Origin: Nostoc sp. CENA543
Lineage (GTDB): Bacteria > Cyanobacteriota > Cyanobacteriia > Cyanobacteriales > Nostocaceae
Direction of reading: 5' to 3'
Assembly: GCF_002896875.1 (NCBI RefSeq)
Contig: NZ_CP023278.1
Coordinates: 5,898,501 to 5,962,500 of the forward strand
DNA length: 64,000 nt
The notes under the pieces are model-generated. The model searched no databases, was not told the origin of the DNA, and saw only the letters and a list, made by a program, of their open reading frames with translations. The position numbers were made by a program, and so were the translations under genes. Shown in pieces: positions 1 through 64,000 of the stretch (position 1 is the stretch's first letter; every line of letters starts with the position of its first letter).

Positions 1-129
1 TTTTCCCAAGTAAAACCAGGAGTTAAATACTTCTTCTATATACTGTTTTTCTCGTTCAGAAGGAACAGTGGTAAATTTCAACCAAATCCAAACATCAAAG
101 GGGTTAAATTCACGAAATTGGATGTGCAT
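1..129 (-). CDS. DUF3531 family protein, N-terminal fragment
   Basis: Only the first 43 codons are in the window; the gene runs off the left edge. The reverse strand reads from an ATG at 129 without a stop, beginning MHIQFREFNPFDVWIW, which I recognise as the start of a small conserved cyanobacterial and plastid family of unknown function (DUF3531). Family membership comes from recall of this N-terminus, so it is fairly but not fully secure. A heptamer repeat array starts four bases upstream of the start codon. Confidence 0.7.
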   Translation of the reverse strand, partial: MHIQFREFNPFDVWIWLKFTTVPSEREKQYIEEVFNSWFYLGK

Positions 130-132
130 ATT

Positions 133-170
133 AGTCAATAGTCAATAGTCAATAGTCAATAGTCAATAGT
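133..170. repeat. Tandem heptamer repeat (AGTCAAT)n
   Basis: Five full copies and a partial copy of AGTCAAT follow each other without interruption. This is a typical short tandemly repeated repetitive (STRR) sequence of Nostoc and Anabaena. It lies between two genes on the minus strand and forms part of the upstream region of the DUF3531 gene. Confidence 0.9.
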
Positions 171-204
171 TTTTTCCCCTGCTCCCCTGCTTCCTCTGCT
201 ACCT

Positions 205-1137
205 TCAAATACTTTTTAAACTGTTAACTGCGCCGTCGCGTTCGCGTTCTATTTGTCTAACTAAATCTTTGGGGAGTTGGGATTTCTTGGCTAAGGCTTT
301 GTCGAAGTTAGAAATCGCTTCTTGAATTAGTTGCTGGTTTTTGCCTTGTCTTCCTTGTTCTCTGAGAATTTGAGCTTTTAGATAATACAACTCTGGGTTG
401 TCTGCTGCAACTTTTAGGGCGCGGTTGGCGTAATTTAAGGCTTGGGGGTACTGCTTTAAGTCACGGTAAGCGATCGCAATTCCGCGATTTGTTAAATATT
501 CGGGTGCGGCGTTCTTTTCTAAACGTTCAATTGCGTCATCTGGATCTGCAAAGGGTAAACTTACAGATAGCATCAAATCCATGTAACCCTTGATTAAATT
601 CAGTTCTGGGTCTTGGGACGAAATCGCCTCTGCTTGATTGAGGTATTGATACACTTGTCTAAGGCGGCTTAAGGCTTTGGGTGCGCCTTTGATTGTCCCT
701 TCACGCGTCAAAATCACGCCACCTTCTAAAAAATGACCGACAGCTATGTAAATATTCCCCCTTAATTCGTTAGTAGCCAGCAATTTGCTTCCTGCTTCTA
801 GGGTTTTCTTACTGTAATTATCTAGTCCTATTAAATCTCCATTCATGTAAGCTAGAGATGCCTTCATGGCATAGACTAAAGGCTCATCTGACTCGCTCGA
901 TGCTGCTTGTTTAAGATAACGCTCGGCGGTTGGGTAATCACCATTGAAGAATACTGCTTTAAAAGCAGCCTCCGTGTTTTTGCCAATGTTATGGGGTTGA
1001 TTAGCGCGGAAGGGATCGCCGGCTAAACTAGGATTTACCCCCAGATTGAGGGCGATCGCTACGCCTAAAGTCGCCTGCATTAGTCTAGTAAAGAGGGAAA
1101 ATCTCAGCATTGGGGGAAAAAAGAAAATTTTAGTCAT
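205..1137 (-). CDS. Exported TPR-repeat protein, Sll0314/Alr1548-like
   Basis: A 310-residue protein with an N-terminal hydrophobic stretch (about residues 10-38) ending in NPSLAGDP, which looks like a signal peptide cleaved after Ala-Gly. The rest is helical tetratricopeptide-type sequence; the clearest repeats are at about 215-250 (Tyr-Leu-Thr-Asn-Arg-Gly onwards) and 250-285. TPR proteins act as scaffolds for protein contacts; no catalytic motif is visible, and location is probably thylakoid lumen or periplasm. It resembles the cyanobacterial Sll0314/Alr1548 TPR family. The Met at residue 10 (base 1110) gives a more conventional signal peptide and may be the true start. The role is unknown. 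Confidence 0.75.
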   Translation of the reverse strand: MTKIFFFPPMLRFSLFTRLMQATLGVAIALNLGVNPSLAGDPFRANQPHNIGKNTEAAFKAVFFNGDYPTAERYLKQAASSESDEPLVYAMKASLAYMNGDLIGLDNYSKKTLEAGSKLLATNELRGNIYIAVGHFLEGGVILTREGTIKGAPKALSRLRQVYQYLNQAEAISSQDPELNLIKGYMDLMLSVSLPFADPDDAIERLEKNAAPEYLTNRGIAIAYRDLKQYPQALNYANRALKVAADNPELYYLKAQILREQGRQGKNQQLIQEAISNFDKALAKKSQLPKDLVRQIERERDGAVNSLKSI

Positions 1138-1450
1138 TATCAGCCTCAGAAAAATTGCGGTTTAAATAGTTCGATATGTTACTTAGAATATTGAAAATAT
1201 GTAACTAAAAATCGCATCTTTGATATGGCTAAAACACTCTCTCCAAAAAGACTGTCATAATTTTTTCAAGTTCCCATATTGGTTGTAGCTATTACTTATG
1301 AATAAAATTGCCACAATAGGAAACAAGCGGATTTTAACTGTTAAATTTGAATTTATTTATAATACTTGGATTTATCCATAATTTACTCCCAATCCCCACT
1401 TCCCAATCCCCACTCCCCAAGCAACGCCAAATTTTTGGTAATCTTAACAA
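1138..1450. other. Intergenic region, divergent promoters
   Basis: This 313-bp AT-rich stretch separates the divergent TPR-protein and ABC-ATPase genes and must hold both promoters. No clear operator was seen. A C-rich low-complexity stretch (CCCAATCCCCA-type units, about 1388-1420) lies close to the ABC gene start. Confidence 0.6.
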
Positions 1451-2125
1451 ATGCTCTATCTCAGAAATTTAACTTATCATCCCACAGCTTGCCCTACAGC
1501 AATTCTGAAATCCATTAATTTGGAGTTACCCACCCAAAAGCTAGGATTGATTATTGGCCCTAGCGGTTCTGGTAAAAGTACCCTACTAGAGATTTTGTCT
1601 GGACTAGCTGAACCCACATCAGGCGCAGTTTTTTGGCGAGAACAAGAACTCATTTCCGAACAGCTACAACAGTTAGCTGGCCTAGTTTTTCAGTTTCCAG
1701 AACGCCATTTTTGTGGCGGGACAATTTTGGAAGAATTGCGTTTAGGACATCCCGAATTAGGGACTGAACGAGTGAGACACGCCCTAAGCGAAGTAGGATT
1801 AGAGCATTTATCCCTATCCGCCGCACCTCACGCCTTAAGTGGAGGACAGCAACGCCGTTTAGCCTTAGCCGTACAATTAATTCGCCAACCCAATTTATTA
1901 TTATTGGATGAACCCACAGCAGGCTTAGATTGGTCAATGCGTCGCCAACTAGTAAGTTTATTAGCAAAACTCAAACAAGACTGGACATTGTTAGTAGTAA
2001 CACACGACGCAGGTGATATGCTGGCGATCGCAGATTATTGCTGGACACTCAATCACGGTGAATTAGAATCCGTAGATCCGGCTGTATTGGAGGCTAAAGT
2101 AAAAGAACCTCAAGCCGCAGTGTAA
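1451..2125 (+). CDS. ABC transporter ATP-binding protein (EcfA/NAP-like)
   Basis: A 224-residue stand-alone nucleotide-binding domain. Walker A GPSGSGKST is at 36-44, the Q-loop Gln at 81, the signature LSGGQ at 129-133, Walker B LLLLDEP at 149-155 and the H-loop His at 185, so it should be a competent ATPase. The FQFPE motif around the Q-loop is typical of energy-coupling-factor (EcfA/CbiO-type) ATPases and of the plastid NAP-type soluble ABC proteins. No permease or substrate-binding gene is next to it, so the substrate cannot be inferred and the partner must be elsewhere. Confidence 0.88.
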   Translation: MLYLRNLTYHPTACPTAILKSINLELPTQKLGLIIGPSGSGKSTLLEILSGLAEPTSGAVFWREQELISEQLQQLAGLVFQFPERHFCGGTILEELRLGHPELGTERVRHALSEVGLEHLSLSAAPHALSGGQQRRLALAVQLIRQPNLLLLDEPTAGLDWSMRRQLVSLLAKLKQDWTLLVVTHDAGDMLAIADYCWTLNHGELESVDPAVLEAKVKEPQAAV

Positions 2126-2126
2126 G

Positions 2127-2247
2127 TTGGGGAATGGGGACTGGGGACTGGGTGGACAAGGTGGACAAGGTAGACAAGGTAGATTTTACCTCAATGCCCA
2201 ATGCCCCAGGACTAATGACTAATGACTAATGACTAATGACTAATGAC
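2127..2247. repeat. Mixed tandem repeats upstream of rsmG
   Basis: The intergenic region is almost wholly simple repeats: GGGGACT units (about 2131-2151), GTGGACAAG/GTAGACAAG nonamers (about 2152-2182), then ATGACTA heptamers (about 2215-2247). The last heptamer supplies the predicted ATG of rsmG at 2243, so the ribosome-binding region of that gene is itself repeat sequence. Confidence 0.88.
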
Positions 2248-2980
2248 TAACTCATTGCCAACAATGGCAGAAATTTGGCAGCAAACTCTCAATTGGCAAC
2301 CTACTGATGAACAGCAAGCGCGTTTTCAGCAGTTATATGAATTAATCCTTGAAGGGAATCGTCAGTTAAATTTAACTCGCATTACTGAACCGCAAGAGTT
2401 TTGGGAAAAGCATCTTTGGGATTCTTTGCGGGGAATTGCACCACAGCAAAAATTTATTTCGTCTCTGGAAACAAGTGCATCTGTCATTGATATTGGTACA
2501 GGTGCAGGTTTTCCTGGTGTGCCTATAGCAATTGTTACACCTAATTCTCAAATTACACTTTTAGATTCCACCCGCAAAAAGATTACTTTTATTGATAAAA
2601 TCCTGAGTGAATTAGGAATTAATCATGCTCAAACTATTGTGAGTAGAGCCGAAGAAATTGGTCAGCAACCACAGCACCGAGAAAAGTATGATATAGCCTT
2701 AATTCGTGCTGTTGGTAATGCTTCAGTTTGCGCTGAATATACTTTGCCTTTACTCAAACAAAACGGTTTAGCAGTAATTTATCGCGGTACTTGGACAGAT
2801 GAAGAAACCACAGCTTTGCAAGATGCGGTTAAGCAATTAGGTGGTGAGATTGAGTCAATAGAACAGTTTTTTACACCTCTAAGTAATAGCATTCGTCACT
2901 GTTTATATTTACGAAAAATAACAATCACACCTGCTAAGTTTCCCCGTGCTGTTGGTGTACCAACTCAAAAACCATTATGA
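2243..2980 (+). CDS. rsmG: 16S rRNA (guanine-N7)-methyltransferase RsmG
   Basis: RsmG (GidB) methylates N7 of a conserved guanine in the 530 loop of 16S rRNA using S-adenosylmethionine. The 245-residue product has NLTRI at 43-47, HLWDSL at 57-62 and the SAM-binding loop DIGTGAGFPG at 83-92, all typical of the family, and the length is as expected. The start at 2243 lies inside an ATGACTA repeat array. ATGs at 2222, 2229 and 2236 run into stops or are out of frame. An in-frame Met at codon 8 (2264) is an alternative start outside the repeats. The C-terminal 15 residues look like a poorly conserved tail. Confidence 0.93.
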   Translation: MTNSLPTMAEIWQQTLNWQPTDEQQARFQQLYELILEGNRQLNLTRITEPQEFWEKHLWDSLRGIAPQQKFISSLETSASVIDIGTGAGFPGVPIAIVTPNSQITLLDSTRKKITFIDKILSELGINHAQTIVSRAEEIGQQPQHREKYDIALIRAVGNASVCAEYTLPLLKQNGLAVIYRGTWTDEETTALQDAVKQLGGEIESIEQFFTPLSNSIRHCLYLRKITITPAKFPRAVGVPTQKPL

Positions 2981-3024
2981 TTTGAGTTTGCTGAAGTTAA
3001 GATTATGCTGATCAAAGAAAAGCA

Positions 3025-4839
3025 TTAGACCAGTGCAGAATAATTCCATATTTGCACAAGTATTTTTTCTTGCTTACGCCGACGCTCAAACATATCGAGA
3101 ATTGAATATGTACAGAAGGTAGTCAAATCACGAGATAAGTCTAATTGGATAGTTGCTGGTCTTCCAGGTAATTCCAATAAAACTTTAGATTCTCCAGTAG
3201 CTATATCAAGAGACTTTACCTTACCTTCTAGTCCACAAGAAAGTAAAATATTGCGTTGCCAATCAAATGCAATATCATAAGTTCTTGCCATTCGATTAGG
3301 AGGGTCATCGAAAGTAACAACTTCACTAGAAGTTGAAACAATGGAAAGAGGTAATTTTCGTTGTGAAGATAAAACCTCATTCCACTCAAAAACTCGCACT
3401 CCTTGACCCATAGCACATAGTAACCAATTGCCATCTGGGCTGAAGTCCATTTTCACAATCATTTCGTTAGGATCAAAACTGTTTACGCCTTCACCTCGTT
3501 GGACACTAGCCATCCATGCTGCCATATCAAATGCTGCGGTTTCTAGGAATTTAACTACCTTTTGAGTATTCAAATCAATAATGGCTAATTTTGATCCTCC
3601 TTCATCAGCCAATAAATAACGACCATTAGGATGAATTGCAATTTTAGAACCATGTCCAATTTTAATTATGGCAATCTGTTCTAAATTCTTAATAGAAGTC
3701 ACGATAATTTCACCCTCTGAACGACTAATTAATATTTCCTCATTGGGAGTAAATTGAAGACCATTAGTAGCACGAATATGAGGAATTATTTGCAGCAATT
3801 GTTTGTTTTCTAAATCATATAGAGTTGCTTGCCAAGATCCACTAGCATGACCTACAGCTAAAAATTTTCCAGATGGGCTAACTTGCATGACATAAGGATT
3901 TTCTTCTATCGGCAAATCAATATTTACTGGTTCATTATTCCAAGGCGCAGTATATTGTTTCATTTCTAGAGGTTGATTTCCTAGTCCACTCCAACTTATG
4001 AAAAAACCACCTACATTATCGGGGGTAGAAATTGGCGTATTTGGAAAATACCCACTTTGAGGAGGACTTGGAACTGTCAATAATAAAATACCTGCTTTCT
4101 TTAATGTGGTAAAAGCGTCATCTATCTTGGCTTTTTCTCTCTGCTGTCGTGCTAATTCAATTGCGGGGTCTGGAATGTGAACAAATTCTGACCACCGTTC
4201 AATTTCTTCATTATCTTCATCCTGAAGATATTCATAACAAGTTTCCGCATTTTTGACGTTGAAAAGTTTAGCAAACCAGTAAAATTTGCTAGCAGCTTCA
4301 AACACTTCATCATAAGGTAATTCGCTGATATCGTCAGAGTTTGCACCGACTTCTAACTGTCGCCAGATTTCTAAACTTCTTTGAGTCAGTTCTTCCCATT
4401 CCTCCTGAGAAGAAACTGTCAAAACTTCAGCAATATGTGCAATTGTTATGTCCTGATTTGGTAGTTCAGTTAGTAAATCAGCAAATACTTCTGGCTGACC
4501 ACGTAATTTTTCACTTTCTTCTTGGGGTATATCACCAAAATATTCTGGGTCTGAACTATATTGATCAATTAATTGATGATTTCTGTAATATTCATAATAG
4601 AAAAAATCATCATGATAAAGGCTCAGATTAAGTATATGACCTGGAAACTGTTGAGCGATCGCCCTAGCAACCGTAGGGTCTTGTCCATTCTCTGAAGCAT
4701 AGACACTAATCCAACCGTTAATACAGGGAGAAATTAAAAATTTGAGTTTCTTTTCTTGTATTGACAGATGTTTAATAATCTCGATAATTTGCTCAGTATC
4801 GGTTGAGCGAATATGAATTGAGCCATAATATCTACCCAT
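3025..4839 (-). CDS. Beta-propeller (WD40-like) protein, function unknown
   Basis: A 604-residue protein without signal peptide or membrane segment. The N-terminal 240 residues are acidic and not assignable. From about residue 300 onwards it shows beta-propeller repeats with WD40-like phrases: VSPSGKFLAVGHASG, FTPNEEILISRSEG, IHPNGRYLLADEGG, FSPDGNWLLCAMGQG. Such domains serve as interaction platforms. An AGGAAAA ribosome-binding site lies just upstream of the ATG, supporting the start. It is the third of three minus-strand genes after two Uma2 genes, with a gap of about 100 bp. No function can be given. Confidence 0.75.
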   Translation of the reverse strand: MGRYYGSIHIRSTDTEQIIEIIKHLSIQEKKLKFLISPCINGWISVYASENGQDPTVARAIAQQFPGHILNLSLYHDDFFYYEYYRNHQLIDQYSSDPEYFGDIPQEESEKLRGQPEVFADLLTELPNQDITIAHIAEVLTVSSQEEWEELTQRSLEIWRQLEVGANSDDISELPYDEVFEAASKFYWFAKLFNVKNAETCYEYLQDEDNEEIERWSEFVHIPDPAIELARQQREKAKIDDAFTTLKKAGILLLTVPSPPQSGYFPNTPISTPDNVGGFFISWSGLGNQPLEMKQYTAPWNNEPVNIDLPIEENPYVMQVSPSGKFLAVGHASGSWQATLYDLENKQLLQIIPHIRATNGLQFTPNEEILISRSEGEIIVTSIKNLEQIAIIKIGHGSKIAIHPNGRYLLADEGGSKLAIIDLNTQKVVKFLETAAFDMAAWMASVQRGEGVNSFDPNEMIVKMDFSPDGNWLLCAMGQGVRVFEWNEVLSSQRKLPLSIVSTSSEVVTFDDPPNRMARTYDIAFDWQRNILLSCGLEGKVKSLDIATGESKVLLELPGRPATIQLDLSRDLTTFCTYSILDMFERRRKQEKILVQIWNYSALV

Positions 4840-4936
4840 AGGATTTTCCTAGAATCCGTGACTATCTTAGTCTACCCATGATGAAAATATTCAGTAGCAT
4901 CTATTCAGGTAAGATTGTTATGTTAATTCATCTAAC

Positions 4937-5512
4937 TTAATATACAGATAAATGTAGTATAAATCCTGGTAATACATCTTCACCTAATAATTCTGTAGGT
5001 AAATTTTGTAATTCTACTGCTTTTCCTAGACGATAAATTTCTACTTGCTGCTGTTGAGGATTAATCAACCACCCTAATTTAACCCCTGCATCCATATATT
5101 CTTGCATCTTCTGACGGAGGGTTTCTAAATCATCGGTTGCTGACCTTAATTCAATTACAAAATCCGGTGCAATGGGGGGAAATCTGCGTCTTTGTTCAGG
5201 AGTTAATGCTTCCCATCGTTGCTTTTGAATCCAGGCGACATCAGGAGAGCGATCGCTCCCGTTTGGTAATTTAAATATAGTAGAAGAACTAAAAGTATAA
5301 CCAAGTCCCGTTTGTCGATTCCAAATTCCTAAATCGATAATTAAATCTGCCTCACGATTGCCACTTTCACCGCCTGCAGGTGGCATAATAATTAACTCTC
5401 CCTTAGCTGTGCGCTCAAATTTTAATTCCTGGTTATTTTGACATAGTTGATAAAATTGCTCATCTGTAAGATGAACAGTTTCTAGTTTTAATCTCAAAGG
5501 ACTAATAACCAT
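4937..5512 (-). CDS. Uma2 family (DUF820) putative endonuclease
   Basis: A 191-residue member of the Uma2/DUF820 family, which has a PD-(D/E)XK nuclease fold and is expanded in cyanobacteria. Candidate catalytic residues are visible: Asp91 in SPDVAWI, Glu121 in DFVIELRS and the Lys/Gln region QKMQEYMDAG near 134-143. Many copies lie alone in the genome and their target is not established; nuclease activity is inferred from fold. It is 36 bp downstream of a second Uma2 gene and is probably cotranscribed with it. Confidence 0.85.
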   Translation of the reverse strand: MVISPLRLKLETVHLTDEQFYQLCQNNQELKFERTAKGELIIMPPAGGESGNREADLIIDLGIWNRQTGLGYTFSSSTIFKLPNGSDRSPDVAWIQKQRWEALTPEQRRRFPPIAPDFVIELRSATDDLETLRQKMQEYMDAGVKLGWLINPQQQQVEIYRLGKAVELQNLPTELLGEDVLPGFILHLSVY

Positions 5513-5548
5513 ATAAATAACCTAGTTCGATTGTGTTTTCTTGAGAAT

Positions 5549-6100
5549 TTATGAACCTAATAATTCATCTACAGTGACATTAAACCCTGTGAGTACAGTT
5601 TGAGTTTTCACAACTTCACCAGAAATAAACACTAGTCGCTGATTTTTAGTAATAACAATAATCCAGCGATTTTCAGGAAAAACTAACCAAACTTCTTCAC
5701 AACCAGATTGCAAATATTCTTGAGATTTAGCAATCATATCTTCTGCTAAATCTGTAGGGGAAATAATCTCAGCTATTAAAGGAAAGCTTTGGGGTAAAAC
5801 AGCAGGTTCACCATACTGCTGCATCAATTCTGGAGTTAGATAAGCCACATCAGGACGGCGACCTTGTTTATTGGTCAGACAAGGTACTTCTGTATATACT
5901 TCTCCGCCTTGTCCACTAGTTTCTTTGTAATTTCTCCAGTAAGTAGCTACTTTTGCTTGTATGCGGCTGTGTTTTAATGTCACTTCTTCTTTCTCCAGTA
6001 ATTCCCCATTTACCCATTCTGTACCTTCTGGGGGACTTTGTAGCCAATTTTCTAGGGAATAATCAGTGGGAATATTTTCTTTAATGGGAGTAATAACCAT
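5549..6100 (-). CDS. Uma2 family (DUF820) putative endonuclease
   Basis: A 183-residue second Uma2/DUF820 protein, only distantly similar to its downstream neighbour, so the pair is not a recent duplication. Family motifs are RRPDVAYLTPE near residue 80, FPLIAEIISPTD near 105-116 and the QEYLQSGCEEVWLVFPE block near 127-143. The Ile-Ala-Glu core and PDV motif match the PD-(D/E)XK nuclease fold, but activity and substrate are unproven. It is probably first in the minus-strand unit 6100-3025. Confidence 0.83.
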   Translation of the reverse strand: MVITPIKENIPTDYSLENWLQSPPEGTEWVNGELLEKEEVTLKHSRIQAKVATYWRNYKETSGQGGEVYTEVPCLTNKQGRRPDVAYLTPELMQQYGEPAVLPQSFPLIAEIISPTDLAEDMIAKSQEYLQSGCEEVWLVFPENRWIIVITKNQRLVFISGEVVKTQTVLTGFNVTVDELLGS

Positions 6101-6503
6101 GACTTTTTATACTCATGAGAAGTATATTTTCATGATAATTTATCTTTAGGTTGTCCATCTGATTTTAAATTTTAAATTTTTGTAGGATGGTGAAATTTCA
6201 TCCTCATAGTTAACAGAAATTAACTGAAATATTTGCTAACTGCATCAGCAAATTCAAAAAATTTAAGTAGTTCTACGGCTGCTTCAAGTAACATTGCTAA
6301 ATCGTAGGTGGATTGACGGTTAGCGATCGCATCTTCTCAACTTAGCTGTATCAAGCAGGCGATCGCTATTACTGTACAAGTCTATACCAAGTCGCCAGCA
6401 GTAAAAATTACATATTTATCTGGTGACATTAGTATAATTTGTGTATTATTGAAATAACTCTTGTCAGGCAAATATCTTCTTCAATAAGACTTAACAAGAA
6501 ATC
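6101..6503. other. Intergenic region holding an icd remnant
   Basis: This 403-bp gap carries an AT-rich stretch (about 6160-6182), an imperfect hairpin (GGATG...CATCC, 6185-6203), the decayed icd 3' end (6220-6333, listed separately) and two HIP1 octamers. The remainder is AT-rich and presumably contains the promoter of the COP23 gene; no operator was identified. Confidence 0.7.
6220..6333 (-). pseudogene. Decayed duplicate of the 3' end of icd
   Basis: Read on the minus strand, this stretch gives 37 codons ending in a stop, including AIANRQSTYDLAMLLEAAVE and then FEFADAVSKYFS. The C-terminus of the intact icd in this window (12057-13478) reads [20 protein letters not shown] and then [12 protein letters not shown], so about 26 of 36 residues agree and the stop is in the same place. 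At DNA level most bases match from about 6216 to 6333. Similarity stops at a HIP1 octamer, where a TGA follows upstream in frame. There is no start codon, so it is a remnant of a partial duplication and not a gene. Confidence 0.85.
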
Positions 6504-7046
6504 ATGGAACTTTTTAAAGTATATTCACGTAATCAAGCATCGATTATTTTGACATTAATTACTGTCATAGTTGCAGCAACAATTACAACTATAGACACCC
6601 CTAGCTATGCTCAAAGCACAACCTTTTATTGTGGCAAGAGTAAAGGTCTACCAGTCACATTTGCTCGAACACAAGACGGGAGAAAATTACCTGTGATTCG
6701 TTGGACTTCCAACAATTATTTTCCACCACCTTGGACTGCTCAACGTCGATGCGTGGAAGTATCCCAGAGATTTCAAAGAAGCTATAACAACAGGACACTA
6801 AAATATATTTCTAGTGGAATACTGAACAAACAACCAGTAGTTTGTGCTGGTATTAGCAAAGATACCGTTTGTACAAGTGATAATTTGTTATTTACCCTCA
6901 AACGAGGTGCAAACCCTAAAGCTGTAGTAACTAGGATATTAGACAATCGAGGGTTAGCAGATGGACTCGTTCACAGTGAAAGTGAAAGTGACGATATCAC
7001 TGTTGATTTTGATCTATACCTTGAACGTGTAGAACCAGAGAAATAA
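6504..7046 (+). CDS. COP23-domain exported protein
   Basis: A 180-residue protein with a signal peptide (hydrophobic residues about 13-32, cleavage near SYAQS at 33-37). The mature part fits the COP23 domain: FYCGKSKGLPVTFARTQDG, then RCVEVSQRFQ, then PVVCAGISKDTVCTSDNLLFTLKRG. Four cysteines (in YCGK, RRCVE, VVCAG and TVCTS) could make two disulphides. COP23 was named for a circadian-oscillating membrane-associated polypeptide in cyanobacteria; its biochemical role is unknown. It is followed by two trypsin-like proteases and another exported protein, all on the same strand. Confidence 0.85.
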   Translation: MELFKVYSRNQASIILTLITVIVAATITTIDTPSYAQSTTFYCGKSKGLPVTFARTQDGRKLPVIRWTSNNYFPPPWTAQRRCVEVSQRFQRSYNNRTLKYISSGILNKQPVVCAGISKDTVCTSDNLLFTLKRGANPKAVVTRILDNRGLADGLVHSESESDDITVDFDLYLERVEPEK

Positions 7047-7164
7047 ACAATTTACCCCTGGATTGACTAATTTGATAAATTCCTGAAATAACAATAATTC
7101 TTCCTAACAATTGGCTTAATATCTTTAACCTTTTGGTGTTTACTCAATTAATTGTGGATTTAAT

Positions 7165-7953
7165 ATGAGTTGGCGCATCTTCAAGTTGATTACCTGTATT
7201 AGTGGGTTGTCAATTTTGCTTTCGGCTTCTACGACTGAGGCCTTTATCAATCCTGAACATCTTACTATTACACAACCTTTTACTCAATTAACAGCAGAAC
7301 AGTTACATCAAAAGGCTAATAAAATTAGTGTAAAAATCCTCTCAACGGAATATTTGGGTACAGGGATAATCCTCAGTGAAAAAAAATCAGTCTATACAGT
7401 ATTAACTAATGCCCATGTTTTAAGAGCAGATAAGCCTCCCTATCGAATTCAAACAGAAGATGGTAAAACTTATCCAGCAAATATGCTAAAAAAAGTAAAT
7501 TTTCAAAATTACGATTTAGCATTACTGCAATTTACTAGTAGTAAAAAAACTTATCATACAGCAAGTTTTGGTGCCTCTCCTAAAGTGGGAGATGAGGTGT
7601 TTATTGCAGGATTTCCTTCTACAGAAGAAACAGAGAATATCAGCTTCACATTTATTAGTGGTAAAGTCTCCCTTATCTTAACAAAAGCTTTAGAAGGTGG
7701 TTATCAAGTAGGATATACCAATCGCTTGGAAAAGGGTATGAGTGGTGGTGCTTTGTTGAATAATCAAGGTGAAGTGGTTGGTGTCAACGGTTTACACGCT
7801 TACCCTTTATGGGATATACCTTCTGTATTTATTGATGGCTCACAGGCTGAAGAACAATTACATCAGCAAATTACACAATTGAGTTGGGCTGTGCCAATGG
7901 ATAAAATTGTATCAATGATGCCGCCATCTGATAAACCCCAAACCGTGAAATAA
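7165..7953 (+). CDS. Exported trypsin-like serine protease
   Basis: A 262-residue S1-type protease with an N-terminal signal peptide (about 1-26, ending STTEAF). The catalytic triad is visible: His84 in TNAHVL, Asp117 in YDLALLQF and Ser193 in GMSGGALLNN. The domain fills nearly the whole protein and there is no PDZ domain, so it is not a Deg/HtrA protein. It should act outside the cytoplasmic membrane. It lies 118 bp after the COP23 gene and 86 bp before a related protease fused to GUN4. Substrate unknown. Confidence 0.85.
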   Translation: MSWRIFKLITCISGLSILLSASTTEAFINPEHLTITQPFTQLTAEQLHQKANKISVKILSTEYLGTGIILSEKKSVYTVLTNAHVLRADKPPYRIQTEDGKTYPANMLKKVNFQNYDLALLQFTSSKKTYHTASFGASPKVGDEVFIAGFPSTEETENISFTFISGKVSLILTKALEGGYQVGYTNRLEKGMSGGALLNNQGEVVGVNGLHAYPLWDIPSVFIDGSQAEEQLHQQITQLSWAVPMDKIVSMMPPSDKPQTVK

Positions 7954-8039
7954 AAACTACATATCATTAAATATAATTATAAACTTGCTTAATTCTAGGA
8001 TGATATGACATATGCAATTTTGAGGCAGGAGACAAAATA

Positions 8040-9230
8040 ATGAAATTGCATTACATACTGTCAAGCACACTAACAAGTATCTCAATTATCCTGTTATATC
8101 AACCAGGAGCGAAAGCAATTTGTAGTAATAATCAAGTAGATGCGATCGCTGAAAAAGTTACTGTATTAATTGACAGTTCAAAACCAGGTTCTGGGGTAAT
8201 TATTCAACATCAAGGAAACACTTATACAGTTTTGACTGCTTATCATGTAGTTAAAGACCGGAATCTGAAGTATGAAGTAGTTACACCAGATAAGCAACGC
8301 TATCAACTTAACTATCAGACAGTAAAACGTTTAGCCAATCATATTGACTTAGCAATTGTACAGTTTAATAGTAACAGCAATTACCTCAAAGCCAAGATTG
8401 GGAATTCGGATCTAATTAAAAGACGCAGTAAAGTTTATGTAGCTGGTTTTCCTGTTAAAACAGCAGGGGTAAGAGTATCTATTTACGATTGTCGCAACGG
8501 CGAAGTTATTGCAAATACATCTCAGGAATCTCCAGGAGATGGCTACACTTTGATTTATGACAATCCCACCTTACCAGGGATGAGTGGTGGGGGAGTGCTG
8601 AATTCTCAAGGAGAAGTAATCGGGATTCATGGGCAAGGCGAAGCTGCCAAGAATGTCGAATTTGATCGGATAAATCCTAGTATTGGTACTGTGAAATCAG
8701 GTAGAAATGCAGGTATTCCCAGCCGTATTTTTTTGCCATTATTAGCCAGAATGGGCGTAGATGTAGAACTAAGTACATCAAGAATAGAACTACCAGGAAA
8801 TCCAACAATCGACAGGTTGAATGAATTATTAGTTCAAGGTAATTGGCAGGAAGCTGATGAAGAAACAAAGTGGCTGATGTTACGCATGAGTCAAACTAAT
8901 GGGGTGCTAAATGAGCAAGGTATCTCTCGATTATCTTGCAGCAATCTTAGCCAAATTAATCATTCCTGGATGACGAACAGTCAAGGGAGATTTGGCTTTT
9001 CTGTCCAAGCACGAACATGGAAAAATTTATTTGGCAACAAATTTGAATCTACTAATAAGTATTTTGAGAGTTTTGCTACTGAAGTTGGTTGGCGTTATCG
9101 CGGTAGATTCTTATCAAGTAGCCAAACTAATTATTCCTTAAATGCTCCTGTTGGACACCTTCCTAGATCATTTTTAGATGGGCCGATTTGGGGACGATTT
9201 ATTGCGTATCTAGATACTTGCAAGATATAA
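8040..9230 (+). CDS. Exported trypsin-like protease with C-terminal GUN4 domain
   Basis: A 396-residue two-domain protein. A signal peptide (about 1-26, ending GAKAI) is followed by a trypsin-like domain with His69 (TAYHVV), Asp103 (HIDLAIVQF) and Ser182 (LPGMSGGGVLNSQG). After a linker, residues about 254-394 form a GUN4 domain: LLVQGNWQEADEETKWLM, then QGRFGFSVQ, then NAPVGHLPRS. GUN4 normally binds porphyrins and stimulates Mg-chelatase in the cytosol, so an exported copy joined to a protease is unusual. AGGAGA at 8027-8032 supports the start. The protease is closely related in layout to its upstream neighbour. Confidence 0.87.
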   Translation: MKLHYILSSTLTSISIILLYQPGAKAICSNNQVDAIAEKVTVLIDSSKPGSGVIIQHQGNTYTVLTAYHVVKDRNLKYEVVTPDKQRYQLNYQTVKRLANHIDLAIVQFNSNSNYLKAKIGNSDLIKRRSKVYVAGFPVKTAGVRVSIYDCRNGEVIANTSQESPGDGYTLIYDNPTLPGMSGGGVLNSQGEVIGIHGQGEAAKNVEFDRINPSIGTVKSGRNAGIPSRIFLPLLARMGVDVELSTSRIELPGNPTIDRLNELLVQGNWQEADEETKWLMLRMSQTNGVLNEQGISRLSCSNLSQINHSWMTNSQGRFGFSVQARTWKNLFGNKFESTNKYFESFATEVGWRYRGRFLSSSQTNYSLNAPVGHLPRSFLDGPIWGRFIAYLDTCKI

Positions 9231-9291
9231 TAAATACAAGTAGTTATTTACTAAATAAATCTCCAGAAACTATTATTCACATAAGTCAAAT

Positions 9292-9918
9292 ATGCACCGT
9301 AAATCACATTATTTATCTAAATTTTTCAAGATATTTATACTATCAACTCCCTTATTAATGACTCAATCTTTGCCTAGCTTGGCGCAATCTTTACCTACTA
9401 GCGCAGAAGTTGGTTTTGAAGTAGAAGGTCAATCAGAACTCAATCAAATAGTTTTACCTTTATTTAGGTATGTGGGTGAATGTCCTAGCTCGGAAACTTA
9501 TATAGGTAAAGTTAAAGCCTGGTTTACATCTTCAACTGAACCACCAAAAGTTGGTAGAAGAGTAATTATCAGAAACATTTCCAGGGGAATGTCTCCTGAT
9601 AAATTTCCATTCACTGACAGGGATTATAGTAATGGAAGAGCTTCCGAATCAACAGAAATAACTTTCGGCACTAAGCATCGTAATAGTGTATTTGTTGTCA
9701 AAGGTAAGGAAAATGAATTTGAATATGAGATTAGGCAAGATAATTCAGTAATAGAAAGGGGAGAATTTACTGCTTTTGTGAGAGGTAGTTCTACAGTTTC
9801 TGAAATTACCAGAAATAAAATAGAAGTGGATAAAGGATACTGTAGAGTCGATGCCCTTTTTTGTCCTAGAAATCAATGGGTATCAAATAAAGTACGCAGG
9901 TGTCCTGGCGAAAATTAA
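9292..9918 (+). CDS. Exported Cys-containing protein, unknown function
   Basis: A 208-residue protein with a signal peptide (hydrophobic residues about 11-30, cleavage near SLAQS at 28-32). The mature protein is beta-rich and hydrophilic. It has one Cys near residue 60 (GECPS) and three near the C-terminus (GYCRVD, LFCPRN, RRCPGE), a pattern that suggests disulphides outside the cytoplasm. I do not recognise a family. It is the last of four consecutive plus-strand genes for exported proteins (6504-9918), so a shared extracytoplasmic role is likely but unproven. Confidence 0.65.
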   Translation: MHRKSHYLSKFFKIFILSTPLLMTQSLPSLAQSLPTSAEVGFEVEGQSELNQIVLPLFRYVGECPSSETYIGKVKAWFTSSTEPPKVGRRVIIRNISRGMSPDKFPFTDRDYSNGRASESTEITFGTKHRNSVFVVKGKENEFEYEIRQDNSVIERGEFTAFVRGSSTVSEITRNKIEVDKGYCRVDALFCPRNQWVSNKVRRCPGEN

Positions 9919-10301
9919 GACTAATTTCACAGGGAATCTTCACAAATTTAAGGAATGGACATTTGTGATCAACCAGTTTGTTGAAGATTTGGTTAGTCTA
10001 TTACTGTGCTAGCTAAATATTCAACAAATTATTTTTGTTAACTTTATAAAAACTTTATAAATTCTAGAAAAGAATCGAAAAGATGGGTAGGTAGTTTTAA
10101 ATGAAGTGAACCCAACATAGACAAGATTTTGACAGATTGATTTGAAAAACGAAATTCAATCTACATTTGTAGTAATTATTTTTTGAATTGGCATTACTAT
10201 ATCAGTAGTATACAATATGCAAATTATGAGCAGCAAAGATTGTGCCAAACATCAGCCATAACATAATCTAAATTTATCCACATCTGACGTGTTTTTAAAA
10301 G
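9919..10301. other. Intergenic region between convergent genes
   Basis: This 383-bp AT-rich stretch separates the convergent exported-protein gene and kinase gene. I see no long coding sequence and no strong hairpin with a T tract; nothing else was recognised. Confidence 0.5.
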
Positions 10302-11753
10302 CTAATTAATCTCTAAAGATGTCAACATATTTTGTACTTCTCCAATGAAACTGTTATAATCACCCAATTTAGCTGTATAAGTAATTGTATATGCTTGATT
10401 ACCTTTAACTAGTAAAAATTTGTGTATTTTTAAATTAGTTTTATTATCCTTGCCAGTCAAAACTAACTGAGTTACTGTGTTTTTACCTATCTGTGTGTTC
10501 TTCTCTTCAAGTATATTTGCTGCTTCTAGAGTTTTTTTGATTTCTTGTTTAGTTTCATTTTGAAAGCTTTTCAATCCTCCAGAATACTGCTCAATTCTAA
10601 TTGTAATTTTCTCTAAAAATTTATCAGAATTATTTTGTTTGGGCGAAATAAAATTAACTATTTCTTTAGTGATTATGTTATTCACATCTTCCTTTTGCCA
10701 ATCTCTTGGGTATTTTAGCTTGATGCCATATTCATGATTTTCATATGTCAGTAAATCTTTGGGCTGGCTCATATAAATATAGGCAATTATTAAAACAATT
10801 CCGGCACTCATGATGATGCCTATTGTTTTAGGTAGAAACTTAATAAAATTAGAATGATTTTTAACGGGATGTGATGATTTAAGATTAACAGTTTGATGTT
10901 GCGTTACTGTTTTACCAGAACTAGATAAACTTTGAATTGCTTGCAGTGCTGAACCTGCGGACTGATAACGCTGGCGAAAGTCATAACGCACCATTTTATC
11001 TAAAATGTCCCCTAGTTTTTTGCTAACGTTGGTGTGCTTGCGCCAAATTATTTGACCTGTTTTAGAGTCTTCTTCTAATTCATCAGGCAATAAACCTGTG
11101 AGTGCTTGAATACCAATTATGCCTACAGCATAAATATCGCTACTCAGTTGTGGCTTACCCTTTTCCTGTTCTCTTGGCATATAGTTGCGTGTACCAGCCA
11201 CGGTGGGATTTCGCTGACTTTGAGTTTTGAGGGTAGTATTATCCATTTCTTTGACAATACCAAAATCAATTAAAACTATTTTCTGATCTGAGGTACGTCT
11301 GCGAATGTTATCAGGTTTTAAATCGCGGTGAATTACTTTAGATTCATGTACAAATGCTAAAACTTCTAAAATTTCTTGTAAAAGTTTAATTACCTGATTT
11401 TCTGTCAGTGGTTTTTGCTTAGGAGGTAATTCTTCAGTGATGTCATGACCTACAATTAGTTCCTGAACTATATAGGATTCTTGATTTTCGGTGATGTGTG
11501 CTAAAAGTCGAGGAATTTGGTCATGATTGCCTAATTGTTTTAGTGTCTTTGCTTCTCGCTCAAATAACTCTTTTGCCTTGATTAAAGTATTGGGATCATT
11601 ACTTAATGGCGTGAACTGCTTGACTATGCAATGCGGATGTCCAGGTATATCAATATCTTTGGCTAAAAAGGTCGTTCCAAATCCTCCTTGTCCTAAACGC
11701 TGGATAATTTCGTAACGTCCTTTAATAATCTTGCCCATAAGATTCACCCTCAC
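10302..11753 (-). CDS. Membrane Ser/Thr protein kinase with PsbP-like outer domain
   Basis: A 483-residue Hanks-type kinase. Glycine loop LGQGGFGTTF is at 20-29, catalytic Lys at 45, HRDLKPDN at 142-149 and DFG at 163-165. One transmembrane helix (about 308-328) follows. Residues about 332-483, starting YENHEYGIKLKYPRDW, look like a PsbP/MOG1-type domain outside the membrane, which would be the sensor. The Met at residue 6 (base 11738, MGKIIKGRYEII) is the more likely start. It is convergent with the exported protease group, whose products share its compartment, so sensing one of them is possible but only an inference. Confidence 0.9.
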   Translation of the reverse strand: MRVNLMGKIIKGRYEIIQRLGQGGFGTTFLAKDIDIPGHPHCIVKQFTPLSNDPNTLIKAKELFEREAKTLKQLGNHDQIPRLLAHITENQESYIVQELIVGHDITEELPPKQKPLTENQVIKLLQEILEVLAFVHESKVIHRDLKPDNIRRRTSDQKIVLIDFGIVKEMDNTTLKTQSQRNPTVAGTRNYMPREQEKGKPQLSSDIYAVGIIGIQALTGLLPDELEEDSKTGQIIWRKHTNVSKKLGDILDKMVRYDFRQRYQSAGSALQAIQSLSSSGKTVTQHQTVNLKSSHPVKNHSNFIKFLPKTIGIIMSAGIVLIIAYIYMSQPKDLLTYENHEYGIKLKYPRDWQKEDVNNIITKEIVNFISPKQNNSDKFLEKITIRIEQYSGGLKSFQNETKQEIKKTLEAANILEEKNTQIGKNTVTQLVLTGKDNKTNLKIHKFLLVKGNQAYTITYTAKLGDYNSFIGEVQNMLTSLEIN

Positions 11754-12056
11754 CTTCTCTTCAGAAAGTCACTGTTGACTCCTGTCTGGTTCATTGTGGC
11801 ACACAATACCAAAGAAGATGGGAAAAAATATGCTTTTACGTGATATCTGAATAGTAAATTAAAAAGATTAGCCAATCACTTCCTTAATCATTAAAGTGAT
11901 GAGTTGTTATTAAGGATGAGAAAATATATCAAATAAGTATTTTGGGCTTGATTCATCTCCATAGCCTTCGGAAAAGCTATTTTATCTGGTAAATATCTCT
12001 GATTGGGATGCTCCCCAAAAATATGGTTATAGGGCGGGATGTTCCCGCCACTAAAA
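11754..12056. other. Intergenic region with hairpin after icd
   Basis: This 303-bp stretch between icd and the kinase gene contains a perfect 7-bp-stem hairpin (GGCGGGA, 3-base loop, TCCCGCC) at 12033-12049, eight bases beyond the icd stop, and a smaller TTGGG...CCCCAA hairpin at about 12003-12018. No T tract follows, so the role as terminator is uncertain. The right part must include the kinase promoter. Confidence 0.55.
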
Positions 12057-13478
12057 TTAACCGAAATGTTTGATAATTGCGTCAGCAAATTCAGAACATT
12101 TGAGTGGTTCTACGGCTGGTTCAAGTAATCTAGCTAAATCGTAGGTAACTTGACGGTTAGCGATCGCCTCCCCTAAACCTTTCTTAATCAGGTCTGCGGC
12201 TTCTTGCCAACCCAAATATTCCAACATCATCACACCCGATAAAATCACCGAACCTGGGTTAATTTTGTCTAATCCGGCGTGTTTGGGTGCTGTCCCGTGG
12301 GTAGCTTCAAAAACGGCGCAAGCATCGCCAATATTCGCGCCAGGCCCCATTCCTAAGCCACCAACAATGGCAGCAGCCGCATCAGACAAATAATCACCGT
12401 TTAAGTTCATTGTCGCCAGAATCGAATATTCATCTGGTCTGGTTTGGATTTGTTGGAAGATGCTGTCAGCAATCCGGTCATTGACCATGATTTTTTCTTT
12501 CCACTTGCCATTCCCGTGGCTTGACCAAATTGAGTTAAGAACTGTTTCTACTTCCTTGACAATTTGGGCTTTCTTCTCTTGGGTCAGGGCATCAAAACCA
12601 GGATCAATCAGACGGGCGTTTTCTTCTAGGGAAATATTGGCATTTTTCTCTTTGTTGCTGAGAATCCAAGATTCCCTTTCAGTGACGCACTCTTGGCGGA
12701 ATTCGGTGGTAGCTAGTTCATAACCCCAATCCCGAAACGCGCCTTCGGTGTACTTCATGATGTTACCCTTATGCACCAGTGTTACCTGTTGCTTATGTTT
12801 GGGTAATGTCAAGGCGTGTTTGATGGCGCGACGCACCAGACGTTGTGAACCGGTTTTACTGATGGGTTTAATCCCTATACCAGCATCGAGAGGAATTTGC
12901 TTTTTCCCGTGTTCTGGGGTGGCGGGGATGAGTTCTTTGTTGAGAATGGAGATTAAGCGATCGCCAATTTCGCTACCTTGCTTCCACTCAATCCCCAAAT
13001 AAATGTCCTCTGTATTTTCCCGATAAACAATCACATCTAGCTTTTCGGGGTTTTTGTGAGGCGATGGCGTACCAGCGTAATAACGACAAGGACGCACGCA
13101 AGCGTACAAGTCAAAAATTTGTCTGAGTGCCACATTCAAAGACCGGATACCACCACCCACAGGAGTGGTCAAAGGGCCTTTAATCGCCACACCATACTCC
13201 CTAATAGCTGTGAGAGTATCTTCCGGTAAATACTGATAAGTACCGTATAAATCGCAGGCTTCATCACCAGCGTAAACCTTAAACCAACTAATTTGACGTT
13301 TACCCTGATATGCTTTAGCTACCGCCGCATCTAGTACCTTTTGGGTGGCTGGCCAAATATCAATACCCGTCCCATCTCCGCGAATAAAGGGGATAATGGG
13401 ATTGTCTGGTACAACAGGCTCACCATTTTTGAAGGTGATTTTTGCACCAGTTGTAGGGGGGTTAATCTTTTCGTACAT
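12057..13478 (-). CDS. icd: NADP-dependent isocitrate dehydrogenase
   Basis: Converts isocitrate to 2-oxoglutarate with reduction of NADP+. In cyanobacteria this supplies the carbon skeleton for GS/GOGAT ammonium assimilation and the effector of NtcA. The 473-residue length is normal for the cyanobacterial enzyme, which carries an insert relative to E. coli Icd. Key features are the substrate Ser loop [13 protein letters not shown] near 107-119, the YRENTEDIY motif near 151-159, the [17 protein letters not shown] block, NGDYLSD and [19 protein letters not shown]. The ATG at 13478 fits. The same-strand fragment at 6220-6333 is a decayed partial copy of its 3' end. Confidence 0.97.
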
Positions 13479-13824
13479 ACTTCACACACTCCACAAAGAT
13501 ACGCCGCCGGCGAGAAGATTCTTTTTGTCTAGGCTTGCAAATTTTACTGTAGATATTGGGGATTGGGGACTGGGGATTGGGGATTAGGAAAACTTCTTCC
13601 TTGTCTTCCCTGACACCCTTATACCCTTACACCCTTACACCCCTATCTTCTTGATGAGCAGACTTTCCCCCTATTTCCCTTGTACAGCATTTAGGGATTC
13701 CAGTACAGGTTGCAGTGAAACTGTCGCAATTTTGTACGATCAAAAATAGTAAACTACTTTTCGCTATCACTGCTTGAATAGATTAAAGCTAGATAGCCAA
13801 TTGCTTTTTCACGCTTCCATTAAC
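13479..13824. other. Divergent promoter region icd / gun4 with repeats
   Basis: This 346-bp region separates divergent icd and gun4. It holds GGGGATT/GGGGACT heptamers at about 13556-13588 and CCCTTACA-type heptamers at about 13612-13643. No perfect GTA-N8-TAC NtcA box was seen by eye upstream of icd, although icd is NtcA-controlled in some cyanobacteria. Confidence 0.6.
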
Positions 13825-14553
13825 ATGAGTAACAGCATGACAGACCCAATGATTGTATCAAGCACTGGTAATGAGATTGATTCCCTAAGAGAAAAGTTAA
13901 TCGCTGGGTCTATCCAAGTCCAACAACAGATCATCCCACAGTTAGCTGCTTTAGGTAATGAGGGATTGAATGTGTTAATGGAGTTTTTATTGCAACGTCG
14001 CGATCGCCCAGCGACTTGGATTGATGGCAAAGCTTACCATTGCCTTTACAACTGTGATGCACCCCAAGTCCAGGAACTTCTCCAAAATCACTTTCCTGAA
14101 GGCATTGTACCTCTAAAATCAGATGCAGGTGTGAATTACAATCCTTTGCAACAATTACTAGCTGCTCAAGATTTTCAAGCAGCTGATCTGATGACAATTC
14201 AAAAAATGTGTGAATTGGCAGGGGAGACGGCAGTGCAGAGAAAATGGTTATATTTTACCGAGGTAGATAGTTTTCCTTCAGTAGATTTACATACTATCAA
14301 TAATCTGTGGATCGTTCATTCTGAGGGGAAATTTGGGTTTTCAGTCCAGCGTGAACTCTGGTTGAGTCTGGGTAAAAATTGGGACAATCTCTGGACTAAA
14401 ATCGGCTGGAAAAGTGGCAACAATTGGACAAGATACCCCAATGAATTTACTTGGGATTTAAGCGCGCCTAGAGGACATTTACCACTTTCTAATCAATTGC
14501 GGGGAGTGCGTGTCATAGCTTCGTTATTCGCTCATCCTGCATGGTCTAAGTAA
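13825..14553 (+). CDS. gun4: GUN4, porphyrin-binding activator of Mg-chelatase
   Basis: GUN4 binds protoporphyrin IX and Mg-protoporphyrin and stimulates the ChlH subunit of Mg-chelatase in chlorophyll synthesis. The protein resembles Synechocystis Sll0558 throughout: an N-terminal helical repeat-like part, then the GUN4 core with WLYFTEVDSFPSVDLHTIN, then GKFGFSVQRELWLS, WTKIGWKSGNNWTRYP and DLSAPRGHLPLSNQLRGVRV. The frame is open back to a TTG at 13774, but the ATG at 13825 (MSNSMTDP, 242 residues) matches the usual length better. It is divergent from icd and followed by hicBA. Confidence 0.93.
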   Translation: MSNSMTDPMIVSSTGNEIDSLREKLIAGSIQVQQQIIPQLAALGNEGLNVLMEFLLQRRDRPATWIDGKAYHCLYNCDAPQVQELLQNHFPEGIVPLKSDAGVNYNPLQQLLAAQDFQAADLMTIQKMCELAGETAVQRKWLYFTEVDSFPSVDLHTINNLWIVHSEGKFGFSVQRELWLSLGKNWDNLWTKIGWKSGNNWTRYPNEFTWDLSAPRGHLPLSNQLRGVRVIASLFAHPAWSK

Positions 14554-14575
14554 TTTAGCAAAAATCGAGTTCATT

Positions 14576-14794
14576 ATGCACAATACTGCCAAGCGAGAAT
14601 TTTACGTAATTATTGAACGCGATGAAGACGGTTACTATATCGGAGAAGTACCACAACTCAAAGCTTGTTATAGCCAAGGAGAAACCATTGATGAATTAAT
14701 GACGAATATTAAAGAGGTAATTGAACTGTGTTTACAATCTGAAAATAATGAAGTAATGCCTGAATTTATTGGTATACAAAAGGTAGTAGTTTAA
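14576..14794 (+). CDS. hicB: HicB-family antitoxin
   Basis: A 72-residue protein with the partial RNase H-like fold of HicB: FYVIIERDEDGYYIGEVPQL, then CYSQGETIDELMTNIKEVIELCL. It lacks an obvious C-terminal DNA-binding domain, as is common in short HicB forms. It lies directly before hicA, and the stop and start overlap as TAATG, so the two are translationally coupled. HicB neutralises HicA by binding it. The gene order here is hicB first. Confidence 0.88.
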   Translation: MHNTAKREFYVIIERDEDGYYIGEVPQLKACYSQGETIDELMTNIKEVIELCLQSENNEVMPEFIGIQKVVV

Positions 14795-15021
14795 TGCCAA
14801 AAATGCCTATATTAACAGGAACGGAGGTGATAAAAACTCTTGAGAAAATTGGTTTTCAAGTAGTACGCCAGAAAGGTAGTCATGTCCAGATGGAAAATGA
14901 AGATGGACGCTTAGTAACTATTCCTGTTCATCCTGGTAAAACAATTGGTAAAGGTTTACTCCGCAAAATACTACGCGATGTTGAATTAACAAGAGAGGAG
15001 TTTATTGCTTTACTAAATTAA
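14794..15021 (+). CDS. hicA: HicA-family mRNA interferase toxin
   Basis: A 75-residue protein with a double-stranded-RNA-binding-like fold. The catalytic His is at position 30 in RQKGSHVQM, followed by VTIPVHPGKTIGKGLLRKIL, the hallmark of HicA. HicA toxins cleave mRNA and slow growth unless bound by HicB. It overlaps hicB by one base and nothing suggests it is broken. Whether the pair is active, or a domesticated chromosomal pair, cannot be told from sequence. Confidence 0.9.
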   Translation: MPKMPILTGTEVIKTLEKIGFQVVRQKGSHVQMENEDGRLVTIPVHPGKTIGKGLLRKILRDVELTREEFIALLN

Positions 15022-15075
15022 TTTAAATAGGACAATTACCTTAGTCATAGCTAATTCCAAATATCAAATTGCATC

Positions 15076-16158
15076 ATGGCAAAAGTTGTTTTAGAAGATA
15101 TCAAGCGTAGATTTAACAACGTCACCGCCATTGAGGATATTTCTTTTGAAATTCCCGATGGTGAGTTTTGGGTGTTAGTCGGCCCTTCTGGGTGTGGGAA
15201 GTCTACAATTTTACGGACGATCGCAGGCTTAGAAACAGCCACATCTGGCAAACTCTATATTGGGGAACAGTTGGTGAATAATATCCCAGCTAGAGCGCGA
15301 GATGTGGCGATGGTGTTTCAAAATTACGCACTGTATCCGCACATGACGGTGGCGGAAAATATCGCCTTTGGGTTGAAAATGCGGAAAGTTGATCAGAAAA
15401 TCATTCAAGATAGAGTGGTGAGTGTAGCGCGATCGCTCTCTTTAGAACCGCTTTTAGAACGTAAACCCAAACAACTCTCTGGTGGACAACAACAACGGGT
15501 AGCATTAGGGAGAGCGATCGCCCGTGAACCACAGGTATTTTTATTAGATGAACCACTGTCCAATTTAGATGCTCAACTGCGAGACGATACCAGAGCCGAA
15601 TTAAAACAGCTACATCAAAAATTTGGTATCACCACAGTTTACGTCACCCATGATCAAGTCGAAGCCATGACTTTAGCTGACAAAATTGTGGTACTCAATC
15701 GGGGCAGAATTCAGCAAATTGGTGAGCCACAAACTATTTATGCTCGTCCAGCTAATCGGATGGTGGCAACATTTTTAGGTAGTCCACCGATGAATATTTT
15801 ACCTGCAATTTATAAAAATAATTGTTTCGATGTCAGTGGGCAATTAATAGAAATTCCTGCATTTATTCAAGAGAAATTGCAGATTCCCCAGGGACAAAGT
15901 ATTGATTTAGGTATTCGCCCAGAATACATGACTATTAGTGATGACTCAGGACTGTTAGTCGAAGTGAAGGTGGTAGAACCTTTAGGAAGGGAAACCTTAG
16001 TCCGTGCTGGTTTACCTGATACGACAACATTATTGAGTATTCAGGTAGAAGGAGATGTGCGGTTAAATCCAGGCGATCGCTTGCATTTACAACTCGATTT
16101 ACATCAGTTATTTGTCTTTGATCCCAAAACCGGAGATAGGCTTTTTCCCCTAGATTAA
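15076..16158 (+). CDS. Sugar-type ABC transporter ATPase (UgpC/MalK family)
   Basis: A 360-residue ATPase of the MalK/UgpC/MsmK class. Walker A GPSGCGKST is at 36-44, the Q-loop Gln at 82, LSGGQ at 134-138, Walker B VFLLDEP at 154-160 and the D-loop SNLDAQLR soon after. The C-terminal third (about 240-360) is the OB/TOBE regulatory domain with IRPEYM near residue 277-282. Such ATPases often serve several sugar importers. No permease or binding-protein gene is adjacent, so it is an orphan and its substrate is not known; carbohydrate or glycerol-phosphate is likely. Confidence 0.9.
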   Translation: MAKVVLEDIKRRFNNVTAIEDISFEIPDGEFWVLVGPSGCGKSTILRTIAGLETATSGKLYIGEQLVNNIPARARDVAMVFQNYALYPHMTVAENIAFGLKMRKVDQKIIQDRVVSVARSLSLEPLLERKPKQLSGGQQQRVALGRAIAREPQVFLLDEPLSNLDAQLRDDTRAELKQLHQKFGITTVYVTHDQVEAMTLADKIVVLNRGRIQQIGEPQTIYARPANRMVATFLGSPPMNILPAIYKNNCFDVSGQLIEIPAFIQEKLQIPQGQSIDLGIRPEYMTISDDSGLLVEVKVVEPLGRETLVRAGLPDTTTLLSIQVEGDVRLNPGDRLHLQLDLHQLFVFDPKTGDRLFPLD

Positions 16159-16233
16159 CTGGAATTTCATATTAACTATCAAATGCCTCTAGATACACAT
16201 TCATATTAGAGGTAAACTTGCATCTGGCTATAT

Positions 16234-17706
16234 TTAATTATTGTCCTTTGGATTTTTTAATAGCAAAACTAATACTGCTCCTGAAAGAATCCCACCAAAC
16301 CAACCCCAGAGAGTATTTACTAATATCCACCAACCTGCTTGCTCAACATATCGCCGCAGTATCCACCATTGAATGATCCCCACAATAGGGCCTACCCAAA
16401 GTAGGGAATATTCAGGGAAAGAGCCAGTGATCAAAACAGCAATGCAAGTACCTAATGTAGTTCCTAATAACCACCATTTTTCTGAAATGGGGATGCGTCG
16501 CCGCAGAACTAACAATTGCATAAAACCGATGGTCAAACCCATCGTTGCGGCTACTGCTTGATAACTCAAGAGTAGGTTAAGAGGTTGTACAGTCATTTGA
16601 GCGATCGCGCCAAGAATCATCCCTCCAAATAAACCCAGAACATTCACTAACACCCATTGCAAATAAAAGCCTATCCCTACCTTGGGACTTTCTTTAGGAA
16701 CAGCAGCTACACCAGGCGTAGATTGTTGGGGAATCTCTTGACGATATTGCAGGGGAACAGCAGGTGGAGGTGAATACAGGGGAGGTTCAGTATTAATAGG
16801 TTGTCGTTGGGAAGGATTACCAGGAAACGTTAGTGTGTATCCCGGATTAGTTGGTAGTTGTGTAGGTGCATAAGCTGCATTTCCCAACTGCTGTATTGCG
16901 GCTAAAGCTTCCACCGCCGACGGGTAGCGTTGACGAAAGTCATAGCGCACCATCATATCTAACACATTAGCTAAAGCTGGACTCACATTTACTAAGTGTC
17001 GCCACCTAATTTCCGCCGTTTGGATATCTTCTTCCATCTGGTGGGGTAACAATCCCGTTAAAGCTTGAATACCAATGATCCCCACAGCATACACATCACT
17101 GCTTAACCTGGGACTACCCCGACTCTGTTCACTCGGCATATAACCAGCAGTCCCAATACCCACAGTCATTTTAGTCACACCTTCACCAGTCACCACCTGC
17201 GTACTGATTTGTTTCACCGCCCCAAAATCAATTAGCACAACTTTGCCGTCACTATTGCGGCGAATCAGGTTTGGCGGTTTGATATCGCGGTGAATAACTT
17301 GATTTTGGTGAACGAAAGCCAGTGGTTGCAGAATATCTTGCAGCAGGGAGACTGTATATGCTTCACCATACTGTTTACCAGATGTGAGTTCATCACTTAA
17401 GGGATGACCATCAATATATTGCTGTACGAGGAAAAATTCTTCTTGTTCTTCAAAATGCGCTAATAGTTGGGGAATTTGGTCATGAGTCCCTAACTTGTGT
17501 AGTAATTGTGCTTCTGATTGAAATAACCGCCTAGCAACCTGTAATGTCATGGGATCAGTTGCCATTGGTTTAAGTTGTTTGACTACACAGAGACTGTCAT
17601 AAAGCTTCGTGTCTTCCGAGATAAAGGTTTGTCCAAAACCCCCAGCCCCTAAGACTTTGGTGATTTTATATCGTCCATCGAGTAACTGACCCAACATATT
17701 AGGCAA
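16234..17706 (-). CDS. Ser/Thr protein kinase with C-terminal membrane domain
   Basis: A 490-residue Hanks-type kinase. Glycine loop LGAGGFGQTF is at 19-28, the catalytic Lys in VVKQLKP at 43, HRDIKPPN at 139-146 and DFG at 160-162. A Pro-rich linker (about 280-340) leads to about five hydrophobic segments (roughly 348-372, 383-401, 411-428, 435-450, 458-483). The membrane part contains repeated VG-hydrophobic-QWW/QLLVLRR phrases, suggesting an internal duplication, and could sense membrane state. The kinase domain is similar to that of the gene at 10302-11753. MLGQLLDGRY (Met at residue 4) is an alternative start. Confidence 0.9.
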   Translation of the reverse strand: MPNMLGQLLDGRYKITKVLGAGGFGQTFISEDTKLYDSLCVVKQLKPMATDPMTLQVARRLFQSEAQLLHKLGTHDQIPQLLAHFEEQEEFFLVQQYIDGHPLSDELTSGKQYGEAYTVSLLQDILQPLAFVHQNQVIHRDIKPPNLIRRNSDGKVVLIDFGAVKQISTQVVTGEGVTKMTVGIGTAGYMPSEQSRGSPRLSSDVYAVGIIGIQALTGLLPHQMEEDIQTAEIRWRHLVNVSPALANVLDMMVRYDFRQRYPSAVEALAAIQQLGNAAYAPTQLPTNPGYTLTFPGNPSQRQPINTEPPLYSPPPAVPLQYRQEIPQQSTPGVAAVPKESPKVGIGFYLQWVLVNVLGLFGGMILGAIAQMTVQPLNLLLSYQAVAATMGLTIGFMQLLVLRRRIPISEKWWLLGTTLGTCIAVLITGSFPEYSLLWVGPIVGIIQWWILRRYVEQAGWWILVNTLWGWFGGILSGAVLVLLLKNPKDNN

Positions 17707-17927
17707 TTCGCACAGAAGAATGTTTGTATTTTAACCCCACTCCTAGATATGCCAACCTGTGACTATTTCGTAAACCATTAAAATAGTTAATCTGTTTCGG
17801 ATATGGCGTTTGTGTAGTATTGAAATTTAGTAACACCGCTAATTCTTGTCCTATAAATCTGAAACCTTGTAGCAGAACGTAGACGACTAATGTTAAATCT
17901 AGTAACGTTGAGCGGTAAAAAATCAAC

Positions 17928-18974
17928 GTGAAAGCACAGGTATTTAGAGGTGTAAATCAACTCTCCTACGAAGAAATCCCCGTACCCAGTCTCGAACCAG
18001 ATGAAGTGTTGGTACAGGTGCAAGTAGTTGGCTTATGTCAGTCAGATATTAAAAAAATTCGTTATCCTCTCTATGAACCACCGCGCATCTTTGGCCATGA
18101 AACCGCCGGAATTATCGCCGCAGTAGGTTCACAGGTGTCAGGTTGGCAGGTAGGACAACGGGTAGCAGTAATGCACCACATCCCCTGTATGCGTTGTGCC
18201 TACTGCATGAATGATAACTTTTCCATGTGTGATGTCTATAAAAACATTTCCACGACAGCAGGATTTAACGCCAGTGGCGGTGGCTTTGCTGAGTATGTGA
18301 AAGTTCCTGGTCATATCGTCCAGAATGGTGGATTAATTCCGATCCCCGACGATATCAGTTTTGAGGAAGCCAGTTTTGTTGAACCTACCAACTGCTGTTT
18401 AAAGGCAGTGAAAAAAGCTCAAATTGCCCCAGGACAAACGGTATTAGTGACCGGTGCAGGGCCGATTGGCTTAATGTTTATCATGTTGGTGAAGTATTTC
18501 GGGGCAAAAGCGATCGCCACTGATTTATTACCCTCTAGAATCGAAAAAGCCATCAATGTCGGTGCAGAAGCCGCCTTTGATGCCCGTGATCCCGATTTAG
18601 CAGCCAAAATTCATGCCCTGACTGGCGGATTAGGCGTTGATGTCACATTGTTAGCCGTACCTAGTGATAAAGCCTTCTTTCAAGCCCTAGACTGTACCCG
18701 CAAAGGTGGCAAAATCCTATTTTTCGCCGAATTTCCCGATGAAGTAGAAATCCCAATTAATCCCAACATTCTCTACCGTCGAGAAATTGATTTAATGGGT
18801 AGCTATAGTTCCTCCTACCGCCTACAAAATCTTTCGGCCGATATCGTATTTAATCGTCGCATAGATGTAAAAGCCTTAATCAGCGATCGCTACCCCCTAA
18901 AAGATTTATCAGCCGCCGTAGATCAAGCGATCGCACCTACGGCAGAAACTTATAAAATCCTCATTTATCCGTAA
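17928..18974 (+). CDS. Zinc-dependent medium-chain alcohol/polyol dehydrogenase
   Basis: A 348-residue medium-chain dehydrogenase. Catalytic-zinc residues are Cys37, His57 and Glu58 (GHE), structural-zinc residues Cys87, Cys90, Cys93 and Cys101, and the NAD(P)-binding loop GAGPIG is at 176-181. This set is typical of the sorbitol/threonine dehydrogenase branch. The start is a GTG at 17928. The substrate cannot be set from sequence; sorbitol/iditol- or threonine-dehydrogenase-like names are both possible. It is transcribed away from the kinase at 16234-17706. Confidence 0.88.
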   Translation: MKAQVFRGVNQLSYEEIPVPSLEPDEVLVQVQVVGLCQSDIKKIRYPLYEPPRIFGHETAGIIAAVGSQVSGWQVGQRVAVMHHIPCMRCAYCMNDNFSMCDVYKNISTTAGFNASGGGFAEYVKVPGHIVQNGGLIPIPDDISFEEASFVEPTNCCLKAVKKAQIAPGQTVLVTGAGPIGLMFIMLVKYFGAKAIATDLLPSRIEKAINVGAEAAFDARDPDLAAKIHALTGGLGVDVTLLAVPSDKAFFQALDCTRKGGKILFFAEFPDEVEIPINPNILYRREIDLMGSYSSSYRLQNLSADIVFNRRIDVKALISDRYPLKDLSAAVDQAIAPTAETYKILIYP

Positions 18975-19134
18975 ATTGGGGACTGGGGATTGGGGATTGG
19001 GGACTGGGAAGATGGGGAAGTGTGGGGAGTGTGGGGAGTGTGGGGGGAAAGATTTCTTCCCTATCCTCCCACTCCTCCCACTCCTCCCACACTTCCTGCT
19101 TGCCCCCTGCCCCCTGCCCCCCTGCCCCCTTTCT
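18975..19134. repeat. G/C-rich repeat element, intergenic copy
   Basis: About 160 bp of G-rich units (GGGGACT, GGGGATT, GTGGGGA) pass at about 19050 into C-rich units (CTCCCAC, CCCCTGC). The element can fold back on itself imperfectly. It is a near-identical inverted copy of 19892-20045: the two share, in opposite orientation, a run of about 77 matching bases and differ at only a few positions overall. It fills most of the gap between the dehydrogenase and the phosphate transporter gene. Confidence 0.92.
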
Positions 19135-19164
19135 TAATTCAGGGTCATCCCCCTCTCCCCCTCT

Positions 19165-20550
19165 ATGGAAATACCGATTACATTACTGATAGTAGCCTTA
19201 CTAGCTTTGTATGTAGCCTGGAATCTCGGAGCGAATGACGTTGCTAACGCAATGGGAACTTCCGTGGGTTCTAAGGCGATTACTCTCAAGCAGGCACTCA
19301 TTATTGCTGGGGTCTTAGAATTCACTGGTGCGGTTTTATTTGGTCATCAAGTGACAGCTACCCTTGCAACCAAAGTAGCCAATCCTGATTTATTTGCCGC
19401 TACACCCCAAGTTTTAGCCATTGGCATGATGACAGTGTTAATTTCTTGTGGTGTTTGGCTACAAATTGCCACAACCAAGGGCTTACCTGTATCCTCCTCC
19501 CATGCAGTCGTCGGTGCGATCGCAGGTTTTAGTTGGGTAGCTTTAGGCGCAGGGGCAATTGATTGGTCAACTATCGGCTCAATTACTATCGGTTGGATTT
19601 TGACACCAGTTATCAGTGGAGCGATCGCCGCTTTATTCTATAGTCAAATCAAAAACTGGATTTTGGATCAACCTCATCAAACCAAACAACTACAAGAGTG
19701 GATACCCTGGCTAAGTACAGTCCTCATCGGTGTATTTGGCGTAATTGTTCTACCTCCCTTCACTCTACCCATCAACAATTTTTTAACTACCCAATTCGGC
19801 ATCCACCTCCCCCCCCAAGATATCGCCCTAGTCATAGGTGCAGTAGCTGCCGTTGTATTGACTGTTGTGAGTTGGCGACAGCTTGAAAAGGTAGGGGGCA
19901 GGGGGCAGGGGGCAGGGGGCAAGCAGGAAGTGTGGGAGGGGTGGGAGGTGTGGGAGGATAGGGAAGAAATCTTTCCCCCCACACTCCCCACACTCCCCAC
20001 ACTTCCCCATCTTCCCAGTCCCCAATCCTCAGTCCCCAATCCCCTAGAAACCCTTTTCGCCCGCTTTCAAGTATTAAGTGCCTGCTTTGTTGCCTTTGCA
20101 CATGGTTCCAATGATGTGGGAAATGCGATCGCGCCTGTAGTGGCGATCGTTTATATTGTTCGCACTGGTCAAGTACCCACCAATGCTATTAATATTCCTG
20201 TGTGGATTTTAATTCTTGGCGGTGTGGGAATAGTTGGCGGTCTTGCTGTCTGGGGAAAAAACGTCATTGCGACTATTGGCGAAAATATCATCGCCCTACA
20301 ACCTAGTAGTGGATTCTGTGCTGAACTCGCCACCGCTACTACTATTCTCATTGCTTCTCGCCTGGGTTTACCTGTTTCTACTTCTCATGCCCTTGTTGGT
20401 GGTGTAGTGGGGATCGGTCTAGTGCAAGATATCAAATCAGTGAAGTTTCAAACTCTCAAAGGCATCGCTACAGCTTGGGTAGTGACTGTACCTCTAAGTG
20501 CGGTTCTCAGTGCCGTAATCTTTAGTATTGCCAGGATGATTATTTTTTAA
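19165..20550 (+). CDS. PiT-family inorganic phosphate transporter with repeat insertion
   Basis: A 461-residue low-affinity phosphate permease of the PiT family in the cytoplasmic membrane. Both signature halves are present: GANDVANAMGTSVGS at 22-36 and HGSNDVGNAIAP at 313-324, each within membrane helices, with SSSHAVVGA and STSHALVGG motifs in matching places. Residues about 243-293, in the central hydrophilic loop, are low complexity (GGRGQGAGGKQEVWEGW, then PPTLPTLPTLPHLP) and are encoded by an inverted copy of the upstream repeat. The insertion keeps the frame, so the transporter is probably functional. The ATG has no clear Shine-Dalgarno site. Confidence 0.92.
   Translation: MEIPITLLIVALLALYVAWNLGANDVANAMGTSVGSKAITLKQALIIAGVLEFTGAVLFGHQVTATLATKVANPDLFAATPQVLAIGMMTVLISCGVWLQIATTKGLPVSSSHAVVGAIAGFSWVALGAGAIDWSTIGSITIGWILTPVISGAIAALFYSQIKNWILDQPHQTKQLQEWIPWLSTVLIGVFGVIVLPPFTLPINNFLTTQFGIHLPPQDIALVIGAVAAVVLTVVSWRQLEKVGGRGQGAGGKQEVWEGWEVWEDREEIFPPTLPTLPTLPHLPSPQSSVPNPLETLFARFQVLSACFVAFAHGSNDVGNAIAPVVAIVYIVRTGQVPTNAINIPVWILILGGVGIVGGLAVWGKNVIATIGENIIALQPSSGFCAELATATTILIASRLGLPVSTSHALVGGVVGIGLVQDIKSVKFQTLKGIATAWVVTVPLSAVLSAVIFSIARMIIF
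19892..20045. repeat. G/C-rich repeat element inside the PiT gene
   Basis: Reading outward, GGGGGCA units (from 19894) lead into GTGGGAG units, a turn near 19970 and then C-rich CACTCCC and CCCCAAT units. It is the reverse complement of 18975-19134 with few differences. It is translated as about 51 residues in the loop between the two halves of the phosphate transporter. The two copies are separated by about 760 bp and could recombine to invert the promoter and first half of the gene. Confidence 0.92.
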
Positions 20551-21282
20551 TATCAACTATTTTTATGAATAATAATTAATATTTTTGCAGATTTTCCGGT
20601 TGTGGTCTGCTTTTAGCATAAACACTAGAATGTATTTTGGCAAAATGGCAGCTAATTCATTACAATACTTCTTAAAGGAAATAATTTTAATTTCTTCCTT
20701 AACAGAAGATATAAACTGTTATACAAGCTACATTCTATAGAAAGTTACAGGTAACTTTAAAACCCTAGTATTTATTGAGCAATCGGTAATATATTGGCAA
20801 CCACCTAGTAATCCCTATTGCTAAAAACAAGACAATTATTGATAACGAGTCATAAATTTTCCTCTGAAAAAATCTTACTGAGGCAAACCGAACAGAAAAT
20901 CAGACTGATGAGTGACAAATTATTCTGTGATCTGAAAACAGACGCAGTATAAATAAGCTGTGAGTTAACCAAATTAGGATTTTAGATTTAAGGTTTTGGC
21001 ATGATTACACCCACTCTGAGGTGACAGCTTGGGGACTTGAGATTTGTTTTACCAATAGGAATCCGGCTTGAACCATCAGGAAAAATCCAAAATCTAAAAT
21101 TCGGAGGGTCAAATAGTATGCTTTGCCAATACTGGGGTAAGCATGACAAAATGGCGTTGATATCCGTAAGTCCTGTTAAGATTTTTTCTTTAATTTGACA
21201 AAATACCAGAAACTTAGTATTAGCACCACGCAATTTGACAAGAAGCAGCTTTATCGTCAAGGTGTATAGAGGTTAGAAACTA
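20551..21282. other. Intergenic region of 732 bp
   Basis: AT-rich and without a convincing gene. At 20741-20758 an 18-bp inverted repeat (AAAGTTAC, AG, GTAACTTT) could be a protein-binding site. A dispersed AATCCAAAATCTAAAATT-type repeat lies at about 21087-21104. A 90-codon minus-strand frame (20988-21260) overlaps that repeat and was rejected. The promoter of the 749-residue fusion gene is presumably in the right-hand part. Confidence 0.5.
20741..20758. promoter_or_regulatory. Perfect 8-bp-arm inverted repeat, possible operator
   Basis: The arms AAAGTTAC and GTAACTTT are exactly complementary and separated by two bases. The spacing suits a dimeric regulator, but it does not match the NtcA consensus GTA-N8-TAC. 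There is no T tract, so it is not a terminator. Function unknown. Confidence 0.3.
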
Positions 21283-23532
21283 ATGGGGCGATTTGAGAAG
21301 CGACCAGACAACCCAAGAGTCAGAGGCGACATCTCCAGAGCCGCAGAATCAGCTCTGTGGGCTGTCGTTGAGGATTTAGAAAGTATCCAACAAAGTTTAC
21401 TTAAGTCCTTACAAGATGAAATTAAAAGATTGCAAGGCGAAAAAGAGCGTTTATCTGAGGAAATTAACCAATTAATTGAAGAGAAAGAACATTTACAAGA
21501 AGTTAGACGAATTACAGAACAGCAGGTGTTAATCCGGCAGCTGTCAGAAGCTCTAGCTAAACACATTTGTTCTCAACTGCAATCTTCTTTAGCGAAGATT
21601 GCTAGCCAAACCGAAAGTCAAATTGCTGCTCTCAAGTCGGCTCAAGTCGTGAACTCTGAGAATAACAACTTAGAGCAAGCAGAAAAAATGCTGGGTAATC
21701 TAGACGATAACCTCACCATCACTTTTAATTCCCTACAACAAGAACTCAAAAATTATCAAAACAATCTTTCCCAACAGTTGTCGCGGATGTACAATCAGCA
21801 GCAGCAAGGGGAAACTATTCTAGAAGACTTTGTCAGTCAGCTGCGTAATGAACTCAGTCAAACTATTCAAGAAGCTTCACAGCTAGCCGCTAAATCATCT
21901 CTACCTACAGTCATCCAACCGGCAGAAGTTCCATCTTCTAATGTTAGTCCTGTCGTTAACTTATCTCCCCCTACAGTCATCCAACCTGCGGAAGTCCCAT
22001 CTAATACAGCTTTACAAGCCTCTCAAACAGTAGAGCAGGTTTTTTCCCAACCGATAGAACCTCAAGAATCTATAACTGCTCCCTCCGCACCAGTTATCAT
22101 TCCTCCACCTGCACAGCAACCTGTTACATCTACAGTTACACCACCCAGTGAAGTCAAATCTCCACCACCAGAACCAATTTCTGTGCTACAGCCAGAAATC
22201 TCTGCACCAGAGATCACCCCTATAGAAATTCCATCTTTGCAGCCACCAGAACCGATTTCTGTATTGCAGCCGTCAATACCTGAGACTCAGATTACATCCC
22301 CACCACCAGAAAAACTGCCAGAACCTGTTGCAGTAACTCAACCCAAACCCCCATCTAATCAGGAAAAGGCTCAAGAGCCGATTTCTGTACTGCAAGCAGA
22401 TGTCCCAACTAAGGAAAATCCGGCTCCTGTAGTTAGACCATCATCAAAACGGGGATCATCACCGCCGCCAGCTAGATCCCGTCGTTCTTCTAATTTATCT
22501 ACAGTTCAGATTGGTTTTTTGCTGATAGTTGCGTCGGCTGTGATGTCATCACTGTACAACGTTGCTATCAAGGGGATGTTTTATAAAACCTCTCAAACAA
22601 CCTCGGCTGTCTTGGAAATTGCTGGCTTAATTGCACCAACAGTGGGAAATATTATGTTAATTCTCACTTTGCGCTTGATGGTGGTAGTACCATTGATGAT
22701 GCTGTTAGCTCCTATGATGCACCCCCAAGTCTGGGAGGACTTACAAACCCTCAAGCAATCTTTTGGGAAAAATTCTGGTTCTCCCCGTAGTAGGCGACAA
22801 AGCGGTTTGCAGTTAATTATCGCTAGTGGTTGCTTTTTGTTTTTATCCCAGGTTTTGATTTACTTTGCCATTGGTCAAGTCGCTACAGGAACAGCGATCG
22901 CTCTATTCTTTATTTATCCCGTCATTGTCAGTCTTTTATCTTGGTTTTTGTTGCGCGATCGCCCCAGTGGTTTCCGCACTACCGCTTTAGGTGCCATCTT
23001 TGGCGGGGAATTACTGGTGTTTGGCGGTGCTTTCATTGCTAGCGGCATGAATAACAATAATTTACTGGGAGGGATCACGGCAATCTTAGCTGGAATAGCT
23101 TTTGCTTGTTATTTGCTCTTAACTAGAGCTTGTGCCACTAAAATACATCCCGTCTCTTTGACATTTGTCAACTTCGCCACTATGTTGGCTTTGAGTTTCA
23201 TCTTTTTAATGTTGCCTTTACCCAATAATTGGAGTCTTGCCGTTGATCCCTCTAAGGTACTGGAAATCGTTTTAAGTGCAGCGATTTTAGGGGTCTTGAC
23301 GCTCGTCGGCTATGTGTGCAATCATCTGGGGGTTGGTAAGTTAGGTGCGCCGCGATCGGCAGTTATTGGTGCTGGTGTACCGATTTTGACAGTTATTTTT
23401 GCTGGCTTAGTCCTCCAAGAAACACTCAACATTGTTCAAGTTTTGGGCGTGTTATTTGTTACTTTTGGAGCAGCTGCCTTTAGCTTTGGTAAAGTGAGAA
23501 ATCCTAACCCATCCTCTGGAACAGAAAATTAA
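21283..23532 (+). CDS. Coiled-coil / Pro-rich / EamA (DMT) transporter fusion
   Basis: A 749-residue protein in three parts. Residues about 20-200 are charged and heptad-like, predicting a long coiled coil. Residues about 205-400 are Pro/Gln/Val-rich with two copies of PTVIQPAEVPS and three of EPISVLQ. From about residue 406 (TVQIGFLLIVASAVMSS) to 740 there are about ten hydrophobic helices with two EamA-type halves, as in drug/metabolite transporters. Substrate unknown. The large soluble N-terminal part is unusual for a DMT transporter and could tether it to a complex. The next gene on the same strand is hetR, 1.1 kb away. Confidence 0.85.
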   Translation: MGRFEKRPDNPRVRGDISRAAESALWAVVEDLESIQQSLLKSLQDEIKRLQGEKERLSEEINQLIEEKEHLQEVRRITEQQVLIRQLSEALAKHICSQLQSSLAKIASQTESQIAALKSAQVVNSENNNLEQAEKMLGNLDDNLTITFNSLQQELKNYQNNLSQQLSRMYNQQQQGETILEDFVSQLRNELSQTIQEASQLAAKSSLPTVIQPAEVPSSNVSPVVNLSPPTVIQPAEVPSNTALQASQTVEQVFSQPIEPQESITAPSAPVIIPPPAQQPVTSTVTPPSEVKSPPPEPISVLQPEISAPEITPIEIPSLQPPEPISVLQPSIPETQITSPPPEKLPEPVAVTQPKPPSNQEKAQEPISVLQADVPTKENPAPVVRPSSKRGSSPPPARSRRSSNLSTVQIGFLLIVASAVMSSLYNVAIKGMFYKTSQTTSAVLEIAGLIAPTVGNIMLILTLRLMVVVPLMMLLAPMMHPQVWEDLQTLKQSFGKNSGSPRSRRQSGLQLIIASGCFLFLSQVLIYFAIGQVATGTAIALFFIYPVIVSLLSWFLLRDRPSGFRTTALGAIFGGELLVFGGAFIASGMNNNNLLGGITAILAGIAFACYLLLTRACATKIHPVSLTFVNFATMLALSFIFLMLPLPNNWSLAVDPSKVLEIVLSAAILGVLTLVGYVCNHLGVGKLGAPRSAVIGAGVPILTVIFAGLVLQETLNIVQVLGVLFVTFGAAAFSFGKVRNPNPSSGTEN

Positions 23533-25567
<2,035 letters not shown>

Positions 25568-26091
25568 AAACAAATCAAAAACAGTGATTTGTGCAACCAA
25601 CCTAACAATCAGTAACACCACGAAAACGTTCCTCAACATCACAAACGAGCATCTGCATAGCAGCTACAAACGAGATTTTGCTATCTTCAAAACAAGTGGG
25701 ATCTCAGACTTTGGGATAAATTGGCTGAACTAGCAGATAGCTATCGTCTGTGCTAGATTTAAGTTTTAATGATTTTGGTTAAGCAGAACTCGTCTCAGAA
25801 ACCTGCAAAATCAATATATCAAACTGTAATAATTTTTCGCTACACTGGGCTGATTTTATATCTTGCCACTTACTTTTAGATTTTGGATTGATCCCCAGCA
25901 ATCAAGCCAGGGGTTTGGAAGATTTTTAAATTTTGGATTTCGAGGTGAAGATGCAAAATCTGCCTGGTAAAGTTCTGATCGGAGGAAACATCCGATCAAA
26001 ACTTTCGGCGAAATCTAAAATCTAAAATTCGGTCATTAGTTGTCTAAATATTTAGATACCTAGACTTTGAAAAACTGTTTGACCTTCAACA
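25568..26091. other. Intergenic region after hetR
   Basis: This 524-bp stretch separates convergent hetR and a minus-strand gene. It contains a strong hairpin at 25969-26005 (listed separately) flanked by TTTTAAATTTTGGATTT and AAATCTAAAATCTAAAATT, members of a dispersed repeat family. No gene was accepted; a 61-codon frame at 25548-25733 overlaps the end of hetR and looks like noise. Confidence 0.6.
25969..26005. repeat. Strong hairpin between convergent genes
   Basis: The arms AAAGTTCTGATCGGA and TCCGATCAAAACTTT pair over 15 positions with one mismatch around a 7-base loop. It lies between the convergent hetR and Cys-repeat genes. It could end transcription in either direction, but no long T tract follows, so a repeat-derived hairpin is equally possible. 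Confidence 0.55.
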
Positions 26092-26622
26092 TTAGAATTT
26101 GGATGGTGTGTTTGGCTGCACTGGTGAGAGTGAAGTAGGTGCAAAACCAGTCACGCGATCGCTACCATTAATACAGGTATTCAACACCTCATTAGGCGCA
26201 AGCTTTGTCTCAGCGCGCAAACCAACGACACACTCAGCAAAACGCACTGGTAGTAAACTGCGTCCGCAGTAGTTCAGCACATCTGGATTAATTGCTTCTT
26301 GAGTATTCTTACTAACTGAAACTACACAGGTAGCTAATTCCTTTGGTCGTCTGGCTCTGGTGCAGGTAGTTAAGGCATCATTAGCACTAATTTCTGTGCG
26401 TTGATCAATGAATACCACACAAGCCGATAAGTCTGTGGGACGCAAAGCTTCAGCACAAGCTTGTGAAGCCGCTTGCTCACTTACGCCAACACCTAAAAGT
26501 CGGCCTGTACAGGCGCGATAATCATTATATGTAGTAGCCATACTAGGGAAGCTCATCACTACAGAGCCACCTATAGCTAATACTGGTGCGATCATCCGAA
26601 TCATACTAGTTTTCCAGTCCAT
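26092..26622 (-). CDS. Exported Cys-repeat protein, unknown function
   Basis: A 176-residue protein with a signal peptide (about 1-29, ending SMATT). The mature part has three to four repeats of about 36 residues, each with two cysteines about 12 apart: ACAEALRPTDLSACVVFI, TCTRARRPKELATCVVSV, YCGRSLLPVRFAECVVGL, then a partial LNTCINGSD. The regular pairs of Cys suggest disulphide-locked helical hairpins outside the cytoplasm. The last 20 residues are Pro/Ser/Thr-rich. No family name comes to mind. It lies between hetR and rpsD, convergent with hetR. Confidence 0.75.
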   Translation of the reverse strand: MDWKTSMIRMIAPVLAIGGSVVMSFPSMATTYNDYRACTGRLLGVGVSEQAASQACAEALRPTDLSACVVFIDQRTEISANDALTTCTRARRPKELATCVVSVSKNTQEAINPDVLNYCGRSLLPVRFAECVVGLRAETKLAPNEVLNTCINGSDRVTGFAPTSLSPVQPNTPSKF

Positions 26623-26939
26623 TTAGGATTTCCCCCCACTAACCTGTGTTCTGCACATTGCGATCGTCTGAACACTCAAAGTTATGCTAACTCAAATGTG
26701 CAACAAATCTTTGGCTAATCAGGCAAAACCAAAGAACAGGAAGAAAAATCTTTTATTTTGGGGATTGGGGATTGGGAAAGCAGGGGGGCAGGGAGCAGGG
26801 GGAGAAAAACTAATGACTAATGACTATCGACTGTTGACTATTGACCATTGACTAAAAATTATTTTTGCAATTCTCAATAGCGAGTATTTATAATAGTATG
26901 TCTGGGTAAAATTTAAACAGGATTAGATTAAGGAAACTC
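26623..26939. other. Divergent promoter region with tandem repeats, upstream of rpsD
   Basis: This 317-bp gap is split by a repeat block at 26757-26855: GGGGATT units, GGGGGCA-like units and then ATGACTA/TTGACTA heptamers. The remaining 80 bp before the rpsD ATG are AT-rich and hold its promoter, with AAGGAAACTC just before the ATG. Confidence 0.7.
26757..26855. repeat. STRR block upstream of rpsD
   Basis: Three repeat types follow each other: GGGGATT, a GCAGGGGG-like stretch, and imperfect heptamers of the TGACTAA/TTGACTA kind. The first two types also make up the two large elements around the phosphate transporter gene, and the third recurs at 43826-43870 and 56433-56490. Confidence 0.85.
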
Positions 26940-27548
26940 ATGTCCCGATATAGAGGGCCACGGCTTAGAATTGTACGTCGCTTAGGCGAATTGCCAGGAT
27001 TAACTCGTAAGAGCGCAAGACGCGCTTATCCTCCAGGTCAGCATGGTCAGAACCGCAAGAAGCGTTCTGAATACGCTGTCCGTTTAGAAGAAAAGCAAAA
27101 ACTCCGTTGTAACTACGGTTTAACCGAAAAGCAGTTACTACGTTATGTGCGGAAAGCTAGACGTGTAACTGGTTCTACTGGTCAAGTGCTGCTGCAATTG
27201 CTCGAAATGCGCTTGGATAATACCGTTTTCCGCTTGGGTATGGCTCCCACCATCCCAGCTGCTAGACAGTTGGTCAGTCATGGTCACGTCACAGTTAACG
27301 GTCGTGTAGTAAATATCCCCAGCTATCAAATTCGTCCTGGAGAAGTAATTGCGGTCAGAGACAGAGCGCAATCTCGGAAGTTGGTGGAAACGAATTTACA
27401 ATATCCTGGTTTGGCAAATCTTCCCAATCATTTGGAATTTGATAAAAACAAACTGGAAGCTAAAGTAAACGGTGTTATTGAACGCGAATGGGTAGCTCTC
27501 CAAGTTAACGAACTGCTGGTTGTGGAATACTATTCACGACAAGCCTGA
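26940..27548 (+). CDS. rpsD: 30S ribosomal protein S4
   Basis: The primary 16S rRNA-binding protein that nucleates assembly of the small-subunit body. The 202-residue product starts [16 protein letters not shown], typical of cyanobacterial and plastid S4, and has the S4 RNA-binding domain at about 90-155 ([18 protein letters not shown], then [15 protein letters not shown]). As usual in cyanobacteria and plastids it lacks the zinc-binding cysteines seen in some S4 proteins. It stands alone and not in the alpha operon, which is normal for cyanobacteria. AAGGAAA precedes the ATG. Confidence 0.97.
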
Positions 27549-27637
27549 TATACTCCCATCGCCAACTGCAACAGCAGTGTGGCGTGGGTTCATGTTTGTT
27601 TACTATGCTTTTCGCCACCTTGTAATCAAAATTTCAA

Positions 27638-27687
27638 CGCTGATTGGCAATTTTGTGATCCTGCTTTGTCAATTTAGCGGTTTTTTT
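27638..27687 (+). terminator. Probable rpsD terminator
   Basis: CGCTGATTGGCAA pairs imperfectly with TTGTCAATTTAGCG and is followed directly by seven T residues (27681-27687). The position, about 90 bp after the rpsD stop, suits a factor-independent terminator, though the stem has mismatches. Confidence 0.5.
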
Positions 27688-27765
27688 ATGTCTGTGCTTA
27701 GGATTTCTTTTCGTTGTTGGCGATGTTTAACGTGGTGATTTGGCTGTCTCAATCTTCAATAATGC

Positions 27766-27796
27766 TGTAGTTCTAAGGACTAAAGTCCTGACTACA
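27766..27796. repeat. Dispersed palindrome AGGACTaaAGTCCT, copy 1
   Basis: Outer arms TGTAGT/ACTACA enclose inner arms AGGACT/AGTCCT. Related copies lie at 31950-31975 and 50969-50996, always between genes. The recurrence of the same palindrome at three places marks it as a small dispersed repeat family. Confidence 0.8.
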
Positions 27797-28029
27797 AACT
27801 TTTTTACTCCACAAATTTGAGATTTTCTCAGTATTTTGGCAAGCTGGCAGATGATATTCTTCCCTGAGATGGTTGAAAATTATCTGTGATTGAATGGTAA
27901 TGTCGCTCAAAGAGATTTTCACTCAGCAATTGACGAACTGATAAATACAAAGCTGACTCTAATGGAGATGCGATCGCCTGTTTGACATGGTACTAATATT
28001 TGAGTCAGCTTATATACTCCCCAATAACT

Positions 28030-30060
28030 ATGCAATTAATTTTCTGGCAGGGTATAACTCATGCTCAGATAGCTTCCGTTTTATCCACACCCATTAAAGA
28101 CCCAGTACCAGTATTTTTGATGATTTTGGGGATTATGCTAATTGCCCCGCTATTATTTGAGAAAATTCGGCTACCAGGAATTGTAGGTTTAATTTTGGCA
28201 GGGGTGTTAGTCGGCCCTAATGGCTTGGGATTGTTGGCGCGAGACAGTACCATCGTCTTGTTAGGCACTGTGGGCTTATTATTTCTCATGTTCATGGCTG
28301 GTCTAGAAACTAGCTTAGATGACATGAAATACAACGCAGATAAGGCAGTAATCTTTGGGTTAGCTACTTTTGCTGTACCGATGGTGTTGGGTACAGTAGC
28401 CATGATGAGTATTGGTTATGGGGTTTTACCCGCAATTTTAGTGGCTTCCTGTTTTGCTTCCCATACCCTGCTAGCATTACCCATTGCCAGTAAATTAGGT
28501 ATTATGCGTTCTCAAGTGTTGACTACGACTTTAGGCGGCACTTTAATTACTAATATTTTGGCACTATTGGTGTTAGCTGTAGTAGTCCGGGCGCATCAAG
28601 GTAGTTTAACTTTGAGTTTTTGGTTATTTTTGATCCCAGCCTTGATAGTCTACACTTTTTTGACTTTATGGGGTGTACCCCGTATCGGTCAGTGGTTTTT
28701 TCAGAGATTTGGTCATGATGAAGGGGCGGAATTTACCTTTGTTTTAGCTACCTTGTTTGTGGTGTCCTTTGGGGCAGAATTGGTGCAGATCGAACCAATT
28801 ATTGGGGCGTTTTTGGCGGGGGTAGCCATTACCCAACTGATTCCCCAACTTAGCCCGTTGATGAACCGCATTCAATTTATTGGTAATACCTTATTTGTTC
28901 CCTTCTTTTTGATTTCCGTGGGGATGCTGGTGAACCCTGGGATTTTGATTAAAGATCCGCGATCGCTGTTAGTATCCGGTGTGATGGTAGCTGTGGCTAT
29001 TGTGGCTAAATATCTACCTGCTTGGGGTGCGGGTAAGTTATTCGGCTTGGATTTTAACAATATTATGGTGATGTTTGGGCTATCGGTAGCACAAGCCGCA
29101 TCAACTTTGGCAGCCATCACCGTTGCTTATAACATTAAGCTAGTCGATGAATTAACGGTAAATGGCACAATAGCCATGATTTTAGTTACCTGTATTGCTT
29201 CGCCTTGGGTAACAAATCAATGGGGACGCAAACTCAAATCAGAATCCGTGAATGTGCAGAAATTAGCAGATGATCATATAGGCGATCGCGTTTTAGTTCC
29301 GGTAGCTAACCCCAGTACAGAAGATAATCTCCTCAAATTAGCGATTATTCTCGCTAAATCAGCCAATGGAACGCTGTTACCTCTCCATGTTTTACTCGAA
29401 GAAAATACCCCTATTTCCCCAGAAGCGAAAACCAGACAAAACCAACTATTATCCACAGCCGAAATGATTGCTCATGCAGCCGTGGCAAATGTTGACCCCA
29501 TTGGGAGAATTGATGAATCTATTGATAAGGGTATTGCCCGTGTAGCAGAAGAAAAACAAGCCAGCGTCATTATTTGTGGTTGGAAAGGCTACTCTACTTA
29601 TCAAGAAAACTTATTTGGCAGCGTGATAGACCGGATTGTACAGCGTAGCAGCGTCCCTGTGTTGGTGTCGCGTTTTCCTTTACCTATTGAACACACCAAG
29701 CGGGTATTGTTAGCATTCACCACCGAACAGACACGAGAAAATTCTTTTAACCAAAGTATTGAACTGGCCAAAAGTTTAGCCGCAGAACTCAAAGCCTCTC
29801 TTCAGTTATTACAAGTTGTCTCAGCTAAGGTAAAAACAGGCGATTTACGCAATGTTGAACTACCACCAGACACACCGATTCAACAAGTACGAGGTAATTT
29901 CGTCAGACAGGTTTCACGATTACTCAAAACCAATGACTTACTGTTGTTAAATGGTGGAGTCGAACACAAAACCCAACTCATGGCTTTATTTGGTAAAGCA
30001 CCAGAAGCGATCGCTCATAATCACCCAGAAATTGCTATGATTATTGCTTACTTTCCGTAA
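28030..30060 (+). CDS. Kef/NapA-type cation:proton antiporter with C-terminal USP region
   Basis: A CPA2-type monovalent cation/proton antiporter. The first 390 residues have about 12 hydrophobic helices, with typical phrases PLLFEKIRLPGIVGLILAG near the N-terminus and EPIIGAFLAGVAITQLIP in the middle. The C-terminal region (about 410-676) resembles two universal-stress-protein-like halves (VLVPVANPSTEDNLLKLA, then ASVIICGWKG). A TTG at 28000 would add ten residues, but the ATG at 28030 (MQLIFWQGITHAQ) is the more likely start, giving 676 residues. The ion and direction are not set by sequence; K+ or Na+ are candidates. Confidence 0.88.
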   Translation: MQLIFWQGITHAQIASVLSTPIKDPVPVFLMILGIMLIAPLLFEKIRLPGIVGLILAGVLVGPNGLGLLARDSTIVLLGTVGLLFLMFMAGLETSLDDMKYNADKAVIFGLATFAVPMVLGTVAMMSIGYGVLPAILVASCFASHTLLALPIASKLGIMRSQVLTTTLGGTLITNILALLVLAVVVRAHQGSLTLSFWLFLIPALIVYTFLTLWGVPRIGQWFFQRFGHDEGAEFTFVLATLFVVSFGAELVQIEPIIGAFLAGVAITQLIPQLSPLMNRIQFIGNTLFVPFFLISVGMLVNPGILIKDPRSLLVSGVMVAVAIVAKYLPAWGAGKLFGLDFNNIMVMFGLSVAQAASTLAAITVAYNIKLVDELTVNGTIAMILVTCIASPWVTNQWGRKLKSESVNVQKLADDHIGDRVLVPVANPSTEDNLLKLAIILAKSANGTLLPLHVLLEENTPISPEAKTRQNQLLSTAEMIAHAAVANVDPIGRIDESIDKGIARVAEEKQASVIICGWKGYSTYQENLFGSVIDRIVQRSSVPVLVSRFPLPIEHTKRVLLAFTTEQTRENSFNQSIELAKSLAAELKASLQLLQVVSAKVKTGDLRNVELPPDTPIQQVRGNFVRQVSRLLKTNDLLLLNGGVEHKTQLMALFGKAPEAIAHNHPEIAMIIAYFP

Positions 30061-30144
30061 GGGTATATGGGTGTAGGGGAAAAGCAGAACAAAGTTTAGC
30101 TCAATTCTCTATTCCCGATTCCATTTCCTATTACTTAGGCATTC

Positions 30145-30180
30145 TTGAATTTTGAATTTTGAATTTTGAATTTTGAATTG
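30145..30180. repeat. Tandem heptamer (TTGAATT)n
   Basis: Five copies of TTGAATT stand directly before the mtnA start codon (30185). The array therefore occupies the place where a ribosome-binding site would be expected, and no Shine-Dalgarno sequence is seen there. Confidence 0.88.
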
Positions 30181-30184
30181 ATTC

Positions 30185-31219
30185 ATGATTTACCCCGTCA
30201 TTTGGCAGAATAATTCAGTCATACTAATTGACCAAACCCGTTTACCTAATGAGTATGCTGTGGTGGAAATTCACCGTAGCGAAGATATGGCGAAGGCAAT
30301 TAAAACAATGATTGTGCGGGGTGCGCCGGCGATAGGTGTGGCTGCGGCTTACGGGATGTATTTAGGGGCGCGGGAAATTGTCGCTAGCGATCGCCAAGAA
30401 TTTCTCACACAATTAGAAAAAGTGGCTGATTTATTACGTGCTACTCGTCCTACGGCGGTAAATTTATTCTGGGCGATTACTCGAATGCTGCAAACTGCCC
30501 AAACCACCCCAGGAACTGTAGAAGAAATTAAACAGGTTTTACTCCAAACCGCCCAAGCCATCAACGCGGAAGATGTCCAAACTTGTCAGGCGATGGGGGA
30601 TCATGGGTTGCAAGTATTGCCCAAAACACCCGCAAAGCTGACAATCCTAACTCATTGTAATGCTGGGGCTTTGGCTACTGCTGGTTACGGTACAGCTTTG
30701 GGTGTAGTGCGTTCTGCTTGGCGTGAGGGACGTTTAGCGCGGTTGTTTGCAGATGAAACCCGTCCCCGCTTACAAGGTGCAAAACTTACAGCCTGGGAAG
30801 CCGTGCAAGAAGGTATTCCCGTAACTGTAATTACTGATAATATGGCAGCCCATTGTATGCAGCGAGGTTTAATTCATGCTGTGGTTGTGGGTGCAGATCG
30901 GATTGCAGCTAATGGTGACACTGCTAATAAAATCGGCACATATAGTTTAGCGATCGTCGCTAAAGCTCACAATATTCCTTTTTTTGTAGCAGCACCCCTT
31001 TCGACAATTGATTTTGAGTTATCGAATGGGAGTCAAATTCCCATTGAAGAACGTCACCCAGAGGAAATTTATCAAGTTGGTGATACCATTCTCACACCAT
31101 CTGGGGTGGAATTTTATAACCCCGCTTTTGATGTCACCCCAGCCGATTTAATTACCGCCATCATCACAGAAAATGGTGCATTTGCTCCTCATGAATTGAG
31201 CAATGCCAAGATGGGATAG
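30185..31219 (+). CDS. mtnA: S-methyl-5-thioribose-1-phosphate isomerase
   Basis: Converts methylthioribose-1-phosphate to methylthioribulose-1-phosphate in the methionine salvage pathway. The 344-residue length and the eIF2B-like fold are typical. Family motifs are [15 protein letters not shown] at 43-57, the catalytic Cys158 in [11 protein letters not shown] and the catalytic Asp238 in [18 protein letters not shown]. No other salvage gene is adjacent. The start codon sits five bases after a heptamer array. Confidence 0.95.
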
Positions 31220-31364
31220 GAAAGAGAAAAATTTGAGATTTTTTGTTCTTATCTAATCAGGGTTTTGCAAGTCATTAAAATAAATATTTGTAAATATATA
31301 TTGACATTATCATTTGTTTTCTAGACAACCGAATCTAGAAGAATAATTTGTCATACAAATATTT

Positions 31365-31871
31365 ATGAATAAATTAATTATTGCTATTTCTGTAATTTCT
31401 ACATTGGTGATTAGTGGTTGTAATGTGGAGATTAATCATAATGTACAGGCGACTCCTAGCACTCAAGCAACGCCAGAAACAACACCAAGTCCTACTCAGG
31501 AAAGTAGTACCCCAGAGAATACTGTCACAGCTTCAGAAACACCTGAAAGTGGTGAACCTAATGATAGTCCCACGGAAGCTGAGAATTCACAGCCAGAAGT
31601 TGGCACAGTGAAAGAGTTAGTCAATGGTGATTTGAAATGTTATGTCACTTTAATAGATGAAAATGGTACGGAACATAATGTAGGTGCAACTTTTGAAATT
31701 TGTGCAGAAGAAAGCCAATTTTTAAATCAAAAAGTCCGTGCTACCTATGAAGTTGTCAAAGTCAATGATTGTCAAAGTGTTGAACCTTGTGGAAAAACTC
31801 GTGATGAATCTTTAATTACCAAAATGGAAATTTTAGATAATTCTTCAGACAATGAATCTGAGAATCAGTGA
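31365..31871 (+). CDS. Putative lipoprotein with Thr/Pro/Ser-rich linker
   Basis: A 168-residue protein whose N-terminus is a lipoprotein signal with lipobox VISGC and Cys19 as the lipidation site. Residues about 28-80 are rich in Thr, Pro, Ser and Glu, an extended linker. The C-terminal part (about 83-155, VKELVNGDLKCYVTLIDENG) is a small folded domain with four cysteines, two of them close together in DCQSVEPCGKT. It should be anchored at a membrane facing outwards. I do not recognise the family. Confidence 0.7.
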   Translation: MNKLIIAISVISTLVISGCNVEINHNVQATPSTQATPETTPSPTQESSTPENTVTASETPESGEPNDSPTEAENSQPEVGTVKELVNGDLKCYVTLIDENGTEHNVGATFEICAEESQFLNQKVRATYEVVKVNDCQSVEPCGKTRDESLITKMEILDNSSDNESENQ

Positions 31872-31949
31872 AATAAGTAGAACATGGTAAATAATTAAAT
31901 ATTTGTGGAGAGAAATTTAGTTCTCTCTACGAGACGCTCCGCAAACAGA

Positions 31950-31975
31950 AAAGGACTAAAGTCCTTACTACGAAC
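31950..31975. repeat. Dispersed palindrome AGGACTaaAGTCCT, copy 2
   Basis: The AAGGACT/AGTCCTT core with a right arm ACTACGAAC matches the copies at 27766 and 50969, but the left outer arm is missing. It lies in the gap between convergent genes, after GAGAGAAATTTAGTTCTCTC, a second small inverted repeat at about 31909-31928. Confidence 0.75.
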
Positions 31976-32059
31976 TGAAATCTAGTATTTTTATATTGCT
32001 TAATTCTGGTTTTTTCTAGTCGTTCTACTTATCAGAGCTAGTGACAACTCAAATGATTT

Positions 32060-33097
32060 TTATATAAAACAATTAAGTTGTTTTTGTGTTTTTAATAGAA
32101 TATGCTGTGCTGTGCCAGTTTTGGCAGCTTTCTTTAACCAATATTTAATCTCATGAGCATTGCCTAAAAAATGGTCTGCTTTCGCGATATAGCAACAACT
32201 GTACGCCATATCAGTGAGATCATTTCCTTCTTCTGTTAAAGGTAAAAGCATTTCTTTACCTTCACTGTATCTACCTAATTCTATTAAAATTGCTCCTCTA
32301 GTTCCTTGAATAGTTTTAATATCACTAGCTAGGGATAATGCTTGAGCAGACCATTTATCAGCTTTTTGAAGGTATTGTGTTTGTTCATGATCAATCACAA
32401 ACGTTACTAAAATATCAAGGATATAAAGTTGATCTCTAATGATGAGATGATCATTCATTAAAATTTGCTCAAATAATTGCATCGCTTGGTCAAAATTACG
32501 TTTTTGTAATTCTGCCATAGCTTTATATAATATATGTAATGTTTTTAAATCGTTATTAAAAAATTCATTTGCAGCATCATCTCCATTTTTTGTATATCTG
32601 GCTAAACCTAACTTTTTCTGAAGAAATTGCTCATTAGTTTTAGTTAAAGCATCTAATATTTGTTTACCATCAGTGGGATGACTCCTGCCGTATATATTGG
32701 ATTCATATGGCAAAAGATTGCCAGTAAATAAAAAGAGCTCATATACACTTAAAAAGGCTGCTGGATTGTATTCATTAAAAAAGAGGTTGCCGTATTTGCC
32801 AAAAACCATGATGAATATAAACAATAAACCATTCATCATTGGCCCGGCTAAATACATAAATATCAACTTAGGCTTCAAGTTTTCTAAGCTCAAGTTAGAG
32901 GTATAGGTAATACCACCACTGGGAATCAAACAAAATTCTATTTTGGATTCTAAAAATTTGAAGTCTAATATCCTCTGTCCACTGCCGATTTTGACAAAAT
33001 GGGGATTAAATCCCACTATTTTAGCCGCTATAAAATGCCCCATTTCATGGCAAAAGATGGAAAAATAAAACCATATGCCAATAAGTAATAACTCCAT
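32060..33097 (-). CDS. M50-type membrane metalloprotease with helical-repeat C-terminus
   Basis: A 345-residue site-2-protease-like protein. The zinc motif HEMGH is at 17-21 in the first membrane helix, and the second conserved region NLLP...HPTDG at 127-144 gives the third zinc ligand, Asp143. The first 130 residues contain three to four hydrophobic segments. Residues about 155-345 are TPR-like helical hairpins (for example ALYKAMAELQKRNFDQAMQLF). M50 enzymes cut within membranes, often to release regulators; the substrate here is unknown. The soluble repeat domain may recruit it. Confidence 0.85.
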   Translation of the reverse strand: MELLLIGIWFYFSIFCHEMGHFIAAKIVGFNPHFVKIGSGQRILDFKFLESKIEFCLIPSGGITYTSNLSLENLKPKLIFMYLAGPMMNGLLFIFIMVFGKYGNLFFNEYNPAAFLSVYELFLFTGNLLPYESNIYGRSHPTDGKQILDALTKTNEQFLQKKLGLARYTKNGDDAANEFFNNDLKTLHILYKAMAELQKRNFDQAMQLFEQILMNDHLIIRDQLYILDILVTFVIDHEQTQYLQKADKWSAQALSLASDIKTIQGTRGAILIELGRYSEGKEMLLPLTEEGNDLTDMAYSCCYIAKADHFLGNAHEIKYWLKKAAKTGTAQHILLKTQKQLNCFI

Positions 33098-33299
33098 TGA
33101 CCATATACCATTGTTTTCATCTATTAGTATTCCCAGTTAGTTAATTATTTTTTTAAGTAAAAATACGAAAAAATGGCAATCTCAGCCTAATGAATATTAT
33201 TGAAGTAGCAGCTAAGACAACTATTAGTTAATAATAAAATGCTGTTCCAACAGGGTAAATTCTCATGTATCCTGGTCAAACACACGTAAATTTCTATTT

Positions 33300-35075
33300 A
33301 TGGTTCAGCAAACTTATATAACTGATGTCTTAGTTGTTGGTGGTGGAACTGGCGGGACGGCTGCGGCTATCCAGGCGGCGCGTCGCGGTGCTAAGACTAT
33401 CCTGGTGAGTGAATTTCCTTGGTTGGGGGGAATGTTAACATCTGCTGGAGTATCCGCACCTGATGGCAATGAATTAATGGCGTTTCAAACAGGAATATGG
33501 GGAGCATTTTTACAAGAATTACAACAACGACAACCAGGGGGATTAAATAACAGTTGGGTGAGCTTTTTTAGTTATGATCCCCGTATTGGAGCAGAAATTT
33601 TTGCTGATTGGGTGAAAGAGTTAGCAAATCTGCAATGGATTTCTGGAGAAGTCCCCCTAGAAGTATTCAAGCAAGATAACTGTGTTACTGGTGTGCGGTT
33701 TACAGATTTTACTGTTGAAGCCAAAGTGATTCTTGATGGGACGGAGTTAGGAGATTTACTGGCTTTGGCAGATATACCTCACCGTTGGGGTTGGGAATTA
33801 AAGTCGGAGTGGGAAGAACTCAGCGCGCCTGTTGAATTTAACGCCATTACTGCTAAATATCCCGTACAGTCACCGACTTGGGTTGTCTTAATGCAAGATT
33901 TTGGTGCAGATGTTGCACCAGAAATTCCCCCAGCACCAAATTATGATCCTGCATTGTTTGTTGGTGCTTGGGAAAAATATGGTGCAGAGAAATTCTTGAA
34001 CTATGGTCGCTTGCCGGGTAATTTATTGATGATTAACTGGCCTATTTGTGGTAATGACTACGGTGAAGGGGTAGGAAGATTAATTGATTCAGCACCAAAT
34101 AAAAGTGATTTTTTACAGGAATGCCGTTGGCATAGCCAAAATTTCGCCCATTTTATTCAAAATCAGCTTGGTCGACGTTACGGTTTAGCAGAGCAAGTTT
34201 TTCCTCATAGCCATTCGGCTTTTGCTTTGCATCCTTATTATAGAGAGAGCCGCCGCTTGGTGGGACTTACGACTGTAAAAGAACAAGACATCCTACCAGT
34301 TACAGGGGGTAGAGTGGCTGAATTATTCCCTGATAGTATTGCGATCGCCAACTACGCTAATGACCATCATTATCCAGGTTTTGACTTACCACTACAACCC
34401 AAATCTATCCGTTGGGGAGGACGCTGGACAGGGACACCCTTTACTATTCCCTACCGTTGTCTCGTTCCAACCACTACAGATGGTTTATTAGTTTGTGAAA
34501 AAAATATTTCTGTCTCTCACATCGCTAATGGTGCAACGAGATTACAGCCTGTGGTTTTGGGTATCGGTCAAGCCGCAGGAATGGCGGCGGCGATGTGTGT
34601 AGAGTTAAATTGTCAGCCACGCGATTTACCCATCAAAGCTTTACAGGAAGCATTATTACAGGATCAGCACGCCCCGTCTGCTATTGTTCCGTTATTTAAT
34701 CTTGACCCCCATCATCCCCAATGGCTGCAATGGCAAACCCATTATCTCCGTGAACCCCAAGCTTATCCATATAATGGCGACTGTCCCGCTTCATCAGTTG
34801 ATAATTACTATCATTCCGAGTCTTACCTCGTATTAACACGGAGTGCAGACTGCTTTACAGGGATTTTCCAAATAGCAAATCAGCAAGATTACCGTTTTAC
34901 GATCACGTCTCCACCTGTTAATGTGGGGCAAAATTGGCAGCTTGTAACTAGGCGATCGCATATAGACGCGCAACTGCAAAAATTAACTCATCAACAACGC
35001 ATCACTGTTTGGGGCCATCTGAATCAAGCTGGTAACTGGTTATTAATAGAAAGCATTAAATTATATCCCAGCTAA
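33300..35075 (+). CDS. FAD-dependent oxidoreductase
   Basis: A 591-residue flavoprotein of the FAD-dependent oxidoreductase family PF12831, sometimes called xanthan-lyase-like. The N-terminal Rossmann motif VVGGGTGGTAAAIQAARRG is at 12-30, and a second nucleotide-contact motif GIGQAAGMAAAM lies near residue 420. The C-terminal 100 residues form an extra domain. The substrate is unknown. It ends about 100 bp before patX; the patX promoter elements lie just downstream of its stop codon, so the two are unlikely to be one transcription unit. Confidence 0.83.
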   Translation: MVQQTYITDVLVVGGGTGGTAAAIQAARRGAKTILVSEFPWLGGMLTSAGVSAPDGNELMAFQTGIWGAFLQELQQRQPGGLNNSWVSFFSYDPRIGAEIFADWVKELANLQWISGEVPLEVFKQDNCVTGVRFTDFTVEAKVILDGTELGDLLALADIPHRWGWELKSEWEELSAPVEFNAITAKYPVQSPTWVVLMQDFGADVAPEIPPAPNYDPALFVGAWEKYGAEKFLNYGRLPGNLLMINWPICGNDYGEGVGRLIDSAPNKSDFLQECRWHSQNFAHFIQNQLGRRYGLAEQVFPHSHSAFALHPYYRESRRLVGLTTVKEQDILPVTGGRVAELFPDSIAIANYANDHHYPGFDLPLQPKSIRWGGRWTGTPFTIPYRCLVPTTTDGLLVCEKNISVSHIANGATRLQPVVLGIGQAAGMAAAMCVELNCQPRDLPIKALQEALLQDQHAPSAIVPLFNLDPHHPQWLQWQTHYLREPQAYPYNGDCPASSVDNYYHSESYLVLTRSADCFTGIFQIANQQDYRFTITSPPVNVGQNWQLVTRRSHIDAQLQKLTHQQRITVWGHLNQAGNWLLIESIKLYPS

Positions 35076-35086
35076 AAAATTTTTCA

Positions 35087-35100
35087 GTAAAAAGGACTAC
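35087..35100 (+). promoter_or_regulatory. NtcA-binding site of patX
   Basis: GTAAAAAGGACTAC is a perfect GTA-N8-TAC box, the consensus for the nitrogen regulator NtcA. It begins 12 bases after the stop of the preceding gene and precedes the DIF1 motif by 15 bases. The published description of patX promoters in heterocyst formers gives this order: NtcA box, DIF1 motif, gene. Confidence 0.82.
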
Positions 35101-35115
35101 TTTTTTTTAGAATTT

Positions 35116-35121
35116 TCCGGA
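35116..35121 (+). promoter_or_regulatory. DIF1 motif (TCCGGA) of patX
   Basis: TCCGGA lies 57 bases before the patX start codon, within the 69-base limit reported for patX genes, and replaces a usual -35 element. After 19 bases comes TAGCAG (35141-35146) as a possible -10. DIF1 promoters are switched on in differentiating cells in a HetR-dependent way. Confidence 0.82.
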
Positions 35122-35178
35122 CTCTTTGCAAAAATCTCAGTAGCAGTAAATAAGAAAGTTCACAGAGAGAATTTTAAA

Positions 35179-35409
35179 ATGCGTGCTGCTGTTCCACTTT
35201 TAATCTCCAGTTTGGTAGTTGTTTCCCTGACTTTTGATGTATCGCAAATGACAAATAACAATTTTTTTGCTTCATTTGCGAATACACAGAATGTTGTCTC
35301 CCTACACAAGAAACCTAAGCGCAACCAACCAGAAGATTCTGCACCTAACCGTGGTAGTGGCAGAAGAGATATCATGAGGTCTCAGTTTAATAACTACTTC
35401 CGTGTGTAG
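35179..35409 (+). CDS. patX: PatX, RGSGR-containing inhibitor of HetR
   Basis: A 76-residue precursor with a hydrophobic N-terminus (about 4-19, export signal-like) and the pentapeptide RGSGR at residues 58-62 (bases 35350-35364), followed by Arg-Asp-Ile-Met. RGSGR peptides bind HetR, block its DNA binding and set heterocyst spacing. PatX is the HetR-partner family that shares just these two conserved parts. The NtcA box and DIF1 motif upstream match the published patX promoter layout, which secures the call. It is on the same strand as hetR. PatS, another RGSGR peptide, is much shorter and HetN is a dehydrogenase, so both are excluded. Confidence 0.93.
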   Translation: MRAAVPLLISSLVVVSLTFDVSQMTNNNFFASFANTQNVVSLHKKPKRNQPEDSAPNRGSGRRDIMRSQFNNYFRV

Positions 35410-35891
35410 TATTCAGTCACTATGGCGTTTGCTCTTTAGTTTCTGTTCCATAAAAAGCAAACTCAACACTGTTGAACTCTTTTAATAGAATCTTTTGCAA
35501 GAAGAAAACCTTTAAAATTTTGGTTTTATTACCAATTCACAACTAATTAGTCTGATTGACAGCATCACCAATCTTCAGAGCATTGATACATAAAGCTCGG
35601 TGTTACTTCCAGGGTGTCATCCCAATTGAAAATTGATCGATTTGCAGTTGCTGCACAAACTTTTTTAATTATTAGAGTCACACCAACTCCAACCATAATT
35701 GCGTAAAAACTAATTTCCATCAAAAGGCAGAGGAGATAAAGAAATCTACAAATCATCTTTATTCCTCTGCCAAAAATTTTAATTATTTATCCTATTCTGA
35801 CTTGAAAAAGGGGTGTAGGGGTATAGAGGTGTAAGGGTTTAAGGGAAAGACTTTTTCATGTTTTCTTGTGTACGCAGTTCATGACGGCTAC
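35410..35891. other. Intergenic region after patX
   Basis: This 482-bp gap lies between convergent patX and the ferritin-like gene. A 63-codon minus-strand frame (35565-35756) has a hydrophobic N-terminus but no family resemblance and was left out. Near 35810-35848 there is a degenerate GGTGTAAGGG-type repeat. No clear terminator was found for patX. Confidence 0.5.
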
Positions 35892-36788
35892 TTACTTGCT
35901 ACTTTGAGATTGATTTTCTCTTTTCTGCACACCATTAATAAACATGGGAACAAACTTATTAAAAAATGCTTCTGGGTCACGTTGCCATGCTCTTTGTGCT
36001 GCTTGAATTCTGGTAAATTGTAGGTTTGGTGCTAACAAAGTTTGCGGTAAACGTTCCATGAAATATTGGGGACGCTCCCATACTGGCATTGTATTGGCGA
36101 TTTCCACTAGGTTAGCAACCCGTCTGAGTTCTGCACCCAAAGTAATATCCATCCCCGACTCAAACGCTGCTTGCTCAATGGCGGCGTATTTGTGTTTAGC
36201 TTGCTCCACTTTTTGGCGGTGTTCAAGACTCTTATCTGCTATCTGTGCTAACCAACGATTACCCCAACGGACGTGTCCCGCTTCTTCTGGCAGAATTTTC
36301 TCAATTGTTTCGCGGATTTTAATATTTTCTGCTGTTTGAGGTGCTTGTTTGAGAGCGTAAATATGAGCCGAAAAATACTCACAACCCCTTTTTTCGGTGA
36401 CATTAATGGCGGCAATAGCAGAAATGAGAAAACTATCTAGGTCTTGAGCAGGATCATACTGTTCGCTGTCTAGTAATCTCTCAAATTCTTCTATGTAAGA
36501 AGAACCAGGGGGTGTACCGACATTTGCACCTAAGTCTACTAGTAAATCAGTTAACCACATAGCATGACGAGCTTCATCAGCGATGTGATGGGATAAATCT
36601 CGAATCAGTTCCGGTGGTTTACCGTTGAGTCTTTCAATTACGTCTGTTAAGTCTTTACAGCTACGCTGCTCACTATAACGATAGCGGTTCAGGGTGATCA
36701 GGTGAATCTCGCGATCGCTCACTACTTGTTTGAGTACGTCCCGCGCACTCAATGTATTCTGAAATTTCCGTGGATAAGCTACTGTCAT
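35892..36788 (-). CDS. Ferritin-like (di-iron fold) domain protein
   Basis: A 298-residue, largely helical protein. Two EXXH-type motifs, DEARH (Glu72, His75) and EEAGH (Glu169, His172), with further Glu residues in the intervening helices (Glu27, Glu132), fit a ferritin-like four-helix bundle that binds two metal ions. Such proteins can be oxidases or hydroxylases; the substrate is unknown. It is well conserved in appearance and has no signal peptide. It is transcribed divergently from a small 67-residue gene. Confidence 0.75.
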   Translation of the reverse strand: MTVAYPRKFQNTLSARDVLKQVVSDREIHLITLNRYRYSEQRSCKDLTDVIERLNGKPPELIRDLSHHIADEARHAMWLTDLLVDLGANVGTPPGSSYIEEFERLLDSEQYDPAQDLDSFLISAIAAINVTEKRGCEYFSAHIYALKQAPQTAENIKIRETIEKILPEEAGHVRWGNRWLAQIADKSLEHRQKVEQAKHKYAAIEQAAFESGMDITLGAELRRVANLVEIANTMPVWERPQYFMERLPQTLLAPNLQFTRIQAAQRAWQRDPEAFFNKFVPMFINGVQKRENQSQSSK

Positions 36789-37229
36789 GGTTTAAGGGCA
36801 AATTTCTTAACTGTGTTGGATGTCAGAAAGTAACATTTATTCACAATAGGGATCTTAAACTAATTTCCCATTTTAATTTTTTTCTCCAGAGAATAAGACC
36901 TAACTTGATTCCAGCAAGCTGAAAAATGGCTGATGTAGTAGTAAATCTTAATTTAGTTATGAAATATTGATATTTCTGTCTGAAATTATGTAAACAAACG
37001 TAACGACCAGATCATCTAGCTATAGATAAGTATTTCCTACAGTCTTGACTAAATATGAATTTTAGCAGTAACCCAAGCAGAAAAACATAGTCAGCAAAAT
37101 TACACAAATGTTAAAAAATATAACAAAAATTCAATTTGGTAGTTTATGTTACAGAATTTTTGCTAATCTAATTAATAGAGAGGAATACAAATTAATCCAA
37201 TATTTCTAAATCCATAGGGAGCCTGTGTT
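36789..37229. other. Divergent promoter region
   Basis: This 441-bp AT-rich region lies between the ferritin-like gene and the 67-residue gene. GTAAACAAACGTAAC near 36990-37004 is close to an NtcA box (GTA-N8-TAA) but imperfect. No repeat block or hairpin was noticed. Confidence 0.5.
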
Positions 37230-37433
37230 ATGTCTATTCAAGAAAAATCTCGCGCGATTATGATGCGTCAATATCAGCAAGTTAAGAATCGTCAACAATC
37301 GATGTTGATGCGCGCAGCACAAGAACTCGGTCTTCCTGCTGAAGAAATGTCCCACTATTGGAATCCCATTCAAGGAAAGATTGACCCCACAACCAGAGCA
37401 ATCTACGGTCGTAGTAATGCAGCAATGAGCTAG
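37230..37433 (+). CDS. Small conserved-looking protein, unknown function
   Basis: A 67-residue basic protein with no signal peptide or membrane segment. The first half is helical and rich in Gln, Met and Arg (RAIMMRQYQQVKNRQQSMLM); the second half has LGLPAEEMSHYWNPIQGKID. A good hairpin follows the stop codon, and the coding region is clean, which supports a real gene. The family is not one I can name. It is divergent from the ferritin-like gene. Confidence 0.7.
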   Translation: MSIQEKSRAIMMRQYQQVKNRQQSMLMRAAQELGLPAEEMSHYWNPIQGKIDPTTRAIYGRSNAAMS

Positions 37434-37458
37434 ATTTTTGATCAGTGTTTGCAGCCAA

Positions 37459-37491
37459 GGGAAGTAATTTGTACGAGAAATTACTTCCTTT
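37459..37491 (+). terminator. Terminator-like hairpin after the 67-residue gene
   Basis: AAGGGAAGTAATTT pairs with AAATTACTTCCTT (one bulged G) around a 7-base loop, 26 bases after the stop codon. The T tract is short, so it may be a terminator or a processing/stability hairpin. Confidence 0.6.
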
Positions 37492-37715
37492 GATCTATTG
37501 ACATACACCCCAGATCAAGGAAAATATCTGAGGCTGAAGCGGAAATTACGGACATTTTCTTCATAGAATCAACATAAATTGTATGTTTCGTTGAAGATGG
37601 TGCGATCGCATTCTGTAATTTTTACTCTGATGCCCGGAAATAGCGGTGTTTACCAGAAAACATACCGTTGATATTTTCACTGAACTGCCGAGTGTATGTT
37701 GTAGGTTGAAGATCG

Positions 37716-38678
37716 ATGGGTAACTCAATTTGTCTAGTTTGTGCTGCGGACGATAACTTTTCTATGCCTCTAGCTGCAACTACTCGTTCAGTTGTGGCTA
37801 ATCTCACTAATGAACAGCACTTAGTTCTCTATGTTATAGATGGTGGGATTAGTCGAGTTAATAAAAGCAGAATTATCCAAAATCTCAAATCTGAGCAAGT
37901 TAGTCTCAAGTGGCTGAAGGTCAAAAAATCAAAATTTAAGCACCTACAGACATCTTCTAGTATTACTATTGCCGCCTATTACCGGATTTTAATCCCAGAA
38001 CTTTTACCACCAGAAATTGATAAAGCCATTTATCTAGATAGTGATGTCATTGTGAGATGCAGTTTGCAAGAACTGTGGAATCTTGATATTCAAGATAACT
38101 ATCTTTTGGCAATACCAGATATGGGAGCAACCTATGTTTCCTCACCCAGAGGACTGATTAATTATCAAGAATTAGGTCTTGCACCTGACTGCAAATACTT
38201 TAATTCTGGTGTACTGGTGATGAATCTTAAAAAATGGCGACAAGAGAAAACCAGTCAAAAAATCTTTGCATATTTAGATAAATACAAAAAGTATATTCGT
38301 TGGCATGACCAAGATGCCATGAACGCAGTTTTAGCAGGTCAATGGGAAGCTATTGATTCCCGATGGAATCAAATGCCATACCTCTTTAAATATCCCTCTT
38401 GGCAAAATAGCCCTTTTAGTGAAGAGGAATATGATCATCTGGTGCATCATCCTTTTATTGTGCATTTTGCTTCTCGTGATAAACCTTGGCACGAGAATTG
38501 TAGTCATCCCCAAAAGAGTTTATTTTTTGAGCATTTGGATAGTAAGATTTGGTCTACTTGGCAAGATGAACAATTAGCCAAAAAACAAAGACAGCAAAAC
38601 CTAGATCCTGTTTCCAAACTATATATTTCCTTCAAACAGAAAGTTAAATTTCTCTTTAAAGAATTAATCAAATCTTAG
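37716..38678 (+). CDS. Family 8 glycosyltransferase
   Basis: A 320-residue GT8-type retaining glycosyltransferase, as in LPS galactosyl/glucosyltransferases. The metal-binding DXD motif is YLDSDVIV (Asp108-Asp110), the conserved FNSGVLVMNL block is at 162-171, and HDQDAMNAVL at 197-206 and HFASRDKPW near 249-257 complete the family pattern. It probably adds a hexose from a UDP-sugar to lipopolysaccharide, exopolysaccharide or another acceptor; the acceptor is not known. It converges on glnA, with a shared hairpin between them. Confidence 0.9.
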   Translation: MGNSICLVCAADDNFSMPLAATTRSVVANLTNEQHLVLYVIDGGISRVNKSRIIQNLKSEQVSLKWLKVKKSKFKHLQTSSSITIAAYYRILIPELLPPEIDKAIYLDSDVIVRCSLQELWNLDIQDNYLLAIPDMGATYVSSPRGLINYQELGLAPDCKYFNSGVLVMNLKKWRQEKTSQKIFAYLDKYKKYIRWHDQDAMNAVLAGQWEAIDSRWNQMPYLFKYPSWQNSPFSEEEYDHLVHHPFIVHFASRDKPWHENCSHPQKSLFFEHLDSKIWSTWQDEQLAKKQRQQNLDPVSKLYISFKQKVKFLFKELIKS

Positions 38679-38689
38679 CTAGCTGATTG

Positions 38690-38714
38690 AAAAAAGCCAC
38701 CCAAAAGGGTGGCT
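38690..38714 (-). terminator. glnA terminator
   Basis: AGCCACCC, loop AAAA, GGGTGGCT is a perfect 8-bp stem. Read on the minus strand it is followed by a run of T residues (A residues at 38690-38695 on the plus strand), so it is a canonical terminator for glnA, 40 bases after its stop. It lies between convergent genes and may also act weakly on the glycosyltransferase transcript. Confidence 0.88.
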
Positions 38715-38753
38715 AAATTATTTCTGGAATTATAGGTTGCCAACAAATGTTAA

Positions 38754-40169
38754 TTAAACGTCGTAATAGAGGTAGAACTCATAGGGATGAGGACGCAATT
38801 GTAACTGTTTAACTTCGTTAGCTAGCTTGTAATCAATCCAGTTTTGGATAAAGTCTTCAGTGAATACGCCTGATTCTGTCAAGAAGGCGTGGTCATTCTC
38901 CAGTGCTTCCAATGCCAATTCTAGAGAACCGGGGGTGGAAGGAACTTTCGCCAGTTCTTCTGGAGAGAGTTCATAGATATTTTTATCTAAAGGTTCACCA
39001 GGATGGATTTTGTTCTTGATACCATCGATACCAGCACACAGCATCGCTGCAAATGCCAAGTAGGGGTTAGAAGTAGCGTCTGGACAACGGAACTCTAAAC
39101 GCTTGGCTTTGGGGTTAGTACCAGACAGAGGAATACGAACAGAAGCAGAACGATTACCTTGGGAGTAAGCCAGGTTTACTGGTGCTTCATAGCCAGGTAC
39201 TAGACGCTTGTAGGAGTTGGTGGAGGGGTTGGTGATAGCCAACAATGCTGGTGCGTGTTTGAGAATACCACCAATGTAGTACAGTGCCATGTCACTCAAG
39301 CCAGCATACTTGTCGCCGGCAAACAGAGGTTTACCGTCTTTCCAAATAGACTGGTGGGTGTGCATACCAGAACCATTATCGCCAAATACTGGTTTGGGCA
39401 TGAAGGTAACGGTTCTGCCATATTTTTTAGCAACGTTTTTGATGACATATTTGTAAGTCATCAACCAGTCAGCCGCTTCGATTAACTTCCCAAAGCGGAA
39501 GCCCAATTCACACTGGCCACCGGTAGCTACTTCGTGGTGATGCTTTTCAATAGGCACACCTAGTTTTGCCATCGTCAACAGCATTTCTGTCCGCATGTCT
39601 TGGAATGTGTCTGTTGGCGAAACTGGGAAGTAACCTTCTTTGAAGCGAGTTTTGTAACCAAGGTTGGGGCTTTCTTTTCTACCGAAATTCCAACGGCCTT
39701 CTACAGAATCTACGTGGTAGTATCCCTCGTTGGCAGTTTGGTCATAGCGGACATCATCAAAAATGAAGAATTCAGCTTCAGGGCCAAAGAAAGCTGTGTC
39801 ACCAAGACCGGTAGAAACCAAGTAGTCTATTGCTTTTTGGGCAATAACCCGTGGGCAACGGTTATACCATTCGCCAGTACGAGGTTCTTTGATGCTACAA
39901 ACAATACTTAATGTTGGCTCTTCCATGAATGGGTCGATCCAAGCAGTGTTAGGATCTAGCACCATTGTCATGTCTGATTCTTCGATGCCTTTCCAACCCC
40001 GAATGCTGGAACCGTCGAAGGGTACACCATCAGAGAATGAACTTTCGTCAATTTGGTCTTGGTACACGGTGAGGTGCTGCCAAGTGCCGAGTGTATCGAC
40101 GAATTTCAAGTCAATCATCTGGATGTTTTGGTCTTTAATCAGCTTCAAGACTTCTTGTGGGGTTGTCAT
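38754..40169 (-). CDS. glnA: Glutamine synthetase type I
   Basis: Makes glutamine from glutamate, ammonium and ATP; it is the main entry of ammonium in cyanobacteria, including ammonium from N2 in heterocysts. The 471-residue length fits GS-I. Seen motifs are FDGSSIRGW near 50-58, the metal/active-site [20 protein letters not shown] and [18 protein letters not shown]. Cyanobacterial GS-I is controlled mainly by small inactivating factors (IF7/IF17) and not by adenylylation; no gif gene is seen here. Upstream, an NtcA box and a well-spaced -10 element show nitrogen-controlled transcription. It ends in a strong terminator. Confidence 0.98.
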
Positions 40170-40529
40170 TTTTACTCCTTCTCTGCCAATTTCTTAACGT
40201 CAAACCAGAATCTTGCCAAAGCATCCTGACCCTACTGAGCGGAACAAAGTTGTGACACACCTGAAATATCGTAGATTCTCAACATTAGAGAGTTTTGTAG
40301 CCTTTGTTACAGATTCTCTGGATTACAGGTAATATTAACCTTTCTTTCGACATCTGCACAAAAGGGGGAAAGTTAATCTCAGAGGGGTCAACTTTGACAT
40401 AGAATCCATAAATAATGGAAAGATGGTTTTTGTGCCAAATCTATATTTAAATAGCACAAAAATTTACTGGTGCGTAAGTGCAGCCAAATAAATATCAAAC
40501 CAAGATAGCAACGATTGGGAGAAGAATGA
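40170..40529. other. Divergent glnA / apcF promoter region
   Basis: This 360-bp gap holds the NtcA-activated glnA promoter (40268-40310, listed separately) and, on the other strand, the apcF promoter. A GGGAGAAG ribosome-binding site precedes the apcF ATG by a few bases. Confidence 0.75.
40268..40310 (-). promoter_or_regulatory. NtcA-activated glnA promoter
   Basis: On the minus strand GTAACAAAGGCTAC (40310-40297) is a perfect GTA-N8-TAC NtcA box. After 23 bases comes TACGAT (40273-40268), a TAN3T-type -10 element. This spacing is the canonical class II arrangement of NtcA-activated promoters, in which the box replaces the -35 element. It closely resembles the known Anabaena glnA promoter. 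Confidence 0.92.
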
Positions 40530-41039
40530 ATGCGTGACGCGGTAACAACCTTAATTAAGAATTATGACGTAACTGGTCGTTATTTTGACCGGGATGCGAT
40601 TGATAGCTTGAAATCCTATTTTGAGAGTGGTACAGCTCGCGTGCAAGCTGCGGCTGCAATTAACTCCAATGCGGCTGCACTAGTGAAGCAAGCTGGTGCT
40701 AAGTTGTTTGAAGAACTGCCAGAACTGATTCGTCCTGGTGGTAACGCTTATACAACTCGCCGTTACGCAGCTTGTTTGCGGGATATGGACTACTACCTGC
40801 GCTACGCTACATACGCGCTGGTTGCTGGTAATACCAATGTTTTAGACGAGCGTGTGCTGCAAGGCCTCAGAGAAACTTACAATTCTTTGAGTGTGCCTAT
40901 TGCTCCCACAGTTCGTGGTGTACAGATTCTCAAGGATTTGGTGAAAGAACAGGTAGCTGCTGCTGGTGTTGCTAACACTGCTTTTGTTGATGAGCCTTTT
41001 GACCACATCACTCGTGAATTAAGCGAACAGGATGTGTAA
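40530..41039 (+). CDS. apcF: Allophycocyanin beta-18 subunit
   Basis: ApcF replaces one allophycocyanin beta subunit in the phycobilisome core, next to the ApcE terminal emitter, and helps pass light energy to the photosystems. The 169-residue length and the sequence MRDAVTTLIKNYDVTGRYFD fit ApcF better than ApcB. Cys82 in RRYAACLRDMDYY is the phycocyanobilin attachment site, and Asn72 is at the position methylated in beta subunits. It stands alone, as usual for apcF, and has a strong terminator after it. Confidence 0.93.
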   Translation: MRDAVTTLIKNYDVTGRYFDRDAIDSLKSYFESGTARVQAAAAINSNAAALVKQAGAKLFEELPELIRPGGNAYTTRRYAACLRDMDYYLRYATYALVAGNTNVLDERVLQGLRETYNSLSVPIAPTVRGVQILKDLVKEQVAAAGVANTAFVDEPFDHITRELSEQDV

Positions 41040-41043
41040 GCAG

Positions 41044-41074
41044 AGGGACTGGGGATTGGGGACTGGGTACTGGG
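41044..41074. repeat. GGGGACT/GGGGATT heptamer run
   Basis: Four imperfect heptamers of the GGGGATT/GGGGACT kind follow the apcF stop codon directly. The same unit recurs at many other gaps in this window. Confidence 0.75.
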
Positions 41075-41136
41075 ATGTTTTTCTCAAGATTCAGCACTCA
41101 AGACTCAGCACTGTGCCTTTTATCTAAATTTTTGTG

Positions 41137-41182
41137 AAGCGATCGCTTGTCCTCTAGAGTTAGTCAGGCGATCGCTTTTTTT
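41137..41182 (+). terminator. apcF terminator built from HIP1 octamers
   Basis: AAGCGATCGC and GCGATCGCTT form a perfect 10-bp stem around a 21-base loop, followed by a run of T residues (41176-41182). Each arm contains a HIP1 octamer (GCGATCGC), so the terminator is made from two copies of this abundant cyanobacterial palindrome. Confidence 0.82.
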
Positions 41183-41258
41183 GTTGCAATTCTTAAATTA
41201 CTTGCAGATGTTAGGATATCGCCAAGTGATATCGCTCAAAACTTAAAAAATTGAGATT

Positions 41259-41834
41259 ATGATTGCTTCCCCTCAAGAAAATTACCTCGTCACGCCGGAA
41301 GAATACTTACAACTAGAGGAACAAGGTCAAGAAAAACACGAATATATTAATGGCTATATCTACGCAATGGCTGGTGCAAGTGACCCCCACGTTACTATTG
41401 CAGGAAACTTATTTGCACTTCTGAGGAATCATGTACGCGGTTCTGGTTGTCGCGTTTATATGAGTGATATGAAAGCTCGAATTGAGTCTTTAAATCGCTT
41501 TTATTATCCTGACGTGATGGTAACTTGTGACCAACGTGACCAAGAAACACCAAACTATAAAAGATTTCCTTGCCTAATCGTTGAGGTTTTATCTGATTCT
41601 ACAGAGGCTTTTGATAGGGGTGATAAATTCGCGGATTATCAAGTTTTAGAAAGTTTACAAGAGTACGTTTTAATTAACACTAAACGTCAACGGGTTGAAT
41701 GTTTTCGGCGGAACGAACCAGGATTGTGGATTTTGCAATCATACACATCAGCACAGGAATCATTCAGTCTCAACAGTGTAAAATTTGAGGGGACAATGGC
41801 TGCACTTTATGAGGATGTAGTTTTTGTCAGTTAA
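41259..41834 (+). CDS. Uma2 family (DUF820) putative endonuclease
   Basis: A 191-residue Uma2/DUF820 protein and the third of this family in the window. Typical features are YLVTPEEYLQLEEQ at the N-terminus, HEYINGYIYAMAGASDPH, the PDVMVTCD motif at about 88-95, FPCLIVEVLSDSTEAFDRGDKF at about 106-127 and EYVLINTKRQRVE. The Asp/Glu/Lys set suits a PD-(D/E)XK fold. It is a single gene; its target is unknown. Confidence 0.88.
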   Translation: MIASPQENYLVTPEEYLQLEEQGQEKHEYINGYIYAMAGASDPHVTIAGNLFALLRNHVRGSGCRVYMSDMKARIESLNRFYYPDVMVTCDQRDQETPNYKRFPCLIVEVLSDSTEAFDRGDKFADYQVLESLQEYVLINTKRQRVECFRRNEPGLWILQSYTSAQESFSLNSVKFEGTMAALYEDVVFVS

Positions 41835-41961
41835 CCTGTCCTTAAAAAATTAAGGTACGCTTGCTCATTATTTAGTAAACTATGTATCTATTGATGACTG
41901 CACAGCTTCCTAACTTAGCGGAAGCATAGAAAGAAGCAGGGATATAGATTACACAAAAGTT

Positions 41962-43770
41962 ATGCCGCTTATAGTTCAGAAATTCGGTGGTACATCTGTC
42001 GGTTCAGTCGAACGTATCCAAGCTGTTGCCCAGCGTGTTTACAAAACGGTTAAAGCTGGCAATTCATTGGTGGTGGTAGTTTCGGCAATGGGAAAAACCA
42101 CCGATGGACTCGTTAAGCTAGCCAATGAAATTTCTCGCAATCCCAACCGCCGAGAAATGGATATGCTGTTGTCCACAGGGGAGCAAGTTACGATTGCTTT
42201 GCTGAGTATGGCGTTGCAGGAAATTGGACAGCCAGCTATTTCTATGACTGGCGCGCAGGTAGGTATTGTTACAGAAGCGGAACATACTCGCGCACGGATT
42301 TTGCAGATTGAAACCGAACGGGTGCAGCGTCACTTAAATGATGGTAAAGTCGTGGTCGTTGCTGGTTTCCAAGGAATTTCTAGTAATGGTGAATTAGAAA
42401 TTACCACTTTAGGGCGTGGTGGTTCTGATACTTCGGCGGTAGCTTTAGCGGCAGCTTTACGAGCAGACTTTTGTGAAATTTATACCGATGTACCAGGGAT
42501 TTTAACTACAGACCCCCGCTTAGTTCCTGAAGCACAGTTAATGGCGGAAATCACCTGTAATGAAATGCTGGAACTCGCTAGTTTAGGGGCGAAAGTCTTA
42601 CATCCTCGTGCAGTGGAAATAGCGCGGAATTACTGTGTACCGTTAGTAGTGAGGTCTAGTTGGACTGATGACCCTGGAACTTGGGTGACAACTCCCCCAC
42701 ACGAAGAGCGATCGCTGATTAATTTGGAAATTGCCCGACCTGTAGATGCTGTAGAATTTGACAGTAATCAAGCGAAGGTGGCTTTGTTGCGTGTCCCCGA
42801 TAAACCAGGGGTGGCAGCTAAGTTATTTGGAGAAATTTCCCGACAACAGGTAGACGTAGATTTAATTATTCAATCAATTCATGAAGGTAATAGTAATGAT
42901 ATTGCCTTCACAGTCACCACACCCATATTAAAACGCGCCGAAGCAGTAGCCTCAGCCATCGCGCCAGCTTTGCGGAGTAACGCTAATCCCAACACTGACG
43001 AAGCTGAGGTAATGGTAGAACAAGACATTGCCAAAGTCAGTATTTCCGGTGCAGGGATGATTGGCCGTCCTGGAGTCGCTGCCAAGATGTTCGCCACCCT
43101 CGCCTCAGCTGGGGTGAACATCCAAATGATTTCCACCAGTGAGGTGAAAGTTAGCTGTGTAATTGATGCCAGTGATGGCGATCGCGCCGTAGCTGCATTA
43201 TGTCAAGCTTTTGAAATAGTAGCTTCCCCAGCTTCCCCAATTTCCCTAGCTTCTTCAACTGCACCCCCAGTGCGCGGTGTAGCTTTAGATTTAAATCAAG
43301 CGCGGTTGGCAATTCGTCAAGTCCCAGATCGTCCGGGAATGTCGGCTAAATTGTTTGGTATTTTGGCACAGCATAACATCAGTGTAGATATGATTATTCA
43401 GTCTCAACGCTGTCGCGTAATTGATGGTGTAGCAAGACGAGATATTGCCTTTACCGTCCCCCGTATGGATGGAGAAAACGCACTCCAATTACTCACAACT
43501 GCTGCTACAGACTTAGGATGGGGCGATGTCATTTTAGATAGTGCGATCGCCAAAGTCAGTATCGTTGGTGCAGGGATGGTAGGACAACCAGGTGTAGCCG
43601 CGAAAATGTTTGACGCATTAGCGAAACACCAAATTAATATCCAAATGATTGCCACCTCAGAGATTAAAATCAGCTGCGTCGTCTCTCAAGAACAAGGTGT
43701 ACAAGCCTTACAAGTCATTCACGCCGCCTTTGATTTAGCTGGTAGCGAGAAGTTTGTTGTACCTGTTTAG
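41962..43770 (+). CDS. lysC: Aspartate kinase with four ACT domains
   Basis: First enzyme of the aspartate family pathway (Lys, Thr, Met, Ile), phosphorylating aspartate. Residues 1-245 are the kinase domain (VQKFGGTSVGS at the N-terminus, TTLGRGGSDTSA near 154-165). Residues about 265-600 contain two ACT pairs, recognised by the repeated phrases VALLRVPDKPGVAAKLF, VSISGAGMIGRPGVAAKMF, LAIRQVPDRPGMSAKLF and VSIVGAGMVGQPGVAAKMF. The duplicated ACT pair (602 residues instead of about 405) is a known cyanobacterial form and should bind the feedback effectors lysine and threonine. Confidence 0.95.
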   Translation: MPLIVQKFGGTSVGSVERIQAVAQRVYKTVKAGNSLVVVVSAMGKTTDGLVKLANEISRNPNRREMDMLLSTGEQVTIALLSMALQEIGQPAISMTGAQVGIVTEAEHTRARILQIETERVQRHLNDGKVVVVAGFQGISSNGELEITTLGRGGSDTSAVALAAALRADFCEIYTDVPGILTTDPRLVPEAQLMAEITCNEMLELASLGAKVLHPRAVEIARNYCVPLVVRSSWTDDPGTWVTTPPHEERSLINLEIARPVDAVEFDSNQAKVALLRVPDKPGVAAKLFGEISRQQVDVDLIIQSIHEGNSNDIAFTVTTPILKRAEAVASAIAPALRSNANPNTDEAEVMVEQDIAKVSISGAGMIGRPGVAAKMFATLASAGVNIQMISTSEVKVSCVIDASDGDRAVAALCQAFEIVASPASPISLASSTAPPVRGVALDLNQARLAIRQVPDRPGMSAKLFGILAQHNISVDMIIQSQRCRVIDGVARRDIAFTVPRMDGENALQLLTTAATDLGWGDVILDSAIAKVSIVGAGMVGQPGVAAKMFDALAKHQINIQMIATSEIKISCVVSQEQGVQALQVIHAAFDLAGSEKFVVPV

Positions 43771-43773
43771 GTA

Positions 43774-43873
43774 GGGCATTGGGAATGGGGAATTGGGCAT
43801 TGGAAGGTAGACAAGGTAGAAGAAATGACTAATGACTAATGACTATTGACTAATGATTAATGACTATTGACCA
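43774..43873. repeat. Mixed STRR block between lysC and the MlaE gene
   Basis: GGGCATT/GGGAATGGGG units, a GGTAGACAA unit like those at 2152-2182, and then ATGACTA/TTGACTA heptamers fill the gap between two convergent genes, ending at the last codon of the permease gene. Confidence 0.85.
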
Positions 43874-43874
43874 A

Positions 43875-44648
43875 TCACAACGCTGGGGTTCCATATAGTG
43901 TCAAAGATAGGAAAAAATCTGCTATAAAAATTGCTACCCAGGTAGTAACAACTGCTGTTGTGGCGGATTCTCCTACTTCTTTTGCACCACCTCTAGTTGT
44001 TAAACCCCAGCTACAGCCGTTTATTGAAACTATTGCTCCGAAAATTAAACCTTTGAGCAAAATAGTAAATATATCTTTTGTTTCTAAAAAATCTTGGACT
44101 GAATTTAAAAATATTTCTGGAGTCACTTGATAAAATTGTGCAGCCGCAAAAATGCCTCCCATGATGCCTATAACTAAAGAGAAAATCATCATAAAAGGCA
44201 TCATTAAACAACAAGCAATGACTCTAGGTAAAACTAAATAATCAATAGGGTTGGTTTTCAGCATATATAGCGCGTCAATTTGTTCTGTGACACGCATGGC
44301 ACCAATTTCCGCCGCAAAAGCAGAACCCACTTGTCCTGCAATAATACTTGCTGTCAAAATCGGGGCTAATTCTCGACAAAACGCTAAGGCAAACGCACCG
44401 CCTACAGTGCTGACAGCACCAAATTTTACTAATTCTCTAGCAGTTTGAATAGTGAAAATCATGCCGGAAAAAACACTCACTAACAAAACTGGGGATATAG
44501 AAGCAGGCCCCGCAGTGACCATATGCTCAATTATTTTTTGGTAGTAAGTCTTTCCTTGAATTAAACGTAAACAAACTTGACCAAAAAGTAACACTGCCGC
44601 AAAACAGCGTACGATCCATAATTGCTCTAGGTTTTTCTGGTGTGGCAA
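43875..44648 (-). CDS. MlaE-family lipid ABC transporter permease
   Basis: A 257-residue integral membrane protein of the MlaE/TGD1 (DUF140) family, with about five membrane segments. It shows the family signatures VSVFSGMIFTIQTARELVKFGA, FCRELAPILTASIIAGQVGSAFAAEIGAM and TEQIDALYMLKTNPIDYLVLPR. With an MlaF-type ATPase and an MCE-domain protein it would move phospholipids between membranes; those partners are not next to it. The last codons touch a tandem repeat block. Confidence 0.92.
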   Translation of the reverse strand: MPHQKNLEQLWIVRCFAAVLLFGQVCLRLIQGKTYYQKIIEHMVTAGPASISPVLLVSVFSGMIFTIQTARELVKFGAVSTVGGAFALAFCRELAPILTASIIAGQVGSAFAAEIGAMRVTEQIDALYMLKTNPIDYLVLPRVIACCLMMPFMMIFSLVIGIMGGIFAAAQFYQVTPEIFLNSVQDFLETKDIFTILLKGLIFGAIVSINGCSWGLTTRGGAKEVGESATTAVVTTWVAIFIADFFLSLTLYGTPAL

Positions 44649-45012
44649 CTTTACTACTGATTGAATGTTTTGGTGGAAATTTATTGCTCTGTCAGTCAGC
44701 CTAATTTCAATATAATAGGCTATTTTTATGTACTGGGTCTTATTTTTAGCCTTATTTTAAATAATAGAATTAACATATCAATAATTAGTCTCAAAAACGT
44801 CATACTGATTCTCTAAGAAGAGACACCACACGATTTTGGGCTATAGCAAGTATTTTAAAAAATCTCTGTATACCTCTGCGCTCAACTCTGCGTACTTGGC
44901 GTTAAAAAATCAAATCAGCCTTTTTTATGAGATAAAAAATCCCTGTTCGTTAACTAAACAGGGAGTGAAAATTAAAAAAACCGTCTAATTACTATCTAGC
45001 GATCGCTGATTA
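44649..45012. other. Intergenic region with terminator
   Basis: This 364-bp gap contains the promoter side of the MlaE-type gene on the left and the terminator of the M56/BlaI operon on the right (44933-44964). No gene was seen. Confidence 0.65.
44933..44964 (-). terminator. Terminator of the blaI-M56 operon
   Basis: TCCCTGTT and AACAGGGA form an 8-bp stem with a 9-base loop. On the minus strand the hairpin is followed by a T-rich run (A residues at 44934-44939 on the plus strand). It lies about 50 bases after the M56 gene stop. Confidence 0.85.
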
Positions 45013-45858
45013 TCAAGTGTGAAATATCACAGTTAGTAAAGGCACAAATGCTAAGAAAAATGTATGCCAAGATGGTAATTTCATTTCTGGGGTAGTGGCG
45101 ACTGGTGCGAGTAAAGCTTCAATTCTTTGTTCTAAGCGTTCACCGACTCCATCACCTAAAGCTGCACAGCAAATTTCAGAATGAGCAAATGCAGAACCAT
45201 TACTGACTACTAATAAAAGTGATTCCGCTAGCACTAAGGGGTCTACTTGAGATGCGGCGTAATGATCAGCGCGGAGTTCTCGCAGCACTAACAATTCTTG
45301 CCATAATGGTTCGGTGTTGGGTAGCCAAGCTGTACAGGTGCGTATCCAACCCAGCCAGAAAAACCAAAATGTATCTTTGTAGTGATGATGTCCTTGTTCG
45401 TGTGCTAAAACGCTTTCTACATGCTCTGGAGAGAGTGTTTCTAATAGTCCTTGACTAACTACTAATTCTGGCTGCCAAAAACCAATTTGACCAGCAAATA
45501 AAGCCTGTGTATTCAACAGTCTAATGGGTTTACCTGCAAAATTCACCAAGGGACAATTCCGGGCAGATTGTAGCGATCGCCAACCTTGGTAAGCTAATTT
45601 GAGACACAAACTCGAAAAAACGCTCAAAACCATCAAAGCTAGGGAATAGCTCAACCAACCAGTGTACATCCCGCCCATTTGACCTTGCGGCCCCATACAC
45701 AATAGCGAGATTGCAGTCATGAAAATTAGCAAGGGTGGGAACAAGAACAAAAACAGCGACCTTCGCCAGCGCATTTCCCAACTACCTGGGGAATGAACTT
45801 TGGAGCAGCGCAATATCAACGCTACTACCAAAGTAATGACAATCATTAGTAGGTGCAT
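45013..45858 (-). CDS. M56-family (BlaR1/MecR1-like) membrane metalloprotease
   Basis: A 281-residue membrane protein with hydrophobic segments at about 1-16, 33-55, 70-90 and at the C-terminus (about 262-280). The zinc protease motif HEQGHHH is at 153-159. It is the transmembrane protease half of BlaR1/MecR1 without a penicillin-binding sensor domain. Its start overlaps the stop of the BlaI-type gene by one base, so the two form a coupled pair. By analogy it would cleave or trigger removal of the repressor in response to an unknown signal; beta-lactam sensing is not supported by the domain content. Confidence 0.88.
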   Translation of the reverse strand: MHLLMIVITLVVALILRCSKVHSPGSWEMRWRRSLFLFLFPPLLIFMTAISLLCMGPQGQMGGMYTGWLSYSLALMVLSVFSSLCLKLAYQGWRSLQSARNCPLVNFAGKPIRLLNTQALFAGQIGFWQPELVVSQGLLETLSPEHVESVLAHEQGHHHYKDTFWFFWLGWIRTCTAWLPNTEPLWQELLVLRELRADHYAASQVDPLVLAESLLLVVSNGSAFAHSEICCAALGDGVGERLEQRIEALLAPVATTPEMKLPSWHTFFLAFVPLLTVIFHT

Positions 45859-46277
45859 TATTGTTCCTCCCTGGCTTGGCGTGCCGCTTGAATGCGTTTA
45901 GCGATCGCCGTAATTTGCTCACTAGCTGCTTCATCCAGACTATCAGCAAAAGCTGCCACTACATCAGGATTACCCACAGCTAGAAATTGCTGTAACTGTT
46001 CATGGGCTTTAATTACCTGAGCTTGCTGCTTTGACAGTAAAGGCCGCCAATAAAACGCTTTACCTTTTTTATCACAGACTAACCAACCTTTATCAGTGAG
46101 GCGACGCAAAACCGTGGTGACAGAAGTGTAAGCTAACTCGCGGTTGGGGTCTGCCAAAATGCGATCGTGAACATCTTTGACTGTAACTGAACCTAATTCC
46201 CAAATGATATTTAAGATTTCTGCTTCTAATGGGCCTAGAGACAATTGTTTGGGACGATATTCGGGTAAAGGGGGCAT
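45858..46277 (-). CDS. BlaI/MecI/CopY-family transcriptional repressor
   Basis: A 139-residue winged-helix repressor: LSLGPLEAEILNIIWELGSVTVKDVHDRI, then AYTSVTTVLRRLTDKGWL and KGKAFYWRPLLS are classic for the family. It binds DNA as a dimer, normally repressing its own operon until cleaved. It is first in a two-gene operon with the M56 protease. A large inverted repeat at 46306-46368 lies just upstream and could contain or displace its operator. Confidence 0.92.
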   Translation of the reverse strand: MPPLPEYRPKQLSLGPLEAEILNIIWELGSVTVKDVHDRILADPNRELAYTSVTTVLRRLTDKGWLVCDKKGKAFYWRPLLSKQQAQVIKAHEQLQQFLAVGNPDVVAAFADSLDEAASEQITAIAKRIQAARQAREEQ

Positions 46278-46305
46278 AAATAGGGACTGGGGATTGGGGA
46301 CTAGG

Positions 46306-46368
46306 AATTTTAGATTTTAGATTTTGGATTGAATCCAATCCAAAATCTAAAATCCTAAATCCAAAATT
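46306..46368. repeat. Large AT-rich inverted repeat upstream of blaI
   Basis: The left arm (AATTTTAGATTTTAGATTTT followed by GGATTG) pairs with the right arm (CAATCCAAAATCTAAAATCC followed by TAAATCC) around a few bases, with few mismatches. It belongs to the AAATCTAAAATCC dispersed family also seen near 21087 and 26010. It lies 29 bases before the blaI start codon. Confidence 0.85.
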
Positions 46369-46579
46369 GAAAGGTTGGGGATTTGGTCAAGGAAATTATA
46401 CTTATCTTCTTTGAGTTTATCCCCTGTCTTCTTTCAGATTACCTGATTCGTCTCCGGCTATAACAATCCGAAATTATTGTGTAATAGTTAAAAACTGCAT
46501 TCTCTGAAAAAAATCCGTTTTTTTGCAGTTTGATCATCTTCAAAAGTCATATCAAATCAGAATATCTCCAAATTACTCT

Positions 46580-46610
46580 TCCCCAATCCCCAGTCCCCAA
46601 TCCCCAATCC
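46580..46610. repeat. C-rich heptamer run upstream of comB
   Basis: Four imperfect CCCCAAT/CCCCAGT heptamers, the complement of the GGGGATT/GGGGACT units found elsewhere in the window. They lie about 130 bases before the comB start. Confidence 0.75.
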
Positions 46611-46740
46611 GCCACCACACAATAACCAATACTCTTGCCTAACGATAAGAAATACTCTGAAATTAAGTGTCATGATGGTGATCACGAGCAATTAGAATGT
46701 AATCTCGGCAATAGTTATTGAGAGCAGGTGTATCCAGCGC

Positions 46741-47478
46741 GTGAAGCTATTTGTATACCATACCCCGGAGCTAACTCCAACTGACAAAGCCCCAGACTGC
46801 GCGATCGCAGTTGATGTTTTGCGAGCTACTAGCACCATCGCCACCGTTCTGTCAGCAGGCGGTGAAGCAGTGCAAGTATTCAGTGATTTAGATCAACTCA
46901 TCTCTGAGAGTGAACAATGGCCGCCACACAAACGGCTACGAGCTGGAGAACGTGGCGGAGGAAAAGTCGCTGGTTTTGAATTAGGTAATTCTCCCCTCGA
47001 CTGCACACCAGAACTGGTGCAAGGACGACGTTTGTTTATTAGTACCACTAATGGGACTCGTGCTTTAAAACGAGTACAGCACTCACCCACTGTATTGACA
47101 GCCGCCTTTATTAATCGCGCCGCCGTTGTCCAATACCTCATAGACAAGCAACCGGAAACAGTGTGGATTGTCGGTTCTGGTTGGGAAGGCAGTTTTTCTC
47201 TAGAGGATACAGCCTGTGCAGGTGCGATCGCCCATAGTGTCATTGAGCAATCCCAATTACCACCAGAAGAATTAGCTGGTAACGATGAAGTGGTTAGTGC
47301 GATCGCCCTCTACACCCAATGGCAAAACAACCTCCTGGGATTATTCCACCATGCTAGTCACGGCAAACGGTTGTTACGCTTAGACTGTCACGAAGACCTG
47401 AAATATTGTTCCCAAACTGATATTTTAGCTGTCTTACCCACACAGCAAGAACCAGGTGTATTTAAAAGTCCAACTTAA
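46741..47478 (+). CDS. comB: 2-phosphosulfolactate phosphatase family protein
   Basis: A 245-residue ComB-type phosphatase. Family motifs are [21 protein letters not shown] near 21-41, [19 protein letters not shown] near 67-85, STTNGTRAL near 101-109, and [18 protein letters not shown] near 144-161. In methanogens ComB makes sulfolactate for coenzyme M; cyanobacteria lack coenzyme M, so the physiological substrate here is open. The start is a GTG at 46741. Confidence 0.9.
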
Positions 47479-47648
47479 ACATAAGTAAAATCAATAGCTT
47501 AATAGCTCCCCTTGTCTTGTTTATTTGCCCCGTCTCGGCAAAGCTTGCCAAGGGTTAACCACGAATGAAAATTAAAAGCATGATTTCGATCCAAATGACA
47601 TAAGCAAAACTATGTTGAGTCTTGCTTATGCCGATCACCGCCTGATGG

Positions 47649-49493
47649 TTAGAAATTTTCGTAGTTAGCGATCGCTGTTTTCATCTTATCTAAGACTTCA
47701 TCGACTGCGATCGCCCCTAACTCGCCAGAAGCACGGGTGCGAATGCTTAAGGCGTTAGTTTCTACTTCCTTAGCACCGATTACTGCCATTACAGGTATTT
47801 TATCTTTTTCGGCGTTGCGGATTAATTTACCCAAGCGATCGCCGCTAGTATCGACTTCTGCACGGATACCCAAAGCGCGCATTTTTGCTGCAACATCTTT
47901 GGTGAAGTCTAGCTGTGCTTCCCCAACGGGTAACAACCTTGCTTGCACAGGTGCTAACCATAGGGGAAAGTCTCCCGCGTATTCTTCAATTAAAATGCCA
48001 ATTAGCCTTTCTAGAGAACCAAAAGGCGCGCGGTGAATCATGACGGGGCGTTTGCGACTCCCATCTTCCGCCACATATTCCAAATCAAACCGTTCTGGTA
48101 GGTTGTAATCTACCTGCACAGTTCCCAATTGCCATTCTCTTTCTAAAGCATCACTAAAGATAAAGTCGAGTTTCGGCCCATAAAATGCCGCCTCGCCAAT
48201 ACCTTCAAAGTGTTCCATTCCTAATTGCTCAACAGCACGGCGAATTGCACCTTCAGCTTTGTCCCACACTTCATCTGAGCCGATGTATTTATCACTAGCC
48301 GGATCTCTAAAACTCAGTCTAGCTTTAAAGTTCTTCAGTTGCAGACTCTTGAACACCGACAAAATCAAATCGACAACATTCAAAAATTCGTCATCTAATT
48401 GTTCTGGAGTCACAAACAAGTGGGAGTCATCCACAGTGAAACCCCGTACCCTAGTTAAACCACCTAATTCTCCTGACTGTTCATAGCGGTAAACAGTACC
48501 GAATTCTGCCAAGCGCATGGGCAATTCTCGGTAAGAGCGTAACTCACTTTTGTATATTTGGATGTGGAAAGGACAATTCATCGGCTTGAGAACAAAGCCT
48601 TGTTCTTGTAAAGCCGCCACCTCATCTTCCGCCATCAGGGGGAACATATCTTCTTTGTATTTTTGCCAGTGTCCAGAGGTTTTAAATAAATCGACTCTAG
48701 CGATGTGGGGTGTAACTACGGGCAAATAACCACGTTTTATCTGTTCTTGTTTGAGAAAGTCTTCTAAAATACTGCGTAATAAAGTGCCTTTGGGTGTCCA
48801 CAAGGGTAAACCCGGCCCTACTTGGTCAGAAAAGATAAATAATCCGAGTTCTTTACCTAGTTTGCGGTGGTCACGGCGTAACGCTTCTTCTTTGCGTCGC
48901 TTGTATTCTGCTAATTGTTCAGGGGTTTCCCACGCCGTCGCGTATATGCGTTGCAGTTGGGCTTTCGTTTCATCCCCACGCCAATAAGCACCCGCCACAC
49001 TTTCTAATTCTATGGCTTTGGGGTTGAGTTCACTGGTATTTTCAATGTGAGGCCCTGCACACAAGTCCCACCACTCATTACCCAAGTGATAGATAGTGAT
49101 TGGTTCTGCTTTAATATCTGCCAGGATTTCTAGTTTGTAAGGTTCTTGAATTTCCTGGATACGTTTTTCTGCTTCCTGGCGGCTGACTTCTTCCCGAATG
49201 ACTGGCAATTTCCGATTGATAATCTTTACCATCTCTTTGTAGATGGCTTTGAGATCCTTATCGGTGAATGGCTCTGGATTATCAAAGTCGTAATAAAATC
49301 CGTTTTCAATCCAGGGGCCTATTGTCACTTGCGCCTTGGGAAACAGCTTTTGTACTGCCATTGCCATTACATGAGACGCGGTGTGGCGAATCTTCTTTAA
49401 GTTCTCGGATTCGCTAGTACGCGGTAAATACATTTTTTCAGGTTGTGCTGATGCGTTGGGGGCTTGATTAGGCGACATTGGCTGCTGAACCAT
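47649..49493 (-). CDS. thrS: Threonyl-tRNA synthetase without TGS domain
   Basis: Charges tRNA-Thr with threonine. The 614-residue protein begins directly with the editing domain (HTASH at 37-41 and the LCAGPHIENTSEL zinc-type motif), so the N-terminal TGS domain of E. coli ThrS is absent. The catalytic core follows, with motif 2 region MNCPFHIQIYKSELRSYREL, motif 3 HRAPFGSLERLIGILIEEY and a C-terminal anticodon-binding domain. The first 20 residues are a Gln/Pro/Asn-rich tail. Many filamentous cyanobacteria carry two thrS genes; which one this is cannot be told with certainty. Confidence 0.95.
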   Translation of the reverse strand: MVQQPMSPNQAPNASAQPEKMYLPRTSESENLKKIRHTASHVMAMAVQKLFPKAQVTIGPWIENGFYYDFDNPEPFTDKDLKAIYKEMVKIINRKLPVIREEVSRQEAEKRIQEIQEPYKLEILADIKAEPITIYHLGNEWWDLCAGPHIENTSELNPKAIELESVAGAYWRGDETKAQLQRIYATAWETPEQLAEYKRRKEEALRRDHRKLGKELGLFIFSDQVGPGLPLWTPKGTLLRSILEDFLKQEQIKRGYLPVVTPHIARVDLFKTSGHWQKYKEDMFPLMAEDEVAALQEQGFVLKPMNCPFHIQIYKSELRSYRELPMRLAEFGTVYRYEQSGELGGLTRVRGFTVDDSHLFVTPEQLDDEFLNVVDLILSVFKSLQLKNFKARLSFRDPASDKYIGSDEVWDKAEGAIRRAVEQLGMEHFEGIGEAAFYGPKLDFIFSDALEREWQLGTVQVDYNLPERFDLEYVAEDGSRKRPVMIHRAPFGSLERLIGILIEEYAGDFPLWLAPVQARLLPVGEAQLDFTKDVAAKMRALGIRAEVDTSGDRLGKLIRNAEKDKIPVMAVIGAKEVETNALSIRTRASGELGAIAVDEVLDKMKTAIANYENF

Positions 49494-49734
49494 TGGCGAA
49501 GTAATTGCTATTGTAATTAATCAATTACAGTTGTGAAAAATCTACCCAAATATAACACGGGGCTATCGCTAAAGCCGCGATCGCCTGACCGAAGAAGCAG
49601 GGGGAGAAAGGCCATTTTGGATTTCTGCCTCCCCTGATCTCGTAAATCTTCCTGAAGAAATATCTGATAACAATATTAAGAATTGTAAAAAATGTTAATA
49701 TTGATAAAGAAATTAGAAGAATAGCTCCAAATGT

Positions 49735-50055
49735 ATGCAAAACTCGGAAATACCTGATGCAGAAATACTCAAAAGTGTATTAGAACCTTTGTTAGAAGAC
49801 TTTCAGTATTGGTTTGAGCGATCGCGAGACTTTTTAGAGAAACATAGACTCTCATTTATGAATGAACAAGAGCAGTCAGATATGTTATCGCGTGTTAAAC
49901 AAGCCCAGGCAGAACTCAACTCAGCCAAAATGCTATTTACAGCCACCGATGGACAAGTTGCGCTAGACATGGCAACAATCCAACCTTGGCACAGTTTAGT
50001 GACTGAATACTGGATTGTGGCACAACGCTTTCACTATGAGCAATCTCAAATCTAA
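49735..50055 (+). CDS. DUF2605 family protein
   Basis: A 106-residue helical, acidic cyanobacterial protein beginning with LKSVLEPLLEDFQYWFERS, characteristic of DUF2605. It includes LSRVKQAQAELNSAKMLF and a Trp-rich C-terminal block WHSLVTEYWIVAQRFH. It precedes a DUF2973 gene, and I recall these two families often being neighbours in cyanobacteria, which suggests a joint function that is not known. Confidence 0.78.
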   Translation: MQNSEIPDAEILKSVLEPLLEDFQYWFERSRDFLEKHRLSFMNEQEQSDMLSRVKQAQAELNSAKMLFTATDGQVALDMATIQPWHSLVTEYWIVAQRFHYEQSQI

Positions 50056-50313
50056 TTAGAAAGACATCTATCAAGCTTTACAAATCGTAGTAATTGCCAA
50101 CCATCTTTAATATTGTTTTAATAAACAATGCAATGTATCTTATGCTACGATAATTTGAATAAATGTTGACAAATTAAGCCATCTACACATAGATGTGCTT
50201 TCTGCACATCAAACACTAAGCATTGCCAGTAATGATAAGCATAGGCGATGCCAACATATTAGATTATAAAATTTTAAAAACTCTTAAAGTTTGCTGCCCT
50301 GGAGGAAAAACCA

Positions 50314-50649
50314 ATGCTACACCTGCTCTACATACTGGCTTTTACGATTTTGGCTGTGATAGCTGTTGCTAACTTGATTCGTAATCTCATCATGTTCAGT
50401 TTTGATCGTGACACTGTGCGTGGTTACTCCGGTAGGAACTCACAGTCTCGGAATCAAGATGGCTTTGGTTACTTAGGTGGGAAAAGCAACTTTACACCAC
50501 ATCCAGAATTATTAGACAGTGCAGGTAATATCATCAAAGAGCCTTTGTTAGTGATGCGTTCTATCAATGTTGAAGATGCGCGTCAACAATTAGATGCTCT
50601 CTACGAATCTTCTCCAGGGCATAAAAGCGAAAAGTCAGAAGAAGCCTAA
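50314..50649 (+). CDS. DUF2973 family membrane protein
   Basis: A 111-residue protein with one N-terminal transmembrane helix (about 2-29, MLHLLYILAFTILAVIAVAN) and a hydrophilic tail facing probably the cytoplasm. The tail contains PHPELLDSAGNIIKEPLLVMRSI, characteristic of DUF2973, and ends in an acidic region. A GGAGGAA ribosome-binding site lies about ten bases before the ATG (around 50300). Function unknown; the DUF2605 gene is 258 bp upstream. Confidence 0.8.
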   Translation: MLHLLYILAFTILAVIAVANLIRNLIMFSFDRDTVRGYSGRNSQSRNQDGFGYLGGKSNFTPHPELLDSAGNIIKEPLLVMRSINVEDARQQLDALYESSPGHKSEKSEEA

Positions 50650-50968
50650 CATCAAAATAGGTTGATTATCTTCTTAAGAGTGTAGGTGTGTGTAAGTAAT
50701 TTTCAAATAGCACAAAGCAGAAGGCACAAAACACGAGACGCAGGATTCCAAGGTATGACGATTTCTCACTCTCTGGTTTTCAAAATGCCCAAAAATATTT
50801 TGCTCCAGCTATAGCTGCATTTTATATTCGTTATGAAGTTAGTAATTTTTTACACTTGATTAGACTTAGTTAATCAACTAAGTCTATTTGCGTTTTCACC
50901 GAAAATACATAGATATCCAATGCGGTTCAGTTAGGTCTAAAATCAGGGTTTATGAAGTCAGGAAAGTT

Positions 50969-50996
50969 CGTAGTAAGGACTGAAGTCCTCACTACA
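50969..50996. repeat. Dispersed palindrome AGGACTgaAGTCCT, copy 3
   Basis: Outer arms GTAGT/ACTAC and inner arms AGGACT/AGTCCT match the copy at 27766-27796, with a changed central AA to GA. Confidence 0.8.
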
Positions 50997-51051
50997 AACT
51001 ATTTTCTTAACTGAACTTTATTGAATTAAAATCGGGTAATTCCGTAGATAT

Positions 51052-51124
51052 TTGTAGGGGCAGATTAATCAAAGATCATGAACAATTAATTATGAGATCG
51101 GTGAACCCGCCCCTACGGAGTCTC
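51052..51124. repeat. 73-bp element, copy 1
   Basis: Begins TTGTAGGGGCAGATTAATCA and ends AACCCGCCCCTACGGAGTCTC. It has the same length as 58686-58758, and the two align without gaps at most positions. The ends are partly inverted (TAGGGGC...GCCCCTA). It lies 17 bases after the debranching-enzyme stop codon. Confidence 0.88.
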
Positions 51125-51140
51125 CAAAATCCAAAATCGT

Positions 51141-53435
51141 TTAGGCTTCAATGACTACGCGCAAATTACCGCGTTTTTTAGCTACACGACAGGCTGTAGT
51201 GCTACCAGAACGCTCAAATTCTAAATCTAGAATTGTCGTACCGACTTGCAAATTATGTAAGGACAAGCGATTAATTGATTCTGGCAAAGCAGGGTCAATA
51301 ATTCGCAAACAGTTATTAGGTGCGTCCGGTACTAAATTTACAATCATTTGCAGTAGTTGAAAAATGCTGCCAGTAGCCCAAGCTTGGGGGGTGCAAGCTA
51401 CAGGATACTGTACAGGTGTATGGTCGCCATTACGCTCATAACCGCAAAAAAGTTCGGGGGGACGCTGGTAGGGTTGTTGAATTGTCATATCGAATAAAGC
51501 TTGGAACAGTTCTAAAGCTTGATCGATTAGACCTAGCGATCGCAATCCTATGGCAATTAAAGCGTTATCATGAGGCCACACCGAACCAATGTGATAACCC
51601 ATTGGATTATAGGCTGGAGACAAACTGCTTAAAGTCCTGATACCCCAACCGTTAAACATATCAGGAGCGCGTAACCTTTCGGCAACACTATAGGCTTTTT
51701 CTGGGGTGAAAATGCCCAAATGTAAACAATGACCAGGGTTAGAAGTAATACTATCTACCTGCTTACCGTCACCATCTAAAGCCAAAGCGCAGAAATCTTG
51801 GTCTTCAAGCCAAAAATCTCGATTAAAACGTTCCTTAAGGCTTCTTGCTTCTTCTTGCCAGCGTTCAGCTAAGTCTATGCGCTTTTTCATCCGCGCAATA
51901 TCTGCTAGCCGAGTTTTAGCAGCATAAACGTAAGCCTGCACCTCACACAAAGCGATCGCCCCGTTAGCTAATTCTCCCTTGCGGTCTACAATACAGTCAC
52001 CAGAATCTTTCCACCCTTGATTAGTCAGACCCCGTTTAGATTTGCGATAGTAGCTGAGATAACCAGTAGCCTGGAGATTTCGATCAATCCAGCCCATCGC
52101 CGCTAGTGCATTTGGCCAAAGTTGTTCTAAAGTATCTTGATCGTGAGTCCAAGCGTAGTATTCCGCGTATAGCATCAACCACAGGGGAGTTGCATCAACT
52201 GTACCGTAGTAGGGTGTGTGGGGAATTTCTTGACAACGCGCCATTTCCCCTAAGCGCAACTCATGTAAAATTTTCCCTGGTTCTTCTTCACGCCATTCAT
52301 CCTCCACCTTACCTTGGTAAGCTGCCAATAACTGCAAAGTTTCTTTGGCAATTTGGGGGTTAAGCATCAAAGTTTGGGAAGCAGTAATTAAAGAATCTCG
52401 CCCAAATAAAGCGGAGAACCAAGGTACACCAGCCGAGACAGTCTTATTTTCACCAAATGACTGGCGTAGTAAATACATATCCTGTTCTGCACGTTCAATC
52501 ACGCGATTAAACACACTGGTATCAGCACGGATGCTGGTAATTTGTTGTACCCAGTGTTGTTCCTCCATCATTTCAGCTGCTTTAGCCTGTCCTAGCGTCA
52601 CAGCTGCACTCACGCTGGAACTAGAAGCGTTATTAGTAAATAAATTAATGCGGTAGCCGAGTTTTTGGGTAGCATGAGAAGCCAATTCTAACCGCCAAAC
52701 CGCAGTATAACCCTTGAAATAATCTGGTTTATGGTACTGGAACTGAATACGAGATTCCATGACTAAACCATCCACACCTTGATACGCCAAAGTTAAAGCA
52801 TCTTCTTTGGCTGGTGAGGGGTGAGTAGCCATCGGGAATGAACCATCAGGGTGAAAAGTGATGAAGTCTTCTGATTTACTGTCTACAAGTCGAAGTATTT
52901 TACCTCGTTTGTCTCTGTCATAACCCCGAACCTCAAACAAATCAGCAAAGTCCGCATCAAAGCTGATACTGAGTTCAAAGGTAACAGGAGTAGTGCCATA
53001 GTTAGCAACTTCAATTTCTTCAAATAAAGCACCATTAAGTACCATTTCCCGCCGAATACCCACAGTATCAGCTTTCATCCGGTCATCGATTCTGGGGTTA
53101 GTACATAAAACCGATAAAGAAAAACCTCTTTCTGCTGTACTACTCAAAAGTACAGGCGATCGCCCGTCAATCTGCAATTCTAAACGACTGAGAAAGCGTG
53201 TATCACAGCAAAATAGCCCCATGCTGAGATTACCGCCATCATGTAGGGAACAGCCAGAAATGTTCCCCATTGTATCCGTCACCAAAAATAGATCATCATC
53301 TTTTACAGTCAGTGTTGGCTGTGGTCTTTCACTCACCACACAAGGCCACTCTGAAATCGGTATCTGTTCAGCAGGAAGATATGTTTTTCCGTCCAAGAGA
53401 ATCTTTTCGGGGGTTGTGAGAATATCCGGTGTCAC
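51141..53435 (-). CDS. Amylo-alpha-1,6-glucosidase (glycogen debranching enzyme-like)
   Basis: A 764-residue two-domain protein. The N-terminal third (about 45-300, SGCSLHDGGNLSMGLFCCDTRFLSRLELQIDG...) is the beta-rich N-terminal domain of this group. Residues about 310-700 form an (alpha/alpha)6 toroid of the GH15/GH133 type, with GVPWFSALFGRDSLITASQTLML, ATPLWLMLYAEYYAWT and NPMGYHIGSVWPHDNALIAIGL. It probably removes alpha-1,6 branches from glycogen or related glucans; exact substrate is unproven. Confidence 0.85.
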   Translation of the reverse strand: MTPDILTTPEKILLDGKTYLPAEQIPISEWPCVVSERPQPTLTVKDDDLFLVTDTMGNISGCSLHDGGNLSMGLFCCDTRFLSRLELQIDGRSPVLLSSTAERGFSLSVLCTNPRIDDRMKADTVGIRREMVLNGALFEEIEVANYGTTPVTFELSISFDADFADLFEVRGYDRDKRGKILRLVDSKSEDFITFHPDGSFPMATHPSPAKEDALTLAYQGVDGLVMESRIQFQYHKPDYFKGYTAVWRLELASHATQKLGYRINLFTNNASSSSVSAAVTLGQAKAAEMMEEQHWVQQITSIRADTSVFNRVIERAEQDMYLLRQSFGENKTVSAGVPWFSALFGRDSLITASQTLMLNPQIAKETLQLLAAYQGKVEDEWREEEPGKILHELRLGEMARCQEIPHTPYYGTVDATPLWLMLYAEYYAWTHDQDTLEQLWPNALAAMGWIDRNLQATGYLSYYRKSKRGLTNQGWKDSGDCIVDRKGELANGAIALCEVQAYVYAAKTRLADIARMKKRIDLAERWQEEARSLKERFNRDFWLEDQDFCALALDGDGKQVDSITSNPGHCLHLGIFTPEKAYSVAERLRAPDMFNGWGIRTLSSLSPAYNPMGYHIGSVWPHDNALIAIGLRSLGLIDQALELFQALFDMTIQQPYQRPPELFCGYERNGDHTPVQYPVACTPQAWATGSIFQLLQMIVNLVPDAPNNCLRIIDPALPESINRLSLHNLQVGTTILDLEFERSGSTTACRVAKKRGNLRVVIEA

Positions 53436-54389
53436 GTTGCTTTGCTCCGAATTCCAAATTCAAAATTTAAAAAGCTTTAATTTCGGTCTGATATGACTGT
53501 TTTGATTGGCTTTATCGGTTTTAGCTAGTCAATGCTACATCTTAATGAAGATTACAGTCATACCAATTCACTCAAATCATGAAATAAACGTAAAATATGG
53601 ATTTCTTAATGAGTGAATTTTGAATTGGGATTAATCCCAATTTACAAGCACAAATCTTTCTCAATGTATATTGTTTACCTTGGAAGTCAACAGGTAAAAA
53701 GCTTGATTTTTAGCGGCTTTAAGTCAAGAATAGTCATCACCACTTACATTAGTCTGGATACTTATCTAGGCTAGTGCAGAATCTCAATCTTGACAGCAAT
53801 TGAAAATAGTCATCCCAATTTTGAATTAAAAGCCTAGATTCATAGCCTATTCCAGAATCTGGAGACAAGAATACTTATTTCAAGTTAGTATCAAATAGTA
53901 CGTAAAACTACTTATAGCCCCTCACGTAAACCATCATCTGCGGGTTTTTAGCTGGGCAAAAAGTAAGATTTTGTGTCAATCGACAACTTTAAGTTAACAA
54001 ACTTCTCCATAGCTGGATAGGAGAGCTGTTCGAGAATGTATATTGGGCTTAGTAGCCTACTTTATTTAAATAATCACGATGCCAGCAAATGGATTACAAA
54101 ACTTAGATGCAAATCAAATTAGTTGTGATTTGTCCGTTCTCAAGACACATTACAACTGTAACGACAAAATCTATTGTCGTTGTTGCTCTGTTAATTCTAG
54201 GTTTTAACTTTCTAAAACTGATCAGCACTCCCAAAAAGGAGAAACAAGTAAATCACTACTAACTCCTTACAAGTGTTGTTCAAATTTATTTACATCTTGC
54301 ATCTGTCTACTTCATATCAGACAGTAGCAACCTGTAAAATGCAGCTGTGACGTGGATGTTGTTCAGATTGGGCTTTTTAACAGATATTC
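53436..54389. other. 954-bp gap with one possible small membrane-protein gene
   Basis: AT-rich and mostly featureless, between divergent genes. A possible 51-codon frame at 54107-54262 is listed separately. No other convincing gene, terminator or repeat array was seen; the region is long enough to hold regulatory RNA, but nothing supports one. Confidence 0.5.
54107..54262 (+). CDS. Possible 51-residue single-span membrane protein
   Basis: An ATG-started frame of 51 codons encodes a basic N-terminus (MQIKLVVICPFSRH), one strongly hydrophobic stretch (SIVVVALLILGFNFL, about 24-38) and a Lys-rich end (STPKKEKQVNHY). The layout suits a small membrane protein. It has only a weak ribosome-binding site, and there is no homology evidence, so it may be chance. 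It lies 127 bp before the histidine kinase gene on the same strand. Confidence 0.25.
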   Translation: MQIKLVVICPFSRHITTVTTKSIVVVALLILGFNFLKLISTPKKEKQVNHY

Positions 54390-56399
54390 ATGAGCATTTC
54401 GACTTCCGTGCTGAGTGATTTGCTACAGTCCCTACCTTACCTGCGGCCCCAGCTATACTTTAAAGCTTCGTTAACGGCCCTCTCCCATGCAATGGAAGAT
54501 CAGGTGTTGGCTGCGACTTTAGACCAACCGCTAATAATTGCTAGTTTTCAAAGAGAGAGATTCTATCGCCAAGAAGCTCACCGTTATCAGCGTTTGTCGC
54601 AAAGAAGTAATCAAATATACGTGCTGTCTGCGCCGGAAACGGATTTTACCAATAGTTCTGAATACTATGAGAAGGTAGCATTTGAACAAGATGATGCTTT
54701 AACTCAAGAGTGGCACCTAGTAGTTATTGCTGATAATTATGCTACCTGCTTAGTGTGTCGGGAAAGCCTGGGGTCGATCGCCAAAAATCGGCAAATACCT
54801 GATTTGCTACCGAGTTTGGAGATGGATACAGGGAGACGCTTTGAAGGTATTTGGACATCAGAACGGGGAGTCAGTATTAAAGCCGCGCAGTTGCTCTTAG
54901 ACAGGATTTTAGTGTATAGACCAGACTTGGCGAGCAAGGTGGAGAAAGCCCGCCAAAGATTTGGTATAGGGGGTAATAAAGCTTATTACTCCAATTTGAT
55001 TACTGAATACGCTTGTGATATTGATACAGACCCCTTTGTACAACGCTTAGTTACCTATCTGCAAGCTAGTCAGTACAAATTACACAAAGCTTATCGCTCC
55101 ATTGCTGCCCAAGCCCGTAAAGAACGTTTAATTAACTCAATTAGTACAGCAATTAGGCGATCGCTAGACCCCCACGAAGTGCTACAAATCGCCGCCCAAG
55201 AACTAGGACAGCACTTAGGGGCTAGTCGTTGTCTGATTTACCGCGCTCAAGCTTCAGAAGCTCAAGCCACTATCGAACACGAGTTTTTAACCCCTGGGAT
55301 AGTGTCAATTGCTGGCCAAACTTGGGAGTTAAAGCAAAATCCCCTCTTCCAAGCAGTGGTGGATCATGGTGAGGGTGTCTATGTGAGTGACACCATGAAT
55401 GATGCCCGTGTTGCTAAGTCTCCCACACTGTCTTCCATTGTCAGAAAATTTGCCGTGCGTTCCTGGTTAATTGAGCCGGTATTGTTCCAAGGGCGACTGT
55501 TAGGAATTGTGGAACTCCATTACTGCACCCTGCCGCCCCACCAATGGCAACAAAGTGAACTAGACTTAGTAAAAGCGATCGCTACTCAAATCGGTGCGGC
55601 TTTAATGCAAGCTGAAGCCTACGCCAACTTAGAAGAACTCAACCAGCAGCTAGAAGCCCTAGATCGTACCCGTAGCAACCTCATCGCTATTACCGGACAC
55701 GAACTCCGCACCCCCTTATCAACGATTCAAGTGTGTCTGGAAAGTCTCGCCACTGAACCAGATATGCCTTTAGAATTGCGGCAAGTCATGCTCAATACGG
55801 CTTTAGCGGACTCAGAACGGATGCGAAAGCTGGTGCAAGATTTCCTCACCCTGTCTAACTTAGAAAGCGGCCGCGTGGAATGGCATCCAGAATCCCTGAC
55901 TTTGCAGGAATGCGTAGATTTAGCCCTCAGCCGCATTCGCGCCCGTCCTACCGTCGAAAAACCCCCCGCTATTACAGCGCAAATCGCCCAGAACCTGCCT
56001 TTAGTGAGAGCCGATGGCGATTGGTTGGTGGAAGTTTTAGCTAAACTCGTCGATAATGCCTGTAAATTTACCCCCACCCAAGGTCAAATAATTATCAGTG
56101 CTGACCAAAATAGCAACCAGATGGTAGAAGTTGCCGTCATCGACACAGGACGGGGTATTGAACCCAATCTTCTAGAAATTGTCTTTGACCGTTTCTACCA
56201 AGAAGAAGGCGCATTGCGACGAACTGCCGGTGGTACAGGACTAGGTTTAGCTATCTGTCGGCAAATCGTCAACGGCTGGGGCGGGACAATTTGGGCAGAA
56301 TCCAACGGTAAAGACCAAGGCAGTCAGTTTCATTTCACCATCCCCATCGTTCAAGCCAGCAAAGAGGAAAGTAAATCAAAAGTCAAGAGTAAAAAATAG
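54390..56399 (+). CDS. Sensor histidine kinase with DICT and GAF domains
   Basis: A 669-residue soluble two-component kinase. Residues about 15-150 form a DICT domain (often linked to light or diguanylate signalling), 250-410 a GAF domain, 415-430 a coiled linker, then HisKA with the phosphorylated His at about 437 in ITGHELRTPLS and a HATPase domain with DNACKFTP (N box), DTGRGI (G1) and GGTGLGLAI (G2). No response regulator gene is adjacent, so it is an orphan. No bilin-binding GAF cysteine motif was identified with certainty. Confidence 0.92.
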   Translation: MSISTSVLSDLLQSLPYLRPQLYFKASLTALSHAMEDQVLAATLDQPLIIASFQRERFYRQEAHRYQRLSQRSNQIYVLSAPETDFTNSSEYYEKVAFEQDDALTQEWHLVVIADNYATCLVCRESLGSIAKNRQIPDLLPSLEMDTGRRFEGIWTSERGVSIKAAQLLLDRILVYRPDLASKVEKARQRFGIGGNKAYYSNLITEYACDIDTDPFVQRLVTYLQASQYKLHKAYRSIAAQARKERLINSISTAIRRSLDPHEVLQIAAQELGQHLGASRCLIYRAQASEAQATIEHEFLTPGIVSIAGQTWELKQNPLFQAVVDHGEGVYVSDTMNDARVAKSPTLSSIVRKFAVRSWLIEPVLFQGRLLGIVELHYCTLPPHQWQQSELDLVKAIATQIGAALMQAEAYANLEELNQQLEALDRTRSNLIAITGHELRTPLSTIQVCLESLATEPDMPLELRQVMLNTALADSERMRKLVQDFLTLSNLESGRVEWHPESLTLQECVDLALSRIRARPTVEKPPAITAQIAQNLPLVRADGDWLVEVLAKLVDNACKFTPTQGQIIISADQNSNQMVEVAVIDTGRGIEPNLLEIVFDRFYQEEGALRRTAGGTGLGLAICRQIVNGWGGTIWAESNGKDQGSQFHFTIPIVQASKEESKSKVKSKK

Positions 56400-56432
56400 T
56401 CAATAGTCCATATTTCTCAAAACTATAAGAAT

Positions 56433-56490
56433 AATTGACTATTGACTGATGACTAATGACTAATGACTAATAACTAATCACTAACGACTG
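56433..56490. repeat. Heptamer block upstream of psaD
   Basis: TTGACTA, TGACTAA and ACTAATAACTAATCACTAACGACT heptamers, partly degenerate, run to about 78 bases before the psaD start codon. Confidence 0.8.
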
Positions 56491-56567
56491 TTACAGACTG
56501 TGACACGATCGCAATATGATCGTGATGGCGGTGTTAGGATGCCCTAAAAACGTTGAGAGAATCCCTT

Positions 56568-56987
56568 ATGGCAGAAACACTTTCTGGAAAAACTCCACTG
56601 TTTGCTGGCAGCACTGGTGGCTTGCTCACCAAAGCTCAAGTAGAAGAAAAATACGCTATCACCTGGACTAGCCCCAAAGCGCAGGTTTTTGAACTACCCA
56701 CCGGCGGTGCAGCTACCATGCACGCAGGCGAAAACCTGTTGTACTTGGCGCGGAAAGAATATGGTATCGCTCTAGGCGGTCAACTCCGTAAATTTAAAAT
56801 CACAGACTACAAAATTTACCGGATTCTCCCCAGTGGCGAAACCACTTTCATTCACCCAGCTGATGGCGTATTCCCAGAAAAAGTGAATCCTGGTCGTGAG
56901 AAAGTCCGTCACGTTCCCCGCAGCATTGGGGAAAATCCCAGCCCTTCACAAGTCAAGTTCTCTGGTAAAGCTACCCATGATGTGTAG
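56568..56987 (+). CDS. psaD: Photosystem I subunit II (PsaD)
   Basis: PsaD is a stromal-side subunit of photosystem I that docks ferredoxin and stabilises PsaC. The 139-residue product starting [20 protein letters not shown] has the expected length and sequence, with [21 protein letters not shown], then [19 protein letters not shown] and [16 protein letters not shown]. The frame stays open upstream to a TTG at 56553, but the ATG at 56568 gives the canonical N-terminus. It is a single-gene unit, followed by a repeat block and trpE. Confidence 0.97.
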
Positions 56988-56990
56988 AGA

Positions 56991-57136
56991 CTAGGGACTA
57001 GGGACTGGGTACTAGGTACTAGGTACTGGGTAAAAGCACAAGAGCAGAGGAGTAGAGGGAATATCATCTTCTATATCCCATACCCAATACCCAGTCACCA
57101 ATCCCCAGTCCCCAATCCCTAATCCCCAATCCCCAA
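56991..57136. repeat. G-rich/C-rich self-complementary repeat between psaD and trpE
   Basis: GGGACTA and GGTACTA units (56994-57031) pass into C-rich units (57074-57136) such as ACCCAGTC and CCCCAATC. The two halves are partly complementary, so a long imperfect hairpin is possible. The design is the same as in the two elements at the phosphate transporter gene, though sequence agreement is limited to the heptamers. Confidence 0.85.
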
Positions 57137-57139
57137 ATT

Positions 57140-58660
57140 ATGCCTATGATTTTCCCCGATTTTTCCGAATTTTCTCAGCTAGCTCTCCAAGGTAATTTTG
57201 TCCCTGTGTATCAAGAATGGGTAGCCGACCTCGATACACCTGTTTCGGCTTGGTACAAGGTTTGTGCGGGACAACCCTACAGTTTTTTGCTGGAGTCGGT
57301 GGAAGGTGGGGAAAAAATCGGGCGTTATAGTTTACTCGGTTGTGATCCACTATGGATTTTAGAAGCCAGGGGTGACTCTACCACCCAAACCCATCGCGAT
57401 GGTTCTCAGGTGGTGTTTACAGGCGACCCATTCACAGCTTTGGCTGATTGTCTTGAGCCTTTTGTCCCTGTCAAATTACCCCAATTACCCCCAGGCATCG
57501 GGGGATTATTTGGCTTTTGGGGTTATGAGTTGATTCGCTGGATTGAACCTCGTGTTCCTGTCCATCCCCAAGATGAACGCAATATTCCTGATGGCTTGTG
57601 GATGCAGGTAGACCACCTATTGATTTTTGACCAGGTAAAACGGAAAATCTGGGCGATCGCCTATGCTGATTTACGCGACCCCCAAGTAGATTTAAAATCG
57701 GCATATGAAAAAGCTGGCGATCGCGTCACTCAAATGGTCAGCAAGTTATCTTTGCCCCTATCACCACAAAAAACTATTCTGGAGTGGACACCCCCCAACC
57801 AAGCCAAAGTTTCCCAAGCACCAGAATATAGCAGCAATTTCACCCCTCAAGAATTTTGCGCTAGTGTCCAAAAGGCTAAGGAATACATCAAAGCCGGAGA
57901 TATTTTTCAAGTCGTCATTTCGCAACGCCTCTCGACGCAATACACAGGCGATCCTTTCTCTTTGTACCGTTCCCTACGGCAAATTAATCCTTCGCCTTAC
58001 ATGGCTTATTTCCACTTCCAAGACTGGCAAATTATCGGTTCTAGTCCTGAAGTGATGGTAAAGGCCGAACGAGACGCAGAAGGCGGAATTATCGCCACTG
58101 TACGTCCCATTGCGGGAACGCGTCCACGGGGGAAAACGACTCAGGAGGATTTAGCTTTAGCAGCAGATTTATTACAAGACCCCAAAGAAATCGCCGAACA
58201 CGTCATGTTAGTGGATTTAGGGCGCAATGATTTGGGGCGTGTTTGTGAAAGTGGTAGTGTGAAAGTTGATGAATTAATGGTAGTGGAGCGTTATTCCCAT
58301 GTGATGCACATTGTCAGCAATGTGGTGGGGAAATTAGCCTCTCATAAAACCGCTTGGGATTTATTAAAAGCCTGCTTCCCGGCTGGAACAGTGAGTGGCG
58401 CACCCAAAATTCGGGCGATGGAAATTATCAACGAATTAGAACCAACTCGCCGGGGTGTATATTCGGGAGTCTATGGTTATTACGATTTTGAAGGACAATT
58501 AAATAGTGCGATCGCTATTCGCACAATGGTAGTTAAAGACCATACCGTCACTGTACAAGCTGGTGCTGGCTTAGTTGCAGATTCTGAACCAGAAAAGGAA
58601 TATGAAGAAACTTTAAACAAAGCCAGAGGTCTACTCGTTGCCATTCGTTCTTTACGCTGA
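57140..58660 (+). CDS. trpE: Anthranilate synthase component I
   Basis: Converts chorismate to anthranilate, the first step of tryptophan synthesis, with a TrpG glutaminase partner not seen here. The 506-residue protein has the N-terminal LLESVEGGEKIGRYSLLG motif that binds the tryptophan feedback inhibitor and the chorismate-utilising domain at about 240-500: AGDIFQVVISQRL, RPIAGTRPRG, DLGRNDLGRV, CFPAGTVSGAPKIRAM and QAGAGLVADS. These favour TrpE over PabB or isochorismate synthase. Its start is just after the repeat at 56991-57136. Confidence 0.93.
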   Translation: MPMIFPDFSEFSQLALQGNFVPVYQEWVADLDTPVSAWYKVCAGQPYSFLLESVEGGEKIGRYSLLGCDPLWILEARGDSTTQTHRDGSQVVFTGDPFTALADCLEPFVPVKLPQLPPGIGGLFGFWGYELIRWIEPRVPVHPQDERNIPDGLWMQVDHLLIFDQVKRKIWAIAYADLRDPQVDLKSAYEKAGDRVTQMVSKLSLPLSPQKTILEWTPPNQAKVSQAPEYSSNFTPQEFCASVQKAKEYIKAGDIFQVVISQRLSTQYTGDPFSLYRSLRQINPSPYMAYFHFQDWQIIGSSPEVMVKAERDAEGGIIATVRPIAGTRPRGKTTQEDLALAADLLQDPKEIAEHVMLVDLGRNDLGRVCESGSVKVDELMVVERYSHVMHIVSNVVGKLASHKTAWDLLKACFPAGTVSGAPKIRAMEIINELEPTRRGVYSGVYGYYDFEGQLNSAIAIRTMVVKDHTVTVQAGAGLVADSEPEKEYEETLNKARGLLVAIRSLR

Positions 58661-58685
58661 CAACAGTAGCAATACCAGTGGTCAT

Positions 58686-58758
58686 TTGTAGGGGCGGGTT
58701 AATCAAATATCATGAACAAGTAACGATGATATCGGTGAACCCGCCCCTACCGAGTCTC
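58686..58758. repeat. 73-bp element, copy 2
   Basis: Same length and mostly the same sequence as 51052-51124, beginning TTGTAGGGGCGGGTTAATCA. In this copy the ends are longer inverted repeats: GTAGGGGCGGGTT near the left and AACCCGCCCCTAC near the right. It lies 26 bases after trpE, between convergent genes. Confidence 0.88.
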
Positions 58759-58828
58759 ATTAGCTCCCAGCATCGACTATTTTTGGATATAGAAGGTTTT
58801 CCTAATTCACATCAGGCCTAACTTTTTG

Positions 58829-59806
58829 CTACTTACTTAAAGTCAGCACATTTTCTGCAACTAAACAAAGATCAGCCACAGCATATTTAACCACTACTGA
58901 ACTTTGGGTAGCATTGCAAGAACTCTTGAGGTTGAGTGTCTTGCTATGATCCTTAATTAGTCTTGCTTGGTAAGTGTAAATTGAGTCACTTTTAGTCGCA
59001 AAAGTTAATTCCCCCAGCAATGTATTGTTGTCTAAACTTTGCTCTAAAATTTTGCCTGCAACTTTATAGTTAAACCAATTCCATCCCTGACTCAGCATTA
59101 AATCTCTTTCTAAAACTTGTAGTGCAGGGTGTAAAATTCCCCAGCCTCTATAAACTGACTTCAAATTTTGAATATCGCCTGTACGCGTCAGTATTACTTG
59201 AAAAGAATTCTCGTTTAATTGCCCATAATACCTACCTTCAGGTAAGTCTATAGCTGTAGGTGCAAATCTATGTCCACCAAAATGACTAGACCTCCAAACC
59301 CTCACGTTTTCTAAACTTAGATTAGTAATTGTATCTTGGGCGTAAAAATAAAAAGGATTACCATACCTAGCACAGCACTTATCATAACTACCGTGGGTAC
59401 AGATTAAAATATCTCTGGTAATATGAGTTTCTATTTCAGAATCCGGCGTTTTTCCCCATAACCATTGTTTAACAACAGATGCCACCTGATCAATATTACT
59501 AAGTTTAAATTCATGTTTAATATACCCAGAACTTAAACCTATTTGTTTTTGGTAAATCAATAGGGTTGTATGTTCTGCTTTATGAGTGTAATCATTAGCA
59601 ATTAAAAGAAATCTTACCGGTAATTTAGTTTTATTGACTTCCTCTACTAATATCTGCAAATTATGCGGAATCCATTTAGAACTAAAAGCATTTGTCATCC
59701 AAGGTAAAGGACATTCAACTAGTATGTAGGTTTGATAGTCAGTAGCACTACCAATGACTTCTTCTCCTAGTTGACGTGTAGCATCAGAACAAAAAAAACT
59801 ATTCAT
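58829..59806 (-). CDS. Sucrase/ferredoxin-like family protein
   Basis: A 325-residue protein of the sucraseferredoxin-like family (PF06999) with a thioredoxin-fold ferredoxin-like core. The presumed [2Fe-2S] or redox motif is ILICTHGSYDKCCARYG near 150-166, and the conserved VWRSSHFGGHRFAPTAIDLPEG follows near 188-209. The name comes from an early cloning report; sucrose cleavage is not expected. The function in cyanobacteria is unknown, perhaps electron transfer. Convergent with trpE. Confidence 0.85.
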   Translation of the reverse strand: MNSFFCSDATRQLGEEVIGSATDYQTYILVECPLPWMTNAFSSKWIPHNLQILVEEVNKTKLPVRFLLIANDYTHKAEHTTLLIYQKQIGLSSGYIKHEFKLSNIDQVASVVKQWLWGKTPDSEIETHITRDILICTHGSYDKCCARYGNPFYFYAQDTITNLSLENVRVWRSSHFGGHRFAPTAIDLPEGRYYGQLNENSFQVILTRTGDIQNLKSVYRGWGILHPALQVLERDLMLSQGWNWFNYKVAGKILEQSLDNNTLLGELTFATKSDSIYTYQARLIKDHSKTLNLKSSCNATQSSVVVKYAVADLCLVAENVLTLSK

Positions 59807-60761
59807 TAATCCCTACAAAATAATGATGGTTTTAAACAATGTTTTAAATCAATAATTGTATTTGCGATTACAATTATTTGCTCAGAAGATTTTCACCCTT
59901 ATCCACGTAGCCACTTTATAGCATTCTTTCTCCAAAACGTCCTCCCTATTAAGAAAAATTCCAAAATAGAAAATACGTAAATTTTTCACTTTTTCTAGTA
60001 AAGAATACTAGATGTGGAAATTTTATAAAGTTTTCATGCTTACATAAATTCCTAATATCTTCATCCAATTATTATCAAAGAGCTTAATTAACTGTGTATT
60101 TATATGTAATGGCTTGGTATTAAAATTTTTCAATAAAACATATCCTCTTAGCATAAAAATTGTTAAAAATTAATATTTTCATCATTCAAGACTTCTAAAG
60201 ACTGTTAGTGACACAATCAGCCATGTAACTTAGTGCTGTTACAGCAATACATCAAAATATTGAGAAATTTTATCAATAAATATGCAAAAAAATATTGGGT
60301 GAATCAGGACATCTAGAAATAAATGATTTCCCCATCAATAAAGATGAGTAACGGCTAACTAATCTATTTCAGGCATTCTTGCGCTTAGTTCATCGAAACT
60401 AAACGCAGATACATTTAGCTACTCAGGAAATACTCCTGGTCACTTAATCGATGGTGGGGTTTTTCATGCACCTTACTTAAATTTAACTGAAAGTAGAGAC
60501 TAATGCAATAATTTGTTGACATTTGGATGAATTATTTATCAACAAAAATCATAGAAAGCTTTGCCAAGCAATCATTATGGCGGTTTCTTGATTTTCAGTT
60601 GAGCCATTGAAAATCTTGATTTAGTCAATAAATATTCTCAATAGTGAGATAGAGTCAGAGTCTTTAATTACTCAATCTATGAACTCACATTCCTCCCAGC
60701 CATCTGCTTTTGAGGTATGTTACTGTTTTAAACCTAATCTAATGACTATGTGGTAAGAACT
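59807..60761. other. 955-bp AT-rich gap
   Basis: Between the divergent sucrase/ferredoxin-like and ROK kinase genes. No repeat array, perfect NtcA box or coding sequence above noise was noticed. A 25-codon frame (60679-60756) overlaps the upstream region of the ROK gene but has no support. A promoter for each neighbour must be present. I cannot exclude a non-coding RNA. Confidence 0.5.
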
Positions 60762-61733
60762 ATGAAGTTGATTTTAGCCCTAGATTTTGGTGGGACAAAA
60801 CTAGCAGCAGGTATAGTCAATGCAGACTCTAGGGAATGGTTAAACTATGAACGTCGTTTCTCTCCCTCTAACGCCGATGCTAACACAGATTTAGAGATCA
60901 TGCGATCGCTCATTCACTCCCTGCTCCCAGAAACGACACCCGCAGCCATTGGTGTCAGTTTTGGCGGCCCCGTAGATGCAACCACAGGAACAGTCAGGCT
61001 ATCTCATCACGTCCCTGGTTGGGAAAATATTCCTCTCAAAAACTTACTAGAAGAAGAGTTTGGCGTACCTACTAGTGTAGATAATGATGCCAACGTTGCG
61101 GCTTTAGGGGAACAAAAATTTGGTGCTGGTCAAGGATACGATAGCTTGTTTTACATTACTATTAGCACTGGTGTCGGCGGTGGTTGGATACTCAACAGTA
61201 AACCCTGGCGGGGTGCAGTTGGTATGGCTGGTGAAATCGGTCATATGGTTGTAGACAAAGATGGCCCTGTATGTTTGTGTGGTAAACGGGGATGTGTAGA
61301 ACGTTTGGCATCAGGCCCTTACATGGCAAAAGATGTGAAAAACTATTTATTAAATCAACCAGAACAGCACAAAAACTCAGAAGGAGTAATATTAAGAACT
61401 TTAGTTAACCATAATTTAGATTTAATTACAGGAAAAATTATTAGTGAAGCTGCTGCACAAGGTGATCAACTAGCAAAAATGACCTTGCTAAATGGTGCAT
61501 GGGCTTTGGGTGTAGGTATTGGCAACGTTGCCAATTTAATTAATCCCCAACGTTTTATTTTAGGAGGGAGTGTCACCAAAGCTGGGGAACTTTGGTGGAG
61601 TATGTTACAAAAAACCGCGAGAGAAACCGCCTTGCCAGAAGTAATATTAGAAATCGTACCCGCCGCGTTAGCAGATGATGCGCCATTATGGGGTGCGGTA
61701 GCCTTAGCCCAAGAAATTCTCAGTCGGGAATAA
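60762..61733 (+). CDS. ROK-family sugar kinase (glucokinase-like)
   Basis: A 323-residue ROK protein. The ATP-binding loop LDFGGTKLAAG is at 6-16, the sugar-binding region VDNDANVAALGEQKFGAG near 105-122 includes the catalytic Asp, and the ROK zinc signature CLCGKRGCVERLASG is near 171-185. It has no N-terminal winged helix, so it is an enzyme and not a repressor. Glucose is the most likely substrate, though other hexoses are possible. The frame is open to a GTG at 60750; the ATG at 60762 (MKLILALDFGGTK) is preferred. Confidence 0.9.
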   Translation: MKLILALDFGGTKLAAGIVNADSREWLNYERRFSPSNADANTDLEIMRSLIHSLLPETTPAAIGVSFGGPVDATTGTVRLSHHVPGWENIPLKNLLEEEFGVPTSVDNDANVAALGEQKFGAGQGYDSLFYITISTGVGGGWILNSKPWRGAVGMAGEIGHMVVDKDGPVCLCGKRGCVERLASGPYMAKDVKNYLLNQPEQHKNSEGVILRTLVNHNLDLITGKIISEAAAQGDQLAKMTLLNGAWALGVGIGNVANLINPQRFILGGSVTKAGELWWSMLQKTARETALPEVILEIVPAALADDAPLWGAVALAQEILSRE

Positions 61734-61784
61734 GTTGGAAACTGTTCCCTATTCCCACCAAAGAACTATTTCAATAAACATTCA

Positions 61785-64000
61785 CTAAATAGCAGAAGAC
61801 TTACTCTCTGCTACCTGAATAAACGACTCAAACTCTTTCTGTGGTGTCCACTGAATAGCACCGTCTTGCGCTGTTAAAAATATTTTAGTTGAAGTTTTAC
61901 TCAGTTCAGCTAGAGTGCTAGAGTTCACATTACCAGAAGATGCGATCGCTACTTGTGGTTTTAAGGCTGTCACTAAATCTTTAAGGGATTCTGCTTGACA
62001 CCACAGCACTTGCGGACTAGGCCAGTTACCTGCCTTCATAATTCTCTGCACTTCTTGTGGTTTGACATCTCCTACCAATAACCAACTTTGTCCTAAAATC
62101 TGCAATTGTAAAATAGGTTGTTCATTAATTAGTTGAGCAATTGTCGAACCTGTATTTATGGTTTGTCCTACAGGTAATACTTGATAAATTCCCTGATGCT
62201 TTTGTAATTCTTGCTGCACTATTTGACTAGTGATATCATTATTTTTGTTAATGGCATAAGTAGAAAAATTTTTAATTGGCATTTGTTGTAAAACTTCTAG
62301 CCAAGCGTCATTTTCATTATTTTGAAAATCCGTAGCGATCGCCCAATCAATCCGATTCACACCCTGTTGTTGTAAAAATGGTAAAATCGTAAATCTTCCT
62401 GTACCTTCATCACCGCTATTAATAACGGTAACAATACCTTTATCTTGAATCACTAAAACTGGCTCTGCTTTGGCTTCTAACACAGTGATTCTCATTAATG
62501 TACTGGCTGAATGCCAAGCCGGAAATATGACTAAACCCACAGCAATAAAGCCAGCAAACCACCAGCGTCTTTGCCACCAGCGCACTAACCAAACTAACAA
62601 TATTAATATATAAATAATCAATAACTGCCAAATTGATATACTCCCCAAAACTAAGGAATTACCTGGTAACTGGCTGAAAGCTTCCACTAATTTAATTAAC
62701 CAAAGTGTGGGATAATGCAACAAACTCGCCAATGCACTGCCAATTTCAGGGAACATTAACCCGGCGATCGCGCTAATAATTCCACCAAGACTAATAACTG
62801 AAATTAATGGTGTGGTAATAATATTGAGTAGTAAACTATAAGCAGGTATGACACCAAAAACGGATAGTTGCACTGGTAAAGTCCAAATGGTGGCAGCTAA
62901 AGGTACAGCAATTAAAGATGCGATCGCTGATGGTAGCCAATCCAAACGGTTAAGAATAGCTGGTACTGTCACCACTAATCCTAATGTTGCCAAAAAACTC
63001 AACTGAAACCCTAAATCCCATATCCACAAAGGATTAAATATTAATAGCAAAGTAGCTGCTAATAGTAATGAACCTAATTGCTTCACCTTCCTATTTAATG
63101 CCAATCCTACCAAAGCGGCAAAACCCATAATTACAGCGCGCAGTACCGCCGCCTGAAAACCAGTTAAACTTAAGAAAATAATTAACCCTAATGCACCAAG
63201 GGTGATTTGTGTAGCTTTTTTGGCGCGCTTTGTCAGTTGCAAGATTACACTTAAAATTAAGGAAGTTTGAAAACCGGAAGCCGCTAAAGCATGAGCCAAC
63301 CCTGCTTGAACAAATAAATCACGGACATCATAAGGCAAATCTACCGCTTTGCTACCTAATACCATTGCACTTACAAGCGGCCCTTCAGGAACCTCTAACC
63401 ATCGCACTTGCGATCGCACAATCCTATCTCGAATTTGCCACCATCCTAATTTTTTCTCTTCATCTAAAATATTAATTTGCCGTCCCATCAAACCAGCAAA
63501 TGTACCTTCTTGTTTGAGAAATTTCTGAAAATCAAAAGCACCAGGATTAGATGCTGATTTCGGTTTATACAAAACTCCAGTCACTTCTATTTGTTGACCT
63601 GGATGTAACCCTGTAATATGGAGGATTGGTACTGTCACATATAATTTACCTGTTGCTCCTTTTTGCGTATCTTCCTGATTTTTTTCCTTTGTAACTGGAT
63701 TTTTCACCTCATCTAGTTGAGATACATTCAACCAAAATTGTCCCCTTTGACTACGAGTGACACGAGGATTACTACTAATTTCACCACGCACAATCACCAG
63801 TTGTTCTTGATTATTGCTATTCGCGGGTGGAACAAATTGACTGATATCCGTTGCTGTTGGTGTTGGTACTCGCCACTGCAAATAAAAACTGGCGAATAAT
63901 CCCATTATCCCAGCTATTAACCATACTTGTGGTTGAGCAATCCGCCAAATATTAGGTGTTACTTGAACTTTACTTTGAGAATTTCCTGATGTCTGCGAAA
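61785..64000 (-). CDS. comEC: ComEC/Rec2 DNA-uptake channel, 5' end outside the window
   Basis: The membrane channel for single-stranded DNA during natural transformation. The first Met in the window is at 63905, but the frame is open through WLIAGI, WRIAQPQV and on to base 64000, so the gene starts beyond the right edge. Features are the N-terminal OB-like DUF4131 part, the Competence domain with many membrane helices (VQAGLAHALAASGFQTSLIL motif) and a C-terminal metallo-beta-lactamase-like part. The canonical HXHXDH zinc motif of that last domain is missing; the place reads DWAIATDFQNN, so its nuclease activity is doubtful. Confidence 0.93.
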   Translation of the reverse strand, partial: SQTSGNSQSKVQVTPNIWRIAQPQVWLIAGIMGLFASFYLQWRVPTPTATDISQFVPPANSNNQEQLVIVRGEISSNPRVTRSQRGQFWLNVSQLDEVKNPVTKEKNQEDTQKGATGKLYVTVPILHITGLHPGQQIEVTGVLYKPKSASNPGAFDFQKFLKQEGTFAGLMGRQINILDEEKKLGWWQIRDRIVRSQVRWLEVPEGPLVSAMVLGSKAVDLPYDVRDLFVQAGLAHALAASGFQTSLILSVILQLTKRAKKATQITLGALGLIIFLSLTGFQAAVLRAVIMGFAALVGLALNRKVKQLGSLLLAATLLLIFNPLWIWDLGFQLSFLATLGLVVTVPAILNRLDWLPSAIASLIAVPLAATIWTLPVQLSVFGVIPAYSLLLNIITTPLISVISLGGIISAIAGLMFPEIGSALASLLHYPTLWLIKLVEAFSQLPGNSLVLGSISIWQLLIIYILILLVWLVRWWQRRWWFAGFIAVGLVIFPAWHSASTLMRITVLEAKAEPVLVIQDKGIVTVINSGDEGTGRFTILPFLQQQGVNRIDWAIATDFQNNENDAWLEVLQQMPIKNFSTYAINKNNDITSQIVQQELQKHQGIYQVLPVGQTINTGSTIAQLINEQPILQLQILGQSWLLVGDVKPQEVQRIMKAGNWPSPQVLWCQAESLKDLVTALKPQVAIASSGNVNSSTLAELSKTSTKIFLTAQDGAIQWTPQKEFESFIQVAESKSSAI

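Follow-up and report, generated by a model that had tools for sequence, protein, structure and literature searches.

Introduction

Does a 76-codon reading frame of Nostoc sp. CENA543 encode PatX, the small precursor protein whose peptide keeps adjacent cells from developing into nitrogen-fixing heterocysts, and does it stand behind the usual promoter of that gene? The frame lies in a window of 64,000 nucleotides, which is the whole stretch of DNA that was analysed. The original prediction had read it as patX, preceded by an NtcA box and a DIF1 motif and placed on the same strand as hetR. The features of the locus are given in Table 1.

Table 1. Features of the patX and hetR loci of Nostoc sp. 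CENA543 (positions in the window)
Feature	Position	Strand	Basis
NtcA-type box GTA-N8-TAC, GTAAAAAGGACTAC	35087-35100	+	exact match; NtcA binding predicted
DIF1 TCCGGA, -35-type element	35116-35121	+	exact match, nearly fixed distance to ATG
Putative extended -10 region (GTAGCAGTAAATAAG), predicted transcription start near 35153	35140-35154	+	DIF1 centred at -35
Short leader, conserved to an unusual degree across the family	35155-35178	+	bits per base, 45 thinned loci
patX reading frame, 76 residues and stop	35179-35409	+	NF047413.1, hydropathy, dN against dS
Codons for hexapeptide NRGSGR, residues 57-62	35347-35364	+	read directly
hetR, target of the PatX-derived peptide	24668-25567	+	NF009718.0, 631.2 bits
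DIF1 318 bases before hetR	24350-24355	+	exact match

Results

On re-reading the sequence, the predicted coordinates and length of the gene held, as did the presence of RGSGR at residues 58-62 (35350-35364), followed by 14 residues. The TCCGGA element ends 57 bases before the ATG, as predicted, and its first base lies 63 bases before it. The product scored 63.1 bits (cut-off 30) with the NCBIfam equivalog model NF047413.1 (heterocyst_PatX), the match joining residues 1-64 to positions 1-68 of the 69 in the model; no Pfam match was found at E 0.01. A search at E 0.01 found a PatX match in 142 of 192 genomes of the family Nostocaceae, and the 50 genomes without a match lack one at that sensitivity and no more. 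The closest relative among the 142 was that of G172 (96% identical). Sixteen representative proteins aligned over their full length with invariant positions also outside the pentapeptide, so that in the proposed alignment check the similarity to PatX proteins was found to extend beyond RGSGR. The N-terminus was hydrophobic, with a hydropathy peak of 2.72 at residues 7-17, and on hydropathy this is a candidate Sec-type signal peptide. HetR was present in all 60 of the PatX-bearing genomes that were searched for it. The rate dN was lower than dS in all seven same-genus pairs computed (Nei-Gojobori), among them CENA543 with G172 (0.017 and 0.06), CENA543 with G079 (0.147 and 0.526), and G166 with G169 (0.067 and 0.179).

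Judged by these comparisons, the 76-residue product is PatX, as predicted; the gene belongs to a known kind and stands behind the promoter usual for it. That the frame arose by chance and merely contains RGSGR could be argued from the 123 places in the genome that could encode R-G-S/T-G-R-like codons, but the curated model match, the full-length alignment and the signal of selection refute it, and we regard it as extremely improbable. A separate reading frame of 63 residues with a hydrophobic start and no Pfam match at E 0.01 was observed just 3' of patX, on the minus strand (35565-35756).

The window contained 19 copies of GTA-N8-TAC against 11.1 expected, and the box by itself is poor evidence. 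TCCGGA occurred twice, one copy lying 5' of hetR and the other 5' of patX, against 7.9 expected from shuffles. The promoter call is carried by comparison across genomes and not by such chance counts. We read 110 of the 142 PatX loci, comprising the 30 best-scoring and 80 picked by hand for spread over genera; these loci share ancestry, and their motif counts are therefore not independent trials. At the expected place, DIF1 was found as exact TCCGGA in 106 of them and as TCCGGG in the other four. Upstream of DIF1, GTA-N8-TAC was found in 75 of 110 and the looser GT-N10-AC in 106; an NtcA-type box was also present in the four TCCGGG loci and in G036. The gap between DIF1 and ATG, in 105 loci, was 57 bases in 85, 56 in 19 and 60 in one, and from centre to centre the NtcA-type box and DIF1 were 23-26 bases apart in the 70 loci measured. 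The predicted NtcA box and DIF1 are exact matches at CENA543 patX, DIF1 being exact in nearly all of the loci read.

Since DIF1 is centred at -35 in DIF+ promoters (PMC6133370), transcription would start near 35153, with the NtcA-type box centred at about -60. The word GTAG, 17-18 bases after TCCGGA, was common to patX, hetR and patS of CENA543. A sigma-70 consensus scan of 34900-35900 gave two promoter-like sites against 2.3 expected, neither of them at patX. In PCC 7120 the patX promoter is NtcA- and HetR-dependent (PMC7761841), and its DIF1 promoter depends on HetZ (PMC7377430).

We also considered that patX might be silent or in decay and have survived only by chance. The genome has a second inhibitor gene, patS, and the NtcA-type box differs among lineages, both of which would suit such a copy. 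Against it stand the excess of dS over dN in every pair, the promoter that is intact in all 110 loci apart from the four with TCCGGG, and the single patX copy of the genome, which is intact and free of internal stops. Decay is therefore very improbable.

DIF1 was further compared at other genes. At hetR it was exact at -307 to -318 in all 13 same-genus genomes and in none of 47 others. The simple statement that hetR has DIF1 only in this genus fails, since CCCGGA was found at about -310 in three of the 47 and exact TCCGGA elsewhere within 1.5 kb of hetR in nine (two of the 47 loci had less than 1.5 kb of upstream sequence). A clade of five genomes (L222, L224, L227, L228, L237) contained TCCGGA-N18-GTAA at -690 to -971 of hetR, possibly a separate DIF1 promoter. 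The patS gene of CENA543 (L052) ends in DERGSGR-stop and has TCCGGA about 650 bases upstream; TCCGGA was found 367-670 bases upstream of patS in all 12 same-genus loci read (of 13 genomes). Among 13 ERGSGR-stop loci of other genera, it was found at -637 in one (G015) and at -1233 in another, and none was found in the sequence examined of the other 11, one of which was short.

The pattern TCCGGA-N16-19-GTAG occurred at five places in the whole CENA543 genome, which is not above the nine of a reversed-pattern control; the identity of the places, rather than their count, is telling. They were hetR, patX, patS, a solitary NsiR1-like RNA, and a place opposite a probable coding region that is probably a chance site. 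The solitary NsiR1-like RNA (RF02399, 51 bits, gathering score 39; L239 1443-1493, which is G000:C1:4422286-4422336, minus strand) is preceded by a TCCGGA-N17-GTAG of its own and is remote from the main NsiR1 array (3290356-3292184), where 13 copies over the cut-off lie within 2 kb. In Leptolyngbya BL0902, patX adjoins hetR behind one predicted DIF1 promoter (PMC11298460), an arrangement that would fit an old link between DIF1 and patX.

Strong conservation was found in the 24 bases that precede the patX start codon. In 45 PatX loci, thinned to less than 85% ungapped identity over 110 bases, they held a mean of 1.16 bits per base, against 0.56 and 0.57 in two non-motif stretches. The means were 1.29 for DIF1 (depressed by one-base shifts), 0.77 for the -10 stretch, 0.85 for the spacer before DIF1 and 0.65 for the NtcA-type box; codon positions 1, 2 and 3 of patX codons 2-17 gave 1.07, 1.71 and 0.93 (45 loci, the coding sequence of one being replaced by that of a near relative). 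Upstream of the ATG the frame stays open in this genus, yet many loci of other genera contain an in-frame stop a few codons 5' of the ATG, so that the conservation of the leader is not that of a protein.

No consensus RNA fold was found in the 45 thinned sequences, and only three of the 45 loci had a Shine-Dalgarno-like word between -16 and -4. A target for NsiR1, with the solitary copy as the only one used, was rejected: 4 of 20 other start regions in the window gave a better value than the predicted duplex of -22.8, which was also equalled or undercut by 84 of 500 mononucleotide shuffles. Sharing of the leader with other genes was rejected as well, because a search of the genome with up to three mismatches gave three places, of which two had all three mismatches, against nine for the reversed pattern. 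In the literature searched, which left the founding PatX paper outside, no earlier report of a conserved patX leader was found.

One tentative reading, which we hold to be possible but rather unlikely, is that this leader of about 24 bases and nearly fixed length is a regulatory element that sets the timing or strength of translation of the precursor, and that, linked to this, DIF1 stood first on patX throughout the family and came to hetR and patS later, lineage by lineage. If true, the inhibitor arm of heterocyst patterning would carry a post-transcriptional control undescribed in the literature examined.

The pentapeptide of the 110 PatX loci was RGSGR in 102, RGTGR in seven and RGGGR in one. 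As hexapeptides, 109 loci contained HRGSGR (85), YRGSGR (9), HRGTGR (7), NRGSGR (3), VRGSGR (3), FRGSGR (1) and DRGSGR (1). The 110th, that of G036 (L121), contained YRGGGR with DIF1 and the NtcA-type box intact and the pocket residues of HetR unchanged. All seven HRGTGR and all three NRGSGR proteins belonged to the 13 same-genus genomes, and each of the two groups needed one change on a tree of hetR from 60 genomes (support 100/98). From this tree, RGTGR appears to have arisen once, in the seven-genome clade. Published work describes RGTGR in only 'a few PatX alleles' (PMC7761841). The prediction was correct that PCC 7120 has RGTGR, according to the papers, but not in treating RGSGR as a change of this strain, since RGSGR is the usual form and RGTGR the exception; the inhibitor core is thus unchanged in CENA543. 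On the same comparison, the unusual feature of CENA543 is the asparagine before RGSGR, the core itself being of the commonest form.

In the structure of the HetR hood with PatS6, Glu253 is bonded by the serine of RGSGR, and the residue preceding this motif gives only its main-chain amino group (PMC4649674). That work predicts the asparagine of NRGSGR to be neutral. ERGSGR binds HetR with an affinity of 12 nM (PMC4649674) and HRGTGR with 88 nM (PMC12756182); these values come from different studies, and they suggest that NRGSGR may be a tighter binder than the PatX peptide of PCC 7120. HetR of CENA543 keeps the contact residues R223, E253, E254, D256, D270 and D278. Compensating changes in HetR were considered and rejected, because only E254 varies among these six residues in 60 genomes; it is T in five (G012, G021, G070, G096 and G112), all with HRGSGR. 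E254 contacts the N-terminal amino group of the peptide, and E254A weakens the binding of PatS6 by PCC 7120 HetR to 91 nM (PMC4649674).

Both genes were found in the window on one strand, as predicted, with hetR 9,611 bases before the ATG of patX, but this is not a conserved arrangement. Linkage was compared in 30 genomes, 23 of which had both genes on one contig. In 20 of these 23 the genes were divergently oriented on opposite strands with 8.4-15.2 kb between them; the remaining distances were 9.6 kb in CENA543, 38.7 kb in G100 and about 648 kb in G075. The same-strand order of CENA543 is best read, from comparison of the flanks, as a rearrangement. Sequences at about 16.25 kb and 32.1 kb of the window are less than 70 bases apart in G079 and in G166, those at 16.25 kb and 33.3 kb are separated by 107-842 bases in G139, G102 and G039, and those at 17.9 kb and 33.3 kb are about 110 apart in G052. 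G172 has the CENA543 order at the right-hand junction (31360-35804 on one contig). In G079 the sequence past the hetR block matches the CENA543 genome at 611-614 kb, so the rearrangement was not a simple local inversion. The breakpoints were placed at about 16240 and 32060 of the window. A 13-base AT-rich inverted match, possibly due to chance, was observed at 16230 and within 31600-32300.

Discussion

In our study, we found that the gene is very probably patX, with a promoter of DIF1 and an NtcA-type box, and that its product would be an exported and processed inhibitor of HetR. This reading is based here on the identity of the gene, the promoter elements, their conservation and the intact peptide pocket of HetR; expression, export, processing, movement and inhibition are carried over from published work on PCC 7120. 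Upon nitrogen step-down, patX would be switched on in prospective heterocysts by NtcA together with the HetR/HetZ pathway, and transcription would proceed from the DIF1 promoter with the NtcA-type box upstream. The hydrophobic N-terminus would direct the export of PatX, and the peptidase PatP would cut the protein down to about NRGSGR. This peptide would bind the hood domain of HetR and release HetR from DNA, and neighbouring cells would be kept from differentiation. For PatX of PCC 7120, export, PatP processing and inhibition of HetR have been described and a diffusing signal argued for (PMC12756182); in the same work PatX-sfGFP remained cytosolic, which counts against this reading. Overexpressed PatX of PCC 7120 blocks heterocyst formation (PMC7761841).

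PatX may instead be largely redundant, with patS and its DIF1 promoter setting the pattern and PatX acting mainly in the producing cell or when nitrogen is replete, and we give this a little less than an even chance. CENA543 has such a patS, with TCCGGA upstream. The patX mutant of PCC 7120 is reported to have no discernible phenotype without combined nitrogen and to make heterocysts in nitrogen-containing medium (PMC7761841). However, PatX of CENA543 has RGSGR, as PatS has, and not the RGTGR of PCC 7120, so that its role may be stronger here, and the export and diffusing signal argued for in PCC 7120 also speak against redundancy. The effects of PatX in Leptolyngbya BL0902 looked largely independent of HetR (PMC11298460), which argues against a uniform role of PatX.

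Returning to PatX as an exported inhibitor, the new points of this study are comparative and concern the conservation of the leader, the fixed distance from DIF1 to ATG, the variant NRGSGR and the rearrangement around hetR. The locus is a clean record of patX in which the commonest signal core follows an unusual asparagine. It can now be tested whether RGTGR, as found in the PCC 7120 clade, is a weakened version of the core, in which case the model strain would be atypical for PatX, and what causes the strong conservation of the patX leader and of its length.

Among known systems, HetN resembles PatX of CENA543 in its internal RGSGR and in restraining HetR. The 76-residue product, which is without a Pfam match at E 0.01, differs from HetN in that the latter is a putative ketoacyl reductase (PMC4649674). 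No HetN was recognised by eye among 20 of the 123 possible R-G-S/T-G-R places, chosen by their codons from 100 of the 123; the motif was encoded in the tested frames of 10 of the 20. PatS is likewise an RGSGR inhibitor of HetR with a DIF1 promoter, but it is a peptide of 13-17 residues that ends in RGSGR (PMC7476756), whereas PatX of CENA543 is much longer, continues past the motif, has a hydrophobic N-terminus and occurs beside a separate patS.

The closest likeness is to PatX of PCC 7120 (asl2332) in size, hydrophobic N-terminus, internal RG(S/T)GR, a DIF1 promoter with an NtcA-type box and a companion hetR. The two differ in the hexapeptide, which is HRGTGR in PCC 7120 according to the papers and NRGSGR in CENA543, threonine being replaced by serine and histidine by asparagine. 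The neighbours of asl2332 are all2333, alr2331 and asl2329 (PMC7761841), and CENA543 differs from PCC 7120 in having hetR on the same strand as patX.
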